Notes under the pieces: model-generated
What the model was told of the DNA's origin: nothing
Database searches by the model: none
The model's input: only the letters and a program-made list of their open reading frames with translations
Shown here: in pieces, positions 1 to 64,000 of the stretch
How positions within the stretch are numbered: the first letter of the stretch is position 1
Layout: the number at the start of each line of letters is the position of its first letter
Origin: an uncultured Balneola sp.
Lineage (GTDB): Bacteria; Bacteroidota; Rhodothermia; Balneolales; Balneolaceae
Direction of reading: 5' to 3'
Assembly: GCA_902529365.1 (NCBI GenBank)
Contig: CABZWK010000010.1
Coordinates: 1-64,000, forward strand
Length of the DNA stretch: 64,000 nucleotides
Made by a program: the position numbers and the translations under genes

Positions 1-204
1 CATGCCCAAGAATTGACGGGCATAAGCCGATAAGGATTCTAAAAAACGACGTTGCCCTTCGGCATATATGGTATCAAAGGCTAGAGAAGATTTGCCAGAG
101 CCAGATAGTCCCGTGATTACCACGAGTGCATCTCTAGGGATGTTTACATCAATGTTTTTGAGATTGTGTTCGCGAGCGCCACGAATAACAATAGACTCTT
201 GCAT
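1..204 (-). CDS. uvrA: Excinuclease ABC subunit A, N-terminal fragment
   Basis: This is the first 68 codons of UvrA, the damage-recognition ATPase of nucleotide excision repair; the rest lies beyond the left edge. The reverse-strand reading opens with [17 protein letters not shown] and contains the Walker A loop GLSGSGKSS followed by [20 protein letters not shown], both hallmarks of the UvrA N-terminus. The start is the ATG at 204. It is divergent from the DAHP synthase gene, with about 165 bases between the two starts. I saw no clear SOS-type box in that gap. Only the missing C-terminal part is unknown. Confidence 0.95.
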
Positions 205-371
205 ACAACTTCCTTGATAGGGTTTAGCCGGTCAAAAAGTACAAAACGCTAACTTACCAAACATCTAAAGCAAATTCTTCTATTTGGACTCCTTTTTTTA
301 CGTAGCTTTCCAAAAAATACTGTATGTTAGTTGCCCTCATTATTTTATCGAAATTGTAAAACTGAGTAATT

Positions 372-1727
372 ATGTCTGTACGTACCGCTGAATGGAGTCC
401 AACTAGTTGGAGAGAATTTCCAATCCAACAGCTTCCTGATTATCCAAATAAGGAAGAATTAGAACGCTCTTACGCTGAATTACAAACCTTACCTCCATTA
501 GTTACTTCATGGGAAATCGAATCCCTAAAGGATAAACTTGCCGCTGTAAGTGAGGGGAAGGCATTTTTGTTTCAAGCTGGAGATTGTGCCGAGAGTTTTG
601 ATTTAACCCGTTCATCTAAGATTGTGAACTTGGTAAAAGTGCTTTTACAAACCAGTTTTATCATGATACATGAAATGGGGGTACCCGTAATTAGGGTTGG
701 GAGAATTGCTGGACAATATGCAAAGCCACGTTCCTCTTCTTTTGAAACCGTGGATGGGGTTGAAATGCATAATTATCGTGGAGATCTAATCAATGGTTTT
801 GAAAAAGAGCAAGCTAAGCGAGTGCCTGATCCGAAACGTTTGTTGGAAGGGTACCATAAAGCGGGATTAACCTTGAATTTTATTCGTGCACTGGGTGATG
901 AAGGCTTTGCTGATTTACATCATCCCGAGCAGTGGGAGCTAGATTTTATGCAGAATAATCCCTATCACCAAGAATATGAATCAATGGTGAAATCTATTAC
1001 CCAAGCGGTAAAGTTTATGGACGCGGTGTCTGAGCGAAGATTACAACAGTCTCAAAAAGTGGATTTTTATACCTCGCATGAGGCACTTAATTTGTTTTAT
1101 GATTCCGCTCAAACCAGAAAGGTGCCAAGAAAAGAGGGCTATTTTAATTTGAGCGCCCATATGGTATGGTTAGGAAACAGAACCCGTGATTTAGATGAAG
1201 CTCACGTAGAATATTTACGCGGAATAGAAAATCCCATTGGAATAAAAATAGGCCCACCGTACACTCTTGATGCTACCATAAAGCTAATAGAGAAATTAAA
1301 TCCTACTCATGAGGTAGGAAAAATCGTGCTGATCACACGGTTTGGAAAAGAACAGATTCAAAAAGGACTTCCTGGGCTTATACAAGCGGTACGAAGAGAA
1401 GGTTTTCCTGTAGTGTGGAGTTCTGATCCCATGCATGGAAATACATTTTCTTCTACAAATGACTACAAGACCCGTAATTTTGATCACATAATGGAAGAAC
1501 TTAAACATGCATTTGCCATTCACAGATCGGAGGGAAGCTATTTAGGTAGTGTCCACTTGGAACTGACGGGCGATGATGTGACCGAGTGCGTTGGAGGTGC
1601 TAAAGGGTTGGATGAAAATGGACTAGATCTAAATTACGAAACTTTTTGTGATCCGCGCCTCAATTATGAACAATCCTTAGAATTAGCTTTCCTCATATCC
1701 AAGGAATGGGATAAAAGCTATGGTTAG
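372..1727 (+). CDS. Class II 3-deoxy-7-phosphoheptulonate (DAHP) synthase
   Basis: Catalyses condensation of phosphoenolpyruvate and erythrose 4-phosphate, the first step of the shikimate pathway, in the cytoplasm. The 451-residue length and sequence fit the class II (plant/mycobacterial type) family. Expected metal ligands are visible: Cys72 in FQAGDCAESF, His355 in SSDPMHGN, Glu397 in HLELTGDD and Asp427 in CDPRLNYEQ. The RVGRIAGQYAKPRS segment is also typical. Start ATG at 372; the protein begins MSVRTAEWSPTSW, as full-length homologues do. The gene is monocistronic in appearance, divergent from uvrA and followed by 221 non-coding bases. There is no fused ACT or chorismate mutase domain, so any feedback control would lie within the catalytic fold. 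Confidence 0.95.
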   Translation: MSVRTAEWSPTSWREFPIQQLPDYPNKEELERSYAELQTLPPLVTSWEIESLKDKLAAVSEGKAFLFQAGDCAESFDLTRSSKIVNLVKVLLQTSFIMIHEMGVPVIRVGRIAGQYAKPRSSSFETVDGVEMHNYRGDLINGFEKEQAKRVPDPKRLLEGYHKAGLTLNFIRALGDEGFADLHHPEQWELDFMQNNPYHQEYESMVKSITQAVKFMDAVSERRLQQSQKVDFYTSHEALNLFYDSAQTRKVPRKEGYFNLSAHMVWLGNRTRDLDEAHVEYLRGIENPIGIKIGPPYTLDATIKLIEKLNPTHEVGKIVLITRFGKEQIQKGLPGLIQAVRREGFPVVWSSDPMHGNTFSSTNDYKTRNFDHIMEELKHAFAIHRSEGSYLGSVHLELTGDDVTECVGGAKGLDENGLDLNYETFCDPRLNYEQSLELAFLISKEWDKSYG

Positions 1728-1787
1728 TGACAATTTTTCTTGGTAGATGACGTACTTTCAGATGGCATCTGTCTCTTTTACTTAATC

Positions 1788-1871
1788 TACTGACAATCTA
1801 TTTTATTACACTGAAATCCCGTCACACCCCACCTAGGATACACCAACGGGCTGTCAGTAATAGATGTGGGG
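1788..1871 (+). promoter_or_regulatory. Inverted-repeat cluster between DAHP synthase and hsp20
   Basis: An 8-base perfect inverted repeat TACTGACA (1788-1795) / TGTCAGTA (1852-1859) encloses a second pair CCCGT (1818-1822) / ACGGG (1846-1850). A competing pair CCCCAC (1827-1832) / GTGGGG (1866-1871) cannot form together with the outer stem. There is no T-run, so a simple terminator is not obvious. It may be a structured leader or processing element upstream of the heat-shock gene, but that is inference. Confidence 0.35.
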
Positions 1872-1948
1872 CTTGCCTAATGGCATATAATTTGTGTTTA
1901 TCTATTCAAACTAAATGTGAAACGATAAATATTATTGAGGTACCAATT

Positions 1949-2377
1949 ATGTCACTAGTACGATATACCCGACCTAATTACCAACATCTATCAAAGAGTT
2001 TTAACGAGCTAATGGATGAATTTTTTGAGCCAATAAATGGTCGAACTACGGATAATTTCACCCCTAAGGTTGATGTCCGTGAAAACGAGCAGGAATTTGA
2101 GCTTCTGTTAGAGATACCTGGTGTTCGAAAAGAAGACATCCAGATAGAGCTAGAACAGGATGTACTTTATGTTTCAGGCGTGCGTAAAGCCTTGGAAGAG
2201 ACTAAAGATACTAATGTGCACAGAATGGAACAATTTTATGGTTCCTTTCAGCGAAGTTTTCACCTCCCACAAGGGCTAGATAAGGAAATAGTTGCTGCCC
2301 AATATCAGAATGGTATACTTCGATTGACCATTAAAAAACACGAAAAAGCGATAAAAAAGCAGATAGTAATCCACTAG
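1949..2377 (+). CDS. Small heat-shock protein, Hsp20/alpha-crystallin family
   Basis: An ATP-independent holdase chaperone of about 142 residues. The alpha-crystallin domain spans roughly residues 35-140: FTPKVDVRENEQEFELLLEI, then PGVRKEDIQIELEQDVLYVSG, and the C-terminal KIAxKN-like end of the domain. A hydrophobic N-terminal arm (MSLVRYTRPNYQHLSKSFNE) precedes it. I chose the ATG at 1949 because TTGAGG sits 8 bases upstream and MSLVRY starts are usual for this family; an in-frame ATG at 1880 would add 23 residues unlike homologues. It is followed by htrA and clpB on the same strand, giving a protein-quality-control neighbourhood. Confidence 0.93.
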   Translation: MSLVRYTRPNYQHLSKSFNELMDEFFEPINGRTTDNFTPKVDVRENEQEFELLLEIPGVRKEDIQIELEQDVLYVSGVRKALEETKDTNVHRMEQFYGSFQRSFHLPQGLDKEIVAAQYQNGILRLTIKKHEKAIKKQIVIH

Positions 2378-2424
2378 TATAGAATTAATTCTCATTATAA
2401 TTGGAGTTTGAATGATTCGAACAT

Positions 2425-2469
2425 GGGCGGCCTCTATGTATTCCAAATGATACATACGACAGGGCGCCC
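2425..2469 (+). repeat. Long imperfect palindrome upstream of htrA
   Basis: GGGCGGCCT (2425-2433) pairs with AGGGCGCCC (2461-2469), 8 of 9 bases complementary, and ATGTAT (2436-2441) pairs perfectly with ATACAT (2450-2455) inside it, with a loop of 8 bases. The stem is GC-rich in an AT-rich spacer. The downstream sequence is TTGCTTCGTT, a poor T-run, so it may be a terminator for hsp20, a transcript-stabilising hairpin or an operator for htrA. Confidence 0.45.
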
Positions 2470-2518
2470 TTGCTTCGTTATGAGAACAAATTTTTAAAAC
2501 CATTAAAAAATACATCTT

Positions 2519-4057
2519 ATGAAGCTTATAAAGCGTACATCAACAACCACCATTGCGTTACTTGTATCCTTATTCATACCAATTGCATTATTCTTTCTCG
2601 CAGCTGACCAGGGAGCTAACACCGGAACTGCCTCAAGAAAAACTGACGCGGTAGGAGTAATAGATACCTTAGAATCTGTAGAGAATAGCTACGATTCACT
2701 GCCTAGTTCAGAGATGCTTGATAAACCTGTAATACGGCTTAAGGATTTCAACGATGCCATTGTAGAAATTGCCGAGAATTCGAACCCATCGGTAGTAACC
2801 ATTACCACTCAAAGAACACGTGAAGTTAGCGTGATGGATCCATTTTCAATGTTTTTCGGCAATCCAAATAGCCGTGAAAATACACGAGAGTATGTACAAA
2901 GAGGCTTGGGTTCAGGAGTAGTAATCTCCGATGAAGGTTATATCCTAACCAATAATCATGTAATTGAGAATGCTGATCAAATAATGGTTCGTTTATATGA
3001 CGGACAAGAGCTTGAGGCTACATTAATTGGAACGGATCCCATGACTGATATCGCTGTTTTACAAATTGAGGAAGGGGCGGCTCCAGCTTTACCTTTGGGT
3101 AATAGTGATGAAGCTAAGGTAGGCTCTTTCGTGTTGGCTATTGGTAGTCCTCTTAGCGAAAATCTTGCTCATACGGTTTCATTTGGTATCGTAAGTGCTC
3201 GTGGACGTTCCTTAAATTTAACAGCATATGGGGACTATATTCAAACAGACGCGGCGATCAATCCTGGTAATTCAGGTGGAGCCTTGGTAGATTTGAACGG
3301 TACCTTGGTGGGAATAAATTCCGCAATCGCATCACGCTCGGGTGGAAATGATGGGATTGGTTTTGCCATTCCTGTTAAATTAGCTAAACGTATTATGGAC
3401 GACCTCATTGAGGATGGTTCTGTCAGCAGGGGCTACTTAGGGATGTATACTGCGGGAGAACTAGATCCTACCTTGGCCGATGCCTTGGATTTAGAGGTTT
3501 CAAAAGGTGTCATTGTGGGACGAGTTGAGGTCAAAGGGCCAGCTGAGGAAGGAGGACTAAAAGAAGAAGATATCATTGTTAGGCTAAATGGGGAAGCTGT
3601 TCAAAGTTGGGATTCGTTTAGAACAGACATTGCGAGTCTAAAACCCGGCGAGAAAATAAAAGTTCAAGTAGTTAGAGATGGCAAACCAGTTGAATTAACT
3701 ATTACCATTGGTGAGCGTTCAGAAGAGCAGGCCCTTGCTTCTAATTCTGCGACTACCAGAGATTTAGTAGAAGACTTAGGATTCAGTGTGCATAGTTTAA
3801 CGGAGACCTTTCGATCGGAGCTTCGATTAAGTAACGAGGTTGAAGGGGTGCTGGTTCAAGGTCTTAAAGAATCAAGTGATGCCTATCAAAGGGGCTTAAG
3901 AAATGGAGATGTAATCTCAGCGGTTAAGCGAAAATCTATAGACAATGCGGATGAATTTTACGCAGAAGTAAGCCATAGTCTTGAAGCAGGTGATAAGGCA
4001 ATATTACTCACGATTGAACGTGATAACCTAAAACAATTCATAGCATTTAGAATGTAG
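2519..4057 (+). CDS. HtrA/DegQ-family periplasmic serine protease with two PDZ domains
   Basis: Degrades or refolds damaged envelope proteins. Residues 10-28 form an N-terminal signal/anchor segment (TTIALLVSLFIPIALFFLA). The trypsin-like domain carries the complete triad: His147 in LTNNHVIE, Asp177 in DPMTDIAVL and Ser252 in NPGNSGGALVD. Two PDZ domains follow, at about 305-400 (SRGYLGMYTA...) and 415-510 (VEGVLVQGL...). The 512-residue length suits the DegP/DegQ group. The ATG at 2519 places the signal peptide correctly. It sits between hsp20 and clpB, all on the plus strand, so a shared stress response is plausible, although the long spacers argue for separate promoters. Confidence 0.93.
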   Translation: MKLIKRTSTTTIALLVSLFIPIALFFLAADQGANTGTASRKTDAVGVIDTLESVENSYDSLPSSEMLDKPVIRLKDFNDAIVEIAENSNPSVVTITTQRTREVSVMDPFSMFFGNPNSRENTREYVQRGLGSGVVISDEGYILTNNHVIENADQIMVRLYDGQELEATLIGTDPMTDIAVLQIEEGAAPALPLGNSDEAKVGSFVLAIGSPLSENLAHTVSFGIVSARGRSLNLTAYGDYIQTDAAINPGNSGGALVDLNGTLVGINSAIASRSGGNDGIGFAIPVKLAKRIMDDLIEDGSVSRGYLGMYTAGELDPTLADALDLEVSKGVIVGRVEVKGPAEEGGLKEEDIIVRLNGEAVQSWDSFRTDIASLKPGEKIKVQVVRDGKPVELTITIGERSEEQALASNSATTRDLVEDLGFSVHSLTETFRSELRLSNEVEGVLVQGLKESSDAYQRGLRNGDVISAVKRKSIDNADEFYAEVSHSLEAGDKAILLTIERDNLKQFIAFRM

Positions 4058-4140
4058 TATACCTTGAAAATAAAACCTGCAAATAAGGCAGAATTTCCAT
4101 AGAAAGCGCCATGGGTGGCACGGTTTTGGTAGTTTATTAG

Positions 4141-4181
4141 GCGAGGGATATCGTTGAAAGACGTTCAATACCTCGCTTTTT
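4141..4181 (+). terminator. Hairpin plus T-run between htrA and clpB
   Basis: GCGAGG (4141-4146) pairs with CCTCGC (4171-4176) and TTGAA (4154-4158) with TTCAA (4164-4168), with unpaired bases between the two stems, followed by a short T-run at 4177-4181. This fits a Rho-independent terminator for htrA, or an attenuator in the clpB leader. It does not match the CIRCE consensus. Confidence 0.5.
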
Positions 4182-4202
4182 CAATTTAATGATGGAGAGA
4201 CA

Positions 4203-6875
4203 ATGAATTTGAACAGTTTTACATTAAAAGCACAGCAAGCAATACAATCATCTCTAGACCTAGCCCAAGATGTAGGTCATCAGGCGGTAGAGGCAGTTCA
4301 TATTGCAAAAGCTTTATTGGATGGTGAACAGGATACCATCAATTCCATTCTATTAAAATTAGGGGTTCAAAAAGACCAGCTTAAAGCTATTGTAGAGAAA
4401 GAGCTTACAACGCGACCGAAGGTATCAGGCGCGTCGGTGTCGGGGCCTTATCTAGGGCCAACTGCAAAGAGTATGTTAGATCAGGCAAAGGTAGAAGCTC
4501 ATGATATGGGCGATGAATATATTAGCACCGAGCATGTGCTTATGGCCATAACCAAGGTAGGCGAAACATGGGCGAAGGATTGGCAAGGGTCAGGGCTTAA
4601 AAAGGAAGCTATCCAGCAAGTACTTAAAGAAACACGCGGCGGGCAAAAAGTAGATGATCCGAACGCCGAGAGCCGTTTTGCAGCGTTAAAAAAATATGCT
4701 AGAAATTTAAATGAGTGGGCAGAAAAAAACAAGTTAGACCCAGTCATTGGAAGAGATGTCGAAATCCGAAGAGTAATGCAAATCTTGTCCAGAAGAACTA
4801 AAAATAATCCGGTACTGATTGGAGAACCCGGAGTTGGTAAAACAGCTATTGCTGAGGGTATGGCATTGCGGATTGTGCGTGGTGATGTTCCTGAAGGCCT
4901 CAAGCAAAAGCGAATTTTGGCTTTAGACATGGGGGCATTAATTGCTGGAACTAAGTTCAGGGGTGAGTTTGAAGAACGTTTAAAAGCGGTGGTTAAGGAA
5001 GTGACGGACTCAGATGGTGAGATTATTCTTTTTATTGATGAAATACATACCCTTGTTGGTGCGGGTGCCACCGATGGAGCCATGGATGCGGCAAACATTT
5101 TAAAACCAGCTTTGGCTAGAGGAGAGATGCATGCCATTGGGGCGACCACCTTGGATGAGTATCGTAAATACATTGAGAAAGACAAGGCATTGGAACGGCG
5201 TTTACAAACTGTATTGGTTGGTGAGCCAGGTGTGGAGGATACAGTTTCGATTTTAAGAGGGTTGCAAGAGCGCTATGAACTCCATCATGGAGTTCGAATA
5301 ACCGATGCTGCCATTGTGGCTGCCGCCGAATTATCTCATAGATACATTGCAGACCGATTTTTACCAGATAAGGCCATCGATTTGATTGATGAGGCTGCTT
5401 CTCGTTTACGCCTACAAATAGACTCCCTACCAGAAGAGCTAGATGCCTTGGAGCGACAAATACGGCAACTTGAAATAGAGCGAGAAGCCCTAAAGCGGGA
5501 ACAAGATTCCACTACAAAAAAACAAGTAGAGAAAGAGTCTGTTAAACTTAATCAACTCGAAAAAGAACTTGCAGATTTAATCGAGAAGCGAACAGATATG
5601 CGAACTCAATGGGATCAAGAGCGATCGGTAATTCAACAAGTACGAAATCTCAAACAAGCAATTGAAACCACGCGTAATCATGCAGACAAAGCTGAGCGAA
5701 AAGGGGAGTATGAACGAGTAGCTGAGCTTCGCTATGGTACCTTAGTACAGCTTGAAAAAGAGTTGCAACTTGCTCACGAGCACGCACAGCGAATACAAGA
5801 AGGAACAACGCTGTTAAAAGAAGAAGTCGTTGCAGAAGATATAGCCGATATCGTGGCTCGCTGGACCGGCATACCTGTTAGTAAAATGGTGCAGTCTGAC
5901 AGGGAAAAACTGTTAATGCTTGAAAAAGAGTTGCATAAGCGTGTAATTGGGCAAGACAATGCTATTGAAGCCGTCGCTAATGCCGTTCGACGATCTAGGG
6001 CAGGCTTACAGGATGAAGATCGTCCCATAGGTTCTTTTTTCTTTTTGGGTTCTACTGGGGTTGGGAAAACGGAATTGGCTCGAACCTTAGCTGAGTTTTT
6101 GTTTAATGATGCTCAGGCCATGATTCGTATAGATATGAGTGAATACATGGAAAAACACTCGATAAGTCGTCTAGTTGGAGCTCCTCCTGGATATGTTGGT
6201 CATGACGAGGGAGGTCAGCTTACCGAGGCGGTTCGTCGCAGACCCTATTCAGTGTTGTTGTTGGATGAGGTGGAAAAGGCACATCCCGATGTCTTTAATA
6301 TTTTACTACAAGTTCTCGATGAGGGACGATTAACCGATAGTAAAGGCACAACGGTCGATTTTACGAATACCATCATCATTATGACCTCTAATCTTGGTTC
6401 CTCCCTAATTATGGAAGAAATGGAGCGAAACAAAGGGGCATGGGATCAATCGCAGTATATCAGAATGCAAGAGCAGTTGATTGATTTGTTGAAGAAGAGT
6501 ATTCGTCCTGAGTTTTTAAATAGAGTGGACGATATCATTGTATTTCATCCGTTAGAGGCCCGTCATATTCGCTCTATTGTTGATATTCAACTCCAGAGGT
6601 TACATCATATGTTGGCTAAACAACAGGTTGTGCTTAAGATTTCAGAGGTAGTTAAAAAATGGCTAGCTGAACGAGGATTTGATCCTCTATTCGGTGCGCG
6701 GCCATTAAAGAGAATGATTCAGCAGCATTTGGTTAATAACATAGCCACCGAATTATTGAAAAAAGAACTCAATGGGGCAATAGAATTTGAAGCTCAGGTT
6801 TCCGAACAAGGGGATACCATTCTATTTGCAGAGATTCTACATGATCCACAAGAATGGGCTAAAGAAGATTCTTAG
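4203..6875 (+). CDS. clpB: ATP-dependent chaperone ClpB (Hsp100 disaggregase)
   Basis: Hexameric AAA+ disaggregase that works with DnaK to rescue aggregated protein. Order of domains in 890 residues: Clp N domain (about 1-150), AAA1 with Walker A GEPGVGKT (about 207-214) and Walker [13 protein letters not shown], the coiled-coil middle domain (about 410-530, rich in Glu/Lys/Gln) that distinguishes ClpB from ClpA/ClpC, AAA2 with Walker A GSTGVGKT (about 616-623), and a D2-small domain with [10 protein letters not shown]. Start ATG at 4203 follows GATGGAGAGACA, a fair ribosome site. The 3' end overlaps the convergent decarboxylase gene by 17 bases. Length and motifs are normal. Confidence 0.98.
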
Positions 6876-8253
6876 CGTCTGCTTCTATCCGGCAAAGTAA
6901 ATCCTCAACAGTGTACTCTTGTTCGGGCCGCATAAGCACACTTCTTAGTAAAATCACATCGCTGCTATCTGCCGGGATTTCAGGGAATCTTTGGCTAAAT
7001 TCTTTCGAACTTATCGTAAAAAGTGAAATAAAATACTGCTGACTAGGATCTTTGTGGGCCATACCTTGGCGAAATATTTCTTTGGACAGATTACTAATGG
7101 TTGATGTAGATCTTAGCGATTTTTTTCCCCCAGCAAAGTAGGTGATAATGTCGAGTTCAGGTGCCATATAAGCCGTCAGAGCTTCACATTTATTTAAGTA
7201 ATTAAAAGCTTTGGTAGCTGCACAGTGACAAGCGGTGAGTATAGGCCCAAATCCAAGATCTGACCGTAATGGAAAACACTGCAAAGTAGCCCAAAAAGCA
7301 GCTGCTGCGGCGCCTGCCCGAGAACATTCTAAGCTAATTTCACCTAGATGTAACTCTTCAGAACTGAAGTAAGTGTAGGGAGAATCATGTTTGTAGAATA
7401 CGCCAACTTCTGGGTTTTTAAAAAGTACGCACCCACATCCGTAGGGTTGTAGCCCATGCTTATGTGGATCGATTACAATACTATCGGCCTCATGTATCCG
7501 GTCCCAATGGGCGACAGGACCTGGGAGGAGGTCCGAGATTGTTTTGAAAAAACCACCATAAGCTGCATCGATATGAATCCGAATATCCCTGGTATGAGCC
7601 CAATCGAGTATATGGGCAAGGGGTTCAACTTTCCCCAAGCCAGTAGTACCCATCGTGACGATTAACGTACCAATAGAATCGAACGGGAGTGCATCAAGAT
7701 GTTCAGTAATGGAATGCTCAGAATCTAGCTGATCAGTACCTAACTGAAAGGAGTGAGCTTCCATGCCTAAGACTTGAGCCATTCGACCATGGGTGTAGTG
7801 GGCTTCGCTAGAATATGCGATCCCTTTTTTTGGGTGTATACTCCGGGCAACCCAAAGCGCCTCTAGATTGGCGATGGTCCCACTTGAACTAAGGTGTCCT
7901 AAATAAGGATGATGATAACCAAACAAATTGGCCAAAGAGTGGACACACTCTTTTTCCATTTCAGAACTAGGTGGTCCTCCGTCTAAAGCGTGATTATTTG
8001 GGTTTAACCCCATCGTTAGTGAATATGCTAGCGATGCAACCGGATGGGGGGGTTTGAGCATTTGACCTGCATAGCTGGGATGATGAAAAGGATAATTCCC
8101 AGTAAGTCGTTCACTAAGGGTACGTAGAGTTTCTTGAATGATTGAATCTTCGACTACTAAGCTAGGGTGAGTCGTAAATGGACCGAAGGAGTTTTTCCAC
8201 TTTTGGAGTTGCTGTAGAGATGGTTGAATGGTCTGAAATAGTGAGCTGTCCAT
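6859..8253 (-). CDS. PLP-dependent group II amino-acid decarboxylase family protein
   Basis: A fold-type I pyridoxal-phosphate enzyme of the aromatic amino acid / glutamate / diaminobutyrate decarboxylase family. Visible landmarks: HPSYAGQMLKPPHPVASLAY near the N-terminus, SSGTIANLEALW, HIDAAYGG (the PLP-ring Asp) and VIDPHKHGLQPYGCG with the Schiff-base Lys. At 464 residues the length fits a compact member. I start at the ATG at 8253 rather than the in-frame TTG two codons upstream. The substrate cannot be fixed from sequence; aromatic L-amino acids or aspartate are both possible. It is convergent with clpB and sits 15 bases downstream of the DUF3078 gene on the same strand. Confidence 0.85.
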   Translation of the reverse strand: MDSSLFQTIQPSLQQLQKWKNSFGPFTTHPSLVVEDSIIQETLRTLSERLTGNYPFHHPSYAGQMLKPPHPVASLAYSLTMGLNPNNHALDGGPPSSEMEKECVHSLANLFGYHHPYLGHLSSSGTIANLEALWVARSIHPKKGIAYSSEAHYTHGRMAQVLGMEAHSFQLGTDQLDSEHSITEHLDALPFDSIGTLIVTMGTTGLGKVEPLAHILDWAHTRDIRIHIDAAYGGFFKTISDLLPGPVAHWDRIHEADSIVIDPHKHGLQPYGCGCVLFKNPEVGVFYKHDSPYTYFSSEELHLGEISLECSRAGAAAAAFWATLQCFPLRSDLGFGPILTACHCAATKAFNYLNKCEALTAYMAPELDIITYFAGGKKSLRSTSTISNLSKEIFRQGMAHKDPSQQYFISLFTISSKEFSQRFPEIPADSSDVILLRSVLMRPEQEYTVEDLLCRIEADAKNLL

Positions 8254-8268
8254 TATCAAATAGGTGAT

Positions 8269-9156
8269 TTAAAATAAATCCATTGATATACCCGCGCTCA
8301 GTACTTGCTTAAGCTGAATATCCGTTGAAAAATCATGGTCATAACGCAGTTCAAACTGCAATGAAGTTCGTAGAGTTGAATTTATTTTACCAATAAATTC
8401 GTTAGTCCAATATACATCGGTTTCGTTTATAGGGTGCAACAAATTGGTAAAAGTCTCTATATCCGTATTGTATTGAACATTTTTGAGTACCTCTTTTTGG
8501 AAAGTAATCCCCGTTGTTAGGCCACCCTCAAATCGATAATTATCCCCTTGCTTAAGACCGTAATTGGAGGCTAAATCCTCTCGCAGAATAATGGTTTGTT
8601 TTAACCCGAGTCCTGCTTCCATTTGAAAACTTTTTTCGACATTAAAGCTTATCCCTATCCCCTCGGTTAGGTATGCTGGAGCAAAGAATCCAGAAATTAA
8701 AGAGTCAGCACCTGCGGGATTACGTTTTGCATTGTACTCGAAACCGTCTCGAAACTGTGTGCGTAACATAACCGTACCATAGGCAGAAAGTCGTGTAATG
8801 TCGGAAAATCCAAAGGTGCTACGTGTCCTGATGGTCAATAAATCATCAGATTTACGGGTGTCTCCATTCAAGCGTGCTTGACCATACCTGCCATTAATGC
8901 GAATCCCAAACGCAAATAAATCGCCTCTGTAAATCTTGGAATAATTAGTTGAAAAAGTACCACTAATGGTGTTTACCCCTCCTTCGCTCCAGTTGTCAAA
9001 GCTTGCTTGAGCACCATTCAGATTAACAATCCAATTATCTTCCCAACCTTTTAATGTGTCTGGTATCACAATAGTTTGGGCTATGGTAAAGCCACCAAAT
9101 AATAAAAACAAAATAAAGGAAAGTAGCGCTGTTAGACGTGAGTACGGCAGCCTCAT
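8269..9156 (-). CDS. DUF3078-type outer-membrane beta-barrel protein
   Basis: A 295-residue protein with a signal peptide (hydrophobic residues 8-26, cleavage likely after FTIAQ) and alternating beta strands. The stretch WIVNLNGAQASFDNWSEGG followed by VNTISGTFSTNYSKIYRGD is the DUF3078 signature common in Bacteroidota. The C-terminus ends in Phe (SAGISMDLF), as expected for a barrel inserted by the BAM complex. Its biochemical role is unknown. It lies 10 bases downstream of the phosphoribosyltransferase gene on the same strand, so the two may be cotranscribed. Confidence 0.8.
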   Translation of the reverse strand: MRLPYSRLTALLSFILFLLFGGFTIAQTIVIPDTLKGWEDNWIVNLNGAQASFDNWSEGGVNTISGTFSTNYSKIYRGDLFAFGIRINGRYGQARLNGDTRKSDDLLTIRTRSTFGFSDITRLSAYGTVMLRTQFRDGFEYNAKRNPAGADSLISGFFAPAYLTEGIGISFNVEKSFQMEAGLGLKQTIILREDLASNYGLKQGDNYRFEGGLTTGITFQKEVLKNVQYNTDIETFTNLLHPINETDVYWTNEFIGKINSTLRTSLQFELRYDHDFSTDIQLKQVLSAGISMDLF

Positions 9157-9166
9157 TTTAAGCGAT

Positions 9167-9697
9167 TTATGGATTTTTAAATAATACCACAGCTTCTAAG
9201 TGGTTTGCGTTCAATAATACCTCTACATGCTCTCCAACTTTGGTTGGAATGTTTTCTCCAACAGTATTGGCTAATATTGGGTAGCGCCTATGTCCCCTAT
9301 CAATTAATGAAACAATTTCGATAGCCTCAGGTTCTTGTGAATGGAGCAATATAGAAAGCGCCTGAAATAAGGTTCGACCTGAGAATACAACATCATCCAC
9401 GATAAGAACTTGTAAATCACTAAGATCGGGTATGGCTTGATTACCTTTACTGAATACATCAAAATTATACAGTAGATCACCCTGCTCGGGTCTAAGCTGT
9501 TTGAGTTCGGAAACCAGTTCCTCGGCCAAGGCAAACCCCCGTTCGTTCAATCCAATTACGTGGAGTGGTTGATTCGCTGGGAAGCGTTCGTAAACCTGAA
9601 TAGCCATTCTCTTAATACATCGAGAGATTCGGGCTCGGTCCATGAGTATAAGTTGGTGTTCCATGAGCTTTAAACGTTGTTCTTGGGTGTCATGCAA
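9167..9697 (-). CDS. PyrR-like phosphoribosyltransferase
   Basis: Type I phosphoribosyltransferase of 176 residues. The PRPP-binding loop VLIVDDVVFSGRTLFQAL is intact at about residues 97-114, and IGLNERGFALAEEL and LIDRGHRRYPI match PyrR, the UMP-responsive regulator of pyrimidine genes that also has uracil phosphoribosyltransferase activity. No pyrimidine operon adjoins it; pyrF is about 8 kb away. Whether this copy binds RNA or only acts as an enzyme is not visible. Start ATG at 9697. Confidence 0.8.
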   Translation of the reverse strand: MHDTQEQRLKLMEHQLILMDRARISRCIKRMAIQVYERFPANQPLHVIGLNERGFALAEELVSELKQLRPEQGDLLYNFDVFSKGNQAIPDLSDLQVLIVDDVVFSGRTLFQALSILLHSQEPEAIEIVSLIDRGHRRYPILANTVGENIPTKVGEHVEVLLNANHLEAVVLFKNP

Positions 9698-9846
9698 TTA
9701 TTTAAAGATACGATTTTAGTCATACTAATAAGTGTTTTTTTAAGAGCGTATGCTTTCCGTATTTCCTCAATGTTAAAAAATAGATCGGTTCAGTCTTGAT
9801 TAGGGATTTGTAGCTCCCTATCTTTCAAATCTGTTAACGACTTTTT

Positions 9847-9917
9847 TGCCCGGTCGTCTAATGGCAGGACACCTGGTTTTGGTCCAGTATGTGGGGGTTC
9901 GAGTCCTCCCCGGGCAA
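9847..9917 (+). tRNA. tRNA-Gln (anticodon TTG)
   Basis: Cloverleaf read by eye: acceptor TGCCCGG/CCGGGCA (9847-9853 with 9910-9916), D-arm GTCT/GGAC, anticodon loop TTTTGGT with TTG, and T-arm GGGGG-TTCGAGT-CCTCC. Position 27-43 appears as a C-T mismatch at the base of the anticodon stem. The 3' CCA is not encoded, so it would be added by CCA transferase. Confidence 0.93.
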
Positions 9918-9999
9918 CAACACTCGATGGATGTCAAGGTTAAGAGTCCATCGTTTTATGTAATCCTGAACATCTCAGTGCTAGCAAAATAAAATAACC

Positions 10000-10932
10000 T
10001 TGGACAGTCCTCTCGCTATATTCTCTGGTACTAGTAATCCAGCCTTGGCTCGCGCCATAGCAAAGGAGTATGGAACCAATCTTGGAAAAATTACTATCAA
10101 ACAATTTTCTGATGGTGAAATCTATGTAAAGTATGAACAGAGTATACGTGGTGAGGATATATTCATTGTCCAACCAACTCCCCCTTCAGGCGACAACATT
10201 ATTGAGTTACTACTCATGTTGGATGCTGCAAAGCGTGCTTCAGTTAAACGGGTGACAGCCGTTATCCCTTACTTTGGATATGCACGCCAAGATCGAAAAG
10301 ACCAACCTAGAGTGTCAATTGGGTCAAAGTTGATGGCTAATCTACTGGTTGAAGCGGGTGCAGATCGTATACTCACGATGGACCTTCACGCAGCGCAAAT
10401 TCAAGGATTTTTTGATATCCCTCTTGATCACCTTTATGCTTCCCGAGTATTTATTGATCATATGACCAAGCATCCAATTGATAATTTAGTGGTGGTTGCA
10501 CCTGATGTTGGTAGTTTGAAAACGGCACGATCCTATTCAAAAAAGCTTGGTGCTTCCCTTGCCTTCATTGATAAGCGCAGACCAAAGCAAAATGAATCAG
10601 AAATAATGAATATTATTGGTGAAGTAGAGGGTAAGAATGTACTAATCGTTGATGATTTAATTGATACAGCAGGAACCCTGACCAACGCGGCTACTGCCAT
10701 GAAGGAGCGTGGTGCACTAGACATACGAGCTATGTGTTCACACCCTATACTCTCAGGACCAGCATTTCAAAGAATTGAAGATTCACCCATTGATGAACTA
10801 TTGGTAACTGACACCATTCCATTGCGTCAGCCATCTGAAAAAATTAAGGTGCTCAGTGTAGCAAATATTTTTGCTGAAGCAATTGAACGGATTCATACCA
10901 ATGACACCATCAGTGCATTGTTCGATAATTAA
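10000..10932 (+). CDS. prs: Ribose-phosphate pyrophosphokinase (PRPP synthetase)
   Basis: Makes PRPP from ribose 5-phosphate and ATP for nucleotide, His and Trp synthesis. Family motifs are all present: FSDGEIYVKYEQSIRGEDIF, PYFGYARQDRK, DLHAAQIQGFF, the catalytic flexible-loop region APDVGSLKTARSYSKKLGA and the PRPP loop VLIVDDLIDTAGTL. The 310-residue length is normal. The only in-frame start that gives the family N-terminus is TTG at 10000; a TAG stop lies just upstream at 9982-9984. It heads a prs-rplY-pth run, a widespread bacterial arrangement. Confidence 0.96.
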   Translation: MDSPLAIFSGTSNPALARAIAKEYGTNLGKITIKQFSDGEIYVKYEQSIRGEDIFIVQPTPPSGDNIIELLLMLDAAKRASVKRVTAVIPYFGYARQDRKDQPRVSIGSKLMANLLVEAGADRILTMDLHAAQIQGFFDIPLDHLYASRVFIDHMTKHPIDNLVVVAPDVGSLKTARSYSKKLGASLAFIDKRRPKQNESEIMNIIGEVEGKNVLIVDDLIDTAGTLTNAATAMKERGALDIRAMCSHPILSGPAFQRIEDSPIDELLVTDTIPLRQPSEKIKVLSVANIFAEAIERIHTNDTISALFDN

Positions 10933-10951
10933 AAAGTAGAATAGGAAAAAA

Positions 10952-11596
10952 ATGGCAAAGCCAGAATACGTTAAACTTGAGGGAGCTCCTCGAGAAACCA
11001 GTAAAAAAGCAAACCGTGAGCTGCGAGCGGCCAAACGTGTACCTGCCGTATTATATGGTCCCGAAGTTCAAGAAAACATACATTTCTCAATAGACGAGTT
11101 AGCACTAGAGAAGATTTTGAGTCGTGCTCAAGCTAAGGTGCAAGAGCTTACAATCGACGGGAATGTGTACAAAACACTACTAAAACGTACAGAATTTGAC
11201 CCCGTTACGGATCGTCCTATTCATGCCGATTTTTACGTGTTAAGTGATAAGCATAAAGTCACACTTCGGGTACCTATTGGTATAAGAGGAACCGCACGTG
11301 GGGTTGTCGAAGGGGGTGGACGTTTGTTTCAACCTATGAAGTTCCTTCGTATACGTGTGTTACCAGAGAACATTGTTGCTGAGTTTGAAGTGGACGTGAC
11401 TCCATTAAAAATTGGCCAATCGTTTCATGTATCTGATTTAGAGTTAGATGGTATTATTCCATTGGATTCTTTGAACAGAACAATTGTCACAATTAGACCA
11501 CCAAAAGGACAACTATTGAAAGATGTCGTTGCAGATGAGGATGGTGACGATACTGAAGGAACAGAAGATTCCTCGGAAGAAACTTCTGAAGAATAA
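10952..11596 (+). CDS. rplY: 50S ribosomal protein L25/general stress protein Ctc
   Basis: Binds 5S rRNA in the large ribosomal subunit. The N-terminal L25 domain (about 1-98) includes KANRELRAAKRVPAVLYGPE and HADFYVLSDKHKVTLRVP; the C-terminal TL5/CTC domain (about 99-190) includes GVVEGGGRLFQPMKFLRIRV. A strongly acidic tail (EDGDDTEGTEDSSEETSEE) is typical of the long CTC form. The gene starts 19 bases after prs and ends 14 bases before pth, consistent with one transcript. Confidence 0.96.
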   Translation: MAKPEYVKLEGAPRETSKKANRELRAAKRVPAVLYGPEVQENIHFSIDELALEKILSRAQAKVQELTIDGNVYKTLLKRTEFDPVTDRPIHADFYVLSDKHKVTLRVPIGIRGTARGVVEGGGRLFQPMKFLRIRVLPENIVAEFEVDVTPLKIGQSFHVSDLELDGIIPLDSLNRTIVTIRPPKGQLLKDVVADEDGDDTEGTEDSSEETSEE

Positions 11597-11610
11597 GTAA
11601 AAGGGTACCC

Positions 11611-12168
11611 GTGGCGCTTTTAGTTGGACTTGGAAATGTGGGTGCTGAGTATGAGGGTACTCGACATAACATTGGTTTTGATATCGTGGATAGGCTAGCC
11701 CATAAACTGGGTAGTCCTTTCCAACCAGGTGAAGGTTCCTTTGTCGTTGCAGAAGCACGATATAAGGGCCAAATCTTGTTTATAATAAAACCGAGCAATT
11801 ACATGAATAACAGCGGTTCCTCCGTAACCAAAGCCATGGCACAGTTCAATCAAAAGCCAGATCAAAGTTTAATTATTTATGATGATTTACATTTGGCTTT
11901 AGGAGACTTAAAGTTAAGACCTAAGGGTAGTGATGGTGGACACAATGGAATCGCGGATGTTCATGAGAAAATTGGCTCTCAAGCCATACCTCGCTTACGA
12001 ATAGGCATTGGGAATGATTTCCATAGGGGCAGACAAGTTGAATTTGTGTTATCACCATTTAGAGCTGAAGAGCTAGAAACGGTGAATCTCATAATAGATC
12101 ATGCTGTTCAAACAAGCTTAGATTTTGTGGGGCTAGGACTAAACAGAGCAATGAATATACATAACTAA
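11611..12168 (+). CDS. pth: Peptidyl-tRNA hydrolase
   Basis: Releases peptidyl groups from drop-off peptidyl-tRNA. The protein has VGLGNVGAEYEGTRHNIGFD with the catalytic His, KPSNYMNNSG, YDDLHLALGDLKLRPKGS and DGGHNGI, all standard Pth motifs; 185 residues is normal. The start is GTG at 11611, which directly precedes the conserved ALLVGLGN; no better upstream codon exists. Third gene of prs-rplY-pth. Confidence 0.97.
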   Translation: MALLVGLGNVGAEYEGTRHNIGFDIVDRLAHKLGSPFQPGEGSFVVAEARYKGQILFIIKPSNYMNNSGSSVTKAMAQFNQKPDQSLIIYDDLHLALGDLKLRPKGSDGGHNGIADVHEKIGSQAIPRLRIGIGNDFHRGRQVEFVLSPFRAEELETVNLIIDHAVQTSLDFVGLGLNRAMNIHN

Positions 12169-12236
12169 GATATCTCTTTTTTTACAGGTGCAGAGTCACC
12201 TCGTTAATTACCATATAAAACATAGAACGCAGAATT

Positions 12237-14444
12237 ATGCAAACCATACTATACTTAATACCAATTGCAGGACTTATAGCTCTGCTCTACACGTTTATAA
12301 AGTCATCTTGGGTTTCCAAACAAGAAGTTGGAACCGAACGAATGGGACGAATAAGCGAAAGCATCGCCGCAGGTGCAATGGCATTCTTAAAAGCTGAATA
12401 CCGAGTACTAGCAATTTTTGTTGTTGCAGTAGCTATCCTATTAGGAGTCAGCGCTAACCCCGAAACATCCAGTTGGATGGTAGCCATTTCCTTTGTGGTA
12501 GGCGCTGTTTGTTCAGGTCTTGCAGGATTCATCGGTATGCGTGTTGCCACAAAAGCCAATGTGAGAACCACAAACGCAGCCCGTACAAGTCTAGGTAAAG
12601 GCTTAGAAGTTGCTTTTGCAGGTGGGTCCGTTATGGGACTCGGAGTAGTAGGATTAGGTGTACTTGGATTAAGTCTTTTACTGATTACTTTTGGAAGTAT
12701 TTTTGGTCTTGAGGGCGCAGGTGCAGTTAACAAAGTATTAGCTATTGTAACAGGCTTTTCATTTGGTGCCTCATCAATTGCTTTGTTCGCAAGAGTGGGT
12801 GGTGGAATTTACACCAAGGCAGCGGATGTTGGAGCTGATTTGGTTGGTAAAGTGGAGGCCGGCATTCCAGAAGATCATCCCCTAAATCCAGCTACTATTG
12901 CTGATAATGTGGGTGATAACGTGGGTGATGTTGCCGGTATGGGTGCCGATTTATTTGAGTCTTACGTTGGTTCTATTATTGGTACAATGGTATTAGGTGC
13001 GGCATTTATGACAATTCCAACGTGGTCGGACAATTTTCAGGGGCTCTCGGCAGTGTTGCTTCCCTTAGTATTAGCTGGTACTGGAATCCTTACCTCCATT
13101 GCAGGTACTTTTTTGGTTCGAGTGAAAGAAGGTGGAGACCCACAAAAAGCATTGAATCTTGGAGAGTTATTCTCCGGTCTGGTTATGTTAGTGGCTTCGT
13201 ATTTTATTATAAATTGGATGCTTCCAGAGAGTTGGACATTTACTGGAATTGAATACACTAGCACAGGTGTTTTCATTGCGACTATTTTTGGGTTGCTTTC
13301 TGGCTTAGCCATTGGTTTTGTGACCGAGTATTATACGGGTACAGGAACAAAACCTGTTCTTTCAATTGTTAAGCAATCCGTAACTGGATCTGCTACTAAC
13401 ATCATTGCTGGTTTAGGTGTAGGAATGATTTCTACCGCTATTCCAATCTTAATTATTGCCGTTGCCATCATTGGTGCTTTTAGTTTTGCCGGATTGTATG
13501 GTATAGCTATTGCAGCAGTTGGTATGCTAGCAAATACAGGCATCCAATTGGCTGTAGATGCCTACGGGCCTATTTCTGATAATGCAGGGGGTATTGCTGA
13601 AATGGCTGAATTAGAGCCTGAAGTACGTGAGCGTACCGATAAATTGGATGCGGTAGGGAATACGACAGCAGCTATTGGTAAAGGTTTTGCAATCGGTTCT
13701 GCTGCCTTAACGGCCTTAGCTTTATTCGCTGCATTTATCACGGCTTACGAAGCGGTTAACCCAGAAGAAGTAATCATCAACGTTACTAACCCATATGTGA
13801 TGGCAGCTTTATTTGTAGGAGCAATGTTACCTTTCTTATTCTCTGCACTATCTATGAACGCAGTAGGACGCGCTGCAATGAGTATGATTGAAGAAGTACG
13901 TCGTCAGTTTAAAGACATTCCAGAGTTGCGTGCAGCCCTTGACGTGATGAACAGTAATGAGGGAAAAGAGTTTGCCGATTGGTCAAAAGAAGATCAAGCT
14001 ACTTTTGAAGCAGCAGATGGTAAAGCTGAGTATGAAAAGTGTGTGGAGATATCTACCGCGGCATCTATTCGTGAAATGGTACTTCCTGGTCTATTAGCGG
14101 TTATCGTACCGGTCTTATTTGGCTTTGTTCCTGGTTTTATTAGTGATGAACCTACCTTAGGAGCCCAAATGTTGGGCGGTCTTTTAGCTGGTGTTACATC
14201 TGCTGGGGTACTCATGGCTCTTTTTCAATCTAATGCGGGTGGAGCTTGGGACAATGCCAAAAAAATGATTGAAGAAGGGGTGACTATTGACGGTGTTGAA
14301 TACAAAAAAGGTAGTGAGCCACACAAAGCCGCAGTAGTAGGTGATACAGTTGGTGATCCATTCAAAGATACTTCTGGACCATCACTCAATATTTTATTAA
14401 AACTTATGTCTGTTGTGGCATTGGTTATAGCAACGATGATTTAA
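12237..14444 (+). CDS. hppA: Membrane-bound ion-translocating pyrophosphatase
   Basis: Pumps H+ and/or Na+ across the membrane using pyrophosphate hydrolysis. About 16 membrane spans occur in 735 residues. The active-site signature [20 protein letters not shown] and [20 protein letters not shown] are intact, as is the C-terminal [15 protein letters not shown]. The K+-dependence position reads [11 protein letters not shown], with Ala where K+-independent enzymes carry Lys, so a K+-dependent enzyme is expected. The helix-6 segment LFESYVGS carries the Glu found in Na+-PPases, though also in some H+-PPases, so Na+ transport is inference. Start ATG at 12237. Confidence 0.96.
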
Positions 14445-14446
14445 CT

Positions 14447-14480
14447 ATTATTTTCCAACCGTTTTTCCTAGGAAAATAAT
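14447..14480 (+). promoter_or_regulatory. Perfect 10-bp inverted repeat covering the SD and start codon of the next gene
   Basis: ATTATTTTCC (14447-14456) is perfectly complementary to GGAAAATAAT (14471-14480) with a 14-base loop. The right arm contains the likely Shine-Dalgarno AGGA (14470-14473) and the first two bases of the ATG at 14479. It could terminate hppA transcripts or block translation of the downstream gene when folded. Confidence 0.55.
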
Positions 14481-15192
14481 GTCCTCAAATCAATTACTTA
14501 AACTGGTGTTCTTCCATGATCAGCGCATAGAAGAACTTGCCAGTTCAAGTTCAAACTCTTCTAAGATCGATAGCGATGTACTTTCGTTATTTACCAAACC
14601 TGATCCGACCTATTCTAGGTTGTTTTTTATGGGAAGTGATCTTACAAGCAATCGCTACGGAATCAATTTACTAGATGCTTATCCTTCCATAGTTACCATT
14701 ATTGAAAAACTTTATACCTTACCTTTACAGTTAGAATGGTCAAATAAACAAGGTATAAGTGATTGGATACAAGATGCTCCGATGGATGCCTATCTTCGTT
14801 TAGTTCGGAAATCTAAAGACAGAATTACATCCCCAACTAATGTTTTGGATACTTCTTTGACAAAGGATATCCCAGCTACGGGTAACAAAAATCTAGAACA
14901 AGTTTGGGGATACGAAGTAGAAGCTTCAGTAATTCATCGTTTGCTAATGAAAGATGAAGTAATATTAGTTAAACGCGCAGCAATGGATGGTTACGATATA
15001 GATTTATTTAGTAAACGGAATCCCTATATCGATTTTTTCTATCCTTTACAGTCTTTATTACCGGACGCATTTAGATTTTTTTCCATAAACGGTAAGCGAG
15101 TGCATTCCAAAGAAGCTTTGTATTTTGAACAAACACGTCTCTATAAACCACCCCATGGTTTTGAAGAAGTTCATCCAGAATCCGTGCTATAA
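14479..15192 (+). CDS. Hypothetical protein, unknown function
   Basis: A 237-residue soluble protein with no signal peptide or membrane span. I do not recognise a family. A serine-rich segment (SSSSNSSK, residues 22-29) interrupts the N-terminal region, and the rest is mixed alpha/beta with many aromatics (DIDLFSKRNPYIDFFYPL near residue 180). It starts 34 bases after hppA, with an inverted repeat covering its ribosome site. Base composition is like the flanking genes, and the ORF is uninterrupted, so it is probably real. Confidence 0.65.
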   Translation: MSSNQLLKLVFFHDQRIEELASSSSNSSKIDSDVLSLFTKPDPTYSRLFFMGSDLTSNRYGINLLDAYPSIVTIIEKLYTLPLQLEWSNKQGISDWIQDAPMDAYLRLVRKSKDRITSPTNVLDTSLTKDIPATGNKNLEQVWGYEVEASVIHRLLMKDEVILVKRAAMDGYDIDLFSKRNPYIDFFYPLQSLLPDAFRFFSINGKRVHSKEALYFEQTRLYKPPHGFEEVHPESVL

Positions 15193-15281
15193 ATCGTTGG
15201 TTCTGATGGTCTCATAACCCAAGCGGCATCCTTTTTAATTAGTAGAATTTTTCAATACAAAATAAGCCAACAAATATTTAT

Positions 15282-15306
15282 CTTATTTAGACTATATTTA
15301 AATAAG
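15282..15306 (+). promoter_or_regulatory. Palindrome upstream of feoA, candidate metal-regulator operator
   Basis: CTTATTTA (15282-15289) and TAAATAAG (15299-15306) are perfect inverted repeats separated by 9 bases, ending one base before the feoA start codon at 15308. Position before an iron-uptake operon and a partial TTTAGnCTA core suggest a DtxR/IdeR-type or other Fe-responsive repressor site. This is an inference from location and symmetry only. Confidence 0.45.
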
Positions 15307-15307
15307 G

Positions 15308-15553
15308 ATGATCGTACCACTCAACACCACCAAAATAGGCGAACAAGTTCGTGTTAGTTGTCTAAACTGCACGAGTGAAGACACATGTAGGTTGCAAGAG
15401 CTTGGTTGTGTAGAGGGGGCAACAGGAACCGTTGTTTATAATCAGAAAAATATCATACTGCAGGTTGGTGAATGCCGGCTAGCGATTACGCACCCTTTGG
15501 CAATGAATATTTTAGTTGAACCGGTCTCAAAAAAAAAATCCTCTAACCTATAG
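15308..15553 (+). CDS. FeoA-domain protein (first copy)
   Basis: An SH3-like FeoA protein of 81 residues, cytoplasmic partner of the ferrous iron transporter FeoB. The sequence LNTTKIGEQVRVSCLNC ... RLQELGCVEGATGTVV ... LAITHPLAMNILVEP follows the FeoA pattern (helix with L-x-x-LG, GxxG turn, AxxIxV end). Three Cys residues (SCLNCTSEDTC) near residue 20 are unusual and might bind metal, which is speculative. Followed after 11 bases by a second FeoA gene and then feoB. Confidence 0.85.
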   Translation: MIVPLNTTKIGEQVRVSCLNCTSEDTCRLQELGCVEGATGTVVYNQKNIILQVGECRLAITHPLAMNILVEPVSKKKSSNL

Positions 15554-15564
15554 AGACTCAATCT

Positions 15565-15783
15565 ATGTTGCTTTCTGATGCACATGTTTATAAAAAATAT
15601 GAAGTTAAGCATATTCAAGGGGATGAACTTGTCAGAATTATGGAGATGGGTTTAACTCCAGGTAGTATTTGTGAAGTCATACGAAGAGCTCCAATGGGAT
15701 ATCCAATGGAGATAAAAATTCGCGGATATTTGCTAAGCTTACGAAAAAAAGAAACCGATGCGGTTGAAGTGAGTCCTAAATGA
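15565..15783 (+). CDS. feoA: FeoA-domain protein (second copy)
   Basis: A 72-residue FeoA: GDELVRIMEMGLTPGSICEV followed by IRRAPMGYPMEIKIRGYLLSLRK. The R-x-M-E-M-G-L-T-P-G segment and MEIKIRGYxLSLR strand are the canonical FeoA core, closer to consensus than the first copy. Its last codons overlap the feoB start by the ATGA arrangement (15780-15783), so translation is coupled to feoB. Confidence 0.9.
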   Translation: MLLSDAHVYKKYEVKHIQGDELVRIMEMGLTPGSICEVIRRAPMGYPMEIKIRGYLLSLRKKETDAVEVSPK

Positions 15784-17957
15784 GTAACCTGACCATTAAT
15801 GTTCAAAAAGAACTATTGCGACAGCCTAGTACCATCGCTCTTGTTGGGAATCCAAATACAGGTAAGTCTACTATTTTTAACGCTCTTACTGGATTACGAC
15901 AGAAAATAGCAAACTATCCGGGTATCACCGTTGAGCGTAAAATGGGAACCACCATTATCAATGGTGTATTGCATAAAATTATTGATCTACCCGGTGCCTA
16001 TAGCCTAAACCACAAAAAAGCGGATGAACGAATCACCTATGAAACTCTGATAGGGAGCTATGACCACGAGGAAAAGCCAGACCTGCTATTGATGGTGGTC
16101 GATGCCAGTAATTTGGAGCGTAATTTATTTTTGGCCTCTCAGGTCATGGATTTGCAGATTCCAATCCTTATGGTCTTGACCATGAGTGATATTGCTGATG
16201 AACGAGGTATTCGGATTCAGTCTCAACAGCTGTCCAACGTATGGGGCGTACCAGTAGTTTCGATTAATGCCCGATCTAAACAGTGCGATTTACAGATTAA
16301 GCAAGCACTTGTTGAACAAGGGGTGGCTACTCCTAAACCTTTTCAATGGAATCCTTCAAAGCCACTCAGACAAGCTGTTGAAAGATTGGATAGGGAATGG
16401 CTATCTGAGCATACTCAATTGCCGGAGCGTGCTCGACCTATAGAAGCCTTGCGACTTCTTGCAGAAGGTAATTTTGAAGATAGTTTTTATCAGTATTCTG
16501 AGGAAGGAAAAGCCAAGAAACTAATCGAGGAACTGCAAAACACTCTGGAAGCTCAGGGAGAAAATCCAACGGCTGCTGAGGTAGTGCAACGGTATCGTTT
16601 TATTGGCGATAGTTCAGAAGGAAGTGTAACTAAGGAGCAGAGAGACGAGCAGACTTTGACCGATCGATTGGATAATGTGTTCACCCACAGAGTAGCAGGA
16701 CCCGTCATTTTTGTACTGGTCCTATTGGTTATGTTTCAGTCTATCTTTAGCTGGGCTACTCCCTTTATGGATATGATTGATATGCTATTTATTGAGTTCG
16801 GTGCCTATGTGAGTAGTTCACTGCCTGCAGGACTGTTAAACAGCCTACTGGTCGATGGTATTATTGCCGGTTTGGGAGGAGTGGTTATATTTCTGCCACA
16901 AATTATTTTCCTATTTTTATTTATTTACTTCTTAGAAGGAACAGGATACATGGCAAGGGCTGCGTTTGTGATGGATGGCTTTATGACAAAGGTCGGCTTA
17001 CACGGTCGATCGGTTGTCCCTTTGATGTCCGGTTTTGCTTGTGCTATTCCTGGAATAATGGCAACAAGAACCATAGAGAACTGGCGAGATCGGCTGATCA
17101 CGATCATGATTTTACCTTTTATGGCCTGTTCAGCTCGTTTACCGGTCTATGCGGTAATGATTGCTGCCTTTGTCCCTGACAAACGGATCATTGGCTTTCT
17201 AACTTTACAAGGTTTGGTATTTTTTGGGTTATATCTATTTGGTATTGTGATGGCAGTTGGATCCGCAGCGGTAATGAAGCGTATTTTTCCTACTGGGAAA
17301 CCCACCCCTTTTTTAATGGAATTACCACCGTATAAGTGGCCGAATATTAGCTCAGTTGTCATCCAATCGTTAGAACGGGGCAAGATTTTTATTACAGAGG
17401 CAGGAAAAATTATCGTAGCTATTTCTATTATTTTATGGGTTTTAGCTTCATTCCCAACCTATGAACCTACGGCAAATGATTTAGCTGATATGGACGCAAA
17501 TCGGCAGATGAGTGAGCAGATGCTATCGACCTTACAGTTGAATCAAAGCTATGCAGGAAACTTTGGGCAATGGATTGAGCCAGCAATTGAGCCGCTCGGA
17601 TTTGATTGGAAAATTGGTATTGGCTTGTTGACTTCTTTTGCTGCCCGTGAAGTAATGGTAGGAACACTAAACACGATATATAGCATAGAAGAAACAGAGA
17701 AGCAGCTGGGATTGATAGAGCGTCTAAGGAGTGAAATAGATCCCGAAACTGGGCTTCCTAAGTACAATTTGGCAACGGCTCTTTCCTTGATGATATTTTT
17801 TGCCATAGCCATGCAATGTATGAGCACTCTAGCCATCGTAAAGCGAGAAACAAATAGTTGGAAATGGCCACTGGTTATGTTCGGTTACATGACTGTTTTA
17901 GCCTATTTTAGTGCATGGATAACCTTTGAATGGGCAAATACTTTTTTACTTGGCTAG
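15780..17957 (+). CDS. feoB: Ferrous iron transporter FeoB
   Basis: Main Fe(II) uptake permease of the inner membrane. The N-terminal G domain has G1 GNPNTGKST (about 23-31), the switch-I region KIANYPGITVER, G3 DLPGAYSL; the G4 position reads TMSD where FeoB normally has NxxD. The membrane part has Nucleoside-recognition (Gate) domains with GFACAIPGIMATRTIE and AREVMVGTLNTIY, about 8-11 spans. At 725 residues it is full length. Start ATG at 15780 overlaps feoA by four bases. The upstream palindrome at 15282 suggests iron-responsive control of the operon. Confidence 0.97.
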   Translation: MSNLTINVQKELLRQPSTIALVGNPNTGKSTIFNALTGLRQKIANYPGITVERKMGTTIINGVLHKIIDLPGAYSLNHKKADERITYETLIGSYDHEEKPDLLLMVVDASNLERNLFLASQVMDLQIPILMVLTMSDIADERGIRIQSQQLSNVWGVPVVSINARSKQCDLQIKQALVEQGVATPKPFQWNPSKPLRQAVERLDREWLSEHTQLPERARPIEALRLLAEGNFEDSFYQYSEEGKAKKLIEELQNTLEAQGENPTAAEVVQRYRFIGDSSEGSVTKEQRDEQTLTDRLDNVFTHRVAGPVIFVLVLLVMFQSIFSWATPFMDMIDMLFIEFGAYVSSSLPAGLLNSLLVDGIIAGLGGVVIFLPQIIFLFLFIYFLEGTGYMARAAFVMDGFMTKVGLHGRSVVPLMSGFACAIPGIMATRTIENWRDRLITIMILPFMACSARLPVYAVMIAAFVPDKRIIGFLTLQGLVFFGLYLFGIVMAVGSAAVMKRIFPTGKPTPFLMELPPYKWPNISSVVIQSLERGKIFITEAGKIIVAISIILWVLASFPTYEPTANDLADMDANRQMSEQMLSTLQLNQSYAGNFGQWIEPAIEPLGFDWKIGIGLLTSFAAREVMVGTLNTIYSIEETEKQLGLIERLRSEIDPETGLPKYNLATALSLMIFFAIAMQCMSTLAIVKRETNSWKWPLVMFGYMTVLAYFSAWITFEWANTFLLG

Positions 17958-18024
17958 GTTGTGCACGTGTTTGGAACGCTATTTTTGATTCGCAATTAAT
18001 ACTGTAAAAAGAGATATTTGGTAG

Positions 18025-18891
18025 ATGAATTTTTTAACCAAATTAGCTAACTCAATACGCGAATCTTCATCGGTATTGTGTATAGGACTTGATCCAAATA
18101 GTGCTCGATTGCCTGAGCAGGTTCGTACTTTTTCTGATGATCCGGTTGAACAGGTAGTATATTTTTGCCATCAGATCATTCAAGCTACCGAGAAACATTG
18201 TGCAGCCTTTAAACCTAATTTAGCTTTTTTTGAAGCTTTAGGTCCTCATGGTCTGGATGCATTTAACCGTGTTGTTTCTGCTATTCCCAATCGTCATATA
18301 ATTATAGCCGATGCTAAAAGAGGGGATATAAACACAACTGCAGAGCACTATAAGCAAGCATTTTTTGATCAATTTAAGGTTGATGCGATCACTCTAAATC
18401 CATTAATGGGTATGGAAACGTTAGAGGCTTTTAATGGCGATAGTAGTAAAGCGGTTTATGCACTGGCACTGACGTCCAATGCCGGTGCACAGGATTTTCT
18501 ATTGGCGAGGAGTGGTAATTTTGAGAGTCTTTCAGCTCATATAGCCCATCAACTAGCCAATACCCAGAAGTATTCCGAGACTCATCTGGGCATGGTCATC
18601 GGTGCCACTCAAAGCCAAGTAGCGCAGCAGGTCCTAACTCTACACCCAAAGGCAGCCTTATTAATTCCTGGGTTTGGCGCACAAGGGGGAGATATCGAAG
18701 CATTGGCAACATTATTAACAACCCACTCTGGACTACCCCTAATCAATTCTAGCAGAGGAATACTGTTTGATGTGAACGATAACACGGATAACGATCCAAC
18801 CCATGGAAGTTGGCAGGATCGAGTACTAGAACGAACTGTTACTGCAAATCAACGATTGCTTTCCATTTTTGAACAAGTGGAGCTGAATTAA
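18025..18891 (+). CDS. pyrF: Orotidine 5'-phosphate decarboxylase (type 2)
   Basis: Final step of UMP synthesis. The catalytic motif DAKRGDINTTAEHY is intact, with CIGLDPNSARLPEQ near the N-terminus and LLIPGFGAQGGD near the C-terminus. The 288-residue length and GLDP/FKPNLAFFEALG motifs are those of the longer type 2 (mycobacterial/myxobacterial) subfamily. Start ATG at 18025. The RNase HI gene begins 7 bases after its stop, so the two are likely one transcript. Confidence 0.96.
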   Translation: MNFLTKLANSIRESSSVLCIGLDPNSARLPEQVRTFSDDPVEQVVYFCHQIIQATEKHCAAFKPNLAFFEALGPHGLDAFNRVVSAIPNRHIIIADAKRGDINTTAEHYKQAFFDQFKVDAITLNPLMGMETLEAFNGDSSKAVYALALTSNAGAQDFLLARSGNFESLSAHIAHQLANTQKYSETHLGMVIGATQSQVAQQVLTLHPKAALLIPGFGAQGGDIEALATLLTTHSGLPLINSSRGILFDVNDNTDNDPTHGSWQDRVLERTVTANQRLLSIFEQVELN

Positions 18892-18898
18892 CAATACT

Positions 18899-19342
18899 AT
18901 GAGTATCTTAGAAGTCATTATTTATACCGACGGTGCGTGTAGCGGGAATCCCGGACCAGGAGGTTGGGGGGCTTTGTTACGACATAATGGGAAAGAAAAG
19001 GAGCTCTCAGGTGGAGAAGCCCACACTACTAATAATAGAATGGAAATGATGGCGGTGATCGAAGCAATAAGAGCCATAAAAAAGCCATGTTTACTTAAGA
19101 TTCATAGCGATAGTGCATTAATTATTAATGCGATGACGAAGGGATGGATAGAGTCATGGCAGGCAAAAGGGTGGAAGAAGGCAGATAAAAAGCCCGTGGA
19201 AAATCAGGATTTGTGGTTGGAATTGTTGGAGGTGATCGGGGTTCATCAGGTGGAGTGGATCAAAGTGAAGGGACATTCGGGTATTCCAGATAATGAGCGA
19301 GTGGATCAATTAGCGGTGCAGGCTGCCAAACAATTTATGTGA
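18899..19342 (+). CDS. rnhA: Ribonuclease HI
   Basis: Cleaves RNA in RNA-DNA hybrids. The 147 residues contain IYTDGACSGNPGPGGWG with the first catalytic Asp (residue 11), TTNNRMEMMAVIEAI with the Glu, HSDSALIINAMTKGWI with the second Asp, and WIKVKGHSGIPDNERVDQLA with the His and last Asp. It lacks an HBD extension. Start ATG at 18899, immediately after pyrF. Confidence 0.97.
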   Translation: MSILEVIIYTDGACSGNPGPGGWGALLRHNGKEKELSGGEAHTTNNRMEMMAVIEAIRAIKKPCLLKIHSDSALIINAMTKGWIESWQAKGWKKADKKPVENQDLWLELLEVIGVHQVEWIKVKGHSGIPDNERVDQLAVQAAKQFM

Positions 19343-19397
19343 ATTTTTTTGTAGATTAAAACTAGATGTTTTTCACAAATCTGTAAATTAAATCACC

Positions 19398-19829
19398 ATG
19401 GAAGAAAACAACGATTTTGCTCCTTTTCACCTTGCTTTTCCAGTCAAAGACTTAACAGAAACGCACCAATTTTATACTCAAATACTGGGTTGTAGCACAG
19501 GAAGAAGCTCTGATCACTGGATAGATTTTAATATGTGGGGTCATCAGGTGGTAGCTCATTTAAGTCCAGATGAGGCAAAAGAAGCTTCCAAAAATGCCGT
19601 AGACGGACATGGAGTCCCCGTTCGCCACTTTGGAGTAATTTTGAGTATGGAAGAGTGGGAAGCTTTGGCCGAACGCGTGAAAACTGCCGGAGTCAGTTTT
19701 ATTATTGAGCCTTATATCCGTTTTAAAGGAGAGGCGGGTGAGCAGGCGACCATGTTCTTTTTGGATCCTAGCGGAAATGCATTGGAGTTCAAGGCTTTTA
19801 ACGATAAAAGCCAAATATTTGCTAACTAA
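19398..19829 (+). CDS. VOC-superfamily (glyoxalase/dioxygenase-like) protein
   Basis: A 143-residue member of the vicinal oxygen chelate fold: FHLAFPVKDLTETHQFYTQI, later VPVRHFGVILSMEEWEAL, and FFLDPSGNALEFKAF. The two beta-alpha-beta-beta-beta modules and candidate metal ligands (His12 region, His in RHFGV, Glu in ALEFK) are visible. Substrate is unknown; close relatives are annotated as glyoxalase/bleomycin-resistance-like. Convergent with the ABC-F gene. Confidence 0.85.
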   Translation: MEENNDFAPFHLAFPVKDLTETHQFYTQILGCSTGRSSDHWIDFNMWGHQVVAHLSPDEAKEASKNAVDGHGVPVRHFGVILSMEEWEALAERVKTAGVSFIIEPYIRFKGEAGEQATMFFLDPSGNALEFKAFNDKSQIFAN

Positions 19830-19873
19830 TACTTTAGTTTCTTATCTAAAAACGATTATATAAGGACTCTCAG

Positions 19874-21856
19874 TTAGGCGTCTTGCTCAAACTCTGCTTC
19901 GATGTGTTCAACACGTTGTTGATATTCTTCCCATTGAAACATGAGCTCGGTCAATTCTTCCTTAATCTTTTCGTATTCTATGCTGTTTTCTTTTACTTGT
20001 ACCGGATCCTCATAAAAATCGACTTCGGCCATAGTTGCCTCAATAGTACGTAATCTGGTTTCGCATCCATCAATAGCAGCCTCTACTTGAGCAATCTTTT
20101 TCTTTAAAGGCCCCATTCGCTTGCTAAGAGAGTTTCGACGTTCTGCTTCTAGGCGTTTTTTTTCTTTTTTTGAGAAAGCATTTGACTCCTCGGCATCGAC
20201 TTTTTTGAAGGTATCTCTACTTTTTTGAGCTGATTGTACTAATTCGGCTTCCTCTTTCTTTTTATCCAAATAGTAGCTGACATTACCCAGGAAAAGTCGA
20301 ACGGATCCGGGTTGAATCTCCAAGACTTTATTTACGATGGGGTCTAGAAATGCTCTATCATGAGAAACAATCATGCAGGTGCCTTCATATTGCTGCAGGG
20401 CTTGTTGTAGAACCGTTTTACTGCTCATGTCCAAATGATTCGTAGGCTCGTCAAAAATGAGAAAATTTGCAGGTGATAAGAGCATTTTCGCTAAAGCAAG
20501 ACGTGATTTTTCACCGCCAGAGAGGACCTTAACTTTCTTGAATACATCGTCGCCAGTAAATAAAAAACTACCTAATATTGATCGCAAACGGCTCTCTTTT
20601 TCACCAGATCCAGCTCCCATCATAATACCAAGAGGGTCTTTAGTATCATCGAGTTCATCTGCTTGATGCTGCGCAAAATACGCATGTTGTACTTTATGGC
20701 CTAGCTTTTGGGTTCCATTTTGAATGGGTTCAAGTCCGCTCATAATCCGGATCAGAGTGGATTTACCTGCCCCATTAGGGCCTACAACTGCTATTTTATC
20801 TTCTCGTTCTATTTCTAAATCTATGCCATCGAATACCGTATGTTCTCCGAATTGTTTAACGACTTGGTCTAATTGAACGACGACTTGTCCTGTTCGCTCG
20901 GGTGTGGGAAAGCGAAAAGATACCGTATCGAATTCAGATTCCACCTCTATTTGATCTAATTTTTCAAGTTGCTTTACTCGGCTCTGCACCTGGCGAGCTT
21001 TACTGGCTTTATATCGAAAACGGTCTATGAACTCTTGAGTATCCTTGATTTGTTTCTCTTGGTTACGTTGCGCATTTATGAGTAATTCTCTTTCTTCACC
21101 CCATTTACACTCATAAAAGCTGTAGTTACCAGCATAATCCTGCAGTTTTCCTTGCCGTATTGCAAGTGTTCGATTGGTTAGACTATCTAAGAAGTATTGA
21201 TCGTGAGAAACTACAATAACTGCTCCATTATACTGAACTAAAAATTGCTCTAACCATTGTAGCGACTCAATATCTAAGTGATTGGTAGGTTCATCCAGTA
21301 ATAGGTAGGTTGGACCTTGCAACAATAGCTTAGCTAGGGCCATGCGCATGAGCCAACCACCACTGAATTCACTTGTGGTTCGGCTAAAATCCTCTGAGCT
21401 AAAACCAAGACCCATTAACACCTTTTCCACTTTTGAGCGGATGCTATAAATGCCAGATTGTTCTAATTCGGTTTGAAGAGAACCAAGTTGATCAAGATAG
21501 CTTTTGTACGAAGGGGAGTTAAGGTTTAGCTCTCCTAATGTGAGTTGCATTTTTTGAACTTCCTTCTCCAAATCAAATATGCCTTGAAAAACACTCTCCA
21601 CTTCTTCTACCACATTAAGAGAGAAATTAGGTTCTACCCCATCCTGAGGTAGGTAACCCAAGCTTTCGGTTTTACCTATGCTCACCGTACCTTTATCAAC
21701 TTCTTGAAACCCCATAATTACCTTGAGTAAGGTAGATTTTCCGGCTCCATTAGGGCCCACTAATCCAATACGGTCTCCTGAATTAATAATAACTGACATG
21801 TCATCGAGCAAGTCTCGATCACCTAGTGAGAGACTAATATTAGCACATTGTAGCAT
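19874..21856 (-). CDS. ABC-F family ATPase (Uup/YheS-like)
   Basis: A soluble twin-ATPase protein of 660 residues that acts on ribosomes rather than as a transporter. Two Walker A loops GPNGAGKST (about residues 36-44 and 360-368), signature motifs FSGGWLMRMALAKLLL and LSGGEKSRLALAKMLL, and two Walker B segments (LLLDEPTNHLD, LIFDEPTNHLD) are intact. A P-site-tRNA-interaction-type linker, rich in Lys/Arg/Gln, lies between them and a charged coiled coil forms the C-terminus, as in Uup/YheS. No transmembrane partner is nearby. It follows the aspartokinase-like gene by 5 bases, in the same direction. Confidence 0.93.
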   Translation of the reverse strand: MLQCANISLSLGDRDLLDDMSVIINSGDRIGLVGPNGAGKSTLLKVIMGFQEVDKGTVSIGKTESLGYLPQDGVEPNFSLNVVEEVESVFQGIFDLEKEVQKMQLTLGELNLNSPSYKSYLDQLGSLQTELEQSGIYSIRSKVEKVLMGLGFSSEDFSRTTSEFSGGWLMRMALAKLLLQGPTYLLLDEPTNHLDIESLQWLEQFLVQYNGAVIVVSHDQYFLDSLTNRTLAIRQGKLQDYAGNYSFYECKWGEERELLINAQRNQEKQIKDTQEFIDRFRYKASKARQVQSRVKQLEKLDQIEVESEFDTVSFRFPTPERTGQVVVQLDQVVKQFGEHTVFDGIDLEIEREDKIAVVGPNGAGKSTLIRIMSGLEPIQNGTQKLGHKVQHAYFAQHQADELDDTKDPLGIMMGAGSGEKESRLRSILGSFLFTGDDVFKKVKVLSGGEKSRLALAKMLLSPANFLIFDEPTNHLDMSSKTVLQQALQQYEGTCMIVSHDRAFLDPIVNKVLEIQPGSVRLFLGNVSYYLDKKKEEAELVQSAQKSRDTFKKVDAEESNAFSKKEKKRLEAERRNSLSKRMGPLKKKIAQVEAAIDGCETRLRTIEATMAEVDFYEDPVQVKENSIEYEKIKEELTELMFQWEEYQQRVEHIEAEFEQDA

Positions 21857-21861
21857 AATCT

Positions 21862-22569
21862 TTAGTTGGTAAATTCAATGGATTTTGCTTCAAGTGCACC
21901 CGCTATCAGCCGAGCGGTAATATCTAAGCCATCCGGGCCTAGCTGGGACATCGATTTTTCCTGACTAATACCGTATCCACCTCCCATAATTGGAGTGAAG
22001 CCATTTTCTATGAGGGTTTCAAGAGATCCGCAATGCTGGTAAACGCTCATCGTATTGGGGTTTGCTTGGCCATATTCATTATCGGTTTTTATGAGCTTAG
22101 TAGCCTCAACATATTGTGTAAGTATTCCCCATGCAAGAGCCGTTTGGCTTAGTACAAAGGCGGCCATTTGATCACCAATAGGAAGGATAGAATCCACCCA
22201 CCTGTCTTGATGAGCTAGCATTCTATCGGCATAACCCAGAAGTTTTTTTAGCCGGAAGGTGTATTCTTCCAATTTTTTGTCAGTGGTTTCTAGTATGAGG
22301 GCATTTTTTGGATTTGGATGGCTCTCTAGGGCTTGTTGAATGAGATCATAGTACAGATCGTATATTTCATCACATAGGGCATGAGCTGCATCTAAATTAC
22401 CTGAAACAGCAGTGTCAGTAATAGCTAATAGCTTGTTACGAGTTTGATGGAATGCGGTGATGATGATGATAGCTCGATCGTATTCTTTAATGTAGTTAAC
22501 TGCGTTAATCAGATTGGAAACATCCGTGATACTTAGCCCTTCAAAACTTAATACGTGAATATCTTTCAT
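21862..22569 (-). CDS. Degenerate aspartokinase-like (amino acid kinase fold) protein
   Basis: A 235-residue protein that aligns by eye with the catalytic part of aspartokinase but lacks its catalytic signature. The usual KFGG start is VLSFEGLSITDVSNL, so the catalytic Lys is Ser. The segments VDSILPIGDQMAAFVLSQTA and LIKTDNEYGQANPN match the aspartokinase VSxGExxS and RTNDRFGxA regions, while the GRGGSD nucleotide/substrate loop reads GPDGLD. No ACT domains follow. It sits 8 bases downstream of lysA on the same strand. An activity-lost regulator of Lys/DAP synthesis is one reading; a divergent active kinase is another. Confidence 0.7.
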   Translation of the reverse strand: MKDIHVLSFEGLSITDVSNLINAVNYIKEYDRAIIIITAFHQTRNKLLAITDTAVSGNLDAAHALCDEIYDLYYDLIQQALESHPNPKNALILETTDKKLEEYTFRLKKLLGYADRMLAHQDRWVDSILPIGDQMAAFVLSQTALAWGILTQYVEATKLIKTDNEYGQANPNTMSVYQHCGSLETLIENGFTPIMGGGYGISQEKSMSQLGPDGLDITARLIAGALEAKSIEFTN

Positions 22570-22577
22570 TTTAGCAG

Positions 22578-23765
22578 CTACCTTATATTTGTTGGTGGGT
22601 GGCTAAGTTCATCGGAATAGAGCACAGGAAAATCGGGTCTAAGATTGTATCGGCTTTTCATAACCTGGCCATATGCACCGGCACTACGAATAGCTAAAAC
22701 ATCACCACGTTGGAGTTTATTAAGTGGATAATCTTGGATGAATGTGTCAGAACTCTCACAAATGGGGCCCACCACGTCGTAATTAACTAAAGGTACGTTA
22801 GAGTCGCTCAGACTTAAGGCATCAATTTTGTGGGTGGCTTGATAAAGAGCTGGACGGATAAGTTCAGTCATACCAGCGTCAACTACGGCAAAATTTTTAG
22901 TTGTACGCTCCTTAATATAAAGAACCCGGGTGAGTAGGCTACCTGCTTGGGCAATGATTGCCCGGCCGAGTTCAAAATGTACTTCTTGGTCTTTTCGGTG
23001 ATTTAAATGGGTGTCAAATACCTCAAAAAAAGCTTTTAAATCAGGAATCGGTTCAGCATTTGGGTCACTATAGTTGACTCCAAAGCCACCACCCATATTG
23101 AGGACTTTGATAGAAAAACCACGGTCTTGTATATGCTCAACGTATTGGTTGGCTTTATGGCACAACTCAACAAATGGTTCCAGGCTTGTGATTTGAGAGC
23201 CAATGTGAAAATGAATACCTAAAAATTGAATATGAGAGAAACTGGGCAGTGCATCTAAAACTAAGAGTAGCTCCTCATCACTAATGCCAAATTTATTTTC
23301 TTGTAAGCCCGTTGTGATATATTTGTGGGTATTGACCTGCACATTTGGATTGAGTCGCAGAGCGATTGGAGCTTGTGTATTTTTTATTTCAGCGATTTCA
23401 TTAATTACGATCAGCTCTTGTAGCGATTCCACATTAAAGCAAAAAATACCCTCATCAAGCCCTAATTCAATCTCGGCGTCTGACTTTCCAACTCCGGCAA
23501 AGGCAATATGCTTTGGATCAAATTGGCAATCGATAGCTTGCTTGACTTCACCACCGCTCACACAATCGGCACCAAGCCCTGCTTGTTGTATGATTTGTAA
23601 AATTTTGGGTTCGTGATTCGCCTTTAAAGCAAAATGAATATGATAGCCCTTTTTTGTGCCATGTTCATAAATAAGATCAAGTGTCTTGTCCAGTAAGCTA
23701 AGATCGTAGTAATAGCAAGGAGTAGAGCGATGCTCTAAGGCCGCAATTATGCCGTGAGAATTCAT
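22578..23765 (-). CDS. lysA: Diaminopimelate decarboxylase
   Basis: Converts meso-diaminopimelate to L-lysine. Fold-type III PLP enzyme of 395 residues: the PLP Lys lies in HFALKANHEP near residue 47, followed by GLGADCVSGGE, GIHFHIGSQI, NMGGGFGVNY, ELGRAIIAQAG and GPICESSDTF (the substrate-binding Cys-Glu-Ser motif). YGQVMKSRYN near the C-terminus is also diagnostic. The ATG at 23765 overlaps the stop of a small upstream ORF by ATGA. The aspartokinase-like gene follows directly. Confidence 0.96.
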   Translation of the reverse strand: MNSHGIIAALEHRSTPCYYYDLSLLDKTLDLIYEHGTKKGYHIHFALKANHEPKILQIIQQAGLGADCVSGGEVKQAIDCQFDPKHIAFAGVGKSDAEIELGLDEGIFCFNVESLQELIVINEIAEIKNTQAPIALRLNPNVQVNTHKYITTGLQENKFGISDEELLLVLDALPSFSHIQFLGIHFHIGSQITSLEPFVELCHKANQYVEHIQDRGFSIKVLNMGGGFGVNYSDPNAEPIPDLKAFFEVFDTHLNHRKDQEVHFELGRAIIAQAGSLLTRVLYIKERTTKNFAVVDAGMTELIRPALYQATHKIDALSLSDSNVPLVNYDVVGPICESSDTFIQDYPLNKLQRGDVLAIRSAGAYGQVMKSRYNLRPDFPVLYSDELSHPPTNIR

Positions 23766-23980
23766 AGGTAATCAAAAAAAGGTATATGAGCGTGTGCATG
23801 TGCGTTAGATGGCCACCCAGAATATGCGGTGAATTCTAACTGCACCGAATTAGGAATGAATCCAAGGTCTTTACTTAGATTGGTTTCCAAGCAGTGAAAG
23901 ATAATAATTAAATCGCCCAATTGGGTAGTTAGAAGGTTATATAATGAATCTTGGAGCAAACTGTATTTTCCATTTATCAC
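23762..23980 (-). CDS. Possible small protein translationally coupled to lysA
   Basis: A 72-codon ORF from a GTG at 23980 whose TGA overlaps the lysA ATG by four bases (ATGA). I recognise no family; the tail SNAHAHAHIPFFDYL is His/Ala-rich. It could be a real small gene, or a leader whose translation sets lysA expression. The weak start and lack of homology leave it uncertain. Confidence 0.4.
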   Translation of the reverse strand: MINGKYSLLQDSLYNLLTTQLGDLIIIFHCLETNLSKDLGFIPNSVQLEFTAYSGWPSNAHAHAHIPFFDYL

Positions 23981-24214
23981 CGTATGATTTAGGCCTATTC
24001 TCCTAATCTAGAAGTAAATAATTTTGGTCAAATCCATACTCAATCCGTCAGAACTACATTCATTAACAAATTAAGTTCTTAAATTAAAAGTCCTAAAAAG
24101 AAAAAGTGTATATTCTTATTTAGTTCAGGGAAATTCATCATCCTTACTTCTATGCAACGTACAAAAATATCTGCGTATTGTCCATTGCAGGAATAACTTC
24201 TAGACCAAAAGATT

Positions 24215-26305
24215 ATGGCCAAGAAAGAACGTTTATCAAAGAAATTGACACTATTTGATGTATATGCGGTAAGTACAGGCGCAATGTTTAGTTCAGGTTT
24301 TTTTCTGTTACCTGGTATTGCGGCAATGGAGGCAGGTAACAGTGTATATTTGAGTTACTTAGTTGCTGGATTTTTAATCCTACCCTCTATGCTGACTGTT
24401 GCAGAATTAGCGACCGCAATGCCCAGAGCTGGTGGAGCGTATTACTTTTTAGACCGTAGTCTTGGGCCTTTGGTTGGTACCATTGGAGGATTGGGTTCAT
24501 GGATTGCACTAATTTTTAAAAGTGCATTTGCTCTGATTGGTATGGGTGCTTATTTGAGTTTGTACATTGACCTCCCCATGCTTCCTCTGGCCCTCGTTTT
24601 AACCGTAGTGTTTGGTCTGTTAAATATATTTGGTGCCAAAGAAACAGCCTTCTTACAACGCTTACTTGTGTCGGTATTAGTGTTGATTATGGGGTATTTC
24701 TTGATTGAGGGGGTTGAATATCTAACAGGGAATTCGGTGCTCCCTGAAATGCAAGAAAGTAATTTTCTGACCAATGGTATGAACGGATTTATCTCAACAG
24801 TTGGCTTAGTATTTGTATCCTATGCGGGCCTAACCAAAGTGGCAAGTATAGCGGAGGAAGTTCAAAATCCAGATAAAGCTATTCCATTAGGCATGACCCT
24901 GTCGCTATTAACGGCTAGTATAGTGTATGTGTTAGGGGTCTTTATTATGGTTAAGGTACTTCCAGCCTCTACCTTGTTTTCTAGTCTAACACCGGTTACG
25001 GACGCTGGTTATGTGGTAATTACTTGGATTCCAGAGTCAATTGGAATATTACTAATTGTTATCGCTGCCATCGCCGCTTTTGCATCAACCGGAAATGCAG
25101 GTATCATGTCTGCCTCACGCTACCCTTTGGCGATGAGTCGGGATGGGTTAATGCCACAGTTTTTTGGAAAAATTGGAAGATTTAAAACGCCCCATATTTC
25201 GGTATTAAGTACCACTATTGTGATGATTTTGGTTTTACTACTGTTTGATGTTGAAGCGGTTGCTAAATTGGCTAGTGCATTCCAGCTACTCTTATTTTTC
25301 TTGTTGAATTTAGCGGTTGTTGTTATGCGTGAAAGTAAAATAGAGGCGTACAAGCCTGGTTTTAATTCGCCCTTTTACCCTTGGGTTCAAATTCTAGGGA
25401 TGATAATTTCATTATGGTTAGTCGCTAAGATGGGTCTATTGGCTGTTGGGCTCACTGGGACTTTAGTCATTCTGTGTATTGTTTGGTATTTCTACTATGC
25501 GCATGGTAAAGTTAAACGTCAAGGGGCTATTTATCATGTACATGCTAGGCTTGGACAAATGCGTTATGAAGCGCTTGAACATGAGCTAATGACTATTATT
25601 AATGAGAAGAATTTAGATTCTTCTATGACCTATGAAGAAGTAATTGCTCGCTCGGAAATAATACGGGCACAGTCAGCTGACAAAGACTTAGATATACTTT
25701 CCAACAAGGCAGTCAAGAGCCTGGAAAAGCGTCTTCAAAAAGAAACAAACTTGGAATCGGGTTGGGCTACGACATTGACTGATATGGCTACTCAAGCTAC
25801 TCGATTGAAACAAGGGGTATACTTTAAATATGTTCAACTAGAAGGCCTTCGCATGCCAGAAATGGTTGCAATACAATGTAAGGGTGGACTAACCATGCCT
25901 GCCTTTGGCGAAGAAAAAATTCATGCCCTCATCTTTCTCGTTACCCCTGAAGAACAGCCGTTGTTGCATATGCGGATCATTGGACATATGGCAGAGTTGA
26001 TAGAAGCCGAAGAGTTTTTAGAAAGATGGATAGCTGCTACAAATGAACGTACCCTTAAAGAAGTATTGCTGAGTGATGAACGCCTCGTTCATGTCCGTCT
26101 TCAACAGCATACCCCTGCTGAAGCGTGGATAGATAAAGAAATTATGGAAATAGAGCTACCTGGAGAATGTTTGGTCACCATTATAGAGAGGAACAATGAA
26201 ATAATTATACCGAAGGGACGAACCAAACTTTATTCTGGGGATGTTTTATCAATATTAGGTTATCCAAAAGATATCCAAGAACTACGACAGTGGCTTGGTA
26301 AGTAG
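24215..26305 (+). CDS. APC-family amino-acid permease with EIIA-like and RCK_C tail domains
   Basis: Residues 1-430 are an APC-superfamily transporter with about 12 spans; the first helix carries the unwound STGAMFSSGFFLLPG substrate motif. The cytoplasmic tail (about 430-696) has a helical linker, a domain resembling PTS fructose/mannitol-type EIIA (about 540-620; KYVQLEGLRMPEMVAIQ, then IHALIFLVTPEEQPLLHMRI) and a C-terminal RCK_C/TrkA_C-like domain (EIIIPKGRTKLYSGDVLSIL). The EIIA-like domain has Tyr where the phospho-acceptor His is expected (FKYVQLEGL versus IPHARLEGL), so it probably senses rather than transfers phosphate. It is divergent from lysA; the substrate is unknown. Confidence 0.85.
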   Translation: MAKKERLSKKLTLFDVYAVSTGAMFSSGFFLLPGIAAMEAGNSVYLSYLVAGFLILPSMLTVAELATAMPRAGGAYYFLDRSLGPLVGTIGGLGSWIALIFKSAFALIGMGAYLSLYIDLPMLPLALVLTVVFGLLNIFGAKETAFLQRLLVSVLVLIMGYFLIEGVEYLTGNSVLPEMQESNFLTNGMNGFISTVGLVFVSYAGLTKVASIAEEVQNPDKAIPLGMTLSLLTASIVYVLGVFIMVKVLPASTLFSSLTPVTDAGYVVITWIPESIGILLIVIAAIAAFASTGNAGIMSASRYPLAMSRDGLMPQFFGKIGRFKTPHISVLSTTIVMILVLLLFDVEAVAKLASAFQLLLFFLLNLAVVVMRESKIEAYKPGFNSPFYPWVQILGMIISLWLVAKMGLLAVGLTGTLVILCIVWYFYYAHGKVKRQGAIYHVHARLGQMRYEALEHELMTIINEKNLDSSMTYEEVIARSEIIRAQSADKDLDILSNKAVKSLEKRLQKETNLESGWATTLTDMATQATRLKQGVYFKYVQLEGLRMPEMVAIQCKGGLTMPAFGEEKIHALIFLVTPEEQPLLHMRIIGHMAELIEAEEFLERWIAATNERTLKEVLLSDERLVHVRLQQHTPAEAWIDKEIMEIELPGECLVTIIERNNEIIIPKGRTKLYSGDVLSILGYPKDIQELRQWLGK

Positions 26306-27550
26306 CGATACAAGTTCATCTAGACTCCCTTTGGTTTCGGTACTTTGCTCCATGTCTCTCAACACAAATTGTTCGTCCTGAAGTTCTTGTTCTCCCACAA
26401 TTAAGGTGAACCTAGCAAGTTCGCGATTGGCTTCTTTCATTTGAGCCTTCATTGAACGTCCTGAATAATCCATGCTGGCGGACATGCCATGTGCACGTAA
26501 AATTGGAAGGTAGCCCAAGGCCCACTGCCTAGCGGCATTTCCTAGACTCACGACGTATACATCTAATTTAGTTGAGTCAGTTAATGATATGTTTAATTCT
26601 TCACATGCGATGAGTAAACGCTCCATTCCAGCAGCAAAACCAACGGCAGGGGTAGGTTTACCACCAATTTCTTCCACCAATAAATCATAGCGACCTCCTC
26701 CCGCCAATGCGTCTTGAGATCCTAAATCTGGGCTGCTTAATTCGAACGCAGTACGGGTGTAATAGTCCATTCCACGCACTAAATAGGGGTCAAGGATATA
26801 TGAAATTCCTAGCATATTTAATCCATTTTTTACCTGTTCAAAATGAAGAGCGGAATCTTCATTTAGATAATCCTGAATAATAGGAGCTTTGTCTATGAAT
26901 TTTTGGTCTTCTGGTTCTTTTGAGTCCAAAATACGCATTGGATTCTTGTCTAATCGTTGTTGTGAGAGTTCACTTAGTTGAGTTCTATATGGCTCCAAAT
27001 ATTCTTTAAGTACATTCTTATAACGTTCCCGGCTTTCTGGATCACCGACAGAATTGAGCTTGAGGGTGAAATTTTTTATTCCAATTCGCTCGTAAATTTG
27101 CATCATGAAAGCAATGGTTTCAATATCCGCAACAGGATCAGCACTACCAATAACCTCCAGGCCAAATTGATGAAATTGTCGTTGCCTTCCTTTTTGTGGG
27201 CGTTCGGCACGGAACATGGGACCAATGTAATAGAGCTTTTGGACTCCTCCTCGTTGATCAAGATGATGTTGTACATAAGAACGGACTACTGGAGCAGTAA
27301 GCTCGGGGCGAAGTACATAGTGGGTGTCGCCTTTTTGAAAGGCAAAGATTTCTTTGGTAACAATATCGGTAAGTTGCCCTACACCACGCTTAATGAGTTC
27401 GGTAGGCTCCAATATTGGCGTTCGTATTTCCTGGAAATTAAATTTGGCTGCTTCTTCGTGGATAATTTGTTCAAGTGTCCTCCACATTGGGGTTTCATCA
27501 GGTAGAATATCTACCATGCCAAGAGGGGTGTTGTATGAAGGCTTAGCCAT
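26282..27550 (-). CDS. hisS: Histidyl-tRNA synthetase
   Basis: Class II aminoacyl-tRNA synthetase of 422 residues. Motif 1 (LEQIIHEEAAKFNFQEIRTP), motif 2 (MFRAERPQKGRQRQFHQFG), the HisA/HisB signatures (LVRGMDYYTRTAFE and ALAGGGRYDLLVEEIGG) and motif 3 (AVGFAAGMERLLIA) are present, followed by the anticodon-binding domain (VYVVSLGNAARQWALGYL...). Its 3' end overlaps the convergent permease gene by 24 bases. Start ATG at 27550. Confidence 0.98.
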   Translation of the reverse strand: MAKPSYNTPLGMVDILPDETPMWRTLEQIIHEEAAKFNFQEIRTPILEPTELIKRGVGQLTDIVTKEIFAFQKGDTHYVLRPELTAPVVRSYVQHHLDQRGGVQKLYYIGPMFRAERPQKGRQRQFHQFGLEVIGSADPVADIETIAFMMQIYERIGIKNFTLKLNSVGDPESRERYKNVLKEYLEPYRTQLSELSQQRLDKNPMRILDSKEPEDQKFIDKAPIIQDYLNEDSALHFEQVKNGLNMLGISYILDPYLVRGMDYYTRTAFELSSPDLGSQDALAGGGRYDLLVEEIGGKPTPAVGFAAGMERLLIACEELNISLTDSTKLDVYVVSLGNAARQWALGYLPILRAHGMSASMDYSGRSMKAQMKEANRELARFTLIVGEQELQDEQFVLRDMEQSTETKGSLDELVSLLTKPLS

Positions 27551-27637
27551 AGAGAAGGTTTTTTTAGCTGTCTTTAAGTTATGTTTAATAATGAGTTGAA
27601 AATAGCAGGTATTTCTTAAAACTGTTGTACCATGTCT

Positions 27638-29116
27638 TTATTTTTTCGTCTTTAGTTTTGTCATGAACTCATTCATGGTTGAATTAAATTCAGCTGATAA
27701 ACGAAACATGTACGCGATTCCTAAGTAAGTAATTCCTATAATTGCAGAACGGATGGTGATTGAAAGGATGGGGTACCCGTCGATATTTATAAATTCACCT
27801 AAATAAAAACAAGCAATGCCAAGCACTATAATGGATAAGGTGTGCCACTTGAATGGTTGAATCCGAAGGACGAACCAGACGAATATAGTTTTGGTTAGGT
27901 TATATAGTCCAACAGATGTGGCAGTGGCAATAGCCGCACCCATTAAGCCATATTTAGGAATTAAAAAATAATTGAGTAGTACAGCTCCAATCATGAGTAT
28001 TAATGAAGAAATAAAATCAAACCTAAAGAATTTAGAGGTTATGATAATTTGCCCATTTGAACCTGTTGCTAAATCAAACAGATAAGCAAGGCCTAGTATG
28101 GCAATAATGGGTTTACCTTCGGAAAATTCGTTTGGTAACATACGATATAAGTCATCTAGGCTTGTTAAAATGCCAACATAAATAATTAAAGAGAAGAGTA
28201 ATTGATTTAAAGAAGATTGTGTATAAAGTCGTTTAATTTCAGCAAGGTTATTTTCATTAAATGACTTAGCCAAAATGGGGTGGATAATTTTAGCCAAACT
28301 TTTTCTCGGAACGGTGATGACAGTACCCATATACATAGCTAAGGCATAGATACCAGCGTTTTCAAGTCCTTCGAACATATCAACCATTATTAAATCAATA
28401 TTGCTCACTAAAATCATGGTGAAGCCACTAAAAAAAGCGAAGAAACTGTAAGTAAATGTTTCTTTTAAGTCAAGAGAGCTATATGCATTACGTGTTGAAT
28501 GCAGATAATATTTTTGGCTTAAGCTGTATGCCAGTAAAATGAGCATGTTTATCAAATAGGCACCTACAAAGCCTAACATAAAATGCGGAAAACTGAGTAT
28601 ATCAAAGAAGTAAAAAACTAAAAAAAGGAGAATAAGTATTCTCAATAGCACATCCTGTAAAAAAGTGGCAAAAACGGTATCTAGTGAAGCTTTTATAAAA
28701 GCGGAAAAAAGTGAGAAAGTGGTACTTGCAAAAACCATAGGTATTACCAACCATAGGTAAACTTCGAGAAGGGGTGAGTCGGCATATAAACTAAGCCAAT
28801 GAGATTCAAAGAATAAAAAAGAAGTCACATAAATGGTGAGGATAAAAATGGAAGGGCTGATGACTCTTCTGAAAAATTGACTTCTAACTCCCTGATCTTT
28901 TTCTAATGTTGGTACAAATTTTAGTATGGTATTGGGGATGCCAAGTGTGATTATCTGGCTACTAATGGTTGTAATAGCGATTAAGCTTCTTGTTAGTCCA
29001 TACTTTTCGGCTCCCAAAATATGAGGAAATAAAAAGATAGTGGATAACAGACCTAGCCCGATACCTAAGTAGGTAAAGGTTGCATTCCGAATACTCTGTT
29101 TAATTATAATACCCAA
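27638..29116 (-). CDS. Polysaccharide flippase, Wzx/MATE-like
   Basis: A polytopic inner-membrane protein of 492 residues with roughly 14 hydrophobic segments, opening with IKQSIRNATFTYLGIGLGLL and containing FPHILGAEKYGLTRSLIAIT, typical of the polysaccharide biosynthesis (PST/Wzx) branch of the MOP superfamily. Expected to flip an undecaprenyl-linked glycan across the inner membrane. It is divergent from the wecF-like gene (29 bases of track between the ORF limits, about 95 to the chosen start), so the two probably share a control region. Confidence 0.88.
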   Translation of the reverse strand: MGIIIKQSIRNATFTYLGIGLGLLSTIFLFPHILGAEKYGLTRSLIAITTISSQIITLGIPNTILKFVPTLEKDQGVRSQFFRRVISPSIFILTIYVTSFLFFESHWLSLYADSPLLEVYLWLVIPMVFASTTFSLFSAFIKASLDTVFATFLQDVLLRILILLFLVFYFFDILSFPHFMLGFVGAYLINMLILLAYSLSQKYYLHSTRNAYSSLDLKETFTYSFFAFFSGFTMILVSNIDLIMVDMFEGLENAGIYALAMYMGTVITVPRKSLAKIIHPILAKSFNENNLAEIKRLYTQSSLNQLLFSLIIYVGILTSLDDLYRMLPNEFSEGKPIIAILGLAYLFDLATGSNGQIIITSKFFRFDFISSLILMIGAVLLNYFLIPKYGLMGAAIATATSVGLYNLTKTIFVWFVLRIQPFKWHTLSIIVLGIACFYLGEFINIDGYPILSITIRSAIIGITYLGIAYMFRLSAEFNSTMNEFMTKLKTKK

Positions 29117-29211
29117 ATAGTGTATACCTTGGTCTAAGTAATGATGTGGGAAATATACACATAATTATTTTTTACCTTGCGTTCGCTAGAAGCAGGTATT
29201 TAAACTATCAA

Positions 29212-30303
29212 ATGACTAAAAAGCACATTGTACATATTGGCACTGAAAGTGTACTTATCAGGGACTTCATTGAGTTTGTTAATGAAGTAGATGTGAAGAA
29301 TAGACATCTTTATTTTGTTTGGAAAAAAAAAGATGTACAATTGATATCTAGGAATCAGAGTATAATACTTAAAAGGTACTCTCTATTTCGCATGCTCCTA
29401 CAGCCTATGTTGTTAAGGCGGCTATTTAAAGAACTAAGCCGGGCTGATAAAATAATTCTTCATGGCCTAAATGAGATTTTTACTATGTTATTAATCCTAC
29501 TTAGACCATCATTATTTCGGGAAAAAGGTGTTTGGTTTTACTGGGGGGCAGAATTACATAAGTTTAAAAAGTCCAAACCTAATCTTAAAAATAGAATCTT
29601 GCTGTCAATTCAAAGAAAGACAGTTCAGAATATTGGGTATTTAGCAGTAGGAATGCCTAGCGAGTATAATGATATTAAAGCATTTTTTAATGCGAGTTCT
29701 ATGCCTATTTGGTCGTTTAAATATCCAAGTAATGTGCTTGATTTTACAGAAACTCATGAAACAGAACTCGTTGATTTTATTCAGCCAACATCTTTGAGAA
29801 TAATGATTGGTCATTCGGCGGATCCATCAAATGAGCATATGAAATTACTACATCTACTCAATCATCTTTTATCGACTACAGATGACTACTCTTTGTATAT
29901 GCCTTTATCATACGGGAAGAACGTGAATTTAGAGGAAATCAAAAGTACAGGGTATAAATTATTTGGGGATAGATTTGTTCCTATTTTAAAGCTTCTGTCC
30001 TTGAGTGATTACCGAAGTTATTTATCACAAATTAACATGGCTATTTTCCCACAAAAGAGGCAACAAGGTATGGGTAATGTTACCTATTTATTAGCAAACG
30101 GGGCGACTGTTTATTTGCACCCAGAGGCAAATCATTCCGTATATTTTAAAAAATTGGGGATTACTATAGCCTCATCGGAGGACATCATGTTAAAACCAAT
30201 TTCAGAAGCTGATTCCACATCAAATCGTCGAATAATGGCAGAAGTGTTCTCAAAAGAAACATTAACGAAGCAATTACTAAATCTTTTTAATAACGAATGT
30301 TAG
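29212..30303 (+). CDS. WecF-like 4-acetamido-4,6-dideoxygalactosyltransferase
   Basis: Predicted to move Fuc4NAc from its dTDP carrier to a lipid-linked acceptor. The pattern MTKKHIVHIGTESVLIRDFI, LHGLNEIFTMLLIL, KGVWFYWGAELHKFKKSKP, IMIGHSADPSNEHM and RQQGMGNVTYLLANGATVYL matches the TDP-Fuc4NAc:lipid II transferase family (WecF/RffT). I start at the ATG at 29212; an in-frame GTG at 29146 would add 22 unlikely residues. The 363-residue length fits WecF. Its stop overlaps the start of the wecE homologue. Confidence 0.85.
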   Translation: MTKKHIVHIGTESVLIRDFIEFVNEVDVKNRHLYFVWKKKDVQLISRNQSIILKRYSLFRMLLQPMLLRRLFKELSRADKIILHGLNEIFTMLLILLRPSLFREKGVWFYWGAELHKFKKSKPNLKNRILLSIQRKTVQNIGYLAVGMPSEYNDIKAFFNASSMPIWSFKYPSNVLDFTETHETELVDFIQPTSLRIMIGHSADPSNEHMKLLHLLNHLLSTTDDYSLYMPLSYGKNVNLEEIKSTGYKLFGDRFVPILKLLSLSDYRSYLSQINMAIFPQKRQQGMGNVTYLLANGATVYLHPEANHSVYFKKLGITIASSEDIMLKPISEADSTSNRRIMAEVFSKETLTKQLLNLFNNEC

Positions 30304-31433
30304 AAAGAATACCATTTAATAGACAAAATTTATTTGGGCCAGAACTAAGGTACATAGAAGATGCATATCTTAGGAATAAGGTTTCTGGGGATGGGTTTTA
30401 TACACATTGGTGTCAATCATTTTTAGAAGAGAAATTTGGTTTTGATAAAGTACTACTGACCACAAGCGGAACCCATGCCATTGAAATGGCTATGTTACTC
30501 ATAGATATTGGGCCAGGAGATGAAGTGATTATGCCTTCTTACACCTTTGTTTCAACGGCGAATGCTGTAGTCCTAAGAGGAGCTAAACCCGTATTTATTG
30601 ATATCCGTCCTGATACTCAAAATATAGATGAGAGCTTGATTGAACAAGCTATAACCACACGCACAAAGGCAATAATGCCCGTACACTATGCGGGGGTCAG
30701 TTGTGAAATGGATACCATTATGGATATTGCATATAGGCATGAACTTTGGGTGGTGGAAGACGCCGCACAGGGAATTAACGCACGATATAAGGAAAAATAT
30801 TTAGGAGGGATTGGCCATTTGGGCTGTTATTCTTTTCATGAAACTAAAAATATTTCCATGGGAGAGGGTGGTGCATTAATTATCAATGACCCATCTTTAA
30901 AAGCACGAGCCGAGATAATCAGAGAAAAAGGAACTAACCGTAGTAAGTTTTATAGAGGAGAGGTGGATAAATATTCATGGGTTGATATAGGATCAAGTTT
31001 TTTACCATCTGATATTAATGCTGCCGTATTAAAGGCTCAGTTAGAGAATTTAGATGAGATTCAATCCAAAAGGAATCAACTTTATGAACGATATTTTGAG
31101 TCTTTTAACGACTTAGATCCAAATGGGATTAAGATACCCATTATTCCTGAAGACGTGGTATCAAATGCCCATATGTTCTACCTATTACTAGACAACCAAG
31201 AAAAAAGAGATAGTTTTATAAAGCACATGAAAAGTAAAAATATCCTTGTTGTTTTTCATTATGTGCCATTACATACCAGTAATTTTGCTCACCAAAATTT
31301 AGATCAATATCATTTGCCTAGAACGTTAGGAAACGCTCAGAAACTAGTTCGCTTACCTATTTATTATAGTTTACAATATGATGAGCAACAACGAGTAATT
31401 GATGCAGTACATTTTTTTTTAACACATAACTAA
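30297..31433 (+). CDS. wecE: dTDP-4-amino-4,6-dideoxygalactose transaminase (WecE)
   Basis: A DegT/DnrJ/EryC1-type PLP aminotransferase of 378 residues that makes dTDP-Fuc4N from dTDP-4-keto-6-deoxyglucose. It is closely similar by eye to enterobacterial WecE: PGDEVIMPSYTFVSTANA, PVHYAGVSCEMDTIMDIA, VVEDAAQGI, CYSFHETKNISMGEGGAL with the PLP Lys184, IIREKGTNRSKFYRG and NAHMFYLLL. The ATG at 30297 overlaps wecF by 7 bases. dTDP-glucose synthesis genes (rmlA/rmlB) are not in the window. Confidence 0.94.
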   Translation: MLERIPFNRQNLFGPELRYIEDAYLRNKVSGDGFYTHWCQSFLEEKFGFDKVLLTTSGTHAIEMAMLLIDIGPGDEVIMPSYTFVSTANAVVLRGAKPVFIDIRPDTQNIDESLIEQAITTRTKAIMPVHYAGVSCEMDTIMDIAYRHELWVVEDAAQGINARYKEKYLGGIGHLGCYSFHETKNISMGEGGALIINDPSLKARAEIIREKGTNRSKFYRGEVDKYSWVDIGSSFLPSDINAAVLKAQLENLDEIQSKRNQLYERYFESFNDLDPNGIKIPIIPEDVVSNAHMFYLLLDNQEKRDSFIKHMKSKNILVVFHYVPLHTSNFAHQNLDQYHLPRTLGNAQKLVRLPIYYSLQYDEQQRVIDAVHFFLTHN

Positions 31434-31439
31434 TTTGGA

Positions 31440-31922
31440 ATGATCTCAAAAAATGCAAAAATAGGAAATAATGTAACGATACATCCTTTAGCTTTAGTTG
31501 AGGATGATGTTAAAATAGGTGATGGAACAACTATAGGACCATTCTGTATAGTAAGGAAAGGTGCAAAAATTGGGTCAAATTGTTCATTCACAGCATATTG
31601 CGAAATAAGAGGTAATGTTATCATTGGTAATAATACCAAAATGGGTAGCAGATGTACAATTTCAGCAAATGCAGTTATAGGCGATAATTGTTTGATAAAG
31701 TATTCATTTGTTTTAACAGATACACCCAATTTAGAAAAGAATGATGTTAAACAAGTAAAGGGTGTTGGACATGGAAGTATGATTGGTGCTAATGTCACCC
31801 TTATGCCCAATACTTCAATCGGGAATAACTGCGTGATTGGTGCGTGTTCACAAGTTCGCGATGATGTTCCTGATAATGAGATATGGTTTGGTAATCCTGC
31901 AAAACCCTATAAGAAAAAGTGA
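31440..31922 (+). CDS. Hexapeptide-repeat (left-handed beta-helix) acyltransferase
   Basis: A 160-residue trimeric LbH-type acyl- or acetyltransferase. Repeats of the form [IV]G-x4 run almost from end to end (AKIGNNVTIHPLALVEDDV, KIGDGTTIGPFCIVRKGAKI, NTSIGNNCVIGACSQVRDDV) and it ends NEIWFGNPAKPYKKK, the usual coil in sugar acetyltransferases. It sits 6 bases after wecE and just before the wecD-like gene, so it probably modifies a sugar nucleotide or glycan of this locus. The exact acceptor is not visible. Confidence 0.85.
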   Translation: MISKNAKIGNNVTIHPLALVEDDVKIGDGTTIGPFCIVRKGAKIGSNCSFTAYCEIRGNVIIGNNTKMGSRCTISANAVIGDNCLIKYSFVLTDTPNLEKNDVKQVKGVGHGSMIGANVTLMPNTSIGNNCVIGACSQVRDDVPDNEIWFGNPAKPYKKK

Positions 31923-31926
31923 GCCA

Positions 31927-32607
31927 ATGAAATTAGACCAATGGATGACTAAATTTTATGGGACCCCATGGTATAGATTAGATTCAACGGATGAACCTAA
32001 GTTATGTAAGGAAGAAGGTCTGTATGAAATAAGGTTGTTAAGTACTGATTTTTCAGGAATTATTAACGCTCAACAAGATGGATTTTTATTGGTAGAGTCT
32101 TTTATTGAGTTTGAAACAGAGATTGAGCCAAATAATGAAGAGTATGAAGGAATTCGTTTAATGAATAAATCTGATCATTCATTTATTTTAGCATTGAATG
32201 AACAATCTATGTGTCAAAATGAGGGATACAGAACCCGTTTTAATAACCCCATATTCTTTGAGGAGAGTGCTTGTAAGAAATACTACGGTGCAGCAATAAC
32301 AAATAATGTAAATGATCCAAGTGTTTTAACTGCTGTTGTTGAAATCGATAAAGAAGTGGTTGGTTTTTTTATGTTAAAAGTCAATGATCAGCAAACTTGT
32401 AAAGGATTAATGACAGGAGTCATTCCAGAAGCGCGTGGAAAAAGATTACACATTAAAATGCAGCAATTCCTTATCAACCATATAGGGCATCCACTTACAT
32501 TAATAAATACAACACAGTTGTCTAATCTAGCTGTAATTAAAAATCATATTCGTGCGAATCGTAGTCTCTCTAAGATCGAGCATATTTTTTATAAAAAAGT
32601 ACAATAA
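31927..32607 (+). CDS. GNAT N-acetyltransferase, WecD-like
   Basis: A 226-residue GNAT protein. The C-terminal half has KEVVGFFMLKV (strand 4), then LMTGVIPEARGKRLHIKMQQ with an acetyl-CoA loop, and LINTTQLSNLAVIKNHIRAN, as in GNATs of the dTDP-fucosamine acetyltransferase (WecD/RffC) type. The N-terminal half (GFLLVESFIEFETEI) resembles WecD's own N-terminal domain. Gene order wecF-wecE-hexapeptide-wecD supports N-acetylation of dTDP-Fuc4N. I start at ATG 31927; the longer in-frame ORF from 31837 overlaps the previous gene in a different frame. Confidence 0.8.
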   Translation: MKLDQWMTKFYGTPWYRLDSTDEPKLCKEEGLYEIRLLSTDFSGIINAQQDGFLLVESFIEFETEIEPNNEEYEGIRLMNKSDHSFILALNEQSMCQNEGYRTRFNNPIFFEESACKKYYGAAITNNVNDPSVLTAVVEIDKEVVGFFMLKVNDQQTCKGLMTGVIPEARGKRLHIKMQQFLINHIGHPLTLINTTQLSNLAVIKNHIRANRSLSKIEHIFYKKVQ

Positions 32608-32621
32608 CCTACATTAACATT

Positions 32622-33260
32622 ATGCAAAGCATTCAATCATTACTTATTCTAGCTCCACATACCGACGATGCCGAGTTGGGCTGTGGTGGAACCATAGCAC
32701 GCTTTTTAGAGGAGGGTAAAAAGATTTATGTAGCAGCTTTTTCAACAGCCAGAGCCTCACTACCTGAGGGAGCCAATCCTGATCAATTACGAGATGAATT
32801 TCATGCATCTATGGATACTCTAGGCATACCAAAGGAGCAGCTATTTGTCTATGACTATCAAGTCAGAATGCTATCCTATCATCGACAGGAGGTACTCGAA
32901 GAATTGGTTAAGTTACGCCAACAAATAAAACCAGATTTAGTATTAGTTCCTTCAGGTTGTGATTTACATCAAGATCATCAAGTAGTTCACAATGAGGGTC
33001 TAAGAGCATTCAAACAGGTAAGCATCTGGGGATATGAACTTCCTTGGAATCATATCAGCTTTGATACCCAAGCGTTTGTTCCACTTGAGCAAAGGCATTT
33101 GGACGTAAAGTGGAAGATGATGCAGGCCTATGATTCACAGTTCGAGAAACAACGTCCATATTTTACTAAAGAATTTATTGAGGGCTTAGCTCGGGTTAGA
33201 GGTGTACAGGTCAATGAGGCTTTTGCTGAGGCATTTGAAGTCAAAAGACTTAAATTGTAG
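32622..33260 (+). CDS. PIG-L/LmbE-family deacetylase
   Basis: A zinc-dependent N-acetyl-sugar deacetylase fold of 212 residues. The metal motif (A/P)H-x-DD appears as LAPHTDDAELGCGGTIARF and the second motif as DLHQDHQVVHNEGLRAFK, giving the His and Asp ligands expected for GlcNAc-PI or GlcNAc-malate type deacetylases. No signal peptide, so the substrate would be cytoplasmic, for example a nucleotide- or lipid-linked sugar on the inner face. Directly followed by an LpxD-like acyltransferase, ACP and acyl ligase, which suggests deacetylation precedes N-acylation. Confidence 0.9.
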   Translation: MQSIQSLLILAPHTDDAELGCGGTIARFLEEGKKIYVAAFSTARASLPEGANPDQLRDEFHASMDTLGIPKEQLFVYDYQVRMLSYHRQEVLEELVKLRQQIKPDLVLVPSGCDLHQDHQVVHNEGLRAFKQVSIWGYELPWNHISFDTQAFVPLEQRHLDVKWKMMQAYDSQFEKQRPYFTKEFIEGLARVRGVQVNEAFAEAFEVKRLKL

Positions 33261-33294
33261 GCACTCTTCTGCATAAACCTGAGTTACTAAATCT

Positions 33295-34215
33295 ATGACC
33301 TATAAACAGCCTTTTTTTCTGGATGAACTTTTAAACGGTATGACTACCTACACACGTGAAGGTCTGCCTGATAATCATCAATTACATATCGTTGCCTCCA
33401 TCAGCGATATAGACTACGATTCAACCAAAAAAGCTATTACATGGTGTCATCCTAGTGCAGACAATAGACAAGAGATTATTGAAAAAACTCAAGCAACAGT
33501 TATTCTGTGTGATAAAAGTATAGTACTGTCTTCGAGTATGCAATCCACAAAAACATTGATTAAGGTGGATAATCCGAAACTTGCCTTCACTAGGATGATT
33601 CGATCGATTACTATAGATCAAAATGAGCTAGGAATACATCCTAGTTGTGTAGTACATACGGAAGCAAAGATTGATGCTTCTGCTAGTATTGGGCCTAATT
33701 GCACAATAGGAAAATGCATAATTGGTGCAAAAACCGTTATACATGGAAATTGTCATCTCTATGATGGGGTGATAGTTGGGGATGAAGTGGTTATTGAAGC
33801 AGGTGTAGTTTTAGGTGCTGAAGGCTTCGGCTTGGCAAAAACTTCTGAGGGGGCATGGGAGCGATTTCCACACCTTGGTGGGGTGCGATTATCCAACCGA
33901 GTCGAAGTAGGGGCAGGCAGTACTATTGATAGAGGTGCGATTCAAGATACCTTTATAGGCGAAGGAACTAAGATATCGAAAGCGGTACACATCTCACATA
34001 ATGTGAAAATAGGGAAGCATTGCCTAATTACTGGGGCGGTTTCTATCGCTGGTTCTACCACTATTGGGGATCATGTTTGGCTTAGTCCTGGTGTAACTAT
34101 TTTGAATAAGCTTAGTATTGGTGATCATGCATTTGTTGCAATAGGTGCAACGGTAACCCAATCTATTCCTGATCATTACCAAGCAATTGGGAGAAAAATT
34201 ATTCCTAAAACTTGA
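33295..34215 (+). CDS. LpxD-like N-acyltransferase (left-handed beta-helix)
   Basis: A 306-residue protein whose C-terminal two thirds resemble LpxD: VLGAEGFGLAKTSEGAWERF, then PHLGGVRLSNRVEVGAGSTI, then IDRGAIQDTFIGEG, and VHISHNVKIGKHCLITGAVS, with the His equivalent to E. coli LpxD His239 (ISHNV). The position equivalent to E. coli His276 appears to be Lys (TILNKLSI). The N-terminal ~110 residues are not obviously the LpxD uridine-binding domain. Because an ACP and an acyl ligase follow, a dedicated, non-lipid-A acyltransfer is likely. The ACP gene starts just 8 bases after the stop. Confidence 0.8.
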   Translation: MTYKQPFFLDELLNGMTTYTREGLPDNHQLHIVASISDIDYDSTKKAITWCHPSADNRQEIIEKTQATVILCDKSIVLSSSMQSTKTLIKVDNPKLAFTRMIRSITIDQNELGIHPSCVVHTEAKIDASASIGPNCTIGKCIIGAKTVIHGNCHLYDGVIVGDEVVIEAGVVLGAEGFGLAKTSEGAWERFPHLGGVRLSNRVEVGAGSTIDRGAIQDTFIGEGTKISKAVHISHNVKIGKHCLITGAVSIAGSTTIGDHVWLSPGVTILNKLSIGDHAFVAIGATVTQSIPDHYQAIGRKIIPKT

Positions 34216-34223
34216 AAACGGTA

Positions 34224-34448
34224 ATGAACAACATAGAAGAACTGATTCGACAAACACTCATGTTGTCAGCAGATACACAAATTAACGACCAAACTACTCC
34301 TCAAGACATCCCGGCATGGGACTCTCTAGGTCATATAAATATTATAACCGCTATCGAAGATGAATACGATATTGAAATAATCCCCGAACAAATTGCTAAA
34401 CTTGAATCGGTAGCTCATTTCAAAGAACTAATCGAAGAATTATCCTAA
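34224..34448 (+). CDS. Acyl carrier protein
   Basis: A 74-residue carrier protein. The phosphopantetheine-attachment Ser34 is in AWDSLGHINIIT, followed by the acidic helix IEDEYDIEIIPEQI. It is isolated from fatty-acid synthesis genes and lies between an LpxD-like acyltransferase and an acyl-AMP ligase, so it is probably a specialised ACP for that pair. I start at ATG 34224; an in-frame TTG at 34212 lies over the stop of the preceding gene. Confidence 0.92.
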   Translation: MNNIEELIRQTLMLSADTQINDQTTPQDIPAWDSLGHINIITAIEDEYDIEIIPEQIAKLESVAHFKELIEELS

Positions 34449-34453
34449 GCGGA

Positions 34454-35923
34454 ATGTCAACGCCTAATTCCATTATTCAGTCTTTTTTTCAAGTAGTTGA
34501 AGAAAACCCGAATAAAACTGCCGTAATTTGGAAGGATCATTCGCTAAGCTATACACAACTTGCGCAGTGGGTGGAAGCATATGCCTACTTTTTTAAAGCT
34601 AAAGGGGTTAAACGGGGAGATAGAATATTATTTCATGGTCAGACATCCTTACGCTATCCAGCTATTTATTTAGCCTGCCATCGAATAGGAGCTGTTGCTG
34701 TACCTGTTGATGCGAGGATGGCACCAGTAGAACGAAATGAATTATTTATTCAAATTGAACCAGCGTTAGCATTATTCCCAGGCTCCCTAGAAACTAGTTT
34801 CGCCTTTGAAGAGTTGGATCAGGATATCGGCACTTATCAACCAGGAGTAATAAACACTTTTCCTGAAGGCAATGAGATTGCAGATATTTTATTTACCACA
34901 GGTACGACGGGTTCTCGAAAAGGGGTACAACTTACCCATGAAAATATTTTTGCCGGGGCTGCCAACACAAACGAGTTTATCGGGAATACCCCTCATGATA
35001 AAGAAATAATCCCACTTCCACTACATCATGCCTTTGGACTTCGAAGGTTACGGGTAAACTTAATGATGGGTGCGACAGCTATTTTAGAAGAAGGGTTTAT
35101 GTTTCCCCAGCGGTTTTTTGATCATATTTCAGAAGGTGCTACTGGCTTATGTATGGTGCCTACTGGATTTCATGTGGTGAAAAAATTGATGAAAGATCGT
35201 TACATACCTTATTTTCAGAAGTTAAATTATATTGAATTTGGTAGCATGCCCATGCCGGCCGAACAAAAGAGAGGTTTGGCTGAACAACTTCCATCCACTC
35301 GAATTTGTATGCATTATGGATTGACGGAGGTCGCGGCCAATATTTTTACTGAGTTTCATGACGATGCAGCCCATTTGGATACCTTGGGTAAGCCGTCGCC
35401 TAATGTAGATGTTGCAATTGTGGATGCATCGATGAGTCCTGTATCCGTTGGGGAGCTAGGTGAAATTGCGGTACGTGGATCCATACAAACCCCTGGATAT
35501 TGGAATGATCCGGAGCGAAGTCAGCAGGTTCTGGTAAACGGATGGTTTAGAACAGGGGATCTTGCCATTCTAACACCCAATGGGCACATTCAAATGAAAG
35601 GTAGGAACGATGATGTTATCAATATTGGGGGTAAAAAAGTATTCCCTCAGGAGATTGAGCAACATCTTATGAACCACCCAACTGTCCAAGATTGTGCTTG
35701 TTGCCCTGTGGCTAATGAACTACTAGGTGAACAAATACAGGCATTTATCGTATCTAATGATAAAAAGCTTAACACGCAGGAGTGGGTTAATATTTTGCGT
35801 GAATCGCTCGAATCGTATAAAATTCCAACTCAGTTTGAATATGTTGATAGCATACCCTATACCAATACTGGCAAGAAAAAAAGAGAAGCGTTGATTAACG
35901 AAAGGGCTCACAAAAAGCCTTAA
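34454..35923 (+). CDS. AMP-forming acyl-CoA/acyl-ACP synthetase family ligase
   Basis: An ANL-superfamily adenylating enzyme of 489 residues. Motifs: P-loop FTTGTTGSRKGVQLTHEN, HYGLTEVAAN (A5), WFRTGDLA (A7), GRNDDVINIGGKKVFPQEIE (A8 hinge) and the catalytic Lys in YTNTGKKKREAL. Five bases downstream of the ACP gene, it probably loads an acyl group on that carrier, as acyl-ACP synthetases do; use of CoA instead cannot be ruled out. The gene is convergent with the glycosyltransferase gene, one base apart. Confidence 0.9.
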   Translation: MSTPNSIIQSFFQVVEENPNKTAVIWKDHSLSYTQLAQWVEAYAYFFKAKGVKRGDRILFHGQTSLRYPAIYLACHRIGAVAVPVDARMAPVERNELFIQIEPALALFPGSLETSFAFEELDQDIGTYQPGVINTFPEGNEIADILFTTGTTGSRKGVQLTHENIFAGAANTNEFIGNTPHDKEIIPLPLHHAFGLRRLRVNLMMGATAILEEGFMFPQRFFDHISEGATGLCMVPTGFHVVKKLMKDRYIPYFQKLNYIEFGSMPMPAEQKRGLAEQLPSTRICMHYGLTEVAANIFTEFHDDAAHLDTLGKPSPNVDVAIVDASMSPVSVGELGEIAVRGSIQTPGYWNDPERSQQVLVNGWFRTGDLAILTPNGHIQMKGRNDDVINIGGKKVFPQEIEQHLMNHPTVQDCACCPVANELLGEQIQAFIVSNDKKLNTQEWVNILRESLESYKIPTQFEYVDSIPYTNTGKKKREALINERAHKKP

Positions 35924-35924
35924 A

Positions 35925-37238
35925 CTAGCGAATAAGCTCTTTCATATTCGAGTCTAATTGCTGAGAGAGTTTATTGAAGCTGTATTTCTCCATAGACTCG
36001 TTTCTATCATTAAATGAGTGTTCATTCCGACCGAATGCCTTAAAACAACTCATTATATACGCGGAAACCCCGTTCGTATCGGTTCTATCAAAAAAATTTC
36101 CAATACCTGTTGTCTTAACTACTTCCGCTGCGGCGCCTTGAATAGGACCGATGCCAAGAACGTTGGATCCGGAAATCATATATTCAAAGACTTTGGTCGA
36201 TAATGCATAACTACTATTTTTTGAGTTACCAATGGATAATAGCAAAAGATCACTCTTGGGCAGTAAAGCCATCATATCTGAGTGCTGAATGAACTCGCTC
36301 TTTTTAAAGGTTATATTATCACAAATCGACTCTATTTCTGCTTCTACGCTTGAATCCAAACTCCCGAAGAATTCGAAACGTATTCGATGTGCAATTTCAG
36401 GAGTTTCATTTTCGATTCGGCTTAAGGCTTCTAAAAAAGCAGTAGGTCTCTGATTTATTTTTAAACTTCCAAAATAACGAATTGTGAATTCTTGGTTTCG
36501 TTGCAGCTCTCTTTCTTCGGTTTTAATATGATCAGGATCAAAACCATTGGTAATACGATGGATTTTGGATTGTATGGAATCGGGTATTTTGTCAAAAAAA
36601 CCATGATTGACTACAGTTATTCTATCAGCCGAATAAAGTACCTGATTTTCGAGCTGTTTATTCTTTTTCTGGGCTAATGGACTCAGTGGGTTATCATCGT
36701 AGTAATAAATGTTAGTCCAAGGATCTCTGAAGTCAGCAAGCCAAGGAATATTACTCCAAGAGGCCAATTTTTGAGCTATTCGGTGAGTGGTAGGTGGTGG
36801 AGAGGTAGAAAAAATAATATCGGGTGCCTCTTGCTTAATCACTTTTTTTCCTAAAGATACAGCGAACCACTTCCACGTTAATTTAGCATCTGGAATAAGA
36901 ATATTTAACCGCAACCAAACAGCTATTTTGGTAAGTAATCCTTTATTTTTGACGTAAAATATAGAAGGGTTGTGTGTGACACTAGTTTTGCCGGAATTCT
37001 TGTTCGATAGTAATTGAATCGGTTCAATGATGGATGATCTATATACCTTCACGCTAGCAAGTAATGGATCATCTGGATCTGCACGGTGACTAGATGAGGC
37101 TTTCTTTGCAGTTAAAACTACTACTTCCCATCCAAGGCGTTGAAGATATTTTACAAATCTAGAAACTCGGTAGGTACCCACACCTGCAAATGGATACCAG
37201 TAATAGCTAATGACTAAGACCTTAGGCTTTTTTTCCAT
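35925..37238 (-). CDS. Glycosyltransferase, GT4-like (GT-B fold)
   Basis: A 437-residue glycosyltransferase. The N-terminal Rossmann half opens VLVISYYWYPFAGVGTYRVS and contains LADFRDPWTNIYYYDDN; the C-terminal half has VFEYMISGSNVLGIGPIQG, corresponding to the nucleotide-sugar-binding segment. FRYFGSLKINQRP marks the start of the second domain. No membrane spans. It is presumably a glycan assembly transferase of this locus; donor and acceptor are unknown. Adjacent to YfhO with zero intergenic spacing. Confidence 0.88.
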   Translation of the reverse strand: MEKKPKVLVISYYWYPFAGVGTYRVSRFVKYLQRLGWEVVVLTAKKASSSHRADPDDPLLASVKVYRSSIIEPIQLLSNKNSGKTSVTHNPSIFYVKNKGLLTKIAVWLRLNILIPDAKLTWKWFAVSLGKKVIKQEAPDIIFSTSPPPTTHRIAQKLASWSNIPWLADFRDPWTNIYYYDDNPLSPLAQKKNKQLENQVLYSADRITVVNHGFFDKIPDSIQSKIHRITNGFDPDHIKTEERELQRNQEFTIRYFGSLKINQRPTAFLEALSRIENETPEIAHRIRFEFFGSLDSSVEAEIESICDNITFKKSEFIQHSDMMALLPKSDLLLLSIGNSKNSSYALSTKVFEYMISGSNVLGIGPIQGAAAEVVKTTGIGNFFDRTDTNGVSAYIMSCFKAFGRNEHSFNDRNESMEKYSFNKLSQQLDSNMKELIR

Positions 37239-39716
37239 CTACAATTCTTTACTTCGGTACCAAATAATACCCACCCAAAGTCCTAGCAGCAATTGTAAGA
37301 CTACCGAGAGCCAAGATATATATATGCCCTGACTAAATGAGCTGGGTTTAAAATCAAGAGTGAGTTCGTGTTCACCAGGTGGTATGATTAAACCGCGTAA
37401 AAAATAGTTTGTTTTATAAATTTGAATTTCTTCGCCGTTCAATAAGGCTTCCCATCCCGCTGGATAATACATCTCATTGATGACTAGAAAACCTGGTGAT
37501 GAGCGCCGTATACTTACTTCAAGCTCTGCGCCTGTGTACCTTGTAACGTTTACGAGGCTGGTCGAATCAACCAGTGAAGAGCTGGATAATCCGTTGATTC
37601 TTTCCGCGGCTTGGTCTTGCCATAAGTCTACTTGTTCTACTAGAGCAGTGGATGAGAAATCAATTCTAGTTGGATTTTTTAAGTAGTCAAATGCTTCTGG
37701 GCCGCTATTAACAAGCCCGACGCTATCCACAAAAAATGCTTTTGGTAGTATGTTTTGTACTTCATAGACCGACCCCCGTTCAGAAGAGTACATAGGAACT
37801 ATGCCAGGTACATTTAAACCTCCACCATAGGTTATGTATTTGGTGCCAAATAATCGCAGTAAATCTAGGTTGATTCCCAATGTGCCAGCGAATAGCGCAG
37901 CATTATTGGACATAAAAACATCCTGGAACAAACTTAGTTTTGCCCCACTGTACCCTCCAATGGTAGGGTAAAAATAGGATGGTACTGCGTTGTTGAATGG
38001 GTTGTCTAGAAGAGGTAAGACTCGGTGTTCATAGATTCCGTTCTCGTCATATATATTTTGCTGGATGAAGCGATCAAGTGGGCGTGCTTGCCGTTCCATA
38101 AATGCTGAATCGTAGGGGTTTTGACGGGTAAAGCCCGACTCTGGCACGAATCGCATACCAACCTGTAACAAATCGTAGCCTTGCAGTCCGAACAAAAGCA
38201 GTAAGATCACAGTGTAGGATAGTTTAGCGCTAAAATAGGCATAGAGTAGGCCCAAAAGCACAACACTGAGTAGTCCAAAGCGTATAAAATCAGCTCTTGC
38301 TAGGTCTTCCCGTTCAGGTACCAATCGTTGTTGAACATAATTGGCGGCTTGACTTCTAACTTGCGCATTCGAAGGGCTAACTTGATTTTGTTGAGCAATT
38401 TGATTGGCAATTCGGTCAACTTCTTGGGGATTTGTATAGTCTAAGCTGCTATAGCTTAAAAATGTAAAGCCAAAAACCCCTGCAATCACTATCAATGGAA
38501 CCCGTACTTTAGTCAAGCTAAATTTAACTGGTTTAAATTTAGGCAGTGCCTCTAAGCCATATGTTACTAAGACGGAGGCACTAAAAGAAGTGATAACGAG
38601 CCAGGTTTCGGGAGCTCTAAATTTGTCAAAAAATGGGATGGTGTTAAAAGCAAGGTTATTGAATGCTGAGAAGTTTTCCCCCCAAGAAAAGAATAGTGCA
38701 AGCACGCCAATGGAGAGAAAAGCAAAGGGTGTGTAATCCCTGCGTTTGATCAGGCCAAAGATAATAAAGGGAATTACCAGAAAGCCGAGATAGTGAGGGC
38801 CACTGGTAACCGTTTTAGGACCCCAATAGTTTGGAGAGGCGCCACCAAAAGCATTTGGAAGCAGAAGAGTCAAGCTTTCTTTAATGCCCTGTGACCACGC
38901 AAAAGCATAGGATTTATCTAAGCCTGTTGTTTCGGATATGTCAGATCCTCCACGGATACTATATTGAGCATATTCTTGTAAGGGTAGTAACTTTTCAGCA
39001 TTACCAGCGACTCCAATAAGCCCCCCCACAAGTAGTACTAGAGTTAGTTTGATCCACTTTTGTTGTTCCTTAGTTTTAAGTCCATTCCACACATCAAATA
39101 GCCAAACAAAGAGAAGAACAAATAAAAAGTAATAGGTAATTTGCGGATGTCCGGCTCTGAATTCAAGGCTTACTGCAATCGAAAAGACAAGAAGACCACG
39201 CAAAATATTAGGGCTCCTAGTAATGATCCAGTATCCAATTAACATCCAAGGGGCTAGTGCTAGAGCGAAAAATTTGGAGGTATGACCCGCCATAATGATA
39301 ATGGGGAAATAGGTAGTTAAGCCATATATGATGCTGCCAGTAACGGCTATCCATGGCCGGAATCCCATTAGAATGAGTAGTATATACATGCCTGCTAGCA
39401 GAACCCAATATTCAAACGCTGGATACCACTTGTTTAAAAAAGGCTTTATGATTGTATCAAAGTGAGGAACTTGTCGTGCGGTAGAGATAACAAACGAAGG
39501 CATACCACCAAACATGTTTTTTGACCACAATGGCTCTTCACCAAATTCTTCTCGATAATCTATGATGGATTCTGCTCCAGCTCGCCACTGAGTAATATCA
39601 TGACGCTGCATTTCTTTCCCTCCTATAGTTGATGGGAAAAATAAAATCAGAGGCACAAAAAGCAATAGGCCTAGGGCAATCAGATGCTGTATTCGGGAGG
39701 AAAGAGAATCTAGCAT
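37239..39716 (-). CDS. YfhO-family multi-pass membrane protein
   Basis: An 825-residue inner-membrane protein of the YfhO (DUF6541-like/GT-C style) family, with about 12 spans in the first two thirds (IQHLIALGLLLFVPLILFFP, then WVLLAGMYILLILMGFR and others) and a long periplasmic C-terminal domain ending in a final span (LSVVLQLLLGLWVGIIWY). Family members are implicated in glycosylation of surface polymers. The C-terminal portion includes GFLVINEMYYPAGWEALLNG, a conserved YfhO segment. Located at the end of the glycan locus and abutting the GT4 gene and gatC. Confidence 0.88.
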   Translation of the reverse strand: MLDSLSSRIQHLIALGLLLFVPLILFFPSTIGGKEMQRHDITQWRAGAESIIDYREEFGEEPLWSKNMFGGMPSFVISTARQVPHFDTIIKPFLNKWYPAFEYWVLLAGMYILLILMGFRPWIAVTGSIIYGLTTYFPIIIMAGHTSKFFALALAPWMLIGYWIITRSPNILRGLLVFSIAVSLEFRAGHPQITYYFLFVLLFVWLFDVWNGLKTKEQQKWIKLTLVLLVGGLIGVAGNAEKLLPLQEYAQYSIRGGSDISETTGLDKSYAFAWSQGIKESLTLLLPNAFGGASPNYWGPKTVTSGPHYLGFLVIPFIIFGLIKRRDYTPFAFLSIGVLALFFSWGENFSAFNNLAFNTIPFFDKFRAPETWLVITSFSASVLVTYGLEALPKFKPVKFSLTKVRVPLIVIAGVFGFTFLSYSSLDYTNPQEVDRIANQIAQQNQVSPSNAQVRSQAANYVQQRLVPEREDLARADFIRFGLLSVVLLGLLYAYFSAKLSYTVILLLLFGLQGYDLLQVGMRFVPESGFTRQNPYDSAFMERQARPLDRFIQQNIYDENGIYEHRVLPLLDNPFNNAVPSYFYPTIGGYSGAKLSLFQDVFMSNNAALFAGTLGINLDLLRLFGTKYITYGGGLNVPGIVPMYSSERGSVYEVQNILPKAFFVDSVGLVNSGPEAFDYLKNPTRIDFSSTALVEQVDLWQDQAAERINGLSSSSLVDSTSLVNVTRYTGAELEVSIRRSSPGFLVINEMYYPAGWEALLNGEEIQIYKTNYFLRGLIIPPGEHELTLDFKPSSFSQGIYISWLSVVLQLLLGLWVGIIWYRSKEL

Positions 39717-39722
39717 GGGTAC

Positions 39723-40010
39723 TTATTCTATAACTTTTGGTACTCTAAAGTAGTCTGAATCAGCATCAGGAGCATTTTCTAAGGCTTTTTTATGAGCTAA
39801 GGGCTCATGTGCTTGGTCTGGACGATATGTTTTGCCCAATTCAATGACGTGTTCTAATGGCTCAACGGCCGAGGTGTCAAGGTTGTTTAAGCGTTCCATA
39901 TAACCTAGAATAGCATTCATATCTCTTGATAGAATACGAATTTCGTCCTCGCTTAAATGTAACTTGGCAAGGCCTGCGACATACTGCACTACTTCTTTAC
40001 TAACAGACAT
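39723..40010 (-). CDS. gatC: Asp/Glu-tRNA amidotransferase subunit C
   Basis: Small subunit of GatCAB, which amidates Glu-tRNA(Gln) or Asp-tRNA(Asn). The 95-residue form from ATG 40010 contains VSKEVVQYVAGLAKLHLSED and the C-terminal EHVIELGKTYRPDQ ... YFRVPKVIE typical of GatC. A GTG at 40019 would add only three residues. gatA and gatB are not in the window. Confidence 0.95.
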   Translation of the reverse strand: MSVSKEVVQYVAGLAKLHLSEDEIRILSRDMNAILGYMERLNNLDTSAVEPLEHVIELGKTYRPDQAHEPLAHKKALENAPDADSDYFRVPKVIE

Positions 40011-40194
40011 GATGCTCACTAATTTCTTTTGGGTTAGAATGCATGGAAATAAGAAGTAAGGTACAAAAAATAGCCAAAAGGGTAACGTTGATTTAATGAG
40101 AAATCTAAATCTGCGCGTAGTTGACTTGGGTTAAGGATAATAGAGCTAAATTATTGAGCCCCATACTTTCGAGTAGTTTATTTACGCTAGAATG

Positions 40195-40210
40195 CTATAT
40201 TCCGATATAG
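40195..40210 (+). promoter_or_regulatory. Small hairpin upstream of ptsH
   Basis: CTATAT (40195-40200) and ATATAG (40205-40210) flank a TCCG tetraloop, 18 bases before the ptsH start. It may be a regulatory hairpin in the leader or an operator; nothing further supports it. Confidence 0.25.
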
Positions 40211-40228
40211 GAACATTAAATAATTACT

Positions 40229-40501
40229 ATGATTAGAAAAAAAGTAATGATCAAAAACTCATCTGGGCTACATGCGCGCCCATCAGCTGCGCTAGTTAAG
40301 CTAAGCAGTTCATTTAAATCGGACTTTTTTATACATATGCATGGTTATAGGGTAAATGGTAAAAGTATTTTGGGGGTGATGACACTTGCTGCTGAGCAAG
40401 GTGCCGAAATGGAATTAGAGATAGATGGGCCCGATGAACAAGCCTGTTTGGAAGCAGTGGAAAAATTAATTGATCATAAATTTGGAATGAAGGATGAATA
40501 A
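40229..40501 (+). CDS. ptsH: Phosphocarrier protein HPr
   Basis: Phosphotransferase-system carrier of 90 residues. His15 in NSSGLHARPSA is the phosphorylation site for Enzyme I, and KSILGVMTLA contains the Ser (Ser46 region) that HPr kinase phosphorylates in organisms that have HprK. The C-terminus (residues 84-90, GMKDE) is short. The stop overlaps the Enzyme I start by 8 bases. No EII genes are in the window. Confidence 0.94.
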   Translation: MIRKKVMIKNSSGLHARPSAALVKLSSSFKSDFFIHMHGYRVNGKSILGVMTLAAEQGAEMELEIDGPDEQACLEAVEKLIDHKFGMKDE

Positions 40502-42251
40502 ACTTGAAGGTCTAACAGCCTCGGACGGTTCGGCTGTTGGCCCCCTATTTATTCGAAAACAATCTAGCTATAAGACTTCGTCTAAACTTGTATCTTTAGG
40601 TGAAGTTCCACAAGAGATACGGCATTATCAGCGTGCATTAGAGGTATATGAGCATGAACTTGAGCAATTACTCATCAAGTTAAGAGGAACGGCTTCCGAA
40701 ATAATCAAATCACAAAGCTTAATTTTACAAGATGAGCAGATAAAGAGTGAAATAATTAATGCTATCCGGACAAAAGTAGTTTCAGCATCCTATGCAATTG
40801 ATCAAGTTTACGAGCTTTATATAGGTCGACTTCGCGATAGTGCCTCTAATTTATTTCGTCAGCGTATCATTGATTTAATTACGATAAAAGATCGCTTGGT
40901 TAAGTTAGCCGCTGCATTTTCGGAGCATTCCAAGTCAGAAGAGCGAGCTGATATTAAGCTAGAAATACCGGTATCAATTGACTCTACACCCCAGATTAGA
41001 GGATGCATTGTGGTTGCACGAGATTTGTCTCCCACCGAGGTGGTACAACTCTCAGAGTCTAAAGTGATGGGAATAGTGTTGGAAAAAGGCGGAATGACAG
41101 CGCATGCTGCTATTGTTGCGCAGTCCTTGAACATCCCTTTCTTGGTCCAGATTGGAACCCAAATTCAAGATGTAACTTCAGGAAGTATTGGGATCATTGA
41201 TGGAGAAGAAGGGGTACTACTAGTCGATCCAAGCCCTGAAACCATCCAGGATTATAAAACTAAAATTTCTGAAGCCCAGGTGGCTAAGAAAAAAATTAAG
41301 CCAAGTCGTCTACCTGCCGTTACTAAAGATGGTGAACGAGTGCAGGTTCATGCTAACATAGAATTTATTCAAGAGTTACCCATGGCCTCTAGGTACCGCG
41401 CCGAGGGAATAGGTTTGGTTCGAACAGAGGGATTGTTATATGGCGGGCTAACCCATAAAAGTGAAAAAGAGCAAGATGTGTACTACAGACGTTTACTAGA
41501 TGATAGTACAGGGCCGGTTGTTATACGTCTGTTCGATGTTGGAGGCGATAAGTTACACGGCTTCACCACCGAAGAGTCAAATCCATTTTTAGGATGGCGT
41601 GGTATTCGGATGCTACTCGACGAAAAAGATATGTTGCATTCACAGCTACGCTCTATTCTTAAGTGCACTCAAGATTATCCAGATCGAATACGTATTCTAG
41701 TCCCTATGGTGACTAACATTGAAGAGATACATCTGTTGAAGGAAGAGCTGAATATAGTTAAAAGTGAATTGATAAAAGAAGGATTTACTCAGGTGCAGGA
41801 TGTCCCCCTTGGGATTATGGTTGAGGTACCTGCCGTTGCTGTAATGGCTGATAAATTTGCTAAAGAGGTCGATTTTTTTAGTATTGGAACTAACGATCTT
41901 ACTCAGTATACCTTGGCGGTGGATCGAACAAATGATCAGGTTGGCCGGCTTTTTGAGCATGATCACCCAGCCATTTGGAAATTGGTTCAACAAATTCAGT
42001 TAGCTGCCCAAAATGAGGATATTGAAGTGAGTGTTTGCGGCGAATTGGCTAGTACTCTTCTAGGTGCGAGTGGGCTAATTGGTCTAGGTGTTCGTAATTT
42101 AAGTATGAAGCCTTCGGCTATTATATCGGTCAAAAAATGGATTCATACCTATACATTATCCGAGTTCGAGTTGTTTGCTTCAAAGATAGTTAAGGTTCAA
42201 GACCGTGAACAGGTACATCAGCTATTTTCAACCATTTTCCATCGAAGCTAA
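40494..42251 (+). CDS. ptsI: PTS phosphoenolpyruvate-protein phosphotransferase (Enzyme I)
   Basis: Phosphorylates HPr from PEP. In 585 residues, the HPr-binding domain is followed by the phosphohistidine motif KGGMTAHAAIVAQ (His204) and the PEP-binding barrel (RAEGIGLVRTEGLLYGGL, VIRLFDVGGDKLHG, SIGTNDLTQYTLAVDR, CGELAS). All PEP-binding and catalytic landmarks are intact. Overlap with ptsH gives translational coupling. Its targets here may be regulatory EIIA domains rather than sugar permeases. Confidence 0.96.
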   Translation: MNKLEGLTASDGSAVGPLFIRKQSSYKTSSKLVSLGEVPQEIRHYQRALEVYEHELEQLLIKLRGTASEIIKSQSLILQDEQIKSEIINAIRTKVVSASYAIDQVYELYIGRLRDSASNLFRQRIIDLITIKDRLVKLAAAFSEHSKSEERADIKLEIPVSIDSTPQIRGCIVVARDLSPTEVVQLSESKVMGIVLEKGGMTAHAAIVAQSLNIPFLVQIGTQIQDVTSGSIGIIDGEEGVLLVDPSPETIQDYKTKISEAQVAKKKIKPSRLPAVTKDGERVQVHANIEFIQELPMASRYRAEGIGLVRTEGLLYGGLTHKSEKEQDVYYRRLLDDSTGPVVIRLFDVGGDKLHGFTTEESNPFLGWRGIRMLLDEKDMLHSQLRSILKCTQDYPDRIRILVPMVTNIEEIHLLKEELNIVKSELIKEGFTQVQDVPLGIMVEVPAVAVMADKFAKEVDFFSIGTNDLTQYTLAVDRTNDQVGRLFEHDHPAIWKLVQQIQLAAQNEDIEVSVCGELASTLLGASGLIGLGVRNLSMKPSAIISVKKWIHTYTLSEFELFASKIVKVQDREQVHQLFSTIFHRS

Positions 42252-42481
42252 ACGGTATTTTATTCTGTGTTTTAGCTTGAATTCACCATTTCTTAAAGTT
42301 GAAGTCGGTTTCAAAATAAAATAATTTATGATTTTTATATATTTTACGTTAATGAATTATTCAAAATAGATTAAGGTAATAATTAATTAATAAACATTAC
42401 TTTAATCGCTTAAATAATATGTTTATATTTAGCTGTTCAAATTTATCAAGCGATAAACTATTCAACAACATTTAAACTATT

Positions 42482-42781
42482 ATGCTATCAAAAAAATTTA
42501 CACCAAAGCGAACAGTATGTAAGGTCACTTTTACGATGCCAGCTAATGTTGCAAAAGAACAAGTAGCCATTGCTGGTGAATTCAACGATTGGAATCCAAC
42601 TGACCATCTACTTGAAAAAAAGAAGGACACATATCAAATCGAGCTTAGATTAAAGCCTGAACAAAGCTACAGATTCAAATATCTAATTGATAATGAGCTA
42701 TGGGAAAATGATTATGCAGCAGATGAGTATATTTCGAATGAATTTGGGACAGAGGATTCTGTTGTAATCATAGGTAATTAA
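42482..42781 (+). CDS. Stand-alone CBM48/AMPK1-type glycogen-binding domain protein
   Basis: A 99-residue protein consisting only of an isoamylase-N/CBM48 domain: KVTFTMPANVAKEQVAIAGE, FNDWNPTDHLLEKKKDTYQ, and YRFKYLIDNELWENDYAADE. The conserved Gx(F/W)NxW signature and aromatic residues that stack on glucans are present. No catalytic domain. It may target partners to glycogen or act as a glucan sensor. Upstream is an AT-rich 230-base spacer; six bases downstream lies birA. Confidence 0.85.
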   Translation: MLSKKFTPKRTVCKVTFTMPANVAKEQVAIAGEFNDWNPTDHLLEKKKDTYQIELRLKPEQSYRFKYLIDNELWENDYAADEYISNEFGTEDSVVIIGN

Positions 42782-42787
42782 TATTGT

Positions 42788-43582
42788 GTGATAGATATAG
42801 AGGTATTTGAGCGGCACCTAACGACTAAATGGGTGGGAAGAGATTGTCTACTCTTAGAGCAGACTGATTCTACAAACAACTATGCCAAAAATCCCCCACG
42901 TGATTTAGTGCAGGGAAGTTTAATACTTGCTAATTATCAATTGAAAGGACGTGGACAATCAGGCAAAAGTTGGTTTGGAGATGCTCACAAGAACCTTTAT
43001 TTCTCCATTTTTACTAAGCCCCTTAGAACGGAGGGGCTTTTTTTATTATCGCTAATTTCAGCCCATTCTATTATTGAGAGTATTCGGTCTTATCACTTGG
43101 CTCATCCGTTAATGAACCAGTTGAAGATTAAGTGGCCGAATGATGTATATATCGGTGAACATAAAATTGCAGGAATTTTAACCGAAAATATTTTTCACGG
43201 CGGATTTCTCAAAGGTAGTGTGATCGGAACTGGATGGAATATTGATCAAGACCATTTCCCGTCTAATCTAAAGTACAAAGCTAGTTCACTGCGATTATTA
43301 TTTCCTGAGACTTGGATACGCGAAGAGTTACTGGCACGTTGTTTGAATTTTTTTGAGCACTACTATTCTTTGTGGGAAACCCAGCCTTTGGAATTAGTAC
43401 AGGCTTTGAATACCCATTTACTGGGGTATAATACTCCAGTTAGTATTGTTGTGGATGGTTCTCAAGTACCAGGAATATTTACTTGTCTTGGGGTAGATAT
43501 CCAGGGACATTTGCGTGTATTGAATAAGGAGAAGGAAGTCGATACTTTTACATATGAACAAATCCGAATACACCCCGTCTAG
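42788..43582 (+). CDS. birA: Biotin-acetyl-CoA-carboxylase ligase
   Basis: Attaches biotin to carboxylase subunits. The 264-residue form lacks an N-terminal helix-turn-helix, so it is a plain ligase. LLEQTDSTNNYAK, LANYQLKGRGQSGKSWFGD with the GRGQ/R-G biotinyl-AMP loop, LKIKWPNDVYIGEHKIAGIL and IGTGWNID are standard. Start GTG at 42788 just after the preceding stop. Overlaps tilS by 29 bases. Confidence 0.93.
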   Translation: MIDIEVFERHLTTKWVGRDCLLLEQTDSTNNYAKNPPRDLVQGSLILANYQLKGRGQSGKSWFGDAHKNLYFSIFTKPLRTEGLFLLSLISAHSIIESIRSYHLAHPLMNQLKIKWPNDVYIGEHKIAGILTENIFHGGFLKGSVIGTGWNIDQDHFPSNLKYKASSLRLLFPETWIREELLARCLNFFEHYYSLWETQPLELVQALNTHLLGYNTPVSIVVDGSQVPGIFTCLGVDIQGHLRVLNKEKEVDTFTYEQIRIHPV

Positions 43583-44984
43583 TTTAAGAAATTCTACATT
43601 GCTTGAAACACTGGAAGAATCTTTGAGGAGTCATGAATTATGGGGTAAAAAGCTGATCTTAGGTGTGAGTGGTGGGGTGGATTCAATGGCCCTTTTAACC
43701 GCATTGCATGAACTAAAGCAACAACTTTTTGTAATCCACATTAATTACGGGTTAAGAGGGGTTGATAGTGATCAAGATCAGGAATTAGTGGAGCATCTAG
43801 CTCAATTTTATGCCTTTGAAGTGGCTTCATTTAGGCTACATTATGATTCTTCATTTGGTAACCTCCAGGCTTGGGCAAGAGAAACACGATATCAAATTTT
43901 TAGTGATTTACGAAGAGAAGAGGCCGCCGAAGCTATTGTTCTAGCCCATCATCGTGAAGACGTTTTAGAAACAGTTTTTCAGAAATTATTTCGTGGTTCT
44001 TCGCCTGTCTATTGGGAAGGTATGAGGGTCTGGGAAATGGAACAAGCACTTTTTCGACCTTGGCTAAAGCACTCTAAAACCGAGTTAATTGATTACGTAG
44101 AAACCCGATCGGTACCTTATCGTGCGGATTCCACGAATGCCAAGTCGACGTACAATCGTAACTGGCTACGCAACGAATGGGTGCCTATGCTAAATCAACG
44201 ATTTCCAGGTTGGGACCAACACCTACTAGATTTGAGTAAATATGGACGCTTGTTAAGGAGTTATCAAGATCAATGGGCAGCTAGATGTATTCGGGTTCAT
44301 ATAGATTCTAACCAGCATAAAGTTGATCTCACTGAATTGGAGTTTTTTTCAGAAAGTGTGCAGCTAGACCGATTAAAGATATTCGTGGAAAAGCACCCAT
44401 TATTTCGAAAGGAAGAACCTCTTAGTCGTGGTCAATTGAATCACTTGCGAGGGCTAATTAAAGCAGAGCCAGGAAAGAAAGTTTCCGTTAATGAACATTT
44501 GAGGGTATATAGGCAGCGTACGTGCTTACTAGCCACGCCAGACCAGACTTCCACTCATGCTACTGAGCTAATTGAGCAACCTGGAAATAATAAATTGCTG
44601 CAAATGGAATCCTATACCTTTCAAATGCTAAAGGATATAAACCCCCTTGAATTAGCCAAAAACGGGCCAGAATTGTATTTGGATGGACATACTATATCTT
44701 GGCCGTTACGAATTAGAGATTGGAAAGAAGGGGATCGATTTACCCCACTCGGTATGAAAGGAACGACAAAATTGTCAGATTATTTGATCAATAATAAGGT
44801 CCCTTTTACAGAAAAACCAGATTACAGAATTCTCGAAGATGGCAATAATTCAATAATTGCTGTACTATTCCCCTCAAATAAATCTAAGGACGTATCCCAT
44901 TACGGTATTCCATCCGATCAGCAAAAGTGTACCCAAGCGACTACCTTAGTCTTGCAAATTGGATTGAAATCCTCTACTAATTGA
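43554..44984 (+). CDS. tilS: tRNA(Ile)-lysidine synthase
   Basis: Modifies C34 of tRNA-Ile(CAU) to lysidine. The PP-loop motif LGVSGGVDSMALLTAL is intact near residue 37-52, followed by VIHINYGLRGVDSDQD and VLAHHREDVLETVFQKL. The 476 residues include the C-terminal substrate-binding domain with EGDRFTPLGMKGTTKLSDYL. ATG at 43554 lies inside the birA 3' end; a later in-frame start is possible but the N-terminus before the PP-loop would be short. Confidence 0.94.
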   Translation: MNKSEYTPSSLRNSTLLETLEESLRSHELWGKKLILGVSGGVDSMALLTALHELKQQLFVIHINYGLRGVDSDQDQELVEHLAQFYAFEVASFRLHYDSSFGNLQAWARETRYQIFSDLRREEAAEAIVLAHHREDVLETVFQKLFRGSSPVYWEGMRVWEMEQALFRPWLKHSKTELIDYVETRSVPYRADSTNAKSTYNRNWLRNEWVPMLNQRFPGWDQHLLDLSKYGRLLRSYQDQWAARCIRVHIDSNQHKVDLTELEFFSESVQLDRLKIFVEKHPLFRKEEPLSRGQLNHLRGLIKAEPGKKVSVNEHLRVYRQRTCLLATPDQTSTHATELIEQPGNNKLLQMESYTFQMLKDINPLELAKNGPELYLDGHTISWPLRIRDWKEGDRFTPLGMKGTTKLSDYLINNKVPFTEKPDYRILEDGNNSIIAVLFPSNKSKDVSHYGIPSDQQKCTQATTLVLQIGLKSSTN

Positions 44985-44996
44985 AAAGATAGAATT

Positions 44997-45551
44997 ATGT
45001 TTACCCCTGACAGTATAGAAGTGCAAGGAGAACGTTTCACTCCTTTCATAACCCAAGAACAAATTAGCACCCGTATTTCATATATGGGTAAACAACTTGA
45101 TAAGGATTTTGCAAATCTGAATCCAATCTTTATTGGTGTATTGAATGGTTCATTTATTTTTTTAGCAGATCTTATGCGGCATGTGGAAATACTTTGTGAA
45201 GTTGATTTCGTGAAACTAAGTAGCTATGGGGACAAAAAAGTATCCTCAGGAAATGTTACCACTCTTAAAAAAGTCGACGCACGTTTAGAAGGACGCCATA
45301 TCATATTAGTGGAAGATATTGTCGATACCGGACTTTCTATAAACTACATGCTTGACGAAATGCGAACCCACAACCCAGCCTCATTATCAGTGGTTACACT
45401 ACTGCATAAAAAGGAGGCTACCGTTCACCCGGTGGATTTAGCATATGTTGGTTTTGAAATTCCAAATGCTTTCGTGTTAGGTTATGGATTGGATTATGCA
45501 CAACATGGAAGAAATTTGGGGCAAATCTATATAGTAGAAAATAAAAAATAA
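44997..45551 (+). CDS. hpt: Hypoxanthine phosphoribosyltransferase
   Basis: Salvages hypoxanthine/guanine to nucleotides. The PRPP-binding loop IILVEDIVDTGLSINYMLDE, the flexible loop LSSYGDKKVSSGNVTTL and the purine-binding tail FVLGYGLDYAQHGRNLGQIY are all present in 184 residues. It follows tilS by 12 bases; the birA-tilS-hpt order is reminiscent of the tilS-hpt pairing in many bacteria. Confidence 0.96.
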   Translation: MFTPDSIEVQGERFTPFITQEQISTRISYMGKQLDKDFANLNPIFIGVLNGSFIFLADLMRHVEILCEVDFVKLSSYGDKKVSSGNVTTLKKVDARLEGRHIILVEDIVDTGLSINYMLDEMRTHNPASLSVVTLLHKKEATVHPVDLAYVGFEIPNAFVLGYGLDYAQHGRNLGQIYIVENKK

Positions 45552-45636
45552 GCCAATCACACATTGCGTACTGCAGTTGAGGGCCTTATATTTGTACTCC
45601 TTAAATTGTTATTCACATACAGAATAGCGTTTGATT

Positions 45637-45725
45637 GGAGAGGTGGCTGAGTGGCTGAAAGCGCTCCCCTGCTAAGGGAGTTTATGTGGAAACACGTAAC
45701 GAGGGTTCGAATCCCTCCCTCTCCG
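45637..45725 (+). tRNA. tRNA-Ser (anticodon GCT)
   Basis: Acceptor GGAGAGG (45637-45643) pairs with CCTCTCC (45718-45724). The anticodon loop contains GCT (ctGCTaa). A long variable arm with stem TATGTG/CACGTA and the T-loop TTCGAAT confirm a class II tRNA-Ser. Discriminator G at 45725; CCA is not encoded. Confidence 0.95.
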
Positions 45726-45744
45726 CATTAATAATTGTTGAATT

Positions 45745-46788
45745 ATGGCAGAACTTAAGCTACGCTTTCAATCGCACCACCTACCTCTTGCTCATACCTT
45801 CACCTTAGCGCACAGTTCACGCACCTATACTCCTATTAGTTTTGTTCAACTACAATGGGGAGACTATGTTGGCTACGGTGAAGCGGCTATGCCACCCTAT
45901 CTTGGTGAATCCGCTCAAACAGCTGAGTCATTTTTCTCTAGTTTAGATTTTTCCTGGGTATCTGAGTCAAGTGATTTAGAAAAGGTTCTAAGTTATGTTC
46001 AATCACACAGTCCAAGTAATCCCGCCGCAAAAGCTGCGATCGATATAGCCCTGCATGATCTTCATGCTAAGCGTTTGGGCATCCCAATATATCAACTTTT
46101 TGGGTTGAACCCTTTGGGTGTACCACAGAGTTCATACACCATTGGTATACATTCTTTGGAAGTGGTGCATAGTTTACTCCCAAACACCGACCCATTTGGA
46201 TTGATCAAGGTAAAACTAGGGGGGGACCATGATCGTGATACGATTGATTTAATTCGAAACTATACTGATAAGCCCATAAGTGTTGATGTAAATCAAGGGT
46301 GGACACAAAAGGAGAAAGCACTTGATGAGATATATTGGCTAAAAGAACGTGGTATTGTGTATGTAGAGCAACCAATGCCAAAGGAAGCCACCAAGGAGAT
46401 GGAATGGCTTAGCCAACATTCGCCACTGCCCACTATTGCTGATGAAGCTGTGCAGCGCCTTTCTGATTTATTTGAACTTAAAAACCGTTTTCATGGAATT
46501 AATATCAAACTCATGAAATGTACAGGTATACGAGAGGGATACCTTATGGCTAAGGTAGCTAAATCGCTTGGTTTGAAAGTGATGATTGGTTGTATGACGG
46601 AAAGCTCTTGTGGTATTGCAGCCGCCGCCCAATTAGCTCCTTTAGCCGATTGGGTAGATCTGGATGGCCATTTCTTATTAGCAGATGATCCCTTTGAAGG
46701 CTTGGGTTTTGAAGATGGTGTAGTTCATTTAAGTGAACAAAATGGCTTAGGTGTGTTTCCTAAGCATCTTACTTGGGCCGATCAATAA
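45745..46788 (+). CDS. Dipeptide epimerase, enolase superfamily (L-Ala-D/L-Glu type)
   Basis: A 347-residue muconate-lactonizing-enzyme-like enolase-superfamily protein. Catalytic Lys pair is in FGLIKVKLGGD (KxK), metal ligands are Asp in SVDVNQGW, Glu in YVEQPMPKE and Asp in TIADEAVQ, and the opposite Lys lies in GINIKLMKCTGIREG. MIGCMTESS and DLDGHFLLADDPF also fit L-Ala-D/L-Glu epimerase. Probably epimerises dipeptides from murein turnover. Specificity is inferred. The 3' end overlaps the convergent thioesterase gene by 20 bases. Confidence 0.88.
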   Translation: MAELKLRFQSHHLPLAHTFTLAHSSRTYTPISFVQLQWGDYVGYGEAAMPPYLGESAQTAESFFSSLDFSWVSESSDLEKVLSYVQSHSPSNPAAKAAIDIALHDLHAKRLGIPIYQLFGLNPLGVPQSSYTIGIHSLEVVHSLLPNTDPFGLIKVKLGGDHDRDTIDLIRNYTDKPISVDVNQGWTQKEKALDEIYWLKERGIVYVEQPMPKEATKEMEWLSQHSPLPTIADEAVQRLSDLFELKNRFHGINIKLMKCTGIREGYLMAKVAKSLGLKVMIGCMTESSCGIAAAAQLAPLADWVDLDGHFLLADDPFEGLGFEDGVVHLSEQNGLGVFPKHLTWADQ

Positions 46789-47200
46789 CGGCAATAGTGC
46801 AACGGGATGTGCAGACTAGTCGCTCCTTTTGATCGATTATCTTGATTTCCCAAACCTGAATGTTCCGCCCAACTTGAAGGGGAGTAGCGACAGCCGATAC
46901 CTTTCCACCTTCCATAACAGGGCGATGATGATTGGCGTTGATTTCGACTCCAACAGCTGTTTTATGCTTAGGTATATGTAGCCAAGCACCTACTGAGGCC
47001 AGCGTTTCAGCTAAGGTAACCGATGCACCACCATGAAGTATACGAAAGGGTTGTACCGTAGCCTCATTCACAGGCATGGTGGCTACACACTCATCCTTTG
47101 TAAGTTTTATAAATTCTATGCCCATCATCGTTGCCATATTGGGTTGTAGTGAACCCAGTAAATTTTGCACAAGTTCTTCTAAGCCAGGTTCTATATACAT
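46769..47200 (-). CDS. Hotdog-fold PaaI-family thioesterase
   Basis: A 143-residue PaaI-type acyl-CoA thioesterase: FRILHGGASVTLAETLASVG with the conserved HGG turn and the Glu of the catalytic helix, then VGVEINANHHRPVMEGGKVS and VWEIKIIDQKERLVCTSRCT. Expected to hydrolyse aryl- or acyl-CoA. Divergent from the acyl-CoA synthetase gene, 206 bases away; a fatty-acid or aromatic-acid role is plausible. Confidence 0.9.
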   Translation of the reverse strand: MYIEPGLEELVQNLLGSLQPNMATMMGIEFIKLTKDECVATMPVNEATVQPFRILHGGASVTLAETLASVGAWLHIPKHKTAVGVEINANHHRPVMEGGKVSAVATPLQVGRNIQVWEIKIIDQKERLVCTSRCTIAVIDRPK

Positions 47201-47406
47201 TGGATAATGAATTGGGTCGTTGGTTGGTCAATGGAATTAGGTTGAAATATAGGGATAAGCATTATTTATTGTATATTTTTGCCTTAGAAATGAATAATGA
47301 CCCTTTTGGTGTAAACGAAGTCAATAATAGATGTAGTAGGATTTGGTTTCAGTACATGATAAAGCACCATTAGGATGTTTTAACAACTACATTAAAAATC
47401 AGCGAT

Positions 47407-49203
47407 ATGAATGAGTCAGCAACTACCGTACCGGTACTTTTTGAGCAAAATCTTGAAAAAAATATAACAGGAATAGCATGTGCTACCAAAAGAAAAGGTA
47501 GTTGGACTACATTAGGTGTTGAGGAGTTTAAAGAACAGGTTCGATACCTCTCTCTTGGTTTACACTCCCTAGGGGTAAAGAAAGGTGATGCAGTATCTAT
47601 TCATTCACCAAATAGTTCACAATGGGTATTGAGTGATCAAGCTATACTATCCATTGGGGCCGTAAATGTAGCCATTTATACTACCCAACCTACCGATCAG
47701 ATTGTCTATATTTTAAACGATTCTAAAACAGTAGTGCATTTTGTTTCAACATATGAAATGTTTGAGGGACTCTCAGAGCTTGTAACGGAAGTGTCTACTC
47801 TGCAAAAAATAGTTTTTATGGAAGTGGTACCTAGTCCAGATAATTCAGAAAAATTTATGAGTTTTGATTCACTCTTAGAATTAGGCAAGAAAGTACACCA
47901 AGAACAGCCTGAACTGTTTGAATCCTTACGTTCGAGTGTGAGTGCTCTAGACTTAGCGAACATAAATTACACCTCTGGAACAACAGGCGTTCCAAAAGGG
48001 GTGATGTTAAGCCATAATAATCTCGTTTCTAACACTCTTTCATCATTGGAACGCTTGCCATTTACTACCACAAGTGACTCGTCAGCTGTGTTGTCTTATT
48101 TGCCCTTAGCTCACATGATCGAACGCATCGGAGCCTATTTATATACTGGAGCTGGAGCGACTATTTACTATGTAGATGATCTGACGGAGATTAAAGAGGA
48201 TATGCAGCAAATACAACCAATCTTTTTTGCTACAGTACCTCGATTATTGGAAAAAATCCATACAGGATTAAAATCGAAAGGACAAGAATTGTCAGGGGCA
48301 AAGAAGCATTTGTATTATTGGGCGTTGAAAATGGCTGAGCATTTTGACCCAGAAACAACGTTGAATGGGCTAGCAAAAATTAAATGGAGTATCGCAGATA
48401 CCCTAGTCTACAAAAAAATCAGAGAAGGTCTAGGGGGAAAGATTGAAGGAACCATCTCTGCAGGTGCAGCTCTTCACCCTACTATCATGAGATTTTTTAA
48501 TGGGATAGGGATTAAATGTGTCGTTGGATATGGTCTCACAGAAACCTCACCCATTCTCACAGCAAGTTTGCCAGACAAAATTCGTATTGGTTCAGCAGGT
48601 TTGCCCATAACAGGTGTGTCTATCCGTATTGCTGAAGATGGTGAAGTACAAGCAAAAGGTCCCAACATTATGCAGGGTTATTTTGGTAAACCAGAGTGGA
48701 CTCAAGAAGTTATGACCGATGACGGATGGTTTTGTACCGGTGATATTGGTTATATAGACACCGATGGTTGGCTCTTTATTACCGATAGAAAAAAGGATTT
48801 ATTCAAGCTTTCTACTGGGAAATATGTAGCGCCACAACCCATAGAAAATGGTCTTACAAAAAGCCCATATATTGACCAAGCAATAGTAGTTGGGATTGAA
48901 AGTAAGTTTTGCAGTGCGTTGTTATATCCGGATCTTGCAAGAATTCAAGAGCATTTACATCAGAAGAAATTACAGGTAGACCCAAATAATCTTCTTTTAG
49001 AGCCACTCGTATTAACCTTAATTCAGCAGGAAGTGGACAAGGTCAACGAGAACCTACCACCTTGGGAGCAAATCAAAAAATATGAATTCCTGCCTCAACC
49101 ATTATCCATTGAGCGGGGCGAACTGACTCCGAAAATGAGTGTAAAACGCCAAATTATCTCTAATAGGTATTCAGAATTAATCGAAAAAATCTACTCAGAC
49201 TAG
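47407..49203 (+). CDS. Long-chain acyl-CoA synthetase (AMP-forming)
   Basis: An ANL-family enzyme of 598 residues in the long-chain fatty acyl-CoA ligase group. NYTSGTTGVPKGVMLSHNNL (A3 motif), AHMIERIGAYLYTGAG, GYGLTETSPILTAS, GWFCTGDIGYIDTDGWLFIT, ITDRKKDLFKLSTGKYVAPQ and the C-terminal LTPKMSVKRQIIS with the catalytic Lys are present. The LACS-specific KxxTGxYVxP segment favours long-chain fatty acids. The ~200-base upstream region is divergent with the thioesterase gene. Confidence 0.93.
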   Translation: MNESATTVPVLFEQNLEKNITGIACATKRKGSWTTLGVEEFKEQVRYLSLGLHSLGVKKGDAVSIHSPNSSQWVLSDQAILSIGAVNVAIYTTQPTDQIVYILNDSKTVVHFVSTYEMFEGLSELVTEVSTLQKIVFMEVVPSPDNSEKFMSFDSLLELGKKVHQEQPELFESLRSSVSALDLANINYTSGTTGVPKGVMLSHNNLVSNTLSSLERLPFTTTSDSSAVLSYLPLAHMIERIGAYLYTGAGATIYYVDDLTEIKEDMQQIQPIFFATVPRLLEKIHTGLKSKGQELSGAKKHLYYWALKMAEHFDPETTLNGLAKIKWSIADTLVYKKIREGLGGKIEGTISAGAALHPTIMRFFNGIGIKCVVGYGLTETSPILTASLPDKIRIGSAGLPITGVSIRIAEDGEVQAKGPNIMQGYFGKPEWTQEVMTDDGWFCTGDIGYIDTDGWLFITDRKKDLFKLSTGKYVAPQPIENGLTKSPYIDQAIVVGIESKFCSALLYPDLARIQEHLHQKKLQVDPNNLLLEPLVLTLIQQEVDKVNENLPPWEQIKKYEFLPQPLSIERGELTPKMSVKRQIISNRYSELIEKIYSD

Positions 49204-49207
49204 GCTT

Positions 49208-50050
49208 TTAGAGCTTGGATTGTATTTTTTCCAAATTACTGGCAAAGCGGAGGGCATCATAGGCAGAGTAGACCACCTCTTTTTTTAATTGAACATTTTT
49301 TAAAAAATGAAGGGCCGATTTTTCTGCTGCTTTGGTAGAATCAAACTTTTTAATTTCAAATAAAAGATGCCCTTGACCATCTAGAAAACCATATTTGAGT
49401 TCTTGTTCAGATACCGAACACTCTATGAACGATTGGTTTGCAGCTATGTATCTATTATGTTGCTCAATAGTTGAACTCACCTGTATTTGAATGGATGCGG
49501 ATGCGCCACTGTCGAATCGTATTAGCAGGTGAATAGCTTGTGGTTGATCAACTATTAAATGACTCTGTTTTACCTCAATAAGATGTATTCCACTATCTAT
49601 CCACTTTAAACAAAGGGCTAGTTCATCGGTCCATGCATTGAAGAAAGCATGTTTGGAATGGGCTATTTTAGACCGATTTATATTTCTTTGAATCTGTATG
49701 AATTGGGGTTTAGAAATTTTGTCTTTCATCCATTGCGTCGAAGGCGATAGGGTGGGCCAATGAGCGAGTTGAACCTCTACACCTGCTTCTTTACTGGTAC
49801 GATGAATGCGCTCAAGTTCTTTTGATGGAATAATAAATTCGCTTATAAAAAAGCAGGGAATACCCTCTTTTAAGGCGTCAATTAAATGTTCTGTTCGATT
49901 GAGTGTAGTGTCCACAACAAAACATGCATCAACCCGGTCTAAATCGTGTACGTGAGGAGCTAGGGCGACTTGTCGCACAATATTATGTGGCCGTATATGA
50001 CGTTCCCAGGCTACCGCTCGTTCAGCGTCTCCAACAATTCCAATTATCAT
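49208..50050 (-). CDS. Degenerate Gfo/Idh/MocA-like protein
   Basis: A 280-residue protein that resembles Gfo/Idh/MocA oxidoreductases in layout: an N-terminal Rossmann-like half (IIGIVGDAERAVAWERHI, VDACFVVDTTLNRTEHLIDA, LKEGIPCFFISEFIIPSKE) and a C-terminal alpha/beta half. The dinucleotide loop GxGxxG is absent and the usual catalytic EKP Lys appears as SEF. A sugar or metabolite sensor or another non-redox role is possible. Family assignment is by eye. It is convergent with the acyl-CoA synthetase gene. Confidence 0.55.
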   Translation of the reverse strand: MIIGIVGDAERAVAWERHIRPHNIVRQVALAPHVHDLDRVDACFVVDTTLNRTEHLIDALKEGIPCFFISEFIIPSKELERIHRTSKEAGVEVQLAHWPTLSPSTQWMKDKISKPQFIQIQRNINRSKIAHSKHAFFNAWTDELALCLKWIDSGIHLIEVKQSHLIVDQPQAIHLLIRFDSGASASIQIQVSSTIEQHNRYIAANQSFIECSVSEQELKYGFLDGQGHLLFEIKKFDSTKAAEKSALHFLKNVQLKKEVVYSAYDALRFASNLEKIQSKL

Positions 50051-50195
50051 AGTTAAATGTAAATTATTAGATAATATTTTATACTTTAATTTAATATAAA
50101 AATTATAATTAACAATAATAAATTAATAAAGAAATAATAACAAAAACTAAAAAGTATTCAAGGTATTTTTTCATATAAAATAAGATTAAAATTAA

Positions 50196-50831
50196 TCAAA
50201 TATCAGACCAAATCATTGTATATTCATATAGTCGATAAAATTCAATTTGTTTAATAATTAGCTCTTTATCAATAAATAAATTTATATCACTAATATTCGT
50301 CGTTACGGTATCATTTAACACATTAACATGTAAGCCATTTATATTTTGTTTATTTAATACAAAAGATGGTATATCGATCTTAAGCTGAGCTACGTACTTG
50401 CATGTGTTAGAGAAATAGCTACAATCTGATATTTTAGGTTGACTTAATTTTAGTAGATTAGTTGAATAGTTACCTATTGTAGCTTTAGTATATCTACGAA
50501 CATCATTATCTCTATATTGCATATCAACAATAAGTGAATGTTTTACTAATGATGAGTCGAATCTTGAGGTATATGAAGCATTTCTGGTTAATTCTTTGTT
50601 TCTCAATTTGCCATTTAACTCTGTAAATAAATAAAATTTGATTAAGCCAAATTTAAAGTCATTATCATACCTCTCAATGCCAATTATTGATAAATCTCCA
50701 TTTTCTTCAAGTTCATTCACTAATACATTATCACGTGCTGCTTCATAAGTTGAGCAATACAGTGAAACTAAAACCAAAAAACAAACTAATAAAGAATGAT
50801 GTTTTAATTTATACACTCTAAAAAGGAACAA
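50196..50831 (-). CDS. Exported protein of unknown function
   Basis: A 211-residue protein with a signal peptide (hydrophobic core HSLLVCFLVLVSLYCSTYEA, cleavage probably near residue 32). The mature part is beta-rich with many Asn/Lys/Tyr residues. I recognise no domain. A Cys at residue 26 lies in the hydrophobic core with Tyr at -1, so it is a poor lipobox. Very AT-rich codons. Monocistronic on the minus strand and divergent from the next gene. Confidence 0.6.
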   Translation of the reverse strand: MFLFRVYKLKHHSLLVCFLVLVSLYCSTYEAARDNVLVNELEENGDLSIIGIERYDNDFKFGLIKFYLFTELNGKLRNKELTRNASYTSRFDSSLVKHSLIVDMQYRDNDVRRYTKATIGNYSTNLLKLSQPKISDCSYFSNTCKYVAQLKIDIPSFVLNKQNINGLHVNVLNDTVTTNISDINLFIDKELIIKQIEFYRLYEYTMIWSDI

Positions 50832-50962
50832 TTTTTTTTATATTAACATTTAATAGTTAACAGTATTGTAATTTAACAATAGAATTTGTTAAATGTGATG
50901 TATTATGCCTAATTAACATAAATAAATATTCTTTAGTAATCTCTTATTAGCCTCGTATAACC

Positions 50963-52186
50963 ATGGATCAAACTGATTATAAAGAAAAGAAATTTTCATT
51001 GGAAAATGATTTGTATCAACAGATCACCTGGCTTTCTATTATTAAATCAATAACTAGTAAATTCAAGGACTCTTCGATAATAGTAAGTCTTGAAGATTTA
51101 AAAAAAATATCTGGAGGTTATTTTTCAAAATCACCCTGGAAAAATTTTGAAAGTCATAGGGGTGATCAAATAGCCAATATAATTTTAAAAAGCTATTGTG
51201 CGATATACTCAAAAAGTACCACCGGGCAAGTCAAAGTTATTAGTTTTTATTCTGACCCTGAAAAAGAATGGATTAGATTTAGAATGATTGAACTATTAAA
51301 TAGATACACTCAAAAACTTATCGAATTTGATTGGAATGACAATCTTATCATTCTTTATGACATAAATAATGAAAAAAAATGGGTATTTCAATTATCACAT
51401 CTGGAATTGAATTTATTACAAGAGTTTTTTGAATCAATTTTAGATGAATTGAGCAATATTGAAACTGACTTAGCCAATAAAGAAGAACAGGAAAAGAAGG
51501 CTATTGATGAAGCTATTTCAAATTATGTTTTAAATAAAGGATCTGATAACACACCAAATTTAGTTATAGACGAAACAACAAATATATTTGATTTACTAGA
51601 AAAACCAGAAGATGTTGAAAAATTATTATTAAAATATGAGGAAAATATAATAGCTAACTTTAAAACAGGTTATCAAAATATTGAAAGGTTGATAATTAAC
51701 TTAAATACAGAAAAAAGAATTTTATCTTTACTATTTGATGTAATAGTCAAGCATTCTAATATGACCGTTTTTATTACTCATTTACATATATTAAAAAATA
51801 GAATACATATCTTTCAATTAATCTATTTTTATAGTATAATAATGATTCTTTCAATAAATGAAAATAAATCTAACTTATATCTCATTATTTATGATTTTTA
51901 TGAGAAAATGGGTTTATTTGGTTCAGATAGTAATGTTTATATTTTATCTAATTTATCAAATTCAATTGGATTACTAAATGAAACATTTATCGATATCAAT
52001 ACAAATTCAAATCAATTCTTTACTGAAAGAGTTATAATCACAGAGACTTTAGAATCAGACTTAGATATTTTAAATAAAGCTGACAATGAACTTATAGATG
52101 TTAAATCTAAAACAGACTTTAAAAATTTGCATTTAAGATTACAAAATTACGAATATTTTAATGTAGTTATAGATGATATAATATGA
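50963..52186 (+). CDS. Hypothetical protein, 407 residues
   Basis: A soluble protein with no signal peptide or membrane segment that I can name. The first 160 residues contain Trp/Phe-rich alternating segments (LYQQITWLSIIKSI, KSPWKNFESHRGDQ); around residues 170-190 a charged stretch KEEQEKKAIDEAISNY links to a helical C-terminal half (IIANFKTGYQNIERLIINLN and similar). Codon choice is strongly AT-biased. It is followed after 31 bases by the TonB-C protein; the pair might form one transcript. Confidence 0.6.
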   Translation: MDQTDYKEKKFSLENDLYQQITWLSIIKSITSKFKDSSIIVSLEDLKKISGGYFSKSPWKNFESHRGDQIANIILKSYCAIYSKSTTGQVKVISFYSDPEKEWIRFRMIELLNRYTQKLIEFDWNDNLIILYDINNEKKWVFQLSHLELNLLQEFFESILDELSNIETDLANKEEQEKKAIDEAISNYVLNKGSDNTPNLVIDETTNIFDLLEKPEDVEKLLLKYEENIIANFKTGYQNIERLIINLNTEKRILSLLFDVIVKHSNMTVFITHLHILKNRIHIFQLIYFYSIIMILSINENKSNLYLIIYDFYEKMGLFGSDSNVYILSNLSNSIGLLNETFIDINTNSNQFFTERVIITETLESDLDILNKADNELIDVKSKTDFKNLHLRLQNYEYFNVVIDDII

Positions 52187-52217
52187 CTATACAATTATTG
52201 AAATATAGATTTTTTTA

Positions 52218-53168
52218 ATGCAATACTTCCATAATAAATATCTTGATGCAGTAATCATAATTTTGTGTTTTACAACAAGTGCGTATACGCAAACAAATAA
52301 TGAAAAAATACATATCGATTATTTTAATGATATGTTTGATCTTAGTTCGATAGATTTTCTAGATATAAAGGATTTTAAAAAAATATATAATATTGATTAT
52401 CAACATAAAGGTATAATTGACACTAATATATATAATATGTTGTATTTATTTGACGAGTTTTCTGATTATCATATCATTTTACCATCAAATATATTGTTAG
52501 ATTCCAATATTAGTTCTAATCAATATGGTTTCCAATATATCATGACAAGTGGAAAATTCGATTCGAATATTTATGATGGCATTACTAGTATGACATTTAA
52601 AACTGACTTAGATACAATTTATCATACTTTAGGTAAATCAGTTTTCTTGATAGACGATAAAAGATTTAACTATGACTATAACTTACAGCGTTTTGATACT
52701 AACGATATTGTAGTGAATGTAAAATCTTCTGACCAAGATTTCTGGGAATTACTTTCTACATCTAAAGAAGCAAGATTTAGAGTACAAGGGTATGTAATAA
52801 ATATTGAAGAAAACGTTAAAAAACAAATTATGGCTATTCTGAAAATTTTAGATGAGCTTAAGCCCAAACAAGAAATAATTAAAAAAGAAGAGACAAACAC
52901 TTACATAATAGCCTGGGAAACAAAATTACCAAGAACACCAATAAAACAGGTAATGCCTGAAAATGTAATAAATTATGAAGGGTCAATTACAGTACGCTTT
53001 GAAGTAAATCCTAATGGTACAATCGGATTAGTCAAGAGAGTACATGATATGGAGCCAATGTTTGAAAGAGAAATTTTAAAGGCATTAAGGGGTTGGAGGT
53101 TTGAAAAGCTACCTAATACGATTAATCAAAAAGGACAGTGGGGTTCTATTACCTTCTATTTTGAGTAA
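52218..53168 (+). CDS. Exported protein with TonB C-terminal domain
   Basis: A 316-residue protein with a signal peptide (LDAVIIILCFTTSAYTQ, residues about 9-26) and a C-terminal TonB_C/AgmX-like domain (residues about 240-316: MPENVINYEGSITVRFEVNP, RVHDMEPMFEREILKALRG, WRFEKL). The domain normally contacts TonB-dependent receptors, but there is no N-terminal anchor helix or Pro-rich linker of a true TonB; the middle ~200 residues are unlike known families. Its role, perhaps in a periplasmic complex, is unknown. AT-rich codon use like its neighbours. Confidence 0.75.
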   Translation: MQYFHNKYLDAVIIILCFTTSAYTQTNNEKIHIDYFNDMFDLSSIDFLDIKDFKKIYNIDYQHKGIIDTNIYNMLYLFDEFSDYHIILPSNILLDSNISSNQYGFQYIMTSGKFDSNIYDGITSMTFKTDLDTIYHTLGKSVFLIDDKRFNYDYNLQRFDTNDIVVNVKSSDQDFWELLSTSKEARFRVQGYVINIEENVKKQIMAILKILDELKPKQEIIKKEETNTYIIAWETKLPRTPIKQVMPENVINYEGSITVRFEVNPNGTIGLVKRVHDMEPMFEREILKALRGWRFEKLPNTINQKGQWGSITFYFE

Positions 53169-53293
53169 AAATAGAATTCAAAAGAGTATAATTATAGCTC
53201 ATCCATATAACTTATTATAACACCTATTTTATTTAATAATAAAATTATTAAATAGAAAATGAACATAAATACCAAAAACTAATATTTGGGAAG

Positions 53294-53305
53294 GAACATT
53301 TGTTC
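53294..53305 (+). promoter_or_regulatory. GAAC-N4-GTTC palindrome upstream of the photolyase gene
   Basis: GAACATTTGTTC matches the core of the Bacillus-type LexA box (GAACN4GTTC), 21 bases before the FeS-photolyase start. One such site per strand is expected by chance in a window of this size, so position is the main support. Whether this lineage's LexA uses that motif is unknown. Confidence 0.35.
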
Positions 53306-53326
53306 ATGGAGTTTAGTTACATCTAA

Positions 53327-54931
53327 ATGAAAAATAGCTATACTTCACAATTTGACGCAAAGTTACCTGGAATTAACTTACTCACACACACAGACGTTTA
53401 TTTGGTTTTTTACGATCAACTAAATAGTAATAACTTTCCTTCATGGGTAAAAAAGGAAAAACCACTATTATTATTTATTGAATCATTGCAAACTAAAAAA
53501 TTAATGCCTTTCCATAAAAAGAAATTAATTTTCAAGTTTAGTGCGATGCGTCACTTTGCTTTAGAGTGTAGTAAATTAGGATATCCAGTTTCATATCATA
53601 GTACTGCTAATGATTTTAGTACTAGCTTAATTTCCTTATTCGAATCCAATAAAAATTGGAAATTATACTACATGACACCCAATGAATGGGATTTTAGACA
53701 TGCTTTAAATAAGTTTAAATCACAATTTCAAAACACAACTGAATATCCAAATAATTTTTTCTTAGCATCTGTAGAAAAGTATGCTGAACGAATATTAAAT
53801 GGATGGCGAATGGAATATTTTTATCGTGAGATAAGAAAGCAGACGGGATACTTAATGGATGGTGATACCCCCCTAGGCGGTCAATGGAATTATGATAAAG
53901 AAAACAGAAAGAAACTACCAAAGCATATCACTTTACCTGGAGTTTTTGACGAAGAACCTGATGAAATTACCCAAGAAGTTATTGATATGGTTGATGACCA
54001 ATTTTCTAATAATTTTGGGAAATCTGCCAATTTTAATTTTGGGGTATCACGCAGTCATGGATTAAATGCTCTTAATTTATTTTTAGAAAAAGGCTTAAAA
54101 AATTTTGGACCTTATGAAGATGCAATGACTACTCGTGGATCTGTTTTATTCCATAGCCAGTTGTCAACTTATATGAATGTTGGACTTATTAGTCCTAAAG
54201 AAGTTTGTGACGCCGCCATTGAGTATTCAGAAATTACTAAATCGATCCCTCTATCATCATTAGAGGGATTTATTCGTCAAATAATTGGTTGGCGTGAATT
54301 TATTCGGATATACTATGAAGCAATGATGCCTGCTGTGCGAGAGGCAAATTACTTTGGTTTCGATAAGGATTTACCTACCGTATACTGGACCTCAAAGACT
54401 AAAATGAAATGCTTGAGTGAATGTGTCCGTCCGGTTATTGAGCAGGGATATGTACATCATATACCAAGATTAATGATCTTAAGTAATTTTAGTAATCTCA
54501 CAGGTACTGATCCAAGAGCCTTGAATGAATGGTTTTGGTTGGGTTTTATAGATGCCTATGAATGGGTGGTGTTGCCTAATGTATTAGGTATGAGCACCTT
54601 TGCCGATGGGGGAATTCTTGCTTCGAAACCGTATGTGGCTGGTGGTAATTATGTAAATAAAATGAGTGATTTTTGCGGTAATTGCGCATATTCTGTCAAG
54701 GAAAAGACAGGGGATAATGCTTGTCCCTTAAACTACCTGTACTGGAATTTTATCGACGAACAACGCGAAACATTTCGTAAAAATGGACGCGCCAATTTTA
54801 TGGTGAATACCTTTGATAAAAAGAATAGTGAAGAAAAAAATGCCATAAAGGAATCATCAGAAAAGTTTTTAGCCAATTTACCCCGTTTGTCTAAAAAAGA
54901 TTGGTTAAAAAAGGAAGCTTCCAAATCGTGA
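53327..54931 (+). CDS. FeS-type photolyase / cryptochrome-related protein (PhrB type)
   Basis: A deoxyribodipyrimidine photolyase-related protein of the FeS-BCP group, which repairs (6-4) photoproducts in Agrobacterium PhrB. The four cluster Cys are Cys362, Cys450, Cys453 and Cys466 (CGNCAYSVKEKTGDNACP), with the same spacing as PhrB (88, 3 and 13 residues). The N-terminal half (LVFYDQLNSNNFPSW) is the alpha/beta antenna domain and the C-terminal half binds FAD (GFIRQIIGWREFIRIYYEA). Start ATG at 53327 after a LexA-like palindrome. Length 534 is normal. Confidence 0.92.
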   Translation: MKNSYTSQFDAKLPGINLLTHTDVYLVFYDQLNSNNFPSWVKKEKPLLLFIESLQTKKLMPFHKKKLIFKFSAMRHFALECSKLGYPVSYHSTANDFSTSLISLFESNKNWKLYYMTPNEWDFRHALNKFKSQFQNTTEYPNNFFLASVEKYAERILNGWRMEYFYREIRKQTGYLMDGDTPLGGQWNYDKENRKKLPKHITLPGVFDEEPDEITQEVIDMVDDQFSNNFGKSANFNFGVSRSHGLNALNLFLEKGLKNFGPYEDAMTTRGSVLFHSQLSTYMNVGLISPKEVCDAAIEYSEITKSIPLSSLEGFIRQIIGWREFIRIYYEAMMPAVREANYFGFDKDLPTVYWTSKTKMKCLSECVRPVIEQGYVHHIPRLMILSNFSNLTGTDPRALNEWFWLGFIDAYEWVVLPNVLGMSTFADGGILASKPYVAGGNYVNKMSDFCGNCAYSVKEKTGDNACPLNYLYWNFIDEQRETFRKNGRANFMVNTFDKKNSEEKNAIKESSEKFLANLPRLSKKDWLKKEASKS

Positions 54932-55038
54932 ATAGTAGTTGTTTTGGCCGATTTCTTGTGGTATGCAGAAGGTCTTTAATGAGTGAGGAATTGCAACAAA
55001 TAAAATTAAATATAGAAGCTTTTTATTGATATAAATAT

Positions 55039-56553
55039 ATGTTGAAATATATGAAGCATAGTGAAGTTAAAAATATCAACAGTTATCGCAAGTTTGTACG
55101 AAATAAGGCTGATTGGAACAAAAATGGTGAATATGTAGTCTATTGGATGCAGGCTAACAGAAGGTTAGAATACAATTATGCATTGGAATATGCGGTGGCT
55201 GTAGCTAATACCCTTCAAAAACCCTTACTCATTTATGAAGGACTCAGTGCAGACTATCCTTGGGCTTGTGATCGCTTTCATCATTTTATTTTGGATGGAA
55301 TGCGAGAACATCGCGATTATTTTAACCAGGAAAATAGGAAGGGAGTCAAGTATGTACCATTTGTGGAGTCCGAAAAAGGGCATGGTAAAGGTCTAATCTA
55401 TGCTTTGGCTGAAAATGCATGTGGCATAATCAGCGATGAATTCCCTGTGTTTATTATTCGTGAGCATAATGGACGGGTAGCTAGCAAAATAACCATTCCT
55501 TTCATTACTATAGATTCTAATGGAATTATCCCTCTAGGTGTAACGGATAAAGATCCTTATTCGGCGTATTTATTTAGGAAAGTAATGCAGAAACATGTGG
55601 TGGAGGCCCTAAGGTATCCTCCAATGAAACAGCCGCTGTTAGATCTGAAAGATTGGGGTTATTTTGACCTTCCAGTAGGATTCAACGATCGATATGTGTT
55701 TGATGAACGAAAACTTGACCGGTTGGATGAATTTATTTCGAGTTTACCAATAAATCATGAAGTTTCTAAAGTAAACAGGGTTGGTACTCGAGCAGAAGCA
55801 TTAGAACGGATGAACCATTTTGTGGAGTTCAAATTAGCCCGATACGATGAAGATAGAAATCACCCAGACCGGCAGGGTGGGAGCGGGTTAAGCCCATGGT
55901 TACATTTTGGGAAAATTAGCTCCTTTGAAATGGTAGAGAAGATCTTGGCTAAGCAACCTGCCAATTGGAGAATGGAGGATTCGGAACCTAATGGAGGAAA
56001 AAATAGCGGTTTTTTCCGAGGGCATAGTTATGTGGAATCTTTTTTGGATGAACTAATCACATGGAGGGAAGTCGGATTTCAATTTGCACACCATCGCTCT
56101 GATTATGATCGATTCGATAGCTTACCGGATTGGGCTAAGAAAACGATGAACGAGCATGACCAAGATCCAAGAGAATATGTGTATAGCTTGGAAGAGTTAG
56201 CTCAATCAAAAACACATGATCCTATTTGGAATGCGGCCCAAACAGAACTTCGAAGCCAGGGAGTAATGCATAATTATTTACGTATGTTATGGGGGAAAAA
56301 AATTATCGAATGGACAGGATCACACGAACAAGCGTTGAATGTACTTATTGAGTTAAATAATCGATATGCTCTTGACGGTCGAGATCCAAACAGTTATTCA
56401 GGTATATTTTGGTGTCTAGGTCGGTTTGATAGGGCGTGGCAAGAGCGGACAATTTTTGGTAAAATTCGTTATATGTCTAGTGATAGTACTGAAAAAAAAA
56501 TTAAACTTAAGCAGTATCTGCAAATCTATGGATCTGTTCGTTCCACCTCTTAA
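55039..56553 (+). CDS. Class II CPD photolyase
   Basis: Light-dependent repair of cyclobutane pyrimidine dimers. In 504 residues, VYWMQANRRLEYNYALEYAV is the class II signature of the antenna domain; the FAD-binding part contains GGSGLSPWLHFGKIS, SFLDELITWREVGFQFAHH, MHNYLRMLWGKKIIEW and LNNRYALDGRDPNSYSGIFW with conserved Trp residues of the electron-transfer chain. Start ATG at 55039; an alternative ATG is at 55051. It follows the FeS photolyase by 107 bases and overlaps rarA by 26 bases. Confidence 0.94.
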   Translation: MLKYMKHSEVKNINSYRKFVRNKADWNKNGEYVVYWMQANRRLEYNYALEYAVAVANTLQKPLLIYEGLSADYPWACDRFHHFILDGMREHRDYFNQENRKGVKYVPFVESEKGHGKGLIYALAENACGIISDEFPVFIIREHNGRVASKITIPFITIDSNGIIPLGVTDKDPYSAYLFRKVMQKHVVEALRYPPMKQPLLDLKDWGYFDLPVGFNDRYVFDERKLDRLDEFISSLPINHEVSKVNRVGTRAEALERMNHFVEFKLARYDEDRNHPDRQGGSGLSPWLHFGKISSFEMVEKILAKQPANWRMEDSEPNGGKNSGFFRGHSYVESFLDELITWREVGFQFAHHRSDYDRFDSLPDWAKKTMNEHDQDPREYVYSLEELAQSKTHDPIWNAAQTELRSQGVMHNYLRMLWGKKIIEWTGSHEQALNVLIELNNRYALDGRDPNSYSGIFWCLGRFDRAWQERTIFGKIRYMSSDSTEKKIKLKQYLQIYGSVRSTS

Positions 56554-57862
56554 ACAACCGCTCGCCACACGTATGCGACCAAAAGAATTGTCTGAATTCA
56601 TTGGGCAAGAGCACTTGGTAGGTGAGGGTAAAATGATACGTAGGATTATTGAATCCAAAGTACTAAGTTCGCTCATTTTTTATGGCCCAGCCTCTTCTGG
56701 TAAAACTACCTTAGCTCATGTAATTGCAAAACAACTTGAAGTGCCTTTTGAACAAATCAATGCGGTTTTGGACGGGGTTAAGCAACTTCGTGAAATAGTC
56801 GGAAAAGCAGAAAAAAGAAGGATTCTAAGAGGGCAACAAATTCTCTTATTTGTTGATGAAATACATCGCTGGAATAAGGCTCAACAAGATGCCTTACTAC
56901 CGCATATTGAATCGGGCTTACTTTTACTCATTGGGGCTACGACGGAGAACCCCTATTTCGCATTGGTATCACCTCTGTTATCCCGATGCCAACTTTTTGA
57001 ATTACATGCATTGGACCAACAACAGGTTCAAAAAGCTATAGAAACTGCATTGAAGGACAAGCGTAACGGCTATGGTGAATGGGATATTGAAGTTCATCCG
57101 GAAGCTATTCAACATTGGGCCTCTTTTGCAGCAGGTGATATTCGAAACGCTTTAAATGCGGTTGAAATGGCAATTCTTTCAACGCCAAAATCTTCGAATG
57201 GATGGGTATATATCGACCGTGAGATTGCTGAAGAAAGCATTCAAAAGCGGCAACGAAGATACAGTAGAACAGGTGATGAGCATTATCACTATGCATCCGC
57301 TTTTATTAAATCGATGAGAGGGTCAGATCCAGATGCAGCCTTATATTGGCTAGCGGCTATGCTCGAAGGTGGTGAGGATCCTTTATTTTTGTTTAGGCGT
57401 ATGTTAATATTTGCCAGTGAAGATGTCGGAATGGCGGATCCCAAAACCCTCACCGTGGTTCAGTCAAGTGTGAAGGCATTTCAACAATGCGGCATGCCAG
57501 AGGGGCTCTATTTTCTGAGTCAAGCATGCCTACATTGTAGCTTAGCGCCTAAAAGTAATTCAACTAAAGCTATCTTTAATGCTCTGAAGCATATACAAGA
57601 GCATGGAGTGGGGCTGGTACCAGATCACTTGAAAGATAAAACAGCGAACAAACTTAAAACAAAGTATGAGCAATCGGCCAACGAGTCATCCGATTACCTA
57701 TACCCGCATGAATACCCTAATCATTGGATAAAAGCTACCTATTTACCCGAAAATGTAACCAAATATTCATTCTATGTTCCAGGTACTGAAGGTCGAGAGA
57801 AGAGATATTGGGAACGTTTGGAACAAATTAAGGGTAACAGTATCAAAAATAATCGACGCTAA
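56528..57862 (+). CDS. rarA: Replication-associated recombination protein RarA
   Basis: AAA+ ATPase (MgsA/RarA/WRNIP1) acting at stalled forks. The 444 residues start MDLFVPPLKQPLATRMRPKE, then FYGPASSGKTTLAHVIAKQL (Walker A), LLFVDEIHRWNKAQQDALLP (Walker B) and LIGATTENPYFALVSPLLSR (sensor 1), with the C-terminal tetramerisation domain including KAIFNALKHIQEHGV and YLYPHEYPNHWIKATYLP. I begin at ATG 56528; an upstream in-frame ATG at 56426 lies inside the photolyase gene in another frame and would add 34 atypical residues. Confidence 0.95.
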   Translation: MDLFVPPLKQPLATRMRPKELSEFIGQEHLVGEGKMIRRIIESKVLSSLIFYGPASSGKTTLAHVIAKQLEVPFEQINAVLDGVKQLREIVGKAEKRRILRGQQILLFVDEIHRWNKAQQDALLPHIESGLLLLIGATTENPYFALVSPLLSRCQLFELHALDQQQVQKAIETALKDKRNGYGEWDIEVHPEAIQHWASFAAGDIRNALNAVEMAILSTPKSSNGWVYIDREIAEESIQKRQRRYSRTGDEHYHYASAFIKSMRGSDPDAALYWLAAMLEGGEDPLFLFRRMLIFASEDVGMADPKTLTVVQSSVKAFQQCGMPEGLYFLSQACLHCSLAPKSNSTKAIFNALKHIQEHGVGLVPDHLKDKTANKLKTKYEQSANESSDYLYPHEYPNHWIKATYLPENVTKYSFYVPGTEGREKRYWERLEQIKGNSIKNNRR

Positions 57863-57884
57863 AATAGATCAGCAAGCAAAGACC

Positions 57885-58427
57885 ATGTTTAAATTAGCCA
57901 TTATTGTAGGTACCGATCGACCAAATTCAAAAAGTCAGGTAATGGCTAAATATGTACATGAGCTATACAGCGAAAGGGGGGTAGATGCCCAGGTATTTTC
58001 TATGGCAGACTTTCCTTTAGGTAGCGTGATTGGAGGTCCTTATGGTAAGAATCTTCCTGAAATTGAAGCGTTTCGAGAGCCAATATTAGCCTGTAATGCC
58101 CTATTGTTTGTGATACCGGAATACAATGGGTCATTTCCTGGAGTATTAAAGGTATTTATCGATTATTTACCTTTTCCAGATGCGTTTGTAGCTACTCCTA
58201 TTGCCTACATAGGAATTTCAGCTGGGGCCTTTGGTTCGCTTCGTGCAGTTGAACAATTCCAAATGGTAGCCAACTATCGAAACGCCCTTAGTTATCCCGA
58301 GCGAGTATTTGTAAGCCGATTCAGTAAGAATTTCTCAACAGATTTAGGCCTAACAGTGCCACTTGAACAAGAACTACTATTAAACCAAACCAATGGGTTT
58401 ATAGATTTTGTAAAGAGAATGCAATAA
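57885..58427 (+). CDS. NADPH-dependent FMN reductase family protein
   Basis: A flavodoxin-like oxidoreductase of 180 residues. The phosphate-binding loop IIVGTDRPNSKSQ and the FMN-binding VIPEYNGSFPGVLKVFIDYL are diagnostic of NADPH-dependent FMN/azo/quinone reductases. AYIGISAGAFGSLRAVEQ is also typical. I start at ATG 57885; the longer ORF from 57774 overlaps rarA in another frame. Position after the photolyases suggests a flavin-reducing partner, which is inference. Confidence 0.88.
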   Translation: MFKLAIIVGTDRPNSKSQVMAKYVHELYSERGVDAQVFSMADFPLGSVIGGPYGKNLPEIEAFREPILACNALLFVIPEYNGSFPGVLKVFIDYLPFPDAFVATPIAYIGISAGAFGSLRAVEQFQMVANYRNALSYPERVFVSRFSKNFSTDLGLTVPLEQELLLNQTNGFIDFVKRMQ

Positions 58428-58525
58428 ATCTATAGCATTGAGTGGATTAATCGAACGAACGAAGATTCAGTGTACATTTATCTGTACAATGGTATACACT
58501 ATATAAGAGGATAGATAAGACTGGA

Positions 58526-59230
58526 CTAGAAGGTCTTCAGAAGGTACCCCACACCATGCAAGGTGATCAAATGGCGAGGTTCATCGGGTTGGTTTTCAAT
58601 TTTTGCCCTAAGCTTTGATATATGAACATCAACAGTTCTCGTGTTGGTGCTGTATTCATATCTCCAAACTTTTTCTAATAATTCATCCCGTGATACTGGT
58701 TCACCTCCGGCTTGTAATAAGTATCGGATGAGTTCGATTTCTCTAGCGGTAAGTTCATTGGTTTTGCCATCGGCGAAAATAGCTTTTGATTCTAAAAGAT
58801 CTATCTTTGTGGTGCTTAATTGCAGGATCTCAATATTGCTAGAAGAAGAATAGGTCCCCGCTCTTCGAAGCCGCGCCTGAATTCTAGCAAGTAGCTCTTT
58901 CACTCCAAACGGTTTGGTGATATAATCATCGGCGCCAATATTCAAGCCCTTTACTTTATCGAATTCCTGATCTTTTGCGGTAAGCATGATAATGGGAAAA
59001 GTAAATTTTAGAGATCGTATTTCTTGGCAAATTTCATAGCCATTTTTGCCGGGAAGCATAATATCTAAAATCATAATGTCTGGCTTATGCTCCTGAGCCA
59101 ATCCCACCGCTTCTTCGCCATCTTCACTTACAATCACCTGATATCCTTCGCTTTCTAATGTATCTTTTAGGGTGAAAATAAGACTGGGTTCATCTTCAAC
59201 AAGTAATATTCGAATTTCTTTATTTGCCAT
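58526..59230 (-). CDS. OmpR/PhoB-family response regulator
   Basis: A 234-residue response regulator: receiver domain with acidic pocket VEDEPS and phosphoacceptor Asp56 in IMILDIMLPGKNGYE, Lys in KPFGVKELLARIQ, and a winged-helix output domain (LTAREIELIRYLLQAGGEPV, TRTVDVHISKLRAKIENQ). It is 2 bases downstream of the cognate kinase gene on the same strand. Likely controls envelope or nutrient genes; the target is unknown. Confidence 0.94.
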   Translation of the reverse strand: MANKEIRILLVEDEPSLIFTLKDTLESEGYQVIVSEDGEEAVGLAQEHKPDIMILDIMLPGKNGYEICQEIRSLKFTFPIIMLTAKDQEFDKVKGLNIGADDYITKPFGVKELLARIQARLRRAGTYSSSSNIEILQLSTTKIDLLESKAIFADGKTNELTAREIELIRYLLQAGGEPVSRDELLEKVWRYEYSTNTRTVDVHISKLRAKIENQPDEPRHLITLHGVGYLLKTF

Positions 59231-59232
59231 AA

Positions 59233-60945
59233 TTAAACGATTGTCTCCGATGCGAGGGTACTGGTTCCTCTGGTTGATATCAATGCTACACTATCTTCTT
59301 GATTGGGATTATTTATCTCCGTTGGATGCATATTATACTCTGGAAAAAATAAGGTAAACGTGCTGCCTTTTTGCCATTCACTTTTTACGGTGACTGTACC
59401 TTTATTTAATCCCATAAGTCCTTGTACAATACTAAGTCCTAGTCCATGACCTTTGGTTTTTGCTGAAAGTGAATCTTCGACACGGTAGAATTTTTTGAAA
59501 ATATTTTTGATATGAGATCGTGAGATACCCATGCCTTGATCCTTTACGTGTAAATTAAACCCATCATTAGTGACAGATAATTGTAAATAAATAGTAGAAG
59601 GAGCTTTGGAATATTTTACTGCATTGTCTATTAGATTGGTAAGAATAATCTTAATGTGATCTGGGTCAACCAAGATTATTGCTTTATCTGAATCATAGGA
59701 ATAATCAATTGAATGCCCTTTTTTCTTTGCTAATGGATGTTGCTGTTGAATAATATTTTTAACCAACAAATGCAGGTTATGCGGGCTGGCATGTATGAGA
59801 GTAGTACCGTAGTCCGAACGTGCAACATCTAAGAGCATTTCAATCATTTTGTTTAAACGAATAGACTCTTGGTGAATATGGGTACCGTATTCCTTCAACC
59901 GCTTGGGTTGTGTTACTCTTCCATCGGCAATATTTTCTCCCGCAGCTTGTATAACGGCTAAGGGTGTTTTTAGTTCATGGGTCACATTTGCTAAAAAGTC
60001 GGCTTGTTGCTGGAGTATTCTACGTTCCTTTTGAGCTGTGTAGAATATATAGAACAAAGCACCTAATAATAGAATAACCGAAAAGCCCAGGACCACTATA
60101 TTTTTTGTAAAAGTAGCATGATATAGACTAATTGATGCGTTATCTAAGAAGGCGATTTTCAGATTCCAATTTCCAAACATTCGCCCAAAATCTACCCGCT
60201 GCTGAACCTCCTCTATTTGGAAGGGTATCTCGTTGTTGTTGGTTGCTAATACAACGTCATTTGCCCAATCATGTAACCAAACTACCGATGTGGTTTTGCT
60301 AGAATCAAAATACTGATTTATTTCAGGTGTAATAACTTCATTTATGAGATAATCCCTATCTATGGTAGCTGTTAGGTACCCGATGATAGAGTTTTCATGT
60401 AAATTGATTAACCCAATATTCATTGAACGATGGGCATCAAACTCGGTATTGGTATTCCAGCGATAATCAAAATTATTCAGTTCAATTCTTGCTTTAGTTC
60501 GCACCAAACCAACCCCATCACATAAATTCTGGGGGTACTGGTTGGTTAGATTTAATAGACTCATTTTGCGATCTAACTCGTAAATTTGGCTTCCCTCTTT
60601 ACAAGGATCTACATTCGCTGGGGTATAGTAAACTGCACTAAAGACAGGACTGTTAGCTACTTGAACTATTTTTTCTCGAACTTGTTCAGGAAATTGACCT
60701 CGCTCTTCAATACTTCCTTCAATAGGCTCTAATTCAAGGGTGTTAAATCCTCTATAAGGTCGGTAAATAGTTCTACGCACATTAAGAGCTACTTCATCTA
60801 AAAGGGCCAGTTGTTTTTTTTGCTCACCCTGGATAAGTGTATCCCGCACATCGTATAACATATATACATTCATAGCGGTTAGAGTTAGAATAGCTATTAA
60901 ACTCGCTGATAATAAACTCCATCTTATAACTTTATTCATAAGCAT
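59233..60945 (-). CDS. Transmembrane sensor histidine kinase
   Basis: A 570-residue kinase with two membrane spans (about 8-30 and 285-307, VVLGFSVILLLGALFYIFYT) bracketing a periplasmic sensor of about 250 residues, then HisKA with His323 in VTHELKTPLAVIQA, N-box LIDNAVKYS, and G boxes DQGMGIS and GHGLGLSIVQG. No HAMP is obvious; the kinase core follows the second helix directly. Start ATG at 60945 (another ATG two codons later). Paired with the PhoB-like regulator. Confidence 0.93.
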   Translation of the reverse strand: MLMNKVIRWSLLSASLIAILTLTAMNVYMLYDVRDTLIQGEQKKQLALLDEVALNVRRTIYRPYRGFNTLELEPIEGSIEERGQFPEQVREKIVQVANSPVFSAVYYTPANVDPCKEGSQIYELDRKMSLLNLTNQYPQNLCDGVGLVRTKARIELNNFDYRWNTNTEFDAHRSMNIGLINLHENSIIGYLTATIDRDYLINEVITPEINQYFDSSKTTSVVWLHDWANDVVLATNNNEIPFQIEEVQQRVDFGRMFGNWNLKIAFLDNASISLYHATFTKNIVVLGFSVILLLGALFYIFYTAQKERRILQQQADFLANVTHELKTPLAVIQAAGENIADGRVTQPKRLKEYGTHIHQESIRLNKMIEMLLDVARSDYGTTLIHASPHNLHLLVKNIIQQQHPLAKKKGHSIDYSYDSDKAIILVDPDHIKIILTNLIDNAVKYSKAPSTIYLQLSVTNDGFNLHVKDQGMGISRSHIKNIFKKFYRVEDSLSAKTKGHGLGLSIVQGLMGLNKGTVTVKSEWQKGSTFTLFFPEYNMHPTEINNPNQEDSVALISTRGTSTLASETIV

Positions 60946-61181
60946 AATCTTTAAGCACTAATACATACTGGCTATATTTATTCAAACTCGGCAACTCGTA
61001 ATTACAAATATTCTATAAAAGACTATAATAAACATAATATAATTTAACTAAGGACTAGCGAGAAACATTAAAACAAAATTTAACAAAAGCTTACAATTAG
61101 TCATTTAAACAATTTAAAATCTTGATAGAAACTTAGTTAAAATGTATATTTAATCACCTATCATAAAAATAAATATACAGC

Positions 61182-61406
61182 TTGAAGGACAAGCAGAAAG
61201 AAATAAATGAAATAATCAATCTTGCAAAAAGAGAGTTGCATGATTTCATGTCTCCTTTAAATGCACTAGACTATTATATAGATAGTATAAGAATTGGAAT
61301 TGAAGATGATAAAAGCTTTGAAGAGAAATATCTAAAGACACAAGAGTGTTTAGAGAGCTTGTATTCTAGAATCAATCATTTGAATGAACTCTTAAAAAAT
61401 ATATAA
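61182..61406 (+). CDS. Tiny lone HisKA/DHp-domain protein
   Basis: A 74-codon ORF from a TTG at 61182 whose sequence looks like a histidine-kinase dimerisation/phosphoacceptor domain: AKRELHDFMSPLNALDYYID with the H-box His20 and Pro23-Leu, followed by a second helix (LKTQECLESLYSRINHLNEL). No ATPase domain follows and an in-frame stop precedes the start by 9 bases. Convergent with a soluble kinase gene (15 bases apart). It could be a phosphotransfer or inhibitor/decoy protein; it may also be remnant DNA. Confidence 0.5.
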   Translation: MKDKQKEINEIINLAKRELHDFMSPLNALDYYIDSIRIGIEDDKSFEEKYLKTQECLESLYSRINHLNELLKNI

Positions 61407-61420
61407 GCCTTTTGAATAGG

Positions 61421-62425
61421 TTAGGGTAAACATAACATTATGCTAAATTCATGCTTCAAAGTATTAACATTATAGAGTAGTACACCATTTAAGCTCTGAC
61501 ATAATATAGTTGCGAGTGTTAATCCTAAGCCCATTCTATCTGCTTTTGAGCTGACGAATGGCTGAAAAAGATTATCCTTTATTTCTAAATCTTTGTCGAT
61601 TTTGTTTATTATTTGTATCCAATTATTATGTATTTCAACTTGTATTTTTTTTGAAATGTCACCATGAATAAGACAATTTTCGAGAAGTATTTTAATTATT
61701 AGATCAAGCTCATTTTTCTGATAAGATCTAATGGCATCATTTTTCCTTGTATTAAGGCTAATATTTGAATCTTCGAATTCTTTGAATTTACTCAACATCG
61801 AATAAGTTGCAGCTTCTAAGTCAGTAACTTCCTTATTTATCTTAATATTATTATCAATTTTTACTAACTCCTCAATTTCTTCCAAAAGATCAATAATTTT
61901 ACTTATACCCAATTCGACAGCATTAATTTTTTTTAATGTCGCTTCGTCATCAATATTTGTAGGTAGTAGTTCTAAGTAGCCGCTTACTCCAGTTAGGGGA
62001 GATCTGAGTCTATGCAATATCATTGATACCATTCTCTTCCAACTAGATATCATTTTATCAGTGAATGGCGGTTTATATGGAATAAATTCGATTTGGTTTA
62101 AGGATCCTAGATAATTTTCTTTTAACCTGTACCATGAGTTATCCATCAACACTAATTTTACTCTCAAGTTTTTACTTGAAATAGTAAAAAAGCAATCTTC
62201 AAATTGTTTCTCACTAAGCTTAGTTTTGAAATTAGGCAAATTATGATCGGCAATTTTACCGCTTATACTATCGATAATGACACTGGAATGATCACTTTTT
62301 TGATAAATCACATCAAAAACATTGTTTAGTCTAATCTTATTAAAGCCCTTTACATGTTCATTTAAAAAATTTACCTCCATCTCTGGTGGTGTGTAATATT
62401 TATATGCTACTTGTTTTAATGCCAT
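61421..62425 (-). CDS. Soluble histidine kinase, divergent from flagellar genes
   Basis: A 334-residue cytoplasmic kinase without membrane spans. The N-terminal ~120 residues are an undefined sensor domain; HisKA has His138 in LHRLRSPLTGVSGYLEL, followed by an ATPase domain with N-box LLENCLIHGD and G-box KADRMGLGLTLATIL. Location next to a sigma-54 promoter and flgBC suggests a FlgS-like role, activating a sigma-54 response regulator. That is inference; no regulator is encoded beside it in the window. Confidence 0.85.
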   Translation of the reverse strand: MALKQVAYKYYTPPEMEVNFLNEHVKGFNKIRLNNVFDVIYQKSDHSSVIIDSISGKIADHNLPNFKTKLSEKQFEDCFFTISSKNLRVKLVLMDNSWYRLKENYLGSLNQIEFIPYKPPFTDKMISSWKRMVSMILHRLRSPLTGVSGYLELLPTNIDDEATLKKINAVELGISKIIDLLEEIEELVKIDNNIKINKEVTDLEAATYSMLSKFKEFEDSNISLNTRKNDAIRSYQKNELDLIIKILLENCLIHGDISKKIQVEIHNNWIQIINKIDKDLEIKDNLFQPFVSSKADRMGLGLTLATILCQSLNGVLLYNVNTLKHEFSIMLCLP

Positions 62426-62608
62426 TTGTTTAAAGTATTTAATAGTGTACTTCGGTTATCAGCAAAATATTTAAACACAATACCAAATTGCAATCTTTTC
62501 CTGTTCGAGGCACTATTTTCCTCACAATTATGAATTATGAATGTCCAAGTTTCTGCACTTTATTCTAATTTTAGGCTTATTGACTTAATCCGTTAGTAAA
62601 ATGATTGG

Positions 62609-62624
62609 TGGCATAGGGTTTGCG
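62609..62624 (+). promoter_or_regulatory. Sigma-54 promoter upstream of flgB
   Basis: TGGCAT-AGGGT-TTGCG matches the -24/-12 consensus TGGCAY-N5-TTGCW: GG at -24 and GC at -12 are separated by exactly 10 bases. It lies 33 bases upstream of the flgB start, giving a predicted transcript start near 62635. I saw no competing near-consensus site in the gap. Confidence 0.8.
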
Positions 62625-62656
62625 TTAATAAATGTGAAAACAATAAAACAATTGAT

Positions 62657-62989
62657 ATGGATACAGGATTAAGCAAACTTTCAACAGCATTAGATGCATT
62701 AGTATTAAGGCAAAATATAACTGCTTCAAACATTGCAAATATAGATACTGAAGGATATACCAAAAGAAAGGTAGAATTTGAAAAGCACTTACAAGAAGCA
62801 AAATTAAATGGTAACGATACAGATGTTAAACCATCAATTGAAGTGACCGATCAAAAAGTAGATCTTGATACTGAATTAATTGAAATGGCTGAAACCCAGA
62901 TGAAAGTTCAATTTGTGACTAGAATGATTAGAAGCCAGTTAGAATTGACAAAAATGGGAATAACTGGTAATCCAAATTCTAGACTTTAA
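62657..62989 (+). CDS. flgB: Flagellar basal-body rod protein FlgB
   Basis: Proximal rod component of the flagellum. The 110-residue protein begins MDTGLSKLSTALDALVLRQN with the rod-family IASNIANIDTEGYTKR motif, and ends MAETQMKVQFVTRMIRSQLE. Length is short but within range for FlgB. ATG at 62657 sits 33 bases downstream of a sigma-54 promoter. First gene of flgB-flgC-small gene-fliE. Confidence 0.93.
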   Translation: MDTGLSKLSTALDALVLRQNITASNIANIDTEGYTKRKVEFEKHLQEAKLNGNDTDVKPSIEVTDQKVDLDTELIEMAETQMKVQFVTRMIRSQLELTKMGITGNPNSRL

Positions 62990-63003
62990 CGAAATTAAAA
63001 ATT

Positions 63004-63468
63004 ATGTCATTGATAACTTCAAATAGCTTATTTAAAACTGCAGCAAGTGGACTTGAAGTCCAAAAAAAACGATTAGAAGCTGCAGCACAAAATATTGCAA
63101 ATTCTAGAGTCTCGTCAGCACCAGGCACTATTGGATATCAAATTAAATCAGTTTCCAGTAAAGGGCCTGACGATATAAATTTTTTAAATGTTTTTGAAAG
63201 TCAACTAGAAGGAGCATCAAACCTGCAGAATGAAATAAATTCTTCTCCAAATTTAGGACCAACTTCTGAAATTGTTGAAACAGCAAAATACAGATATGAA
63301 TACGAGCCAAACCACCCGGATGCAGACGAAAATGGTATGGTACAATACCCTGATGTAGATATGGTTGGTGAAATGGCAGCAATGGTAAGCGCAAATAGAT
63401 TGTATGAGGCAAATTTGAGCGTCATTGAAGCTGCTAAACAGATTATGAAAAGATCATTGGAGATATAA
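63004..63468 (+). CDS. flgC: Flagellar basal-body rod protein FlgC
   Basis: Rod protein of 154 residues. The N-terminal rod motif appears as LEVQKKRLEAAAQNIANSR, and the C-terminal part contains YEPNHPDADENGMVQYPDVD and EMAAMVSANRLYEANLSVIE, typical of FlgC. 14 bases after flgB; its TAA shares a base with the next ATG. Confidence 0.95.
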   Translation: MSLITSNSLFKTAASGLEVQKKRLEAAAQNIANSRVSSAPGTIGYQIKSVSSKGPDDINFLNVFESQLEGASNLQNEINSSPNLGPTSEIVETAKYRYEYEPNHPDADENGMVQYPDVDMVGEMAAMVSANRLYEANLSVIEAAKQIMKRSLEI

Positions 63469-63689
63469 TGAAAATAAATTTTAACATTCCCAGTAGTTTT
63501 AATAAAAAAGATAATTTAGAGCAACGAAATATTAATCCACCTAAAGATCTACCGGCTCTAACTAAAAATGAAAGTGAAACGATAGAAAAGTCGTTTAAAA
63601 ATGATTTTGCTTACCAAAGTTATGATTACTCCGGAAGTAAAAGTATTAATACTAGCCAATCAGGCAGTTTACTTGATATTAGAGGGTAA
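63468..63689 (+). CDS. Small unknown protein in the flagellar operon
   Basis: A 73-residue polar protein with no signal peptide or recognised domain, rich in Asn, Lys and Ser (KINFNIPSSFNKKDNLEQRN). Its ATG overlaps the flgC stop by one base (TAATG), a strong sign of translational coupling, and fliE begins 30 bases later. Possibly a lineage-specific rod or export accessory protein. Low complexity makes homology hard to judge. Confidence 0.65.
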   Translation: MKINFNIPSSFNKKDNLEQRNINPPKDLPALTKNESETIEKSFKNDFAYQSYDYSGSKSINTSQSGSLLDIRG

Positions 63690-63719
63690 TTATTAAATTT
63701 ATTTTAAATAAATAATTAG

Positions 63720-64000
63720 ATGATAATAAATAATATACCAACAATTGAATCCTCCCTAACTGGCGAAGTTTCAAAAGTAAAAAATGAACAAGAGTCAACT
63801 TACGGAGACGCTTTTGGTGATATGTTGTCAAATACTTTAGATACGTTGAATGACAGCATAAATGCTGCAAATGAGGGCACTGAATCATTTTTATCAGGTG
63901 AAACCGAAAATGTACATGAGGTCATGCTGAAAATGCAAGATGCACATATTCAATTCCAGCTTATCACAGAAGTAAGGAATAAAATGGTAGAGGTTTATCA
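63720..64000 (+). CDS. fliE: Flagellar hook-basal body complex protein FliE, 5' part
   Basis: Adaptor between the MS ring and rod. From ATG 63720 the frame reads into the right edge with the FliE C-terminal signature VHEVMLKMQDAHIQFQLITE followed by VRNKMVEVY. The last few codons lie beyond the window. It confirms that 62657-64000 is a basal-body operon. Confidence 0.92.
   Translation, partial: MIINNIPTIESSLTGEVSKVKNEQESTYGDAFGDMLSNTLDTLNDSINAANEGTESFLSGETENVHEVMLKMQDAHIQFQLITEVRNKMVEVY

Follow-up and report, generated by a model that had tools for sequence, protein, structure and literature searches.

In lipid A synthesis LpxC deacetylates a HexNAc residue, which is then N-acylated from acyl-ACP by LpxD, a trimeric left-handed beta-helix enzyme. 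Nod factors are made in a similar manner, NodB acting as deacetylase and NodA subsequently as N-acyltransferase on an amino sugar. An earlier note on the DNA analyzed here, made from the sequence alone, named these two enzyme pairs as known cases of this logic. A further case has to be added: the tunicamycin cluster encodes an N-deacetylase (TunE), an N-acyltransferase (TunC) and an ACP (TunK) (PMC6965331, PMC6105854). The pairing of an ACP with its cognate ligase is likewise an established device, as featured by AcpR and AasR in rhodobacterial sphingolipid synthesis (PMC9386255).

The window, meaning the whole stretch of 64,000 nucleotides analyzed, derives from a metagenome-assembled genome of Balneolaceae, 86% complete. 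Four adjacent, co-directional genes, encoding a PIG-L deacetylase, an LpxD-like acyltransferase, an ACP and an ANL acyl ligase, span positions 32622-35923, as the earlier note had claimed. All four ORFs are intact, and are separated, in order, by gaps of 34, 8 and 5 bp. The cassette and its neighbours are arranged as follows.

27638..29116, - strand: Wzx-type flippase (PF01943, 45 bits)
29146..30303, + strand: WecF-type Fuc4NAc transferase (PF07429, 63 bits, over the cut-off; NF002756, 243 bits, under the cut-off); variable part of the locus
30297..31433, + strand: WecE-type sugar 4-aminotransferase (NF008687, 565 bits vs a cut-off of 375); variable, replaced in L102
31440..31922, + strand: small hexapeptide transferase; variable part, absent in L023 and L100
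31927..32607, + strand: WecD-like GNAT acyltransferase (NF008212, 46 bits vs a cut-off of 219)
32622..33260, + strand: PIG-L/LmbE-type N-deacetylase, 212 aa (PF02585, invariant motifs)
33295..34215, + strand: LpxD-like left-handed beta-helix N-acyltransferase, 306 aa, His235 (TIGR01853, AF2/Foldseek, tree, residues)
34224..34448, + strand: dedicated ACP, 74 aa, phosphopantetheine Ser34 in WDSLGH (TIGR00517, 2lml, alignment)
34454..35923, + strand: ANL-superfamily acyl-activating ligase, 489 aa (PF00501, PF13193, alignment)
35925..37238, - strand: GT4-type glycosyltransferase (Pfam, synteny)
37239..39716, - strand: large YfhO-like membrane protein (PF09586, 25.7 bits, just below the cut-off of 28.5; synteny)

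The logic of the cassette is known from LpxC/LpxD, tunicamycin and AcpR/AasR; the combination is new. The cassette would share with LpxC/LpxD the deacetylation of a HexNAc and its N-acylation from acyl-ACP by a beta-helix enzyme, but the deacetylase is of the PIG-L type rather than an LpxC, and the acyl donor would be supplied by an ACP and a ligase of its own. In Nod factor synthesis the deacetylase, NodB, is one of polysaccharides, NodA has no relationship to LpxD, and both the acyl carrier and the ligase differ. Tunicamycin synthesis likewise includes N-deacetylation and N-acylation of an amino sugar and an ACP of its own (PMC6965331, PMC6105854), but TunC is by annotation acetyltransferase-type, not LpxD-like (PMC6965331), the tun gene list includes no ACP-loading ligase, and the cluster yields a nucleoside antibiotic rather than a surface glycan. 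The likeness to AcpR/AasR, one by description, lies in a specialised ACP residing near its cognate ANL-type acyl-ACP synthetase and feeding one acyltransferase (PMC9386255); there the acceptor enzyme is a serine palmitoyltransferase, and the bacteria are others.

The deacetylase belongs to the PIG-L/LmbE superfamily, as denoted by a PF02585 match over the cut-off (73 bits) and by the PHxDD and HxxH motifs. The PHTDD and HQDH motifs reported earlier are present and invariant in 11 relatives; D15 is also invariant in relatives, and H13, D16 and H116 are, by analogy with the family, putative zinc ligands. A BshB1 role in bacillithiol synthesis was discarded, the match to TIGR04001 measuring 68.8 bits vs a cut-off of 182.5; a true BshB1 (282 bits) is encoded elsewhere in the same genome. 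The ACP was assigned by the ORF caller to a TTG start at 34212, but the conserved start is the ATG at 34224, and counting from the latter places the phosphopantetheine serine at position 34 (WDS34LGH), in agreement with the earlier note. It matches TIGR00517 at 36–38 bits, below the cut-off for housekeeping AcpP (70.45), and the canonical AcpP that the earlier note had proposed to look for elsewhere is found on another contig (103 bits). Since the genome has its own BshB1 and its own AcpP, the PIG-L and ACP of the cassette are available for a separate task. Among solved structures the ACP best matches 2lml (E 1.7e-11), which we take to be GmACP3, a specialised ACP of Geobacter metallireducens; going by the title of its reference, GmACP3 reportedly has a putative role in LPS biosynthesis.

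The ligase matches PF00501 (203 bits) and PF13193 (48 bits), and its closest single-domain solved relatives are FadD5, MenE and a fatty-acyl-CoA synthase. The top match overall, linear gramicidin synthase, is an artefact in which three domains are summed, and adenylation of amino acids was therefore dropped as a reading; no NRPS alpha-amino-binding Asp occurs at the aligned position in the ANL profile. The ANL motifs are conserved, and the gene lies 5 bp from that of the ACP, which the ligase would probably load.

The LpxD-like protein features hexapeptide repeats and a match, below threshold, to the LpxD N-terminal domain in Pfam, and scores 206 bits against the full-length LpxD model TIGR01853, short of the cut-off of 242.5. 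It is the sole LpxD-like match in the 86%-complete genome. The best Foldseek matches of its AF2 model (pLDDT 93, 51-row alignment) are all LpxD, with TM up to 0.83, and the overall fold is that of LpxD; the model obtained from a 13-row alignment was poor (pLDDT 76, TM about 0.4). The catalytic His noticed earlier in the ISHNV motif is kept in all 13 cassette proteins, as are all equivalents (H235, N236, G253) of LpxD His239, Asn240 and the oxyanion Gly257 (for the roles of His239 and Gly257, see PMC6286764). Other positions are changed. LpxD residues D232 and Q236, which bind the acyl 3-hydroxyl, and H276, located at the pyrophosphate, are replaced by Ser, His and Lys, respectively, in 13/13 cassette proteins; canonical LpxD proteins feature D in 75/75, Q in 65/75 and H in 73/75. 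The region from ISHNV to the C-terminus measures 74–75 residues, vs about 90–110 in nearly all canonical LpxD proteins; the C-terminal helical extension for ACP docking is missing, and no C-terminal helix is seen in the AF2 model. Both losses, that of the 3-hydroxyl-reading residues and that of the docking region, fit an enzyme served by a new donor and by an ACP of its own. In a quick tree all 13 cassette proteins form one clade and the 75 canonical LpxD sequences fall on the other side. Judged by residues, branching and the missing extension, the protein is not the LpxD of lipid A synthesis.

The cassette was found in 13 of 129 Balneolales genomes, distributed in 4 genera, and is complete and in the same order every time; all the gene sets come from this single order, and 8 of the 13 are of the same genus as the window. 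The ACP, ANL and LpxD-like proteins have diverged to 44–55% identity among cassettes, while adjoining genes were exchanged. As the four genes recur in order in spite of this, their recurrence exceeds chance. None of 75 canonical lpxD loci, analyzed for up to 9 kb on each side, features the cassette partners. The notion of a four-gene module has thus withstood the tests of co-occurrence, branching and a separate acpP. Pairwise distances of the LpxD-like, ACP and ANL proteins correlate (r 0.93–0.95), but the GT4 enzyme, which lies outside the cassette, gives the same correlation, so that co-inheritance fails to single out the four genes.

We favour, with a probability of about 0.6, the view that the four genes form a unit that replaces the N-acyl substituent on an amino sugar (HexNAc) in a Wzx-exported surface glycan. 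PIG-L would remove the acetyl group of the HexNAc in the cytosol, either on a nucleotide sugar or on a polyprenyl-linked glycan; the ligase would charge the ACP with a free carboxylic acid, and the LpxD-like enzyme would pass this acyl group, be it fatty or short, from the ACP on to the amine thus exposed. What each enzyme catalyses, on which acceptor and with which acyl group, we infer from sequence, and adjacency in an operon is no proof that one acceptor passes through both enzymes. The acceptor is probably a HexNAc that the locus has in common, the likeliest being one attached by the adjoining GT4 enzyme. In almost all related loci GT4 genes adjoin the cassette or reside near PIG-L, which makes GT4 a candidate partner for adding the HexNAc; a PDB search gave no close match to it. 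The YfhO-like protein is conserved on its side of the locus. A PHROGs search gave no informative match.

The Wzx-type flippase marks a locus for the export of a lipid-carrier glycan, and the cassette had been tied by the earlier note to a Fuc4NAc glycan. If so, PIG-L and the LpxD-like enzyme might swap the 4-N-acetyl group of Fuc4NAc. Most of the 8 same-genus cassette genomes retain Fuc4N genes directly upstream, and in L105 and L110 LpxD-like and small hexapeptide transferases reside alongside 4-amino-sugar transaminases. The tie is not supported, however: in relatives that keep the cassette, genes for sulfotransferases and glycosyltransferases take the place of the upstream Fuc4N genes. In G023 only genes of these two kinds, and no aminotransferase, accompany the cassette; G005 and G055 carry other sugar genes. 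The amino group of Fuc4N, moreover, has a transferase of its own, as the WecD-like GNAT, whose gene is missing from several cassette loci and lies outside the conserved module, probably acylates Fuc4N. To our knowledge, characterised PIG-L enzymes use 2-acetamido sugars. Because Fuc4N genes are replaced where the cassette persists, Fuc4N is probably not its target, and we regard this alternative as unlikely.

Equally unlikely is that the genes serve two pathways, PIG-L and GT4 leaving a free amine, and the ANL ligase, ACP and LpxD-like protein acylating another sugar. The evolution of PIG-L is slower than that of its cassette partners by a factor of about 2.7, and orthologues lacking the other three genes were found in G418, G046 and G014; in G418, G046, G010 and G024 PIG-L is near GT4, again with the other three missing. 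PIG-L therefore has a function independent of these three, and the amine may be left free. Among Balneolales genomes, however, the LpxD-like clade was never seen without PIG-L, and unrelated deacetylase and LpxD-like genes are found together or nearby elsewhere (PIG-L in L147 and L148, a NodB-like gene in L141). Proteins of 375 aa and of unknown kind adjoin PIG-L in L145 and L146; as they have no Pfam match, they neither support nor oppose an alternative acyltransferase. The ORF adjoining PIG-L in L144 looks spurious.

LpxC was found in none of 58 Balneolaceae genomes, vs 220 of 296 in the phylum sample, and LpxB gave trace matches only, being effectively absent. The absence of LptD matches carries no weight here, as the model used fails to find LptD in the Bacteroides control, too; nothing on the LPS status of the family was found in the papers searched. 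Balneolaceae seem to have lost the ordinary lipopolysaccharide machinery, and with neither enzyme at hand the cassette would have no lipid A role. A canonical lpxD elsewhere in the genome, for which the earlier note had proposed to look, was not found; the reason is that the lipid A pathway seems to be missing from the family as a whole, and not that the cassette gene is lpxD. The cassette might also make a partial analogue of lipid A, assembled independently, that anchors a surface polysaccharide. PIG-L would then replace LpxC, and the LpxD relative, with its own acyl supply, would acylate a glycan or its carrier sugar, the latter with a long chain in the case of a surface glycolipid. This is improbable: the missing LpxC, the identical deacetylase and LpxD logic, the 2lml-like ACP and the resemblance of the ligase to fatty-acid ligases would suit it, but LpxB is lacking, the 3-hydroxyacyl-reading residues are lost, and a cassette found in so few Balneolales genomes cannot be a general envelope anchor.

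Exchange of an N-acyl group in a surface glycan, the reading we prefer, may not be restricted to this cassette. In three further genomes a deacetylase gene adjoins or lies close to another LpxD-like gene, which suggests that such exchange is a general way of diversifying surface glycans. Annotation hides it, since the genes receive the names of lipid A genes. That LpxC is apparently absent throughout Balneolaceae bears on the content of their outer membrane. If the reading is true, an enzyme of lipid A synthesis would have been transferred to a different glycan in bacteria no longer making lipid A, and, re-used along with an ACP and a ligase set aside for it, would provide a short route, open to testing, to unusual N-acyl sugars.

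Four genes encoding a PIG-L deacetylase, an LpxD-like acyltransferase, an ACP and an ANL ligase make up a module which is real, conserved and functionally coherent. The source genome is a Balneolaceae MAG (1.89 Mb, 86% complete), in which the module is located as follows:

32622-35923, + strand: PIG-L deacetylase, LpxD-like acyltransferase, ACP and ANL ligase, all four intact

The ACP start was shifted from TTG at 34212 to ATG at 34224, a start conserved in relatives; with this correction, intergenic gaps measure 34, 8 and 5 bp. All the sequence motifs listed in the earlier note were found in the module proteins.

Profile searches identified 16 close PIG-L orthologues in 129 Balneolales genomes. 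The full set, in identical order, resides in 13 of these 16 genomes (8 from the genus of the window, 3 from a second genus, 1 each from two more genera); G418, G046 and G014 carry PIG-L without LpxD-like, ACP and ANL genes. In the 129 genomes the LpxD-like clade is always accompanied by all partners. Relatives of PIG-L, ACP and ANL were found at none of 75 control loci, searched up to 9 kb on each side of canonical LpxD genes from other phyla and lipid A-bearing Bacteroidota. Co-occurrence of the four genes, which the earlier note had asked to check, is borne out in four genera. Identity to the window proteins drops to 73% (PIG-L), 52% (LpxD-like), 44% (ACP) and 51% (ANL), and gene order is therefore not merely the result of recent descent. 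Pairwise distance matrices of LpxD-like, ACP and ANL proteins correlate (r 0.93–0.95), but that of the neighbouring GT4 glycosyltransferase correlates likewise, so that these values reflect co-inheritance of the locus, rather than a special bond among the four genes.

The locus includes, in order, hisS, a Wzx flippase, a variable block, the module, GT4 and a gene for a large YfhO-like membrane protein. A Fuc4N set fills the variable block in the window, with WecE scoring above its cut-off, WecF and WecD under theirs. The block is made by two sulfotransferase-like genes and one glycosyltransferase in G023, a genome of the same genus, and by a DegT aminotransferase, a sulfotransferase and glycosyltransferases in G005 and G055. 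The module is kept in spite of these swaps and is hence not tied to Fuc4N, so that the link to Fuc4NAc drawn in the earlier note is not supported. PIG-L adjoins or stays near GT4 even where the other three genes are missing, next to WbqC (G418) or unknown proteins; in loci L145 (9264-10397; here and below, coordinates are those of each locus) and L146 (9802-10926) a conserved protein of ~375 aa, with no Pfam match, lies between PIG-L and GT4. In L142 (8165-9540) and L143 (8973-10348), which lack LpxD-like, ACP and ANL genes, the PIG-L orthologue adjoins a UDP-GlcNAc 2-epimerase and a WbqC-family gene, called by Pfam match in L142 and by identical gene layout in L143.

LpxC was found in 220/296 genomes of the phylum sample, and in none of the 58 Balneolaceae genomes. 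LpxB searches gave four trace matches only (18–22 bits), LpxD searches no match above the curated cut-off. As judged on LpxC and LpxB in the 58 genomes, Balneolaceae seem to be devoid of the lipid A pathway, an absence for which no paper was found in open-access text. In a quick tree with SH-aLRT support (the careful search is unfinished), the 13 module proteins form a single clade, separated by a well-supported branch from the 75 canonical LpxD. The confident model of the window's LpxD-like protein (pLDDT 93.2, pTM 0.85, 51-row alignment) has LpxD proteins as its best 25 structural matches.

Residue roles were taken from E. coli LpxD, where His239 is catalytic, Gly257 forms the oxyanion site, the acyl 3-hydroxyl is bound by D232 and Q236, H276 contacts the pyrophosphate and F41 stacks on uracil (PMC6286764). 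Equivalents of His239, Asn240 and Gly257 are present in 13/13 module proteins; canonical proteins had been chosen by peptide patterns including HNVKIGKH, and their own perfect conservation at this motif is partly due to selection, other columns being unaffected. All 13 feature Ser for D232, His for Q236 and Lys for H276, and Trp aligned with F41, where the alignment is looser. The lost 3-hydroxyl contacts indicate a different donor only, not acyl length. From the start of the ISHNV motif to the C-terminus the module proteins measure 74–75 residues, versus about 90–110 in nearly all canonical LpxD, and thus miss the C-terminal domain, the main ACP contact in LpxD. We infer that the enzyme shares the chemistry of LpxD, and differs in acyl donor and ACP docking; its acceptor may still bear a (pyro)phosphate.

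LpxD-like genes reside also in other contexts. In G211 and G466 PIG-L adjoins a different LpxD-like gene, ACP and ANL being absent, and in G066, from another family and carrying LpxC, a NodB-like deacetylase gene precedes an LpxD-like gene; the pairing thus recurs with unrelated deacetylases. The latter pair, in the sugar locus L141 (8416-10046), has the NodB-like gene immediately upstream of the LpxD-like gene, whose product, at 245 bits, is marginally above the TIGR01853 cut-off. In L105 (3120-5613) and L110 (8369-10883) a separate paralogue, with His-Gly replacing His-Asn in the HNV motif, is flanked by genes for a DegT aminotransferase and a hexapeptide protein. Downstream of a second PIG-L in G023 (L149, 8318-11583) lie genes for a FabH-like ketosynthase, a short-chain reductase and a weakly matching hexapeptide protein; they may be a further acylation set, one producing its own acyl chain. 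Beyond lipid A, LpxD-like genes were found in a Sphingomonas plasmid exopolysaccharide locus, alongside amidino-transfer genes of HisH and HisF2 type (L154, 8779-9771; 39% identity to the window protein), and in glycan loci of haloarchaeal plasmids (L155, 7905-11834; L156, 7908-8732), one near a polysaccharide deacetylase gene. To our knowledge, lipid A synthesis is not known from archaea.

The module ACP (36 bits) differs from the housekeeping AcpP (103 bits), for which the earlier note had proposed to look and which is encoded on contig C7. The best solved relative of the module ACP is 2lml, which we take to be GmACP3, a specialised ACP putatively involved in LPS biosynthesis. The amino acid-binding Asp of NRPS domains is absent from the ligase, whose nearest single-domain structures are FadD5, MenE and a fatty-acyl-CoA synthase. 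AcpR/AasR are an established pair of specialised ACP and own ligase, which the ACP and ligase of the module may resemble; the substrate of AasR is AcpR, to the exclusion of CoA and housekeeping ACPs (PMC9386255). Assignment of PIG-L to BshB1 was rejected (68.8 vs a cut-off of 182.5 bits); the true BshB1 is encoded elsewhere in the genome (282 bits).

The logic of deacetylation followed by acylation is common to LpxC/LpxD, NodB/NodA and the tunicamycin cluster, which includes the N-deacetylase TunE, the N-acyltransferase TunC and the ACP TunK (PMC6965331, PMC6105854). It is thus not confined to the first two systems, which the earlier note had listed. No description was found, in open-access text, of a set of four genes that combines an LpxD-type enzyme with a ligase of its own.

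The module is best read as a system for N-acyl exchange, each enzymatic step being predicted from family and context. GT4 or a nucleotide-sugar pathway would supply a HexNAc, the amine of which would be exposed by PIG-L. The ANL ligase would load the ACP with an acyl group, for which its family hints at fatty acids; the LpxD-like enzyme would attach the new group, and the glycan would be exported by Wzx.
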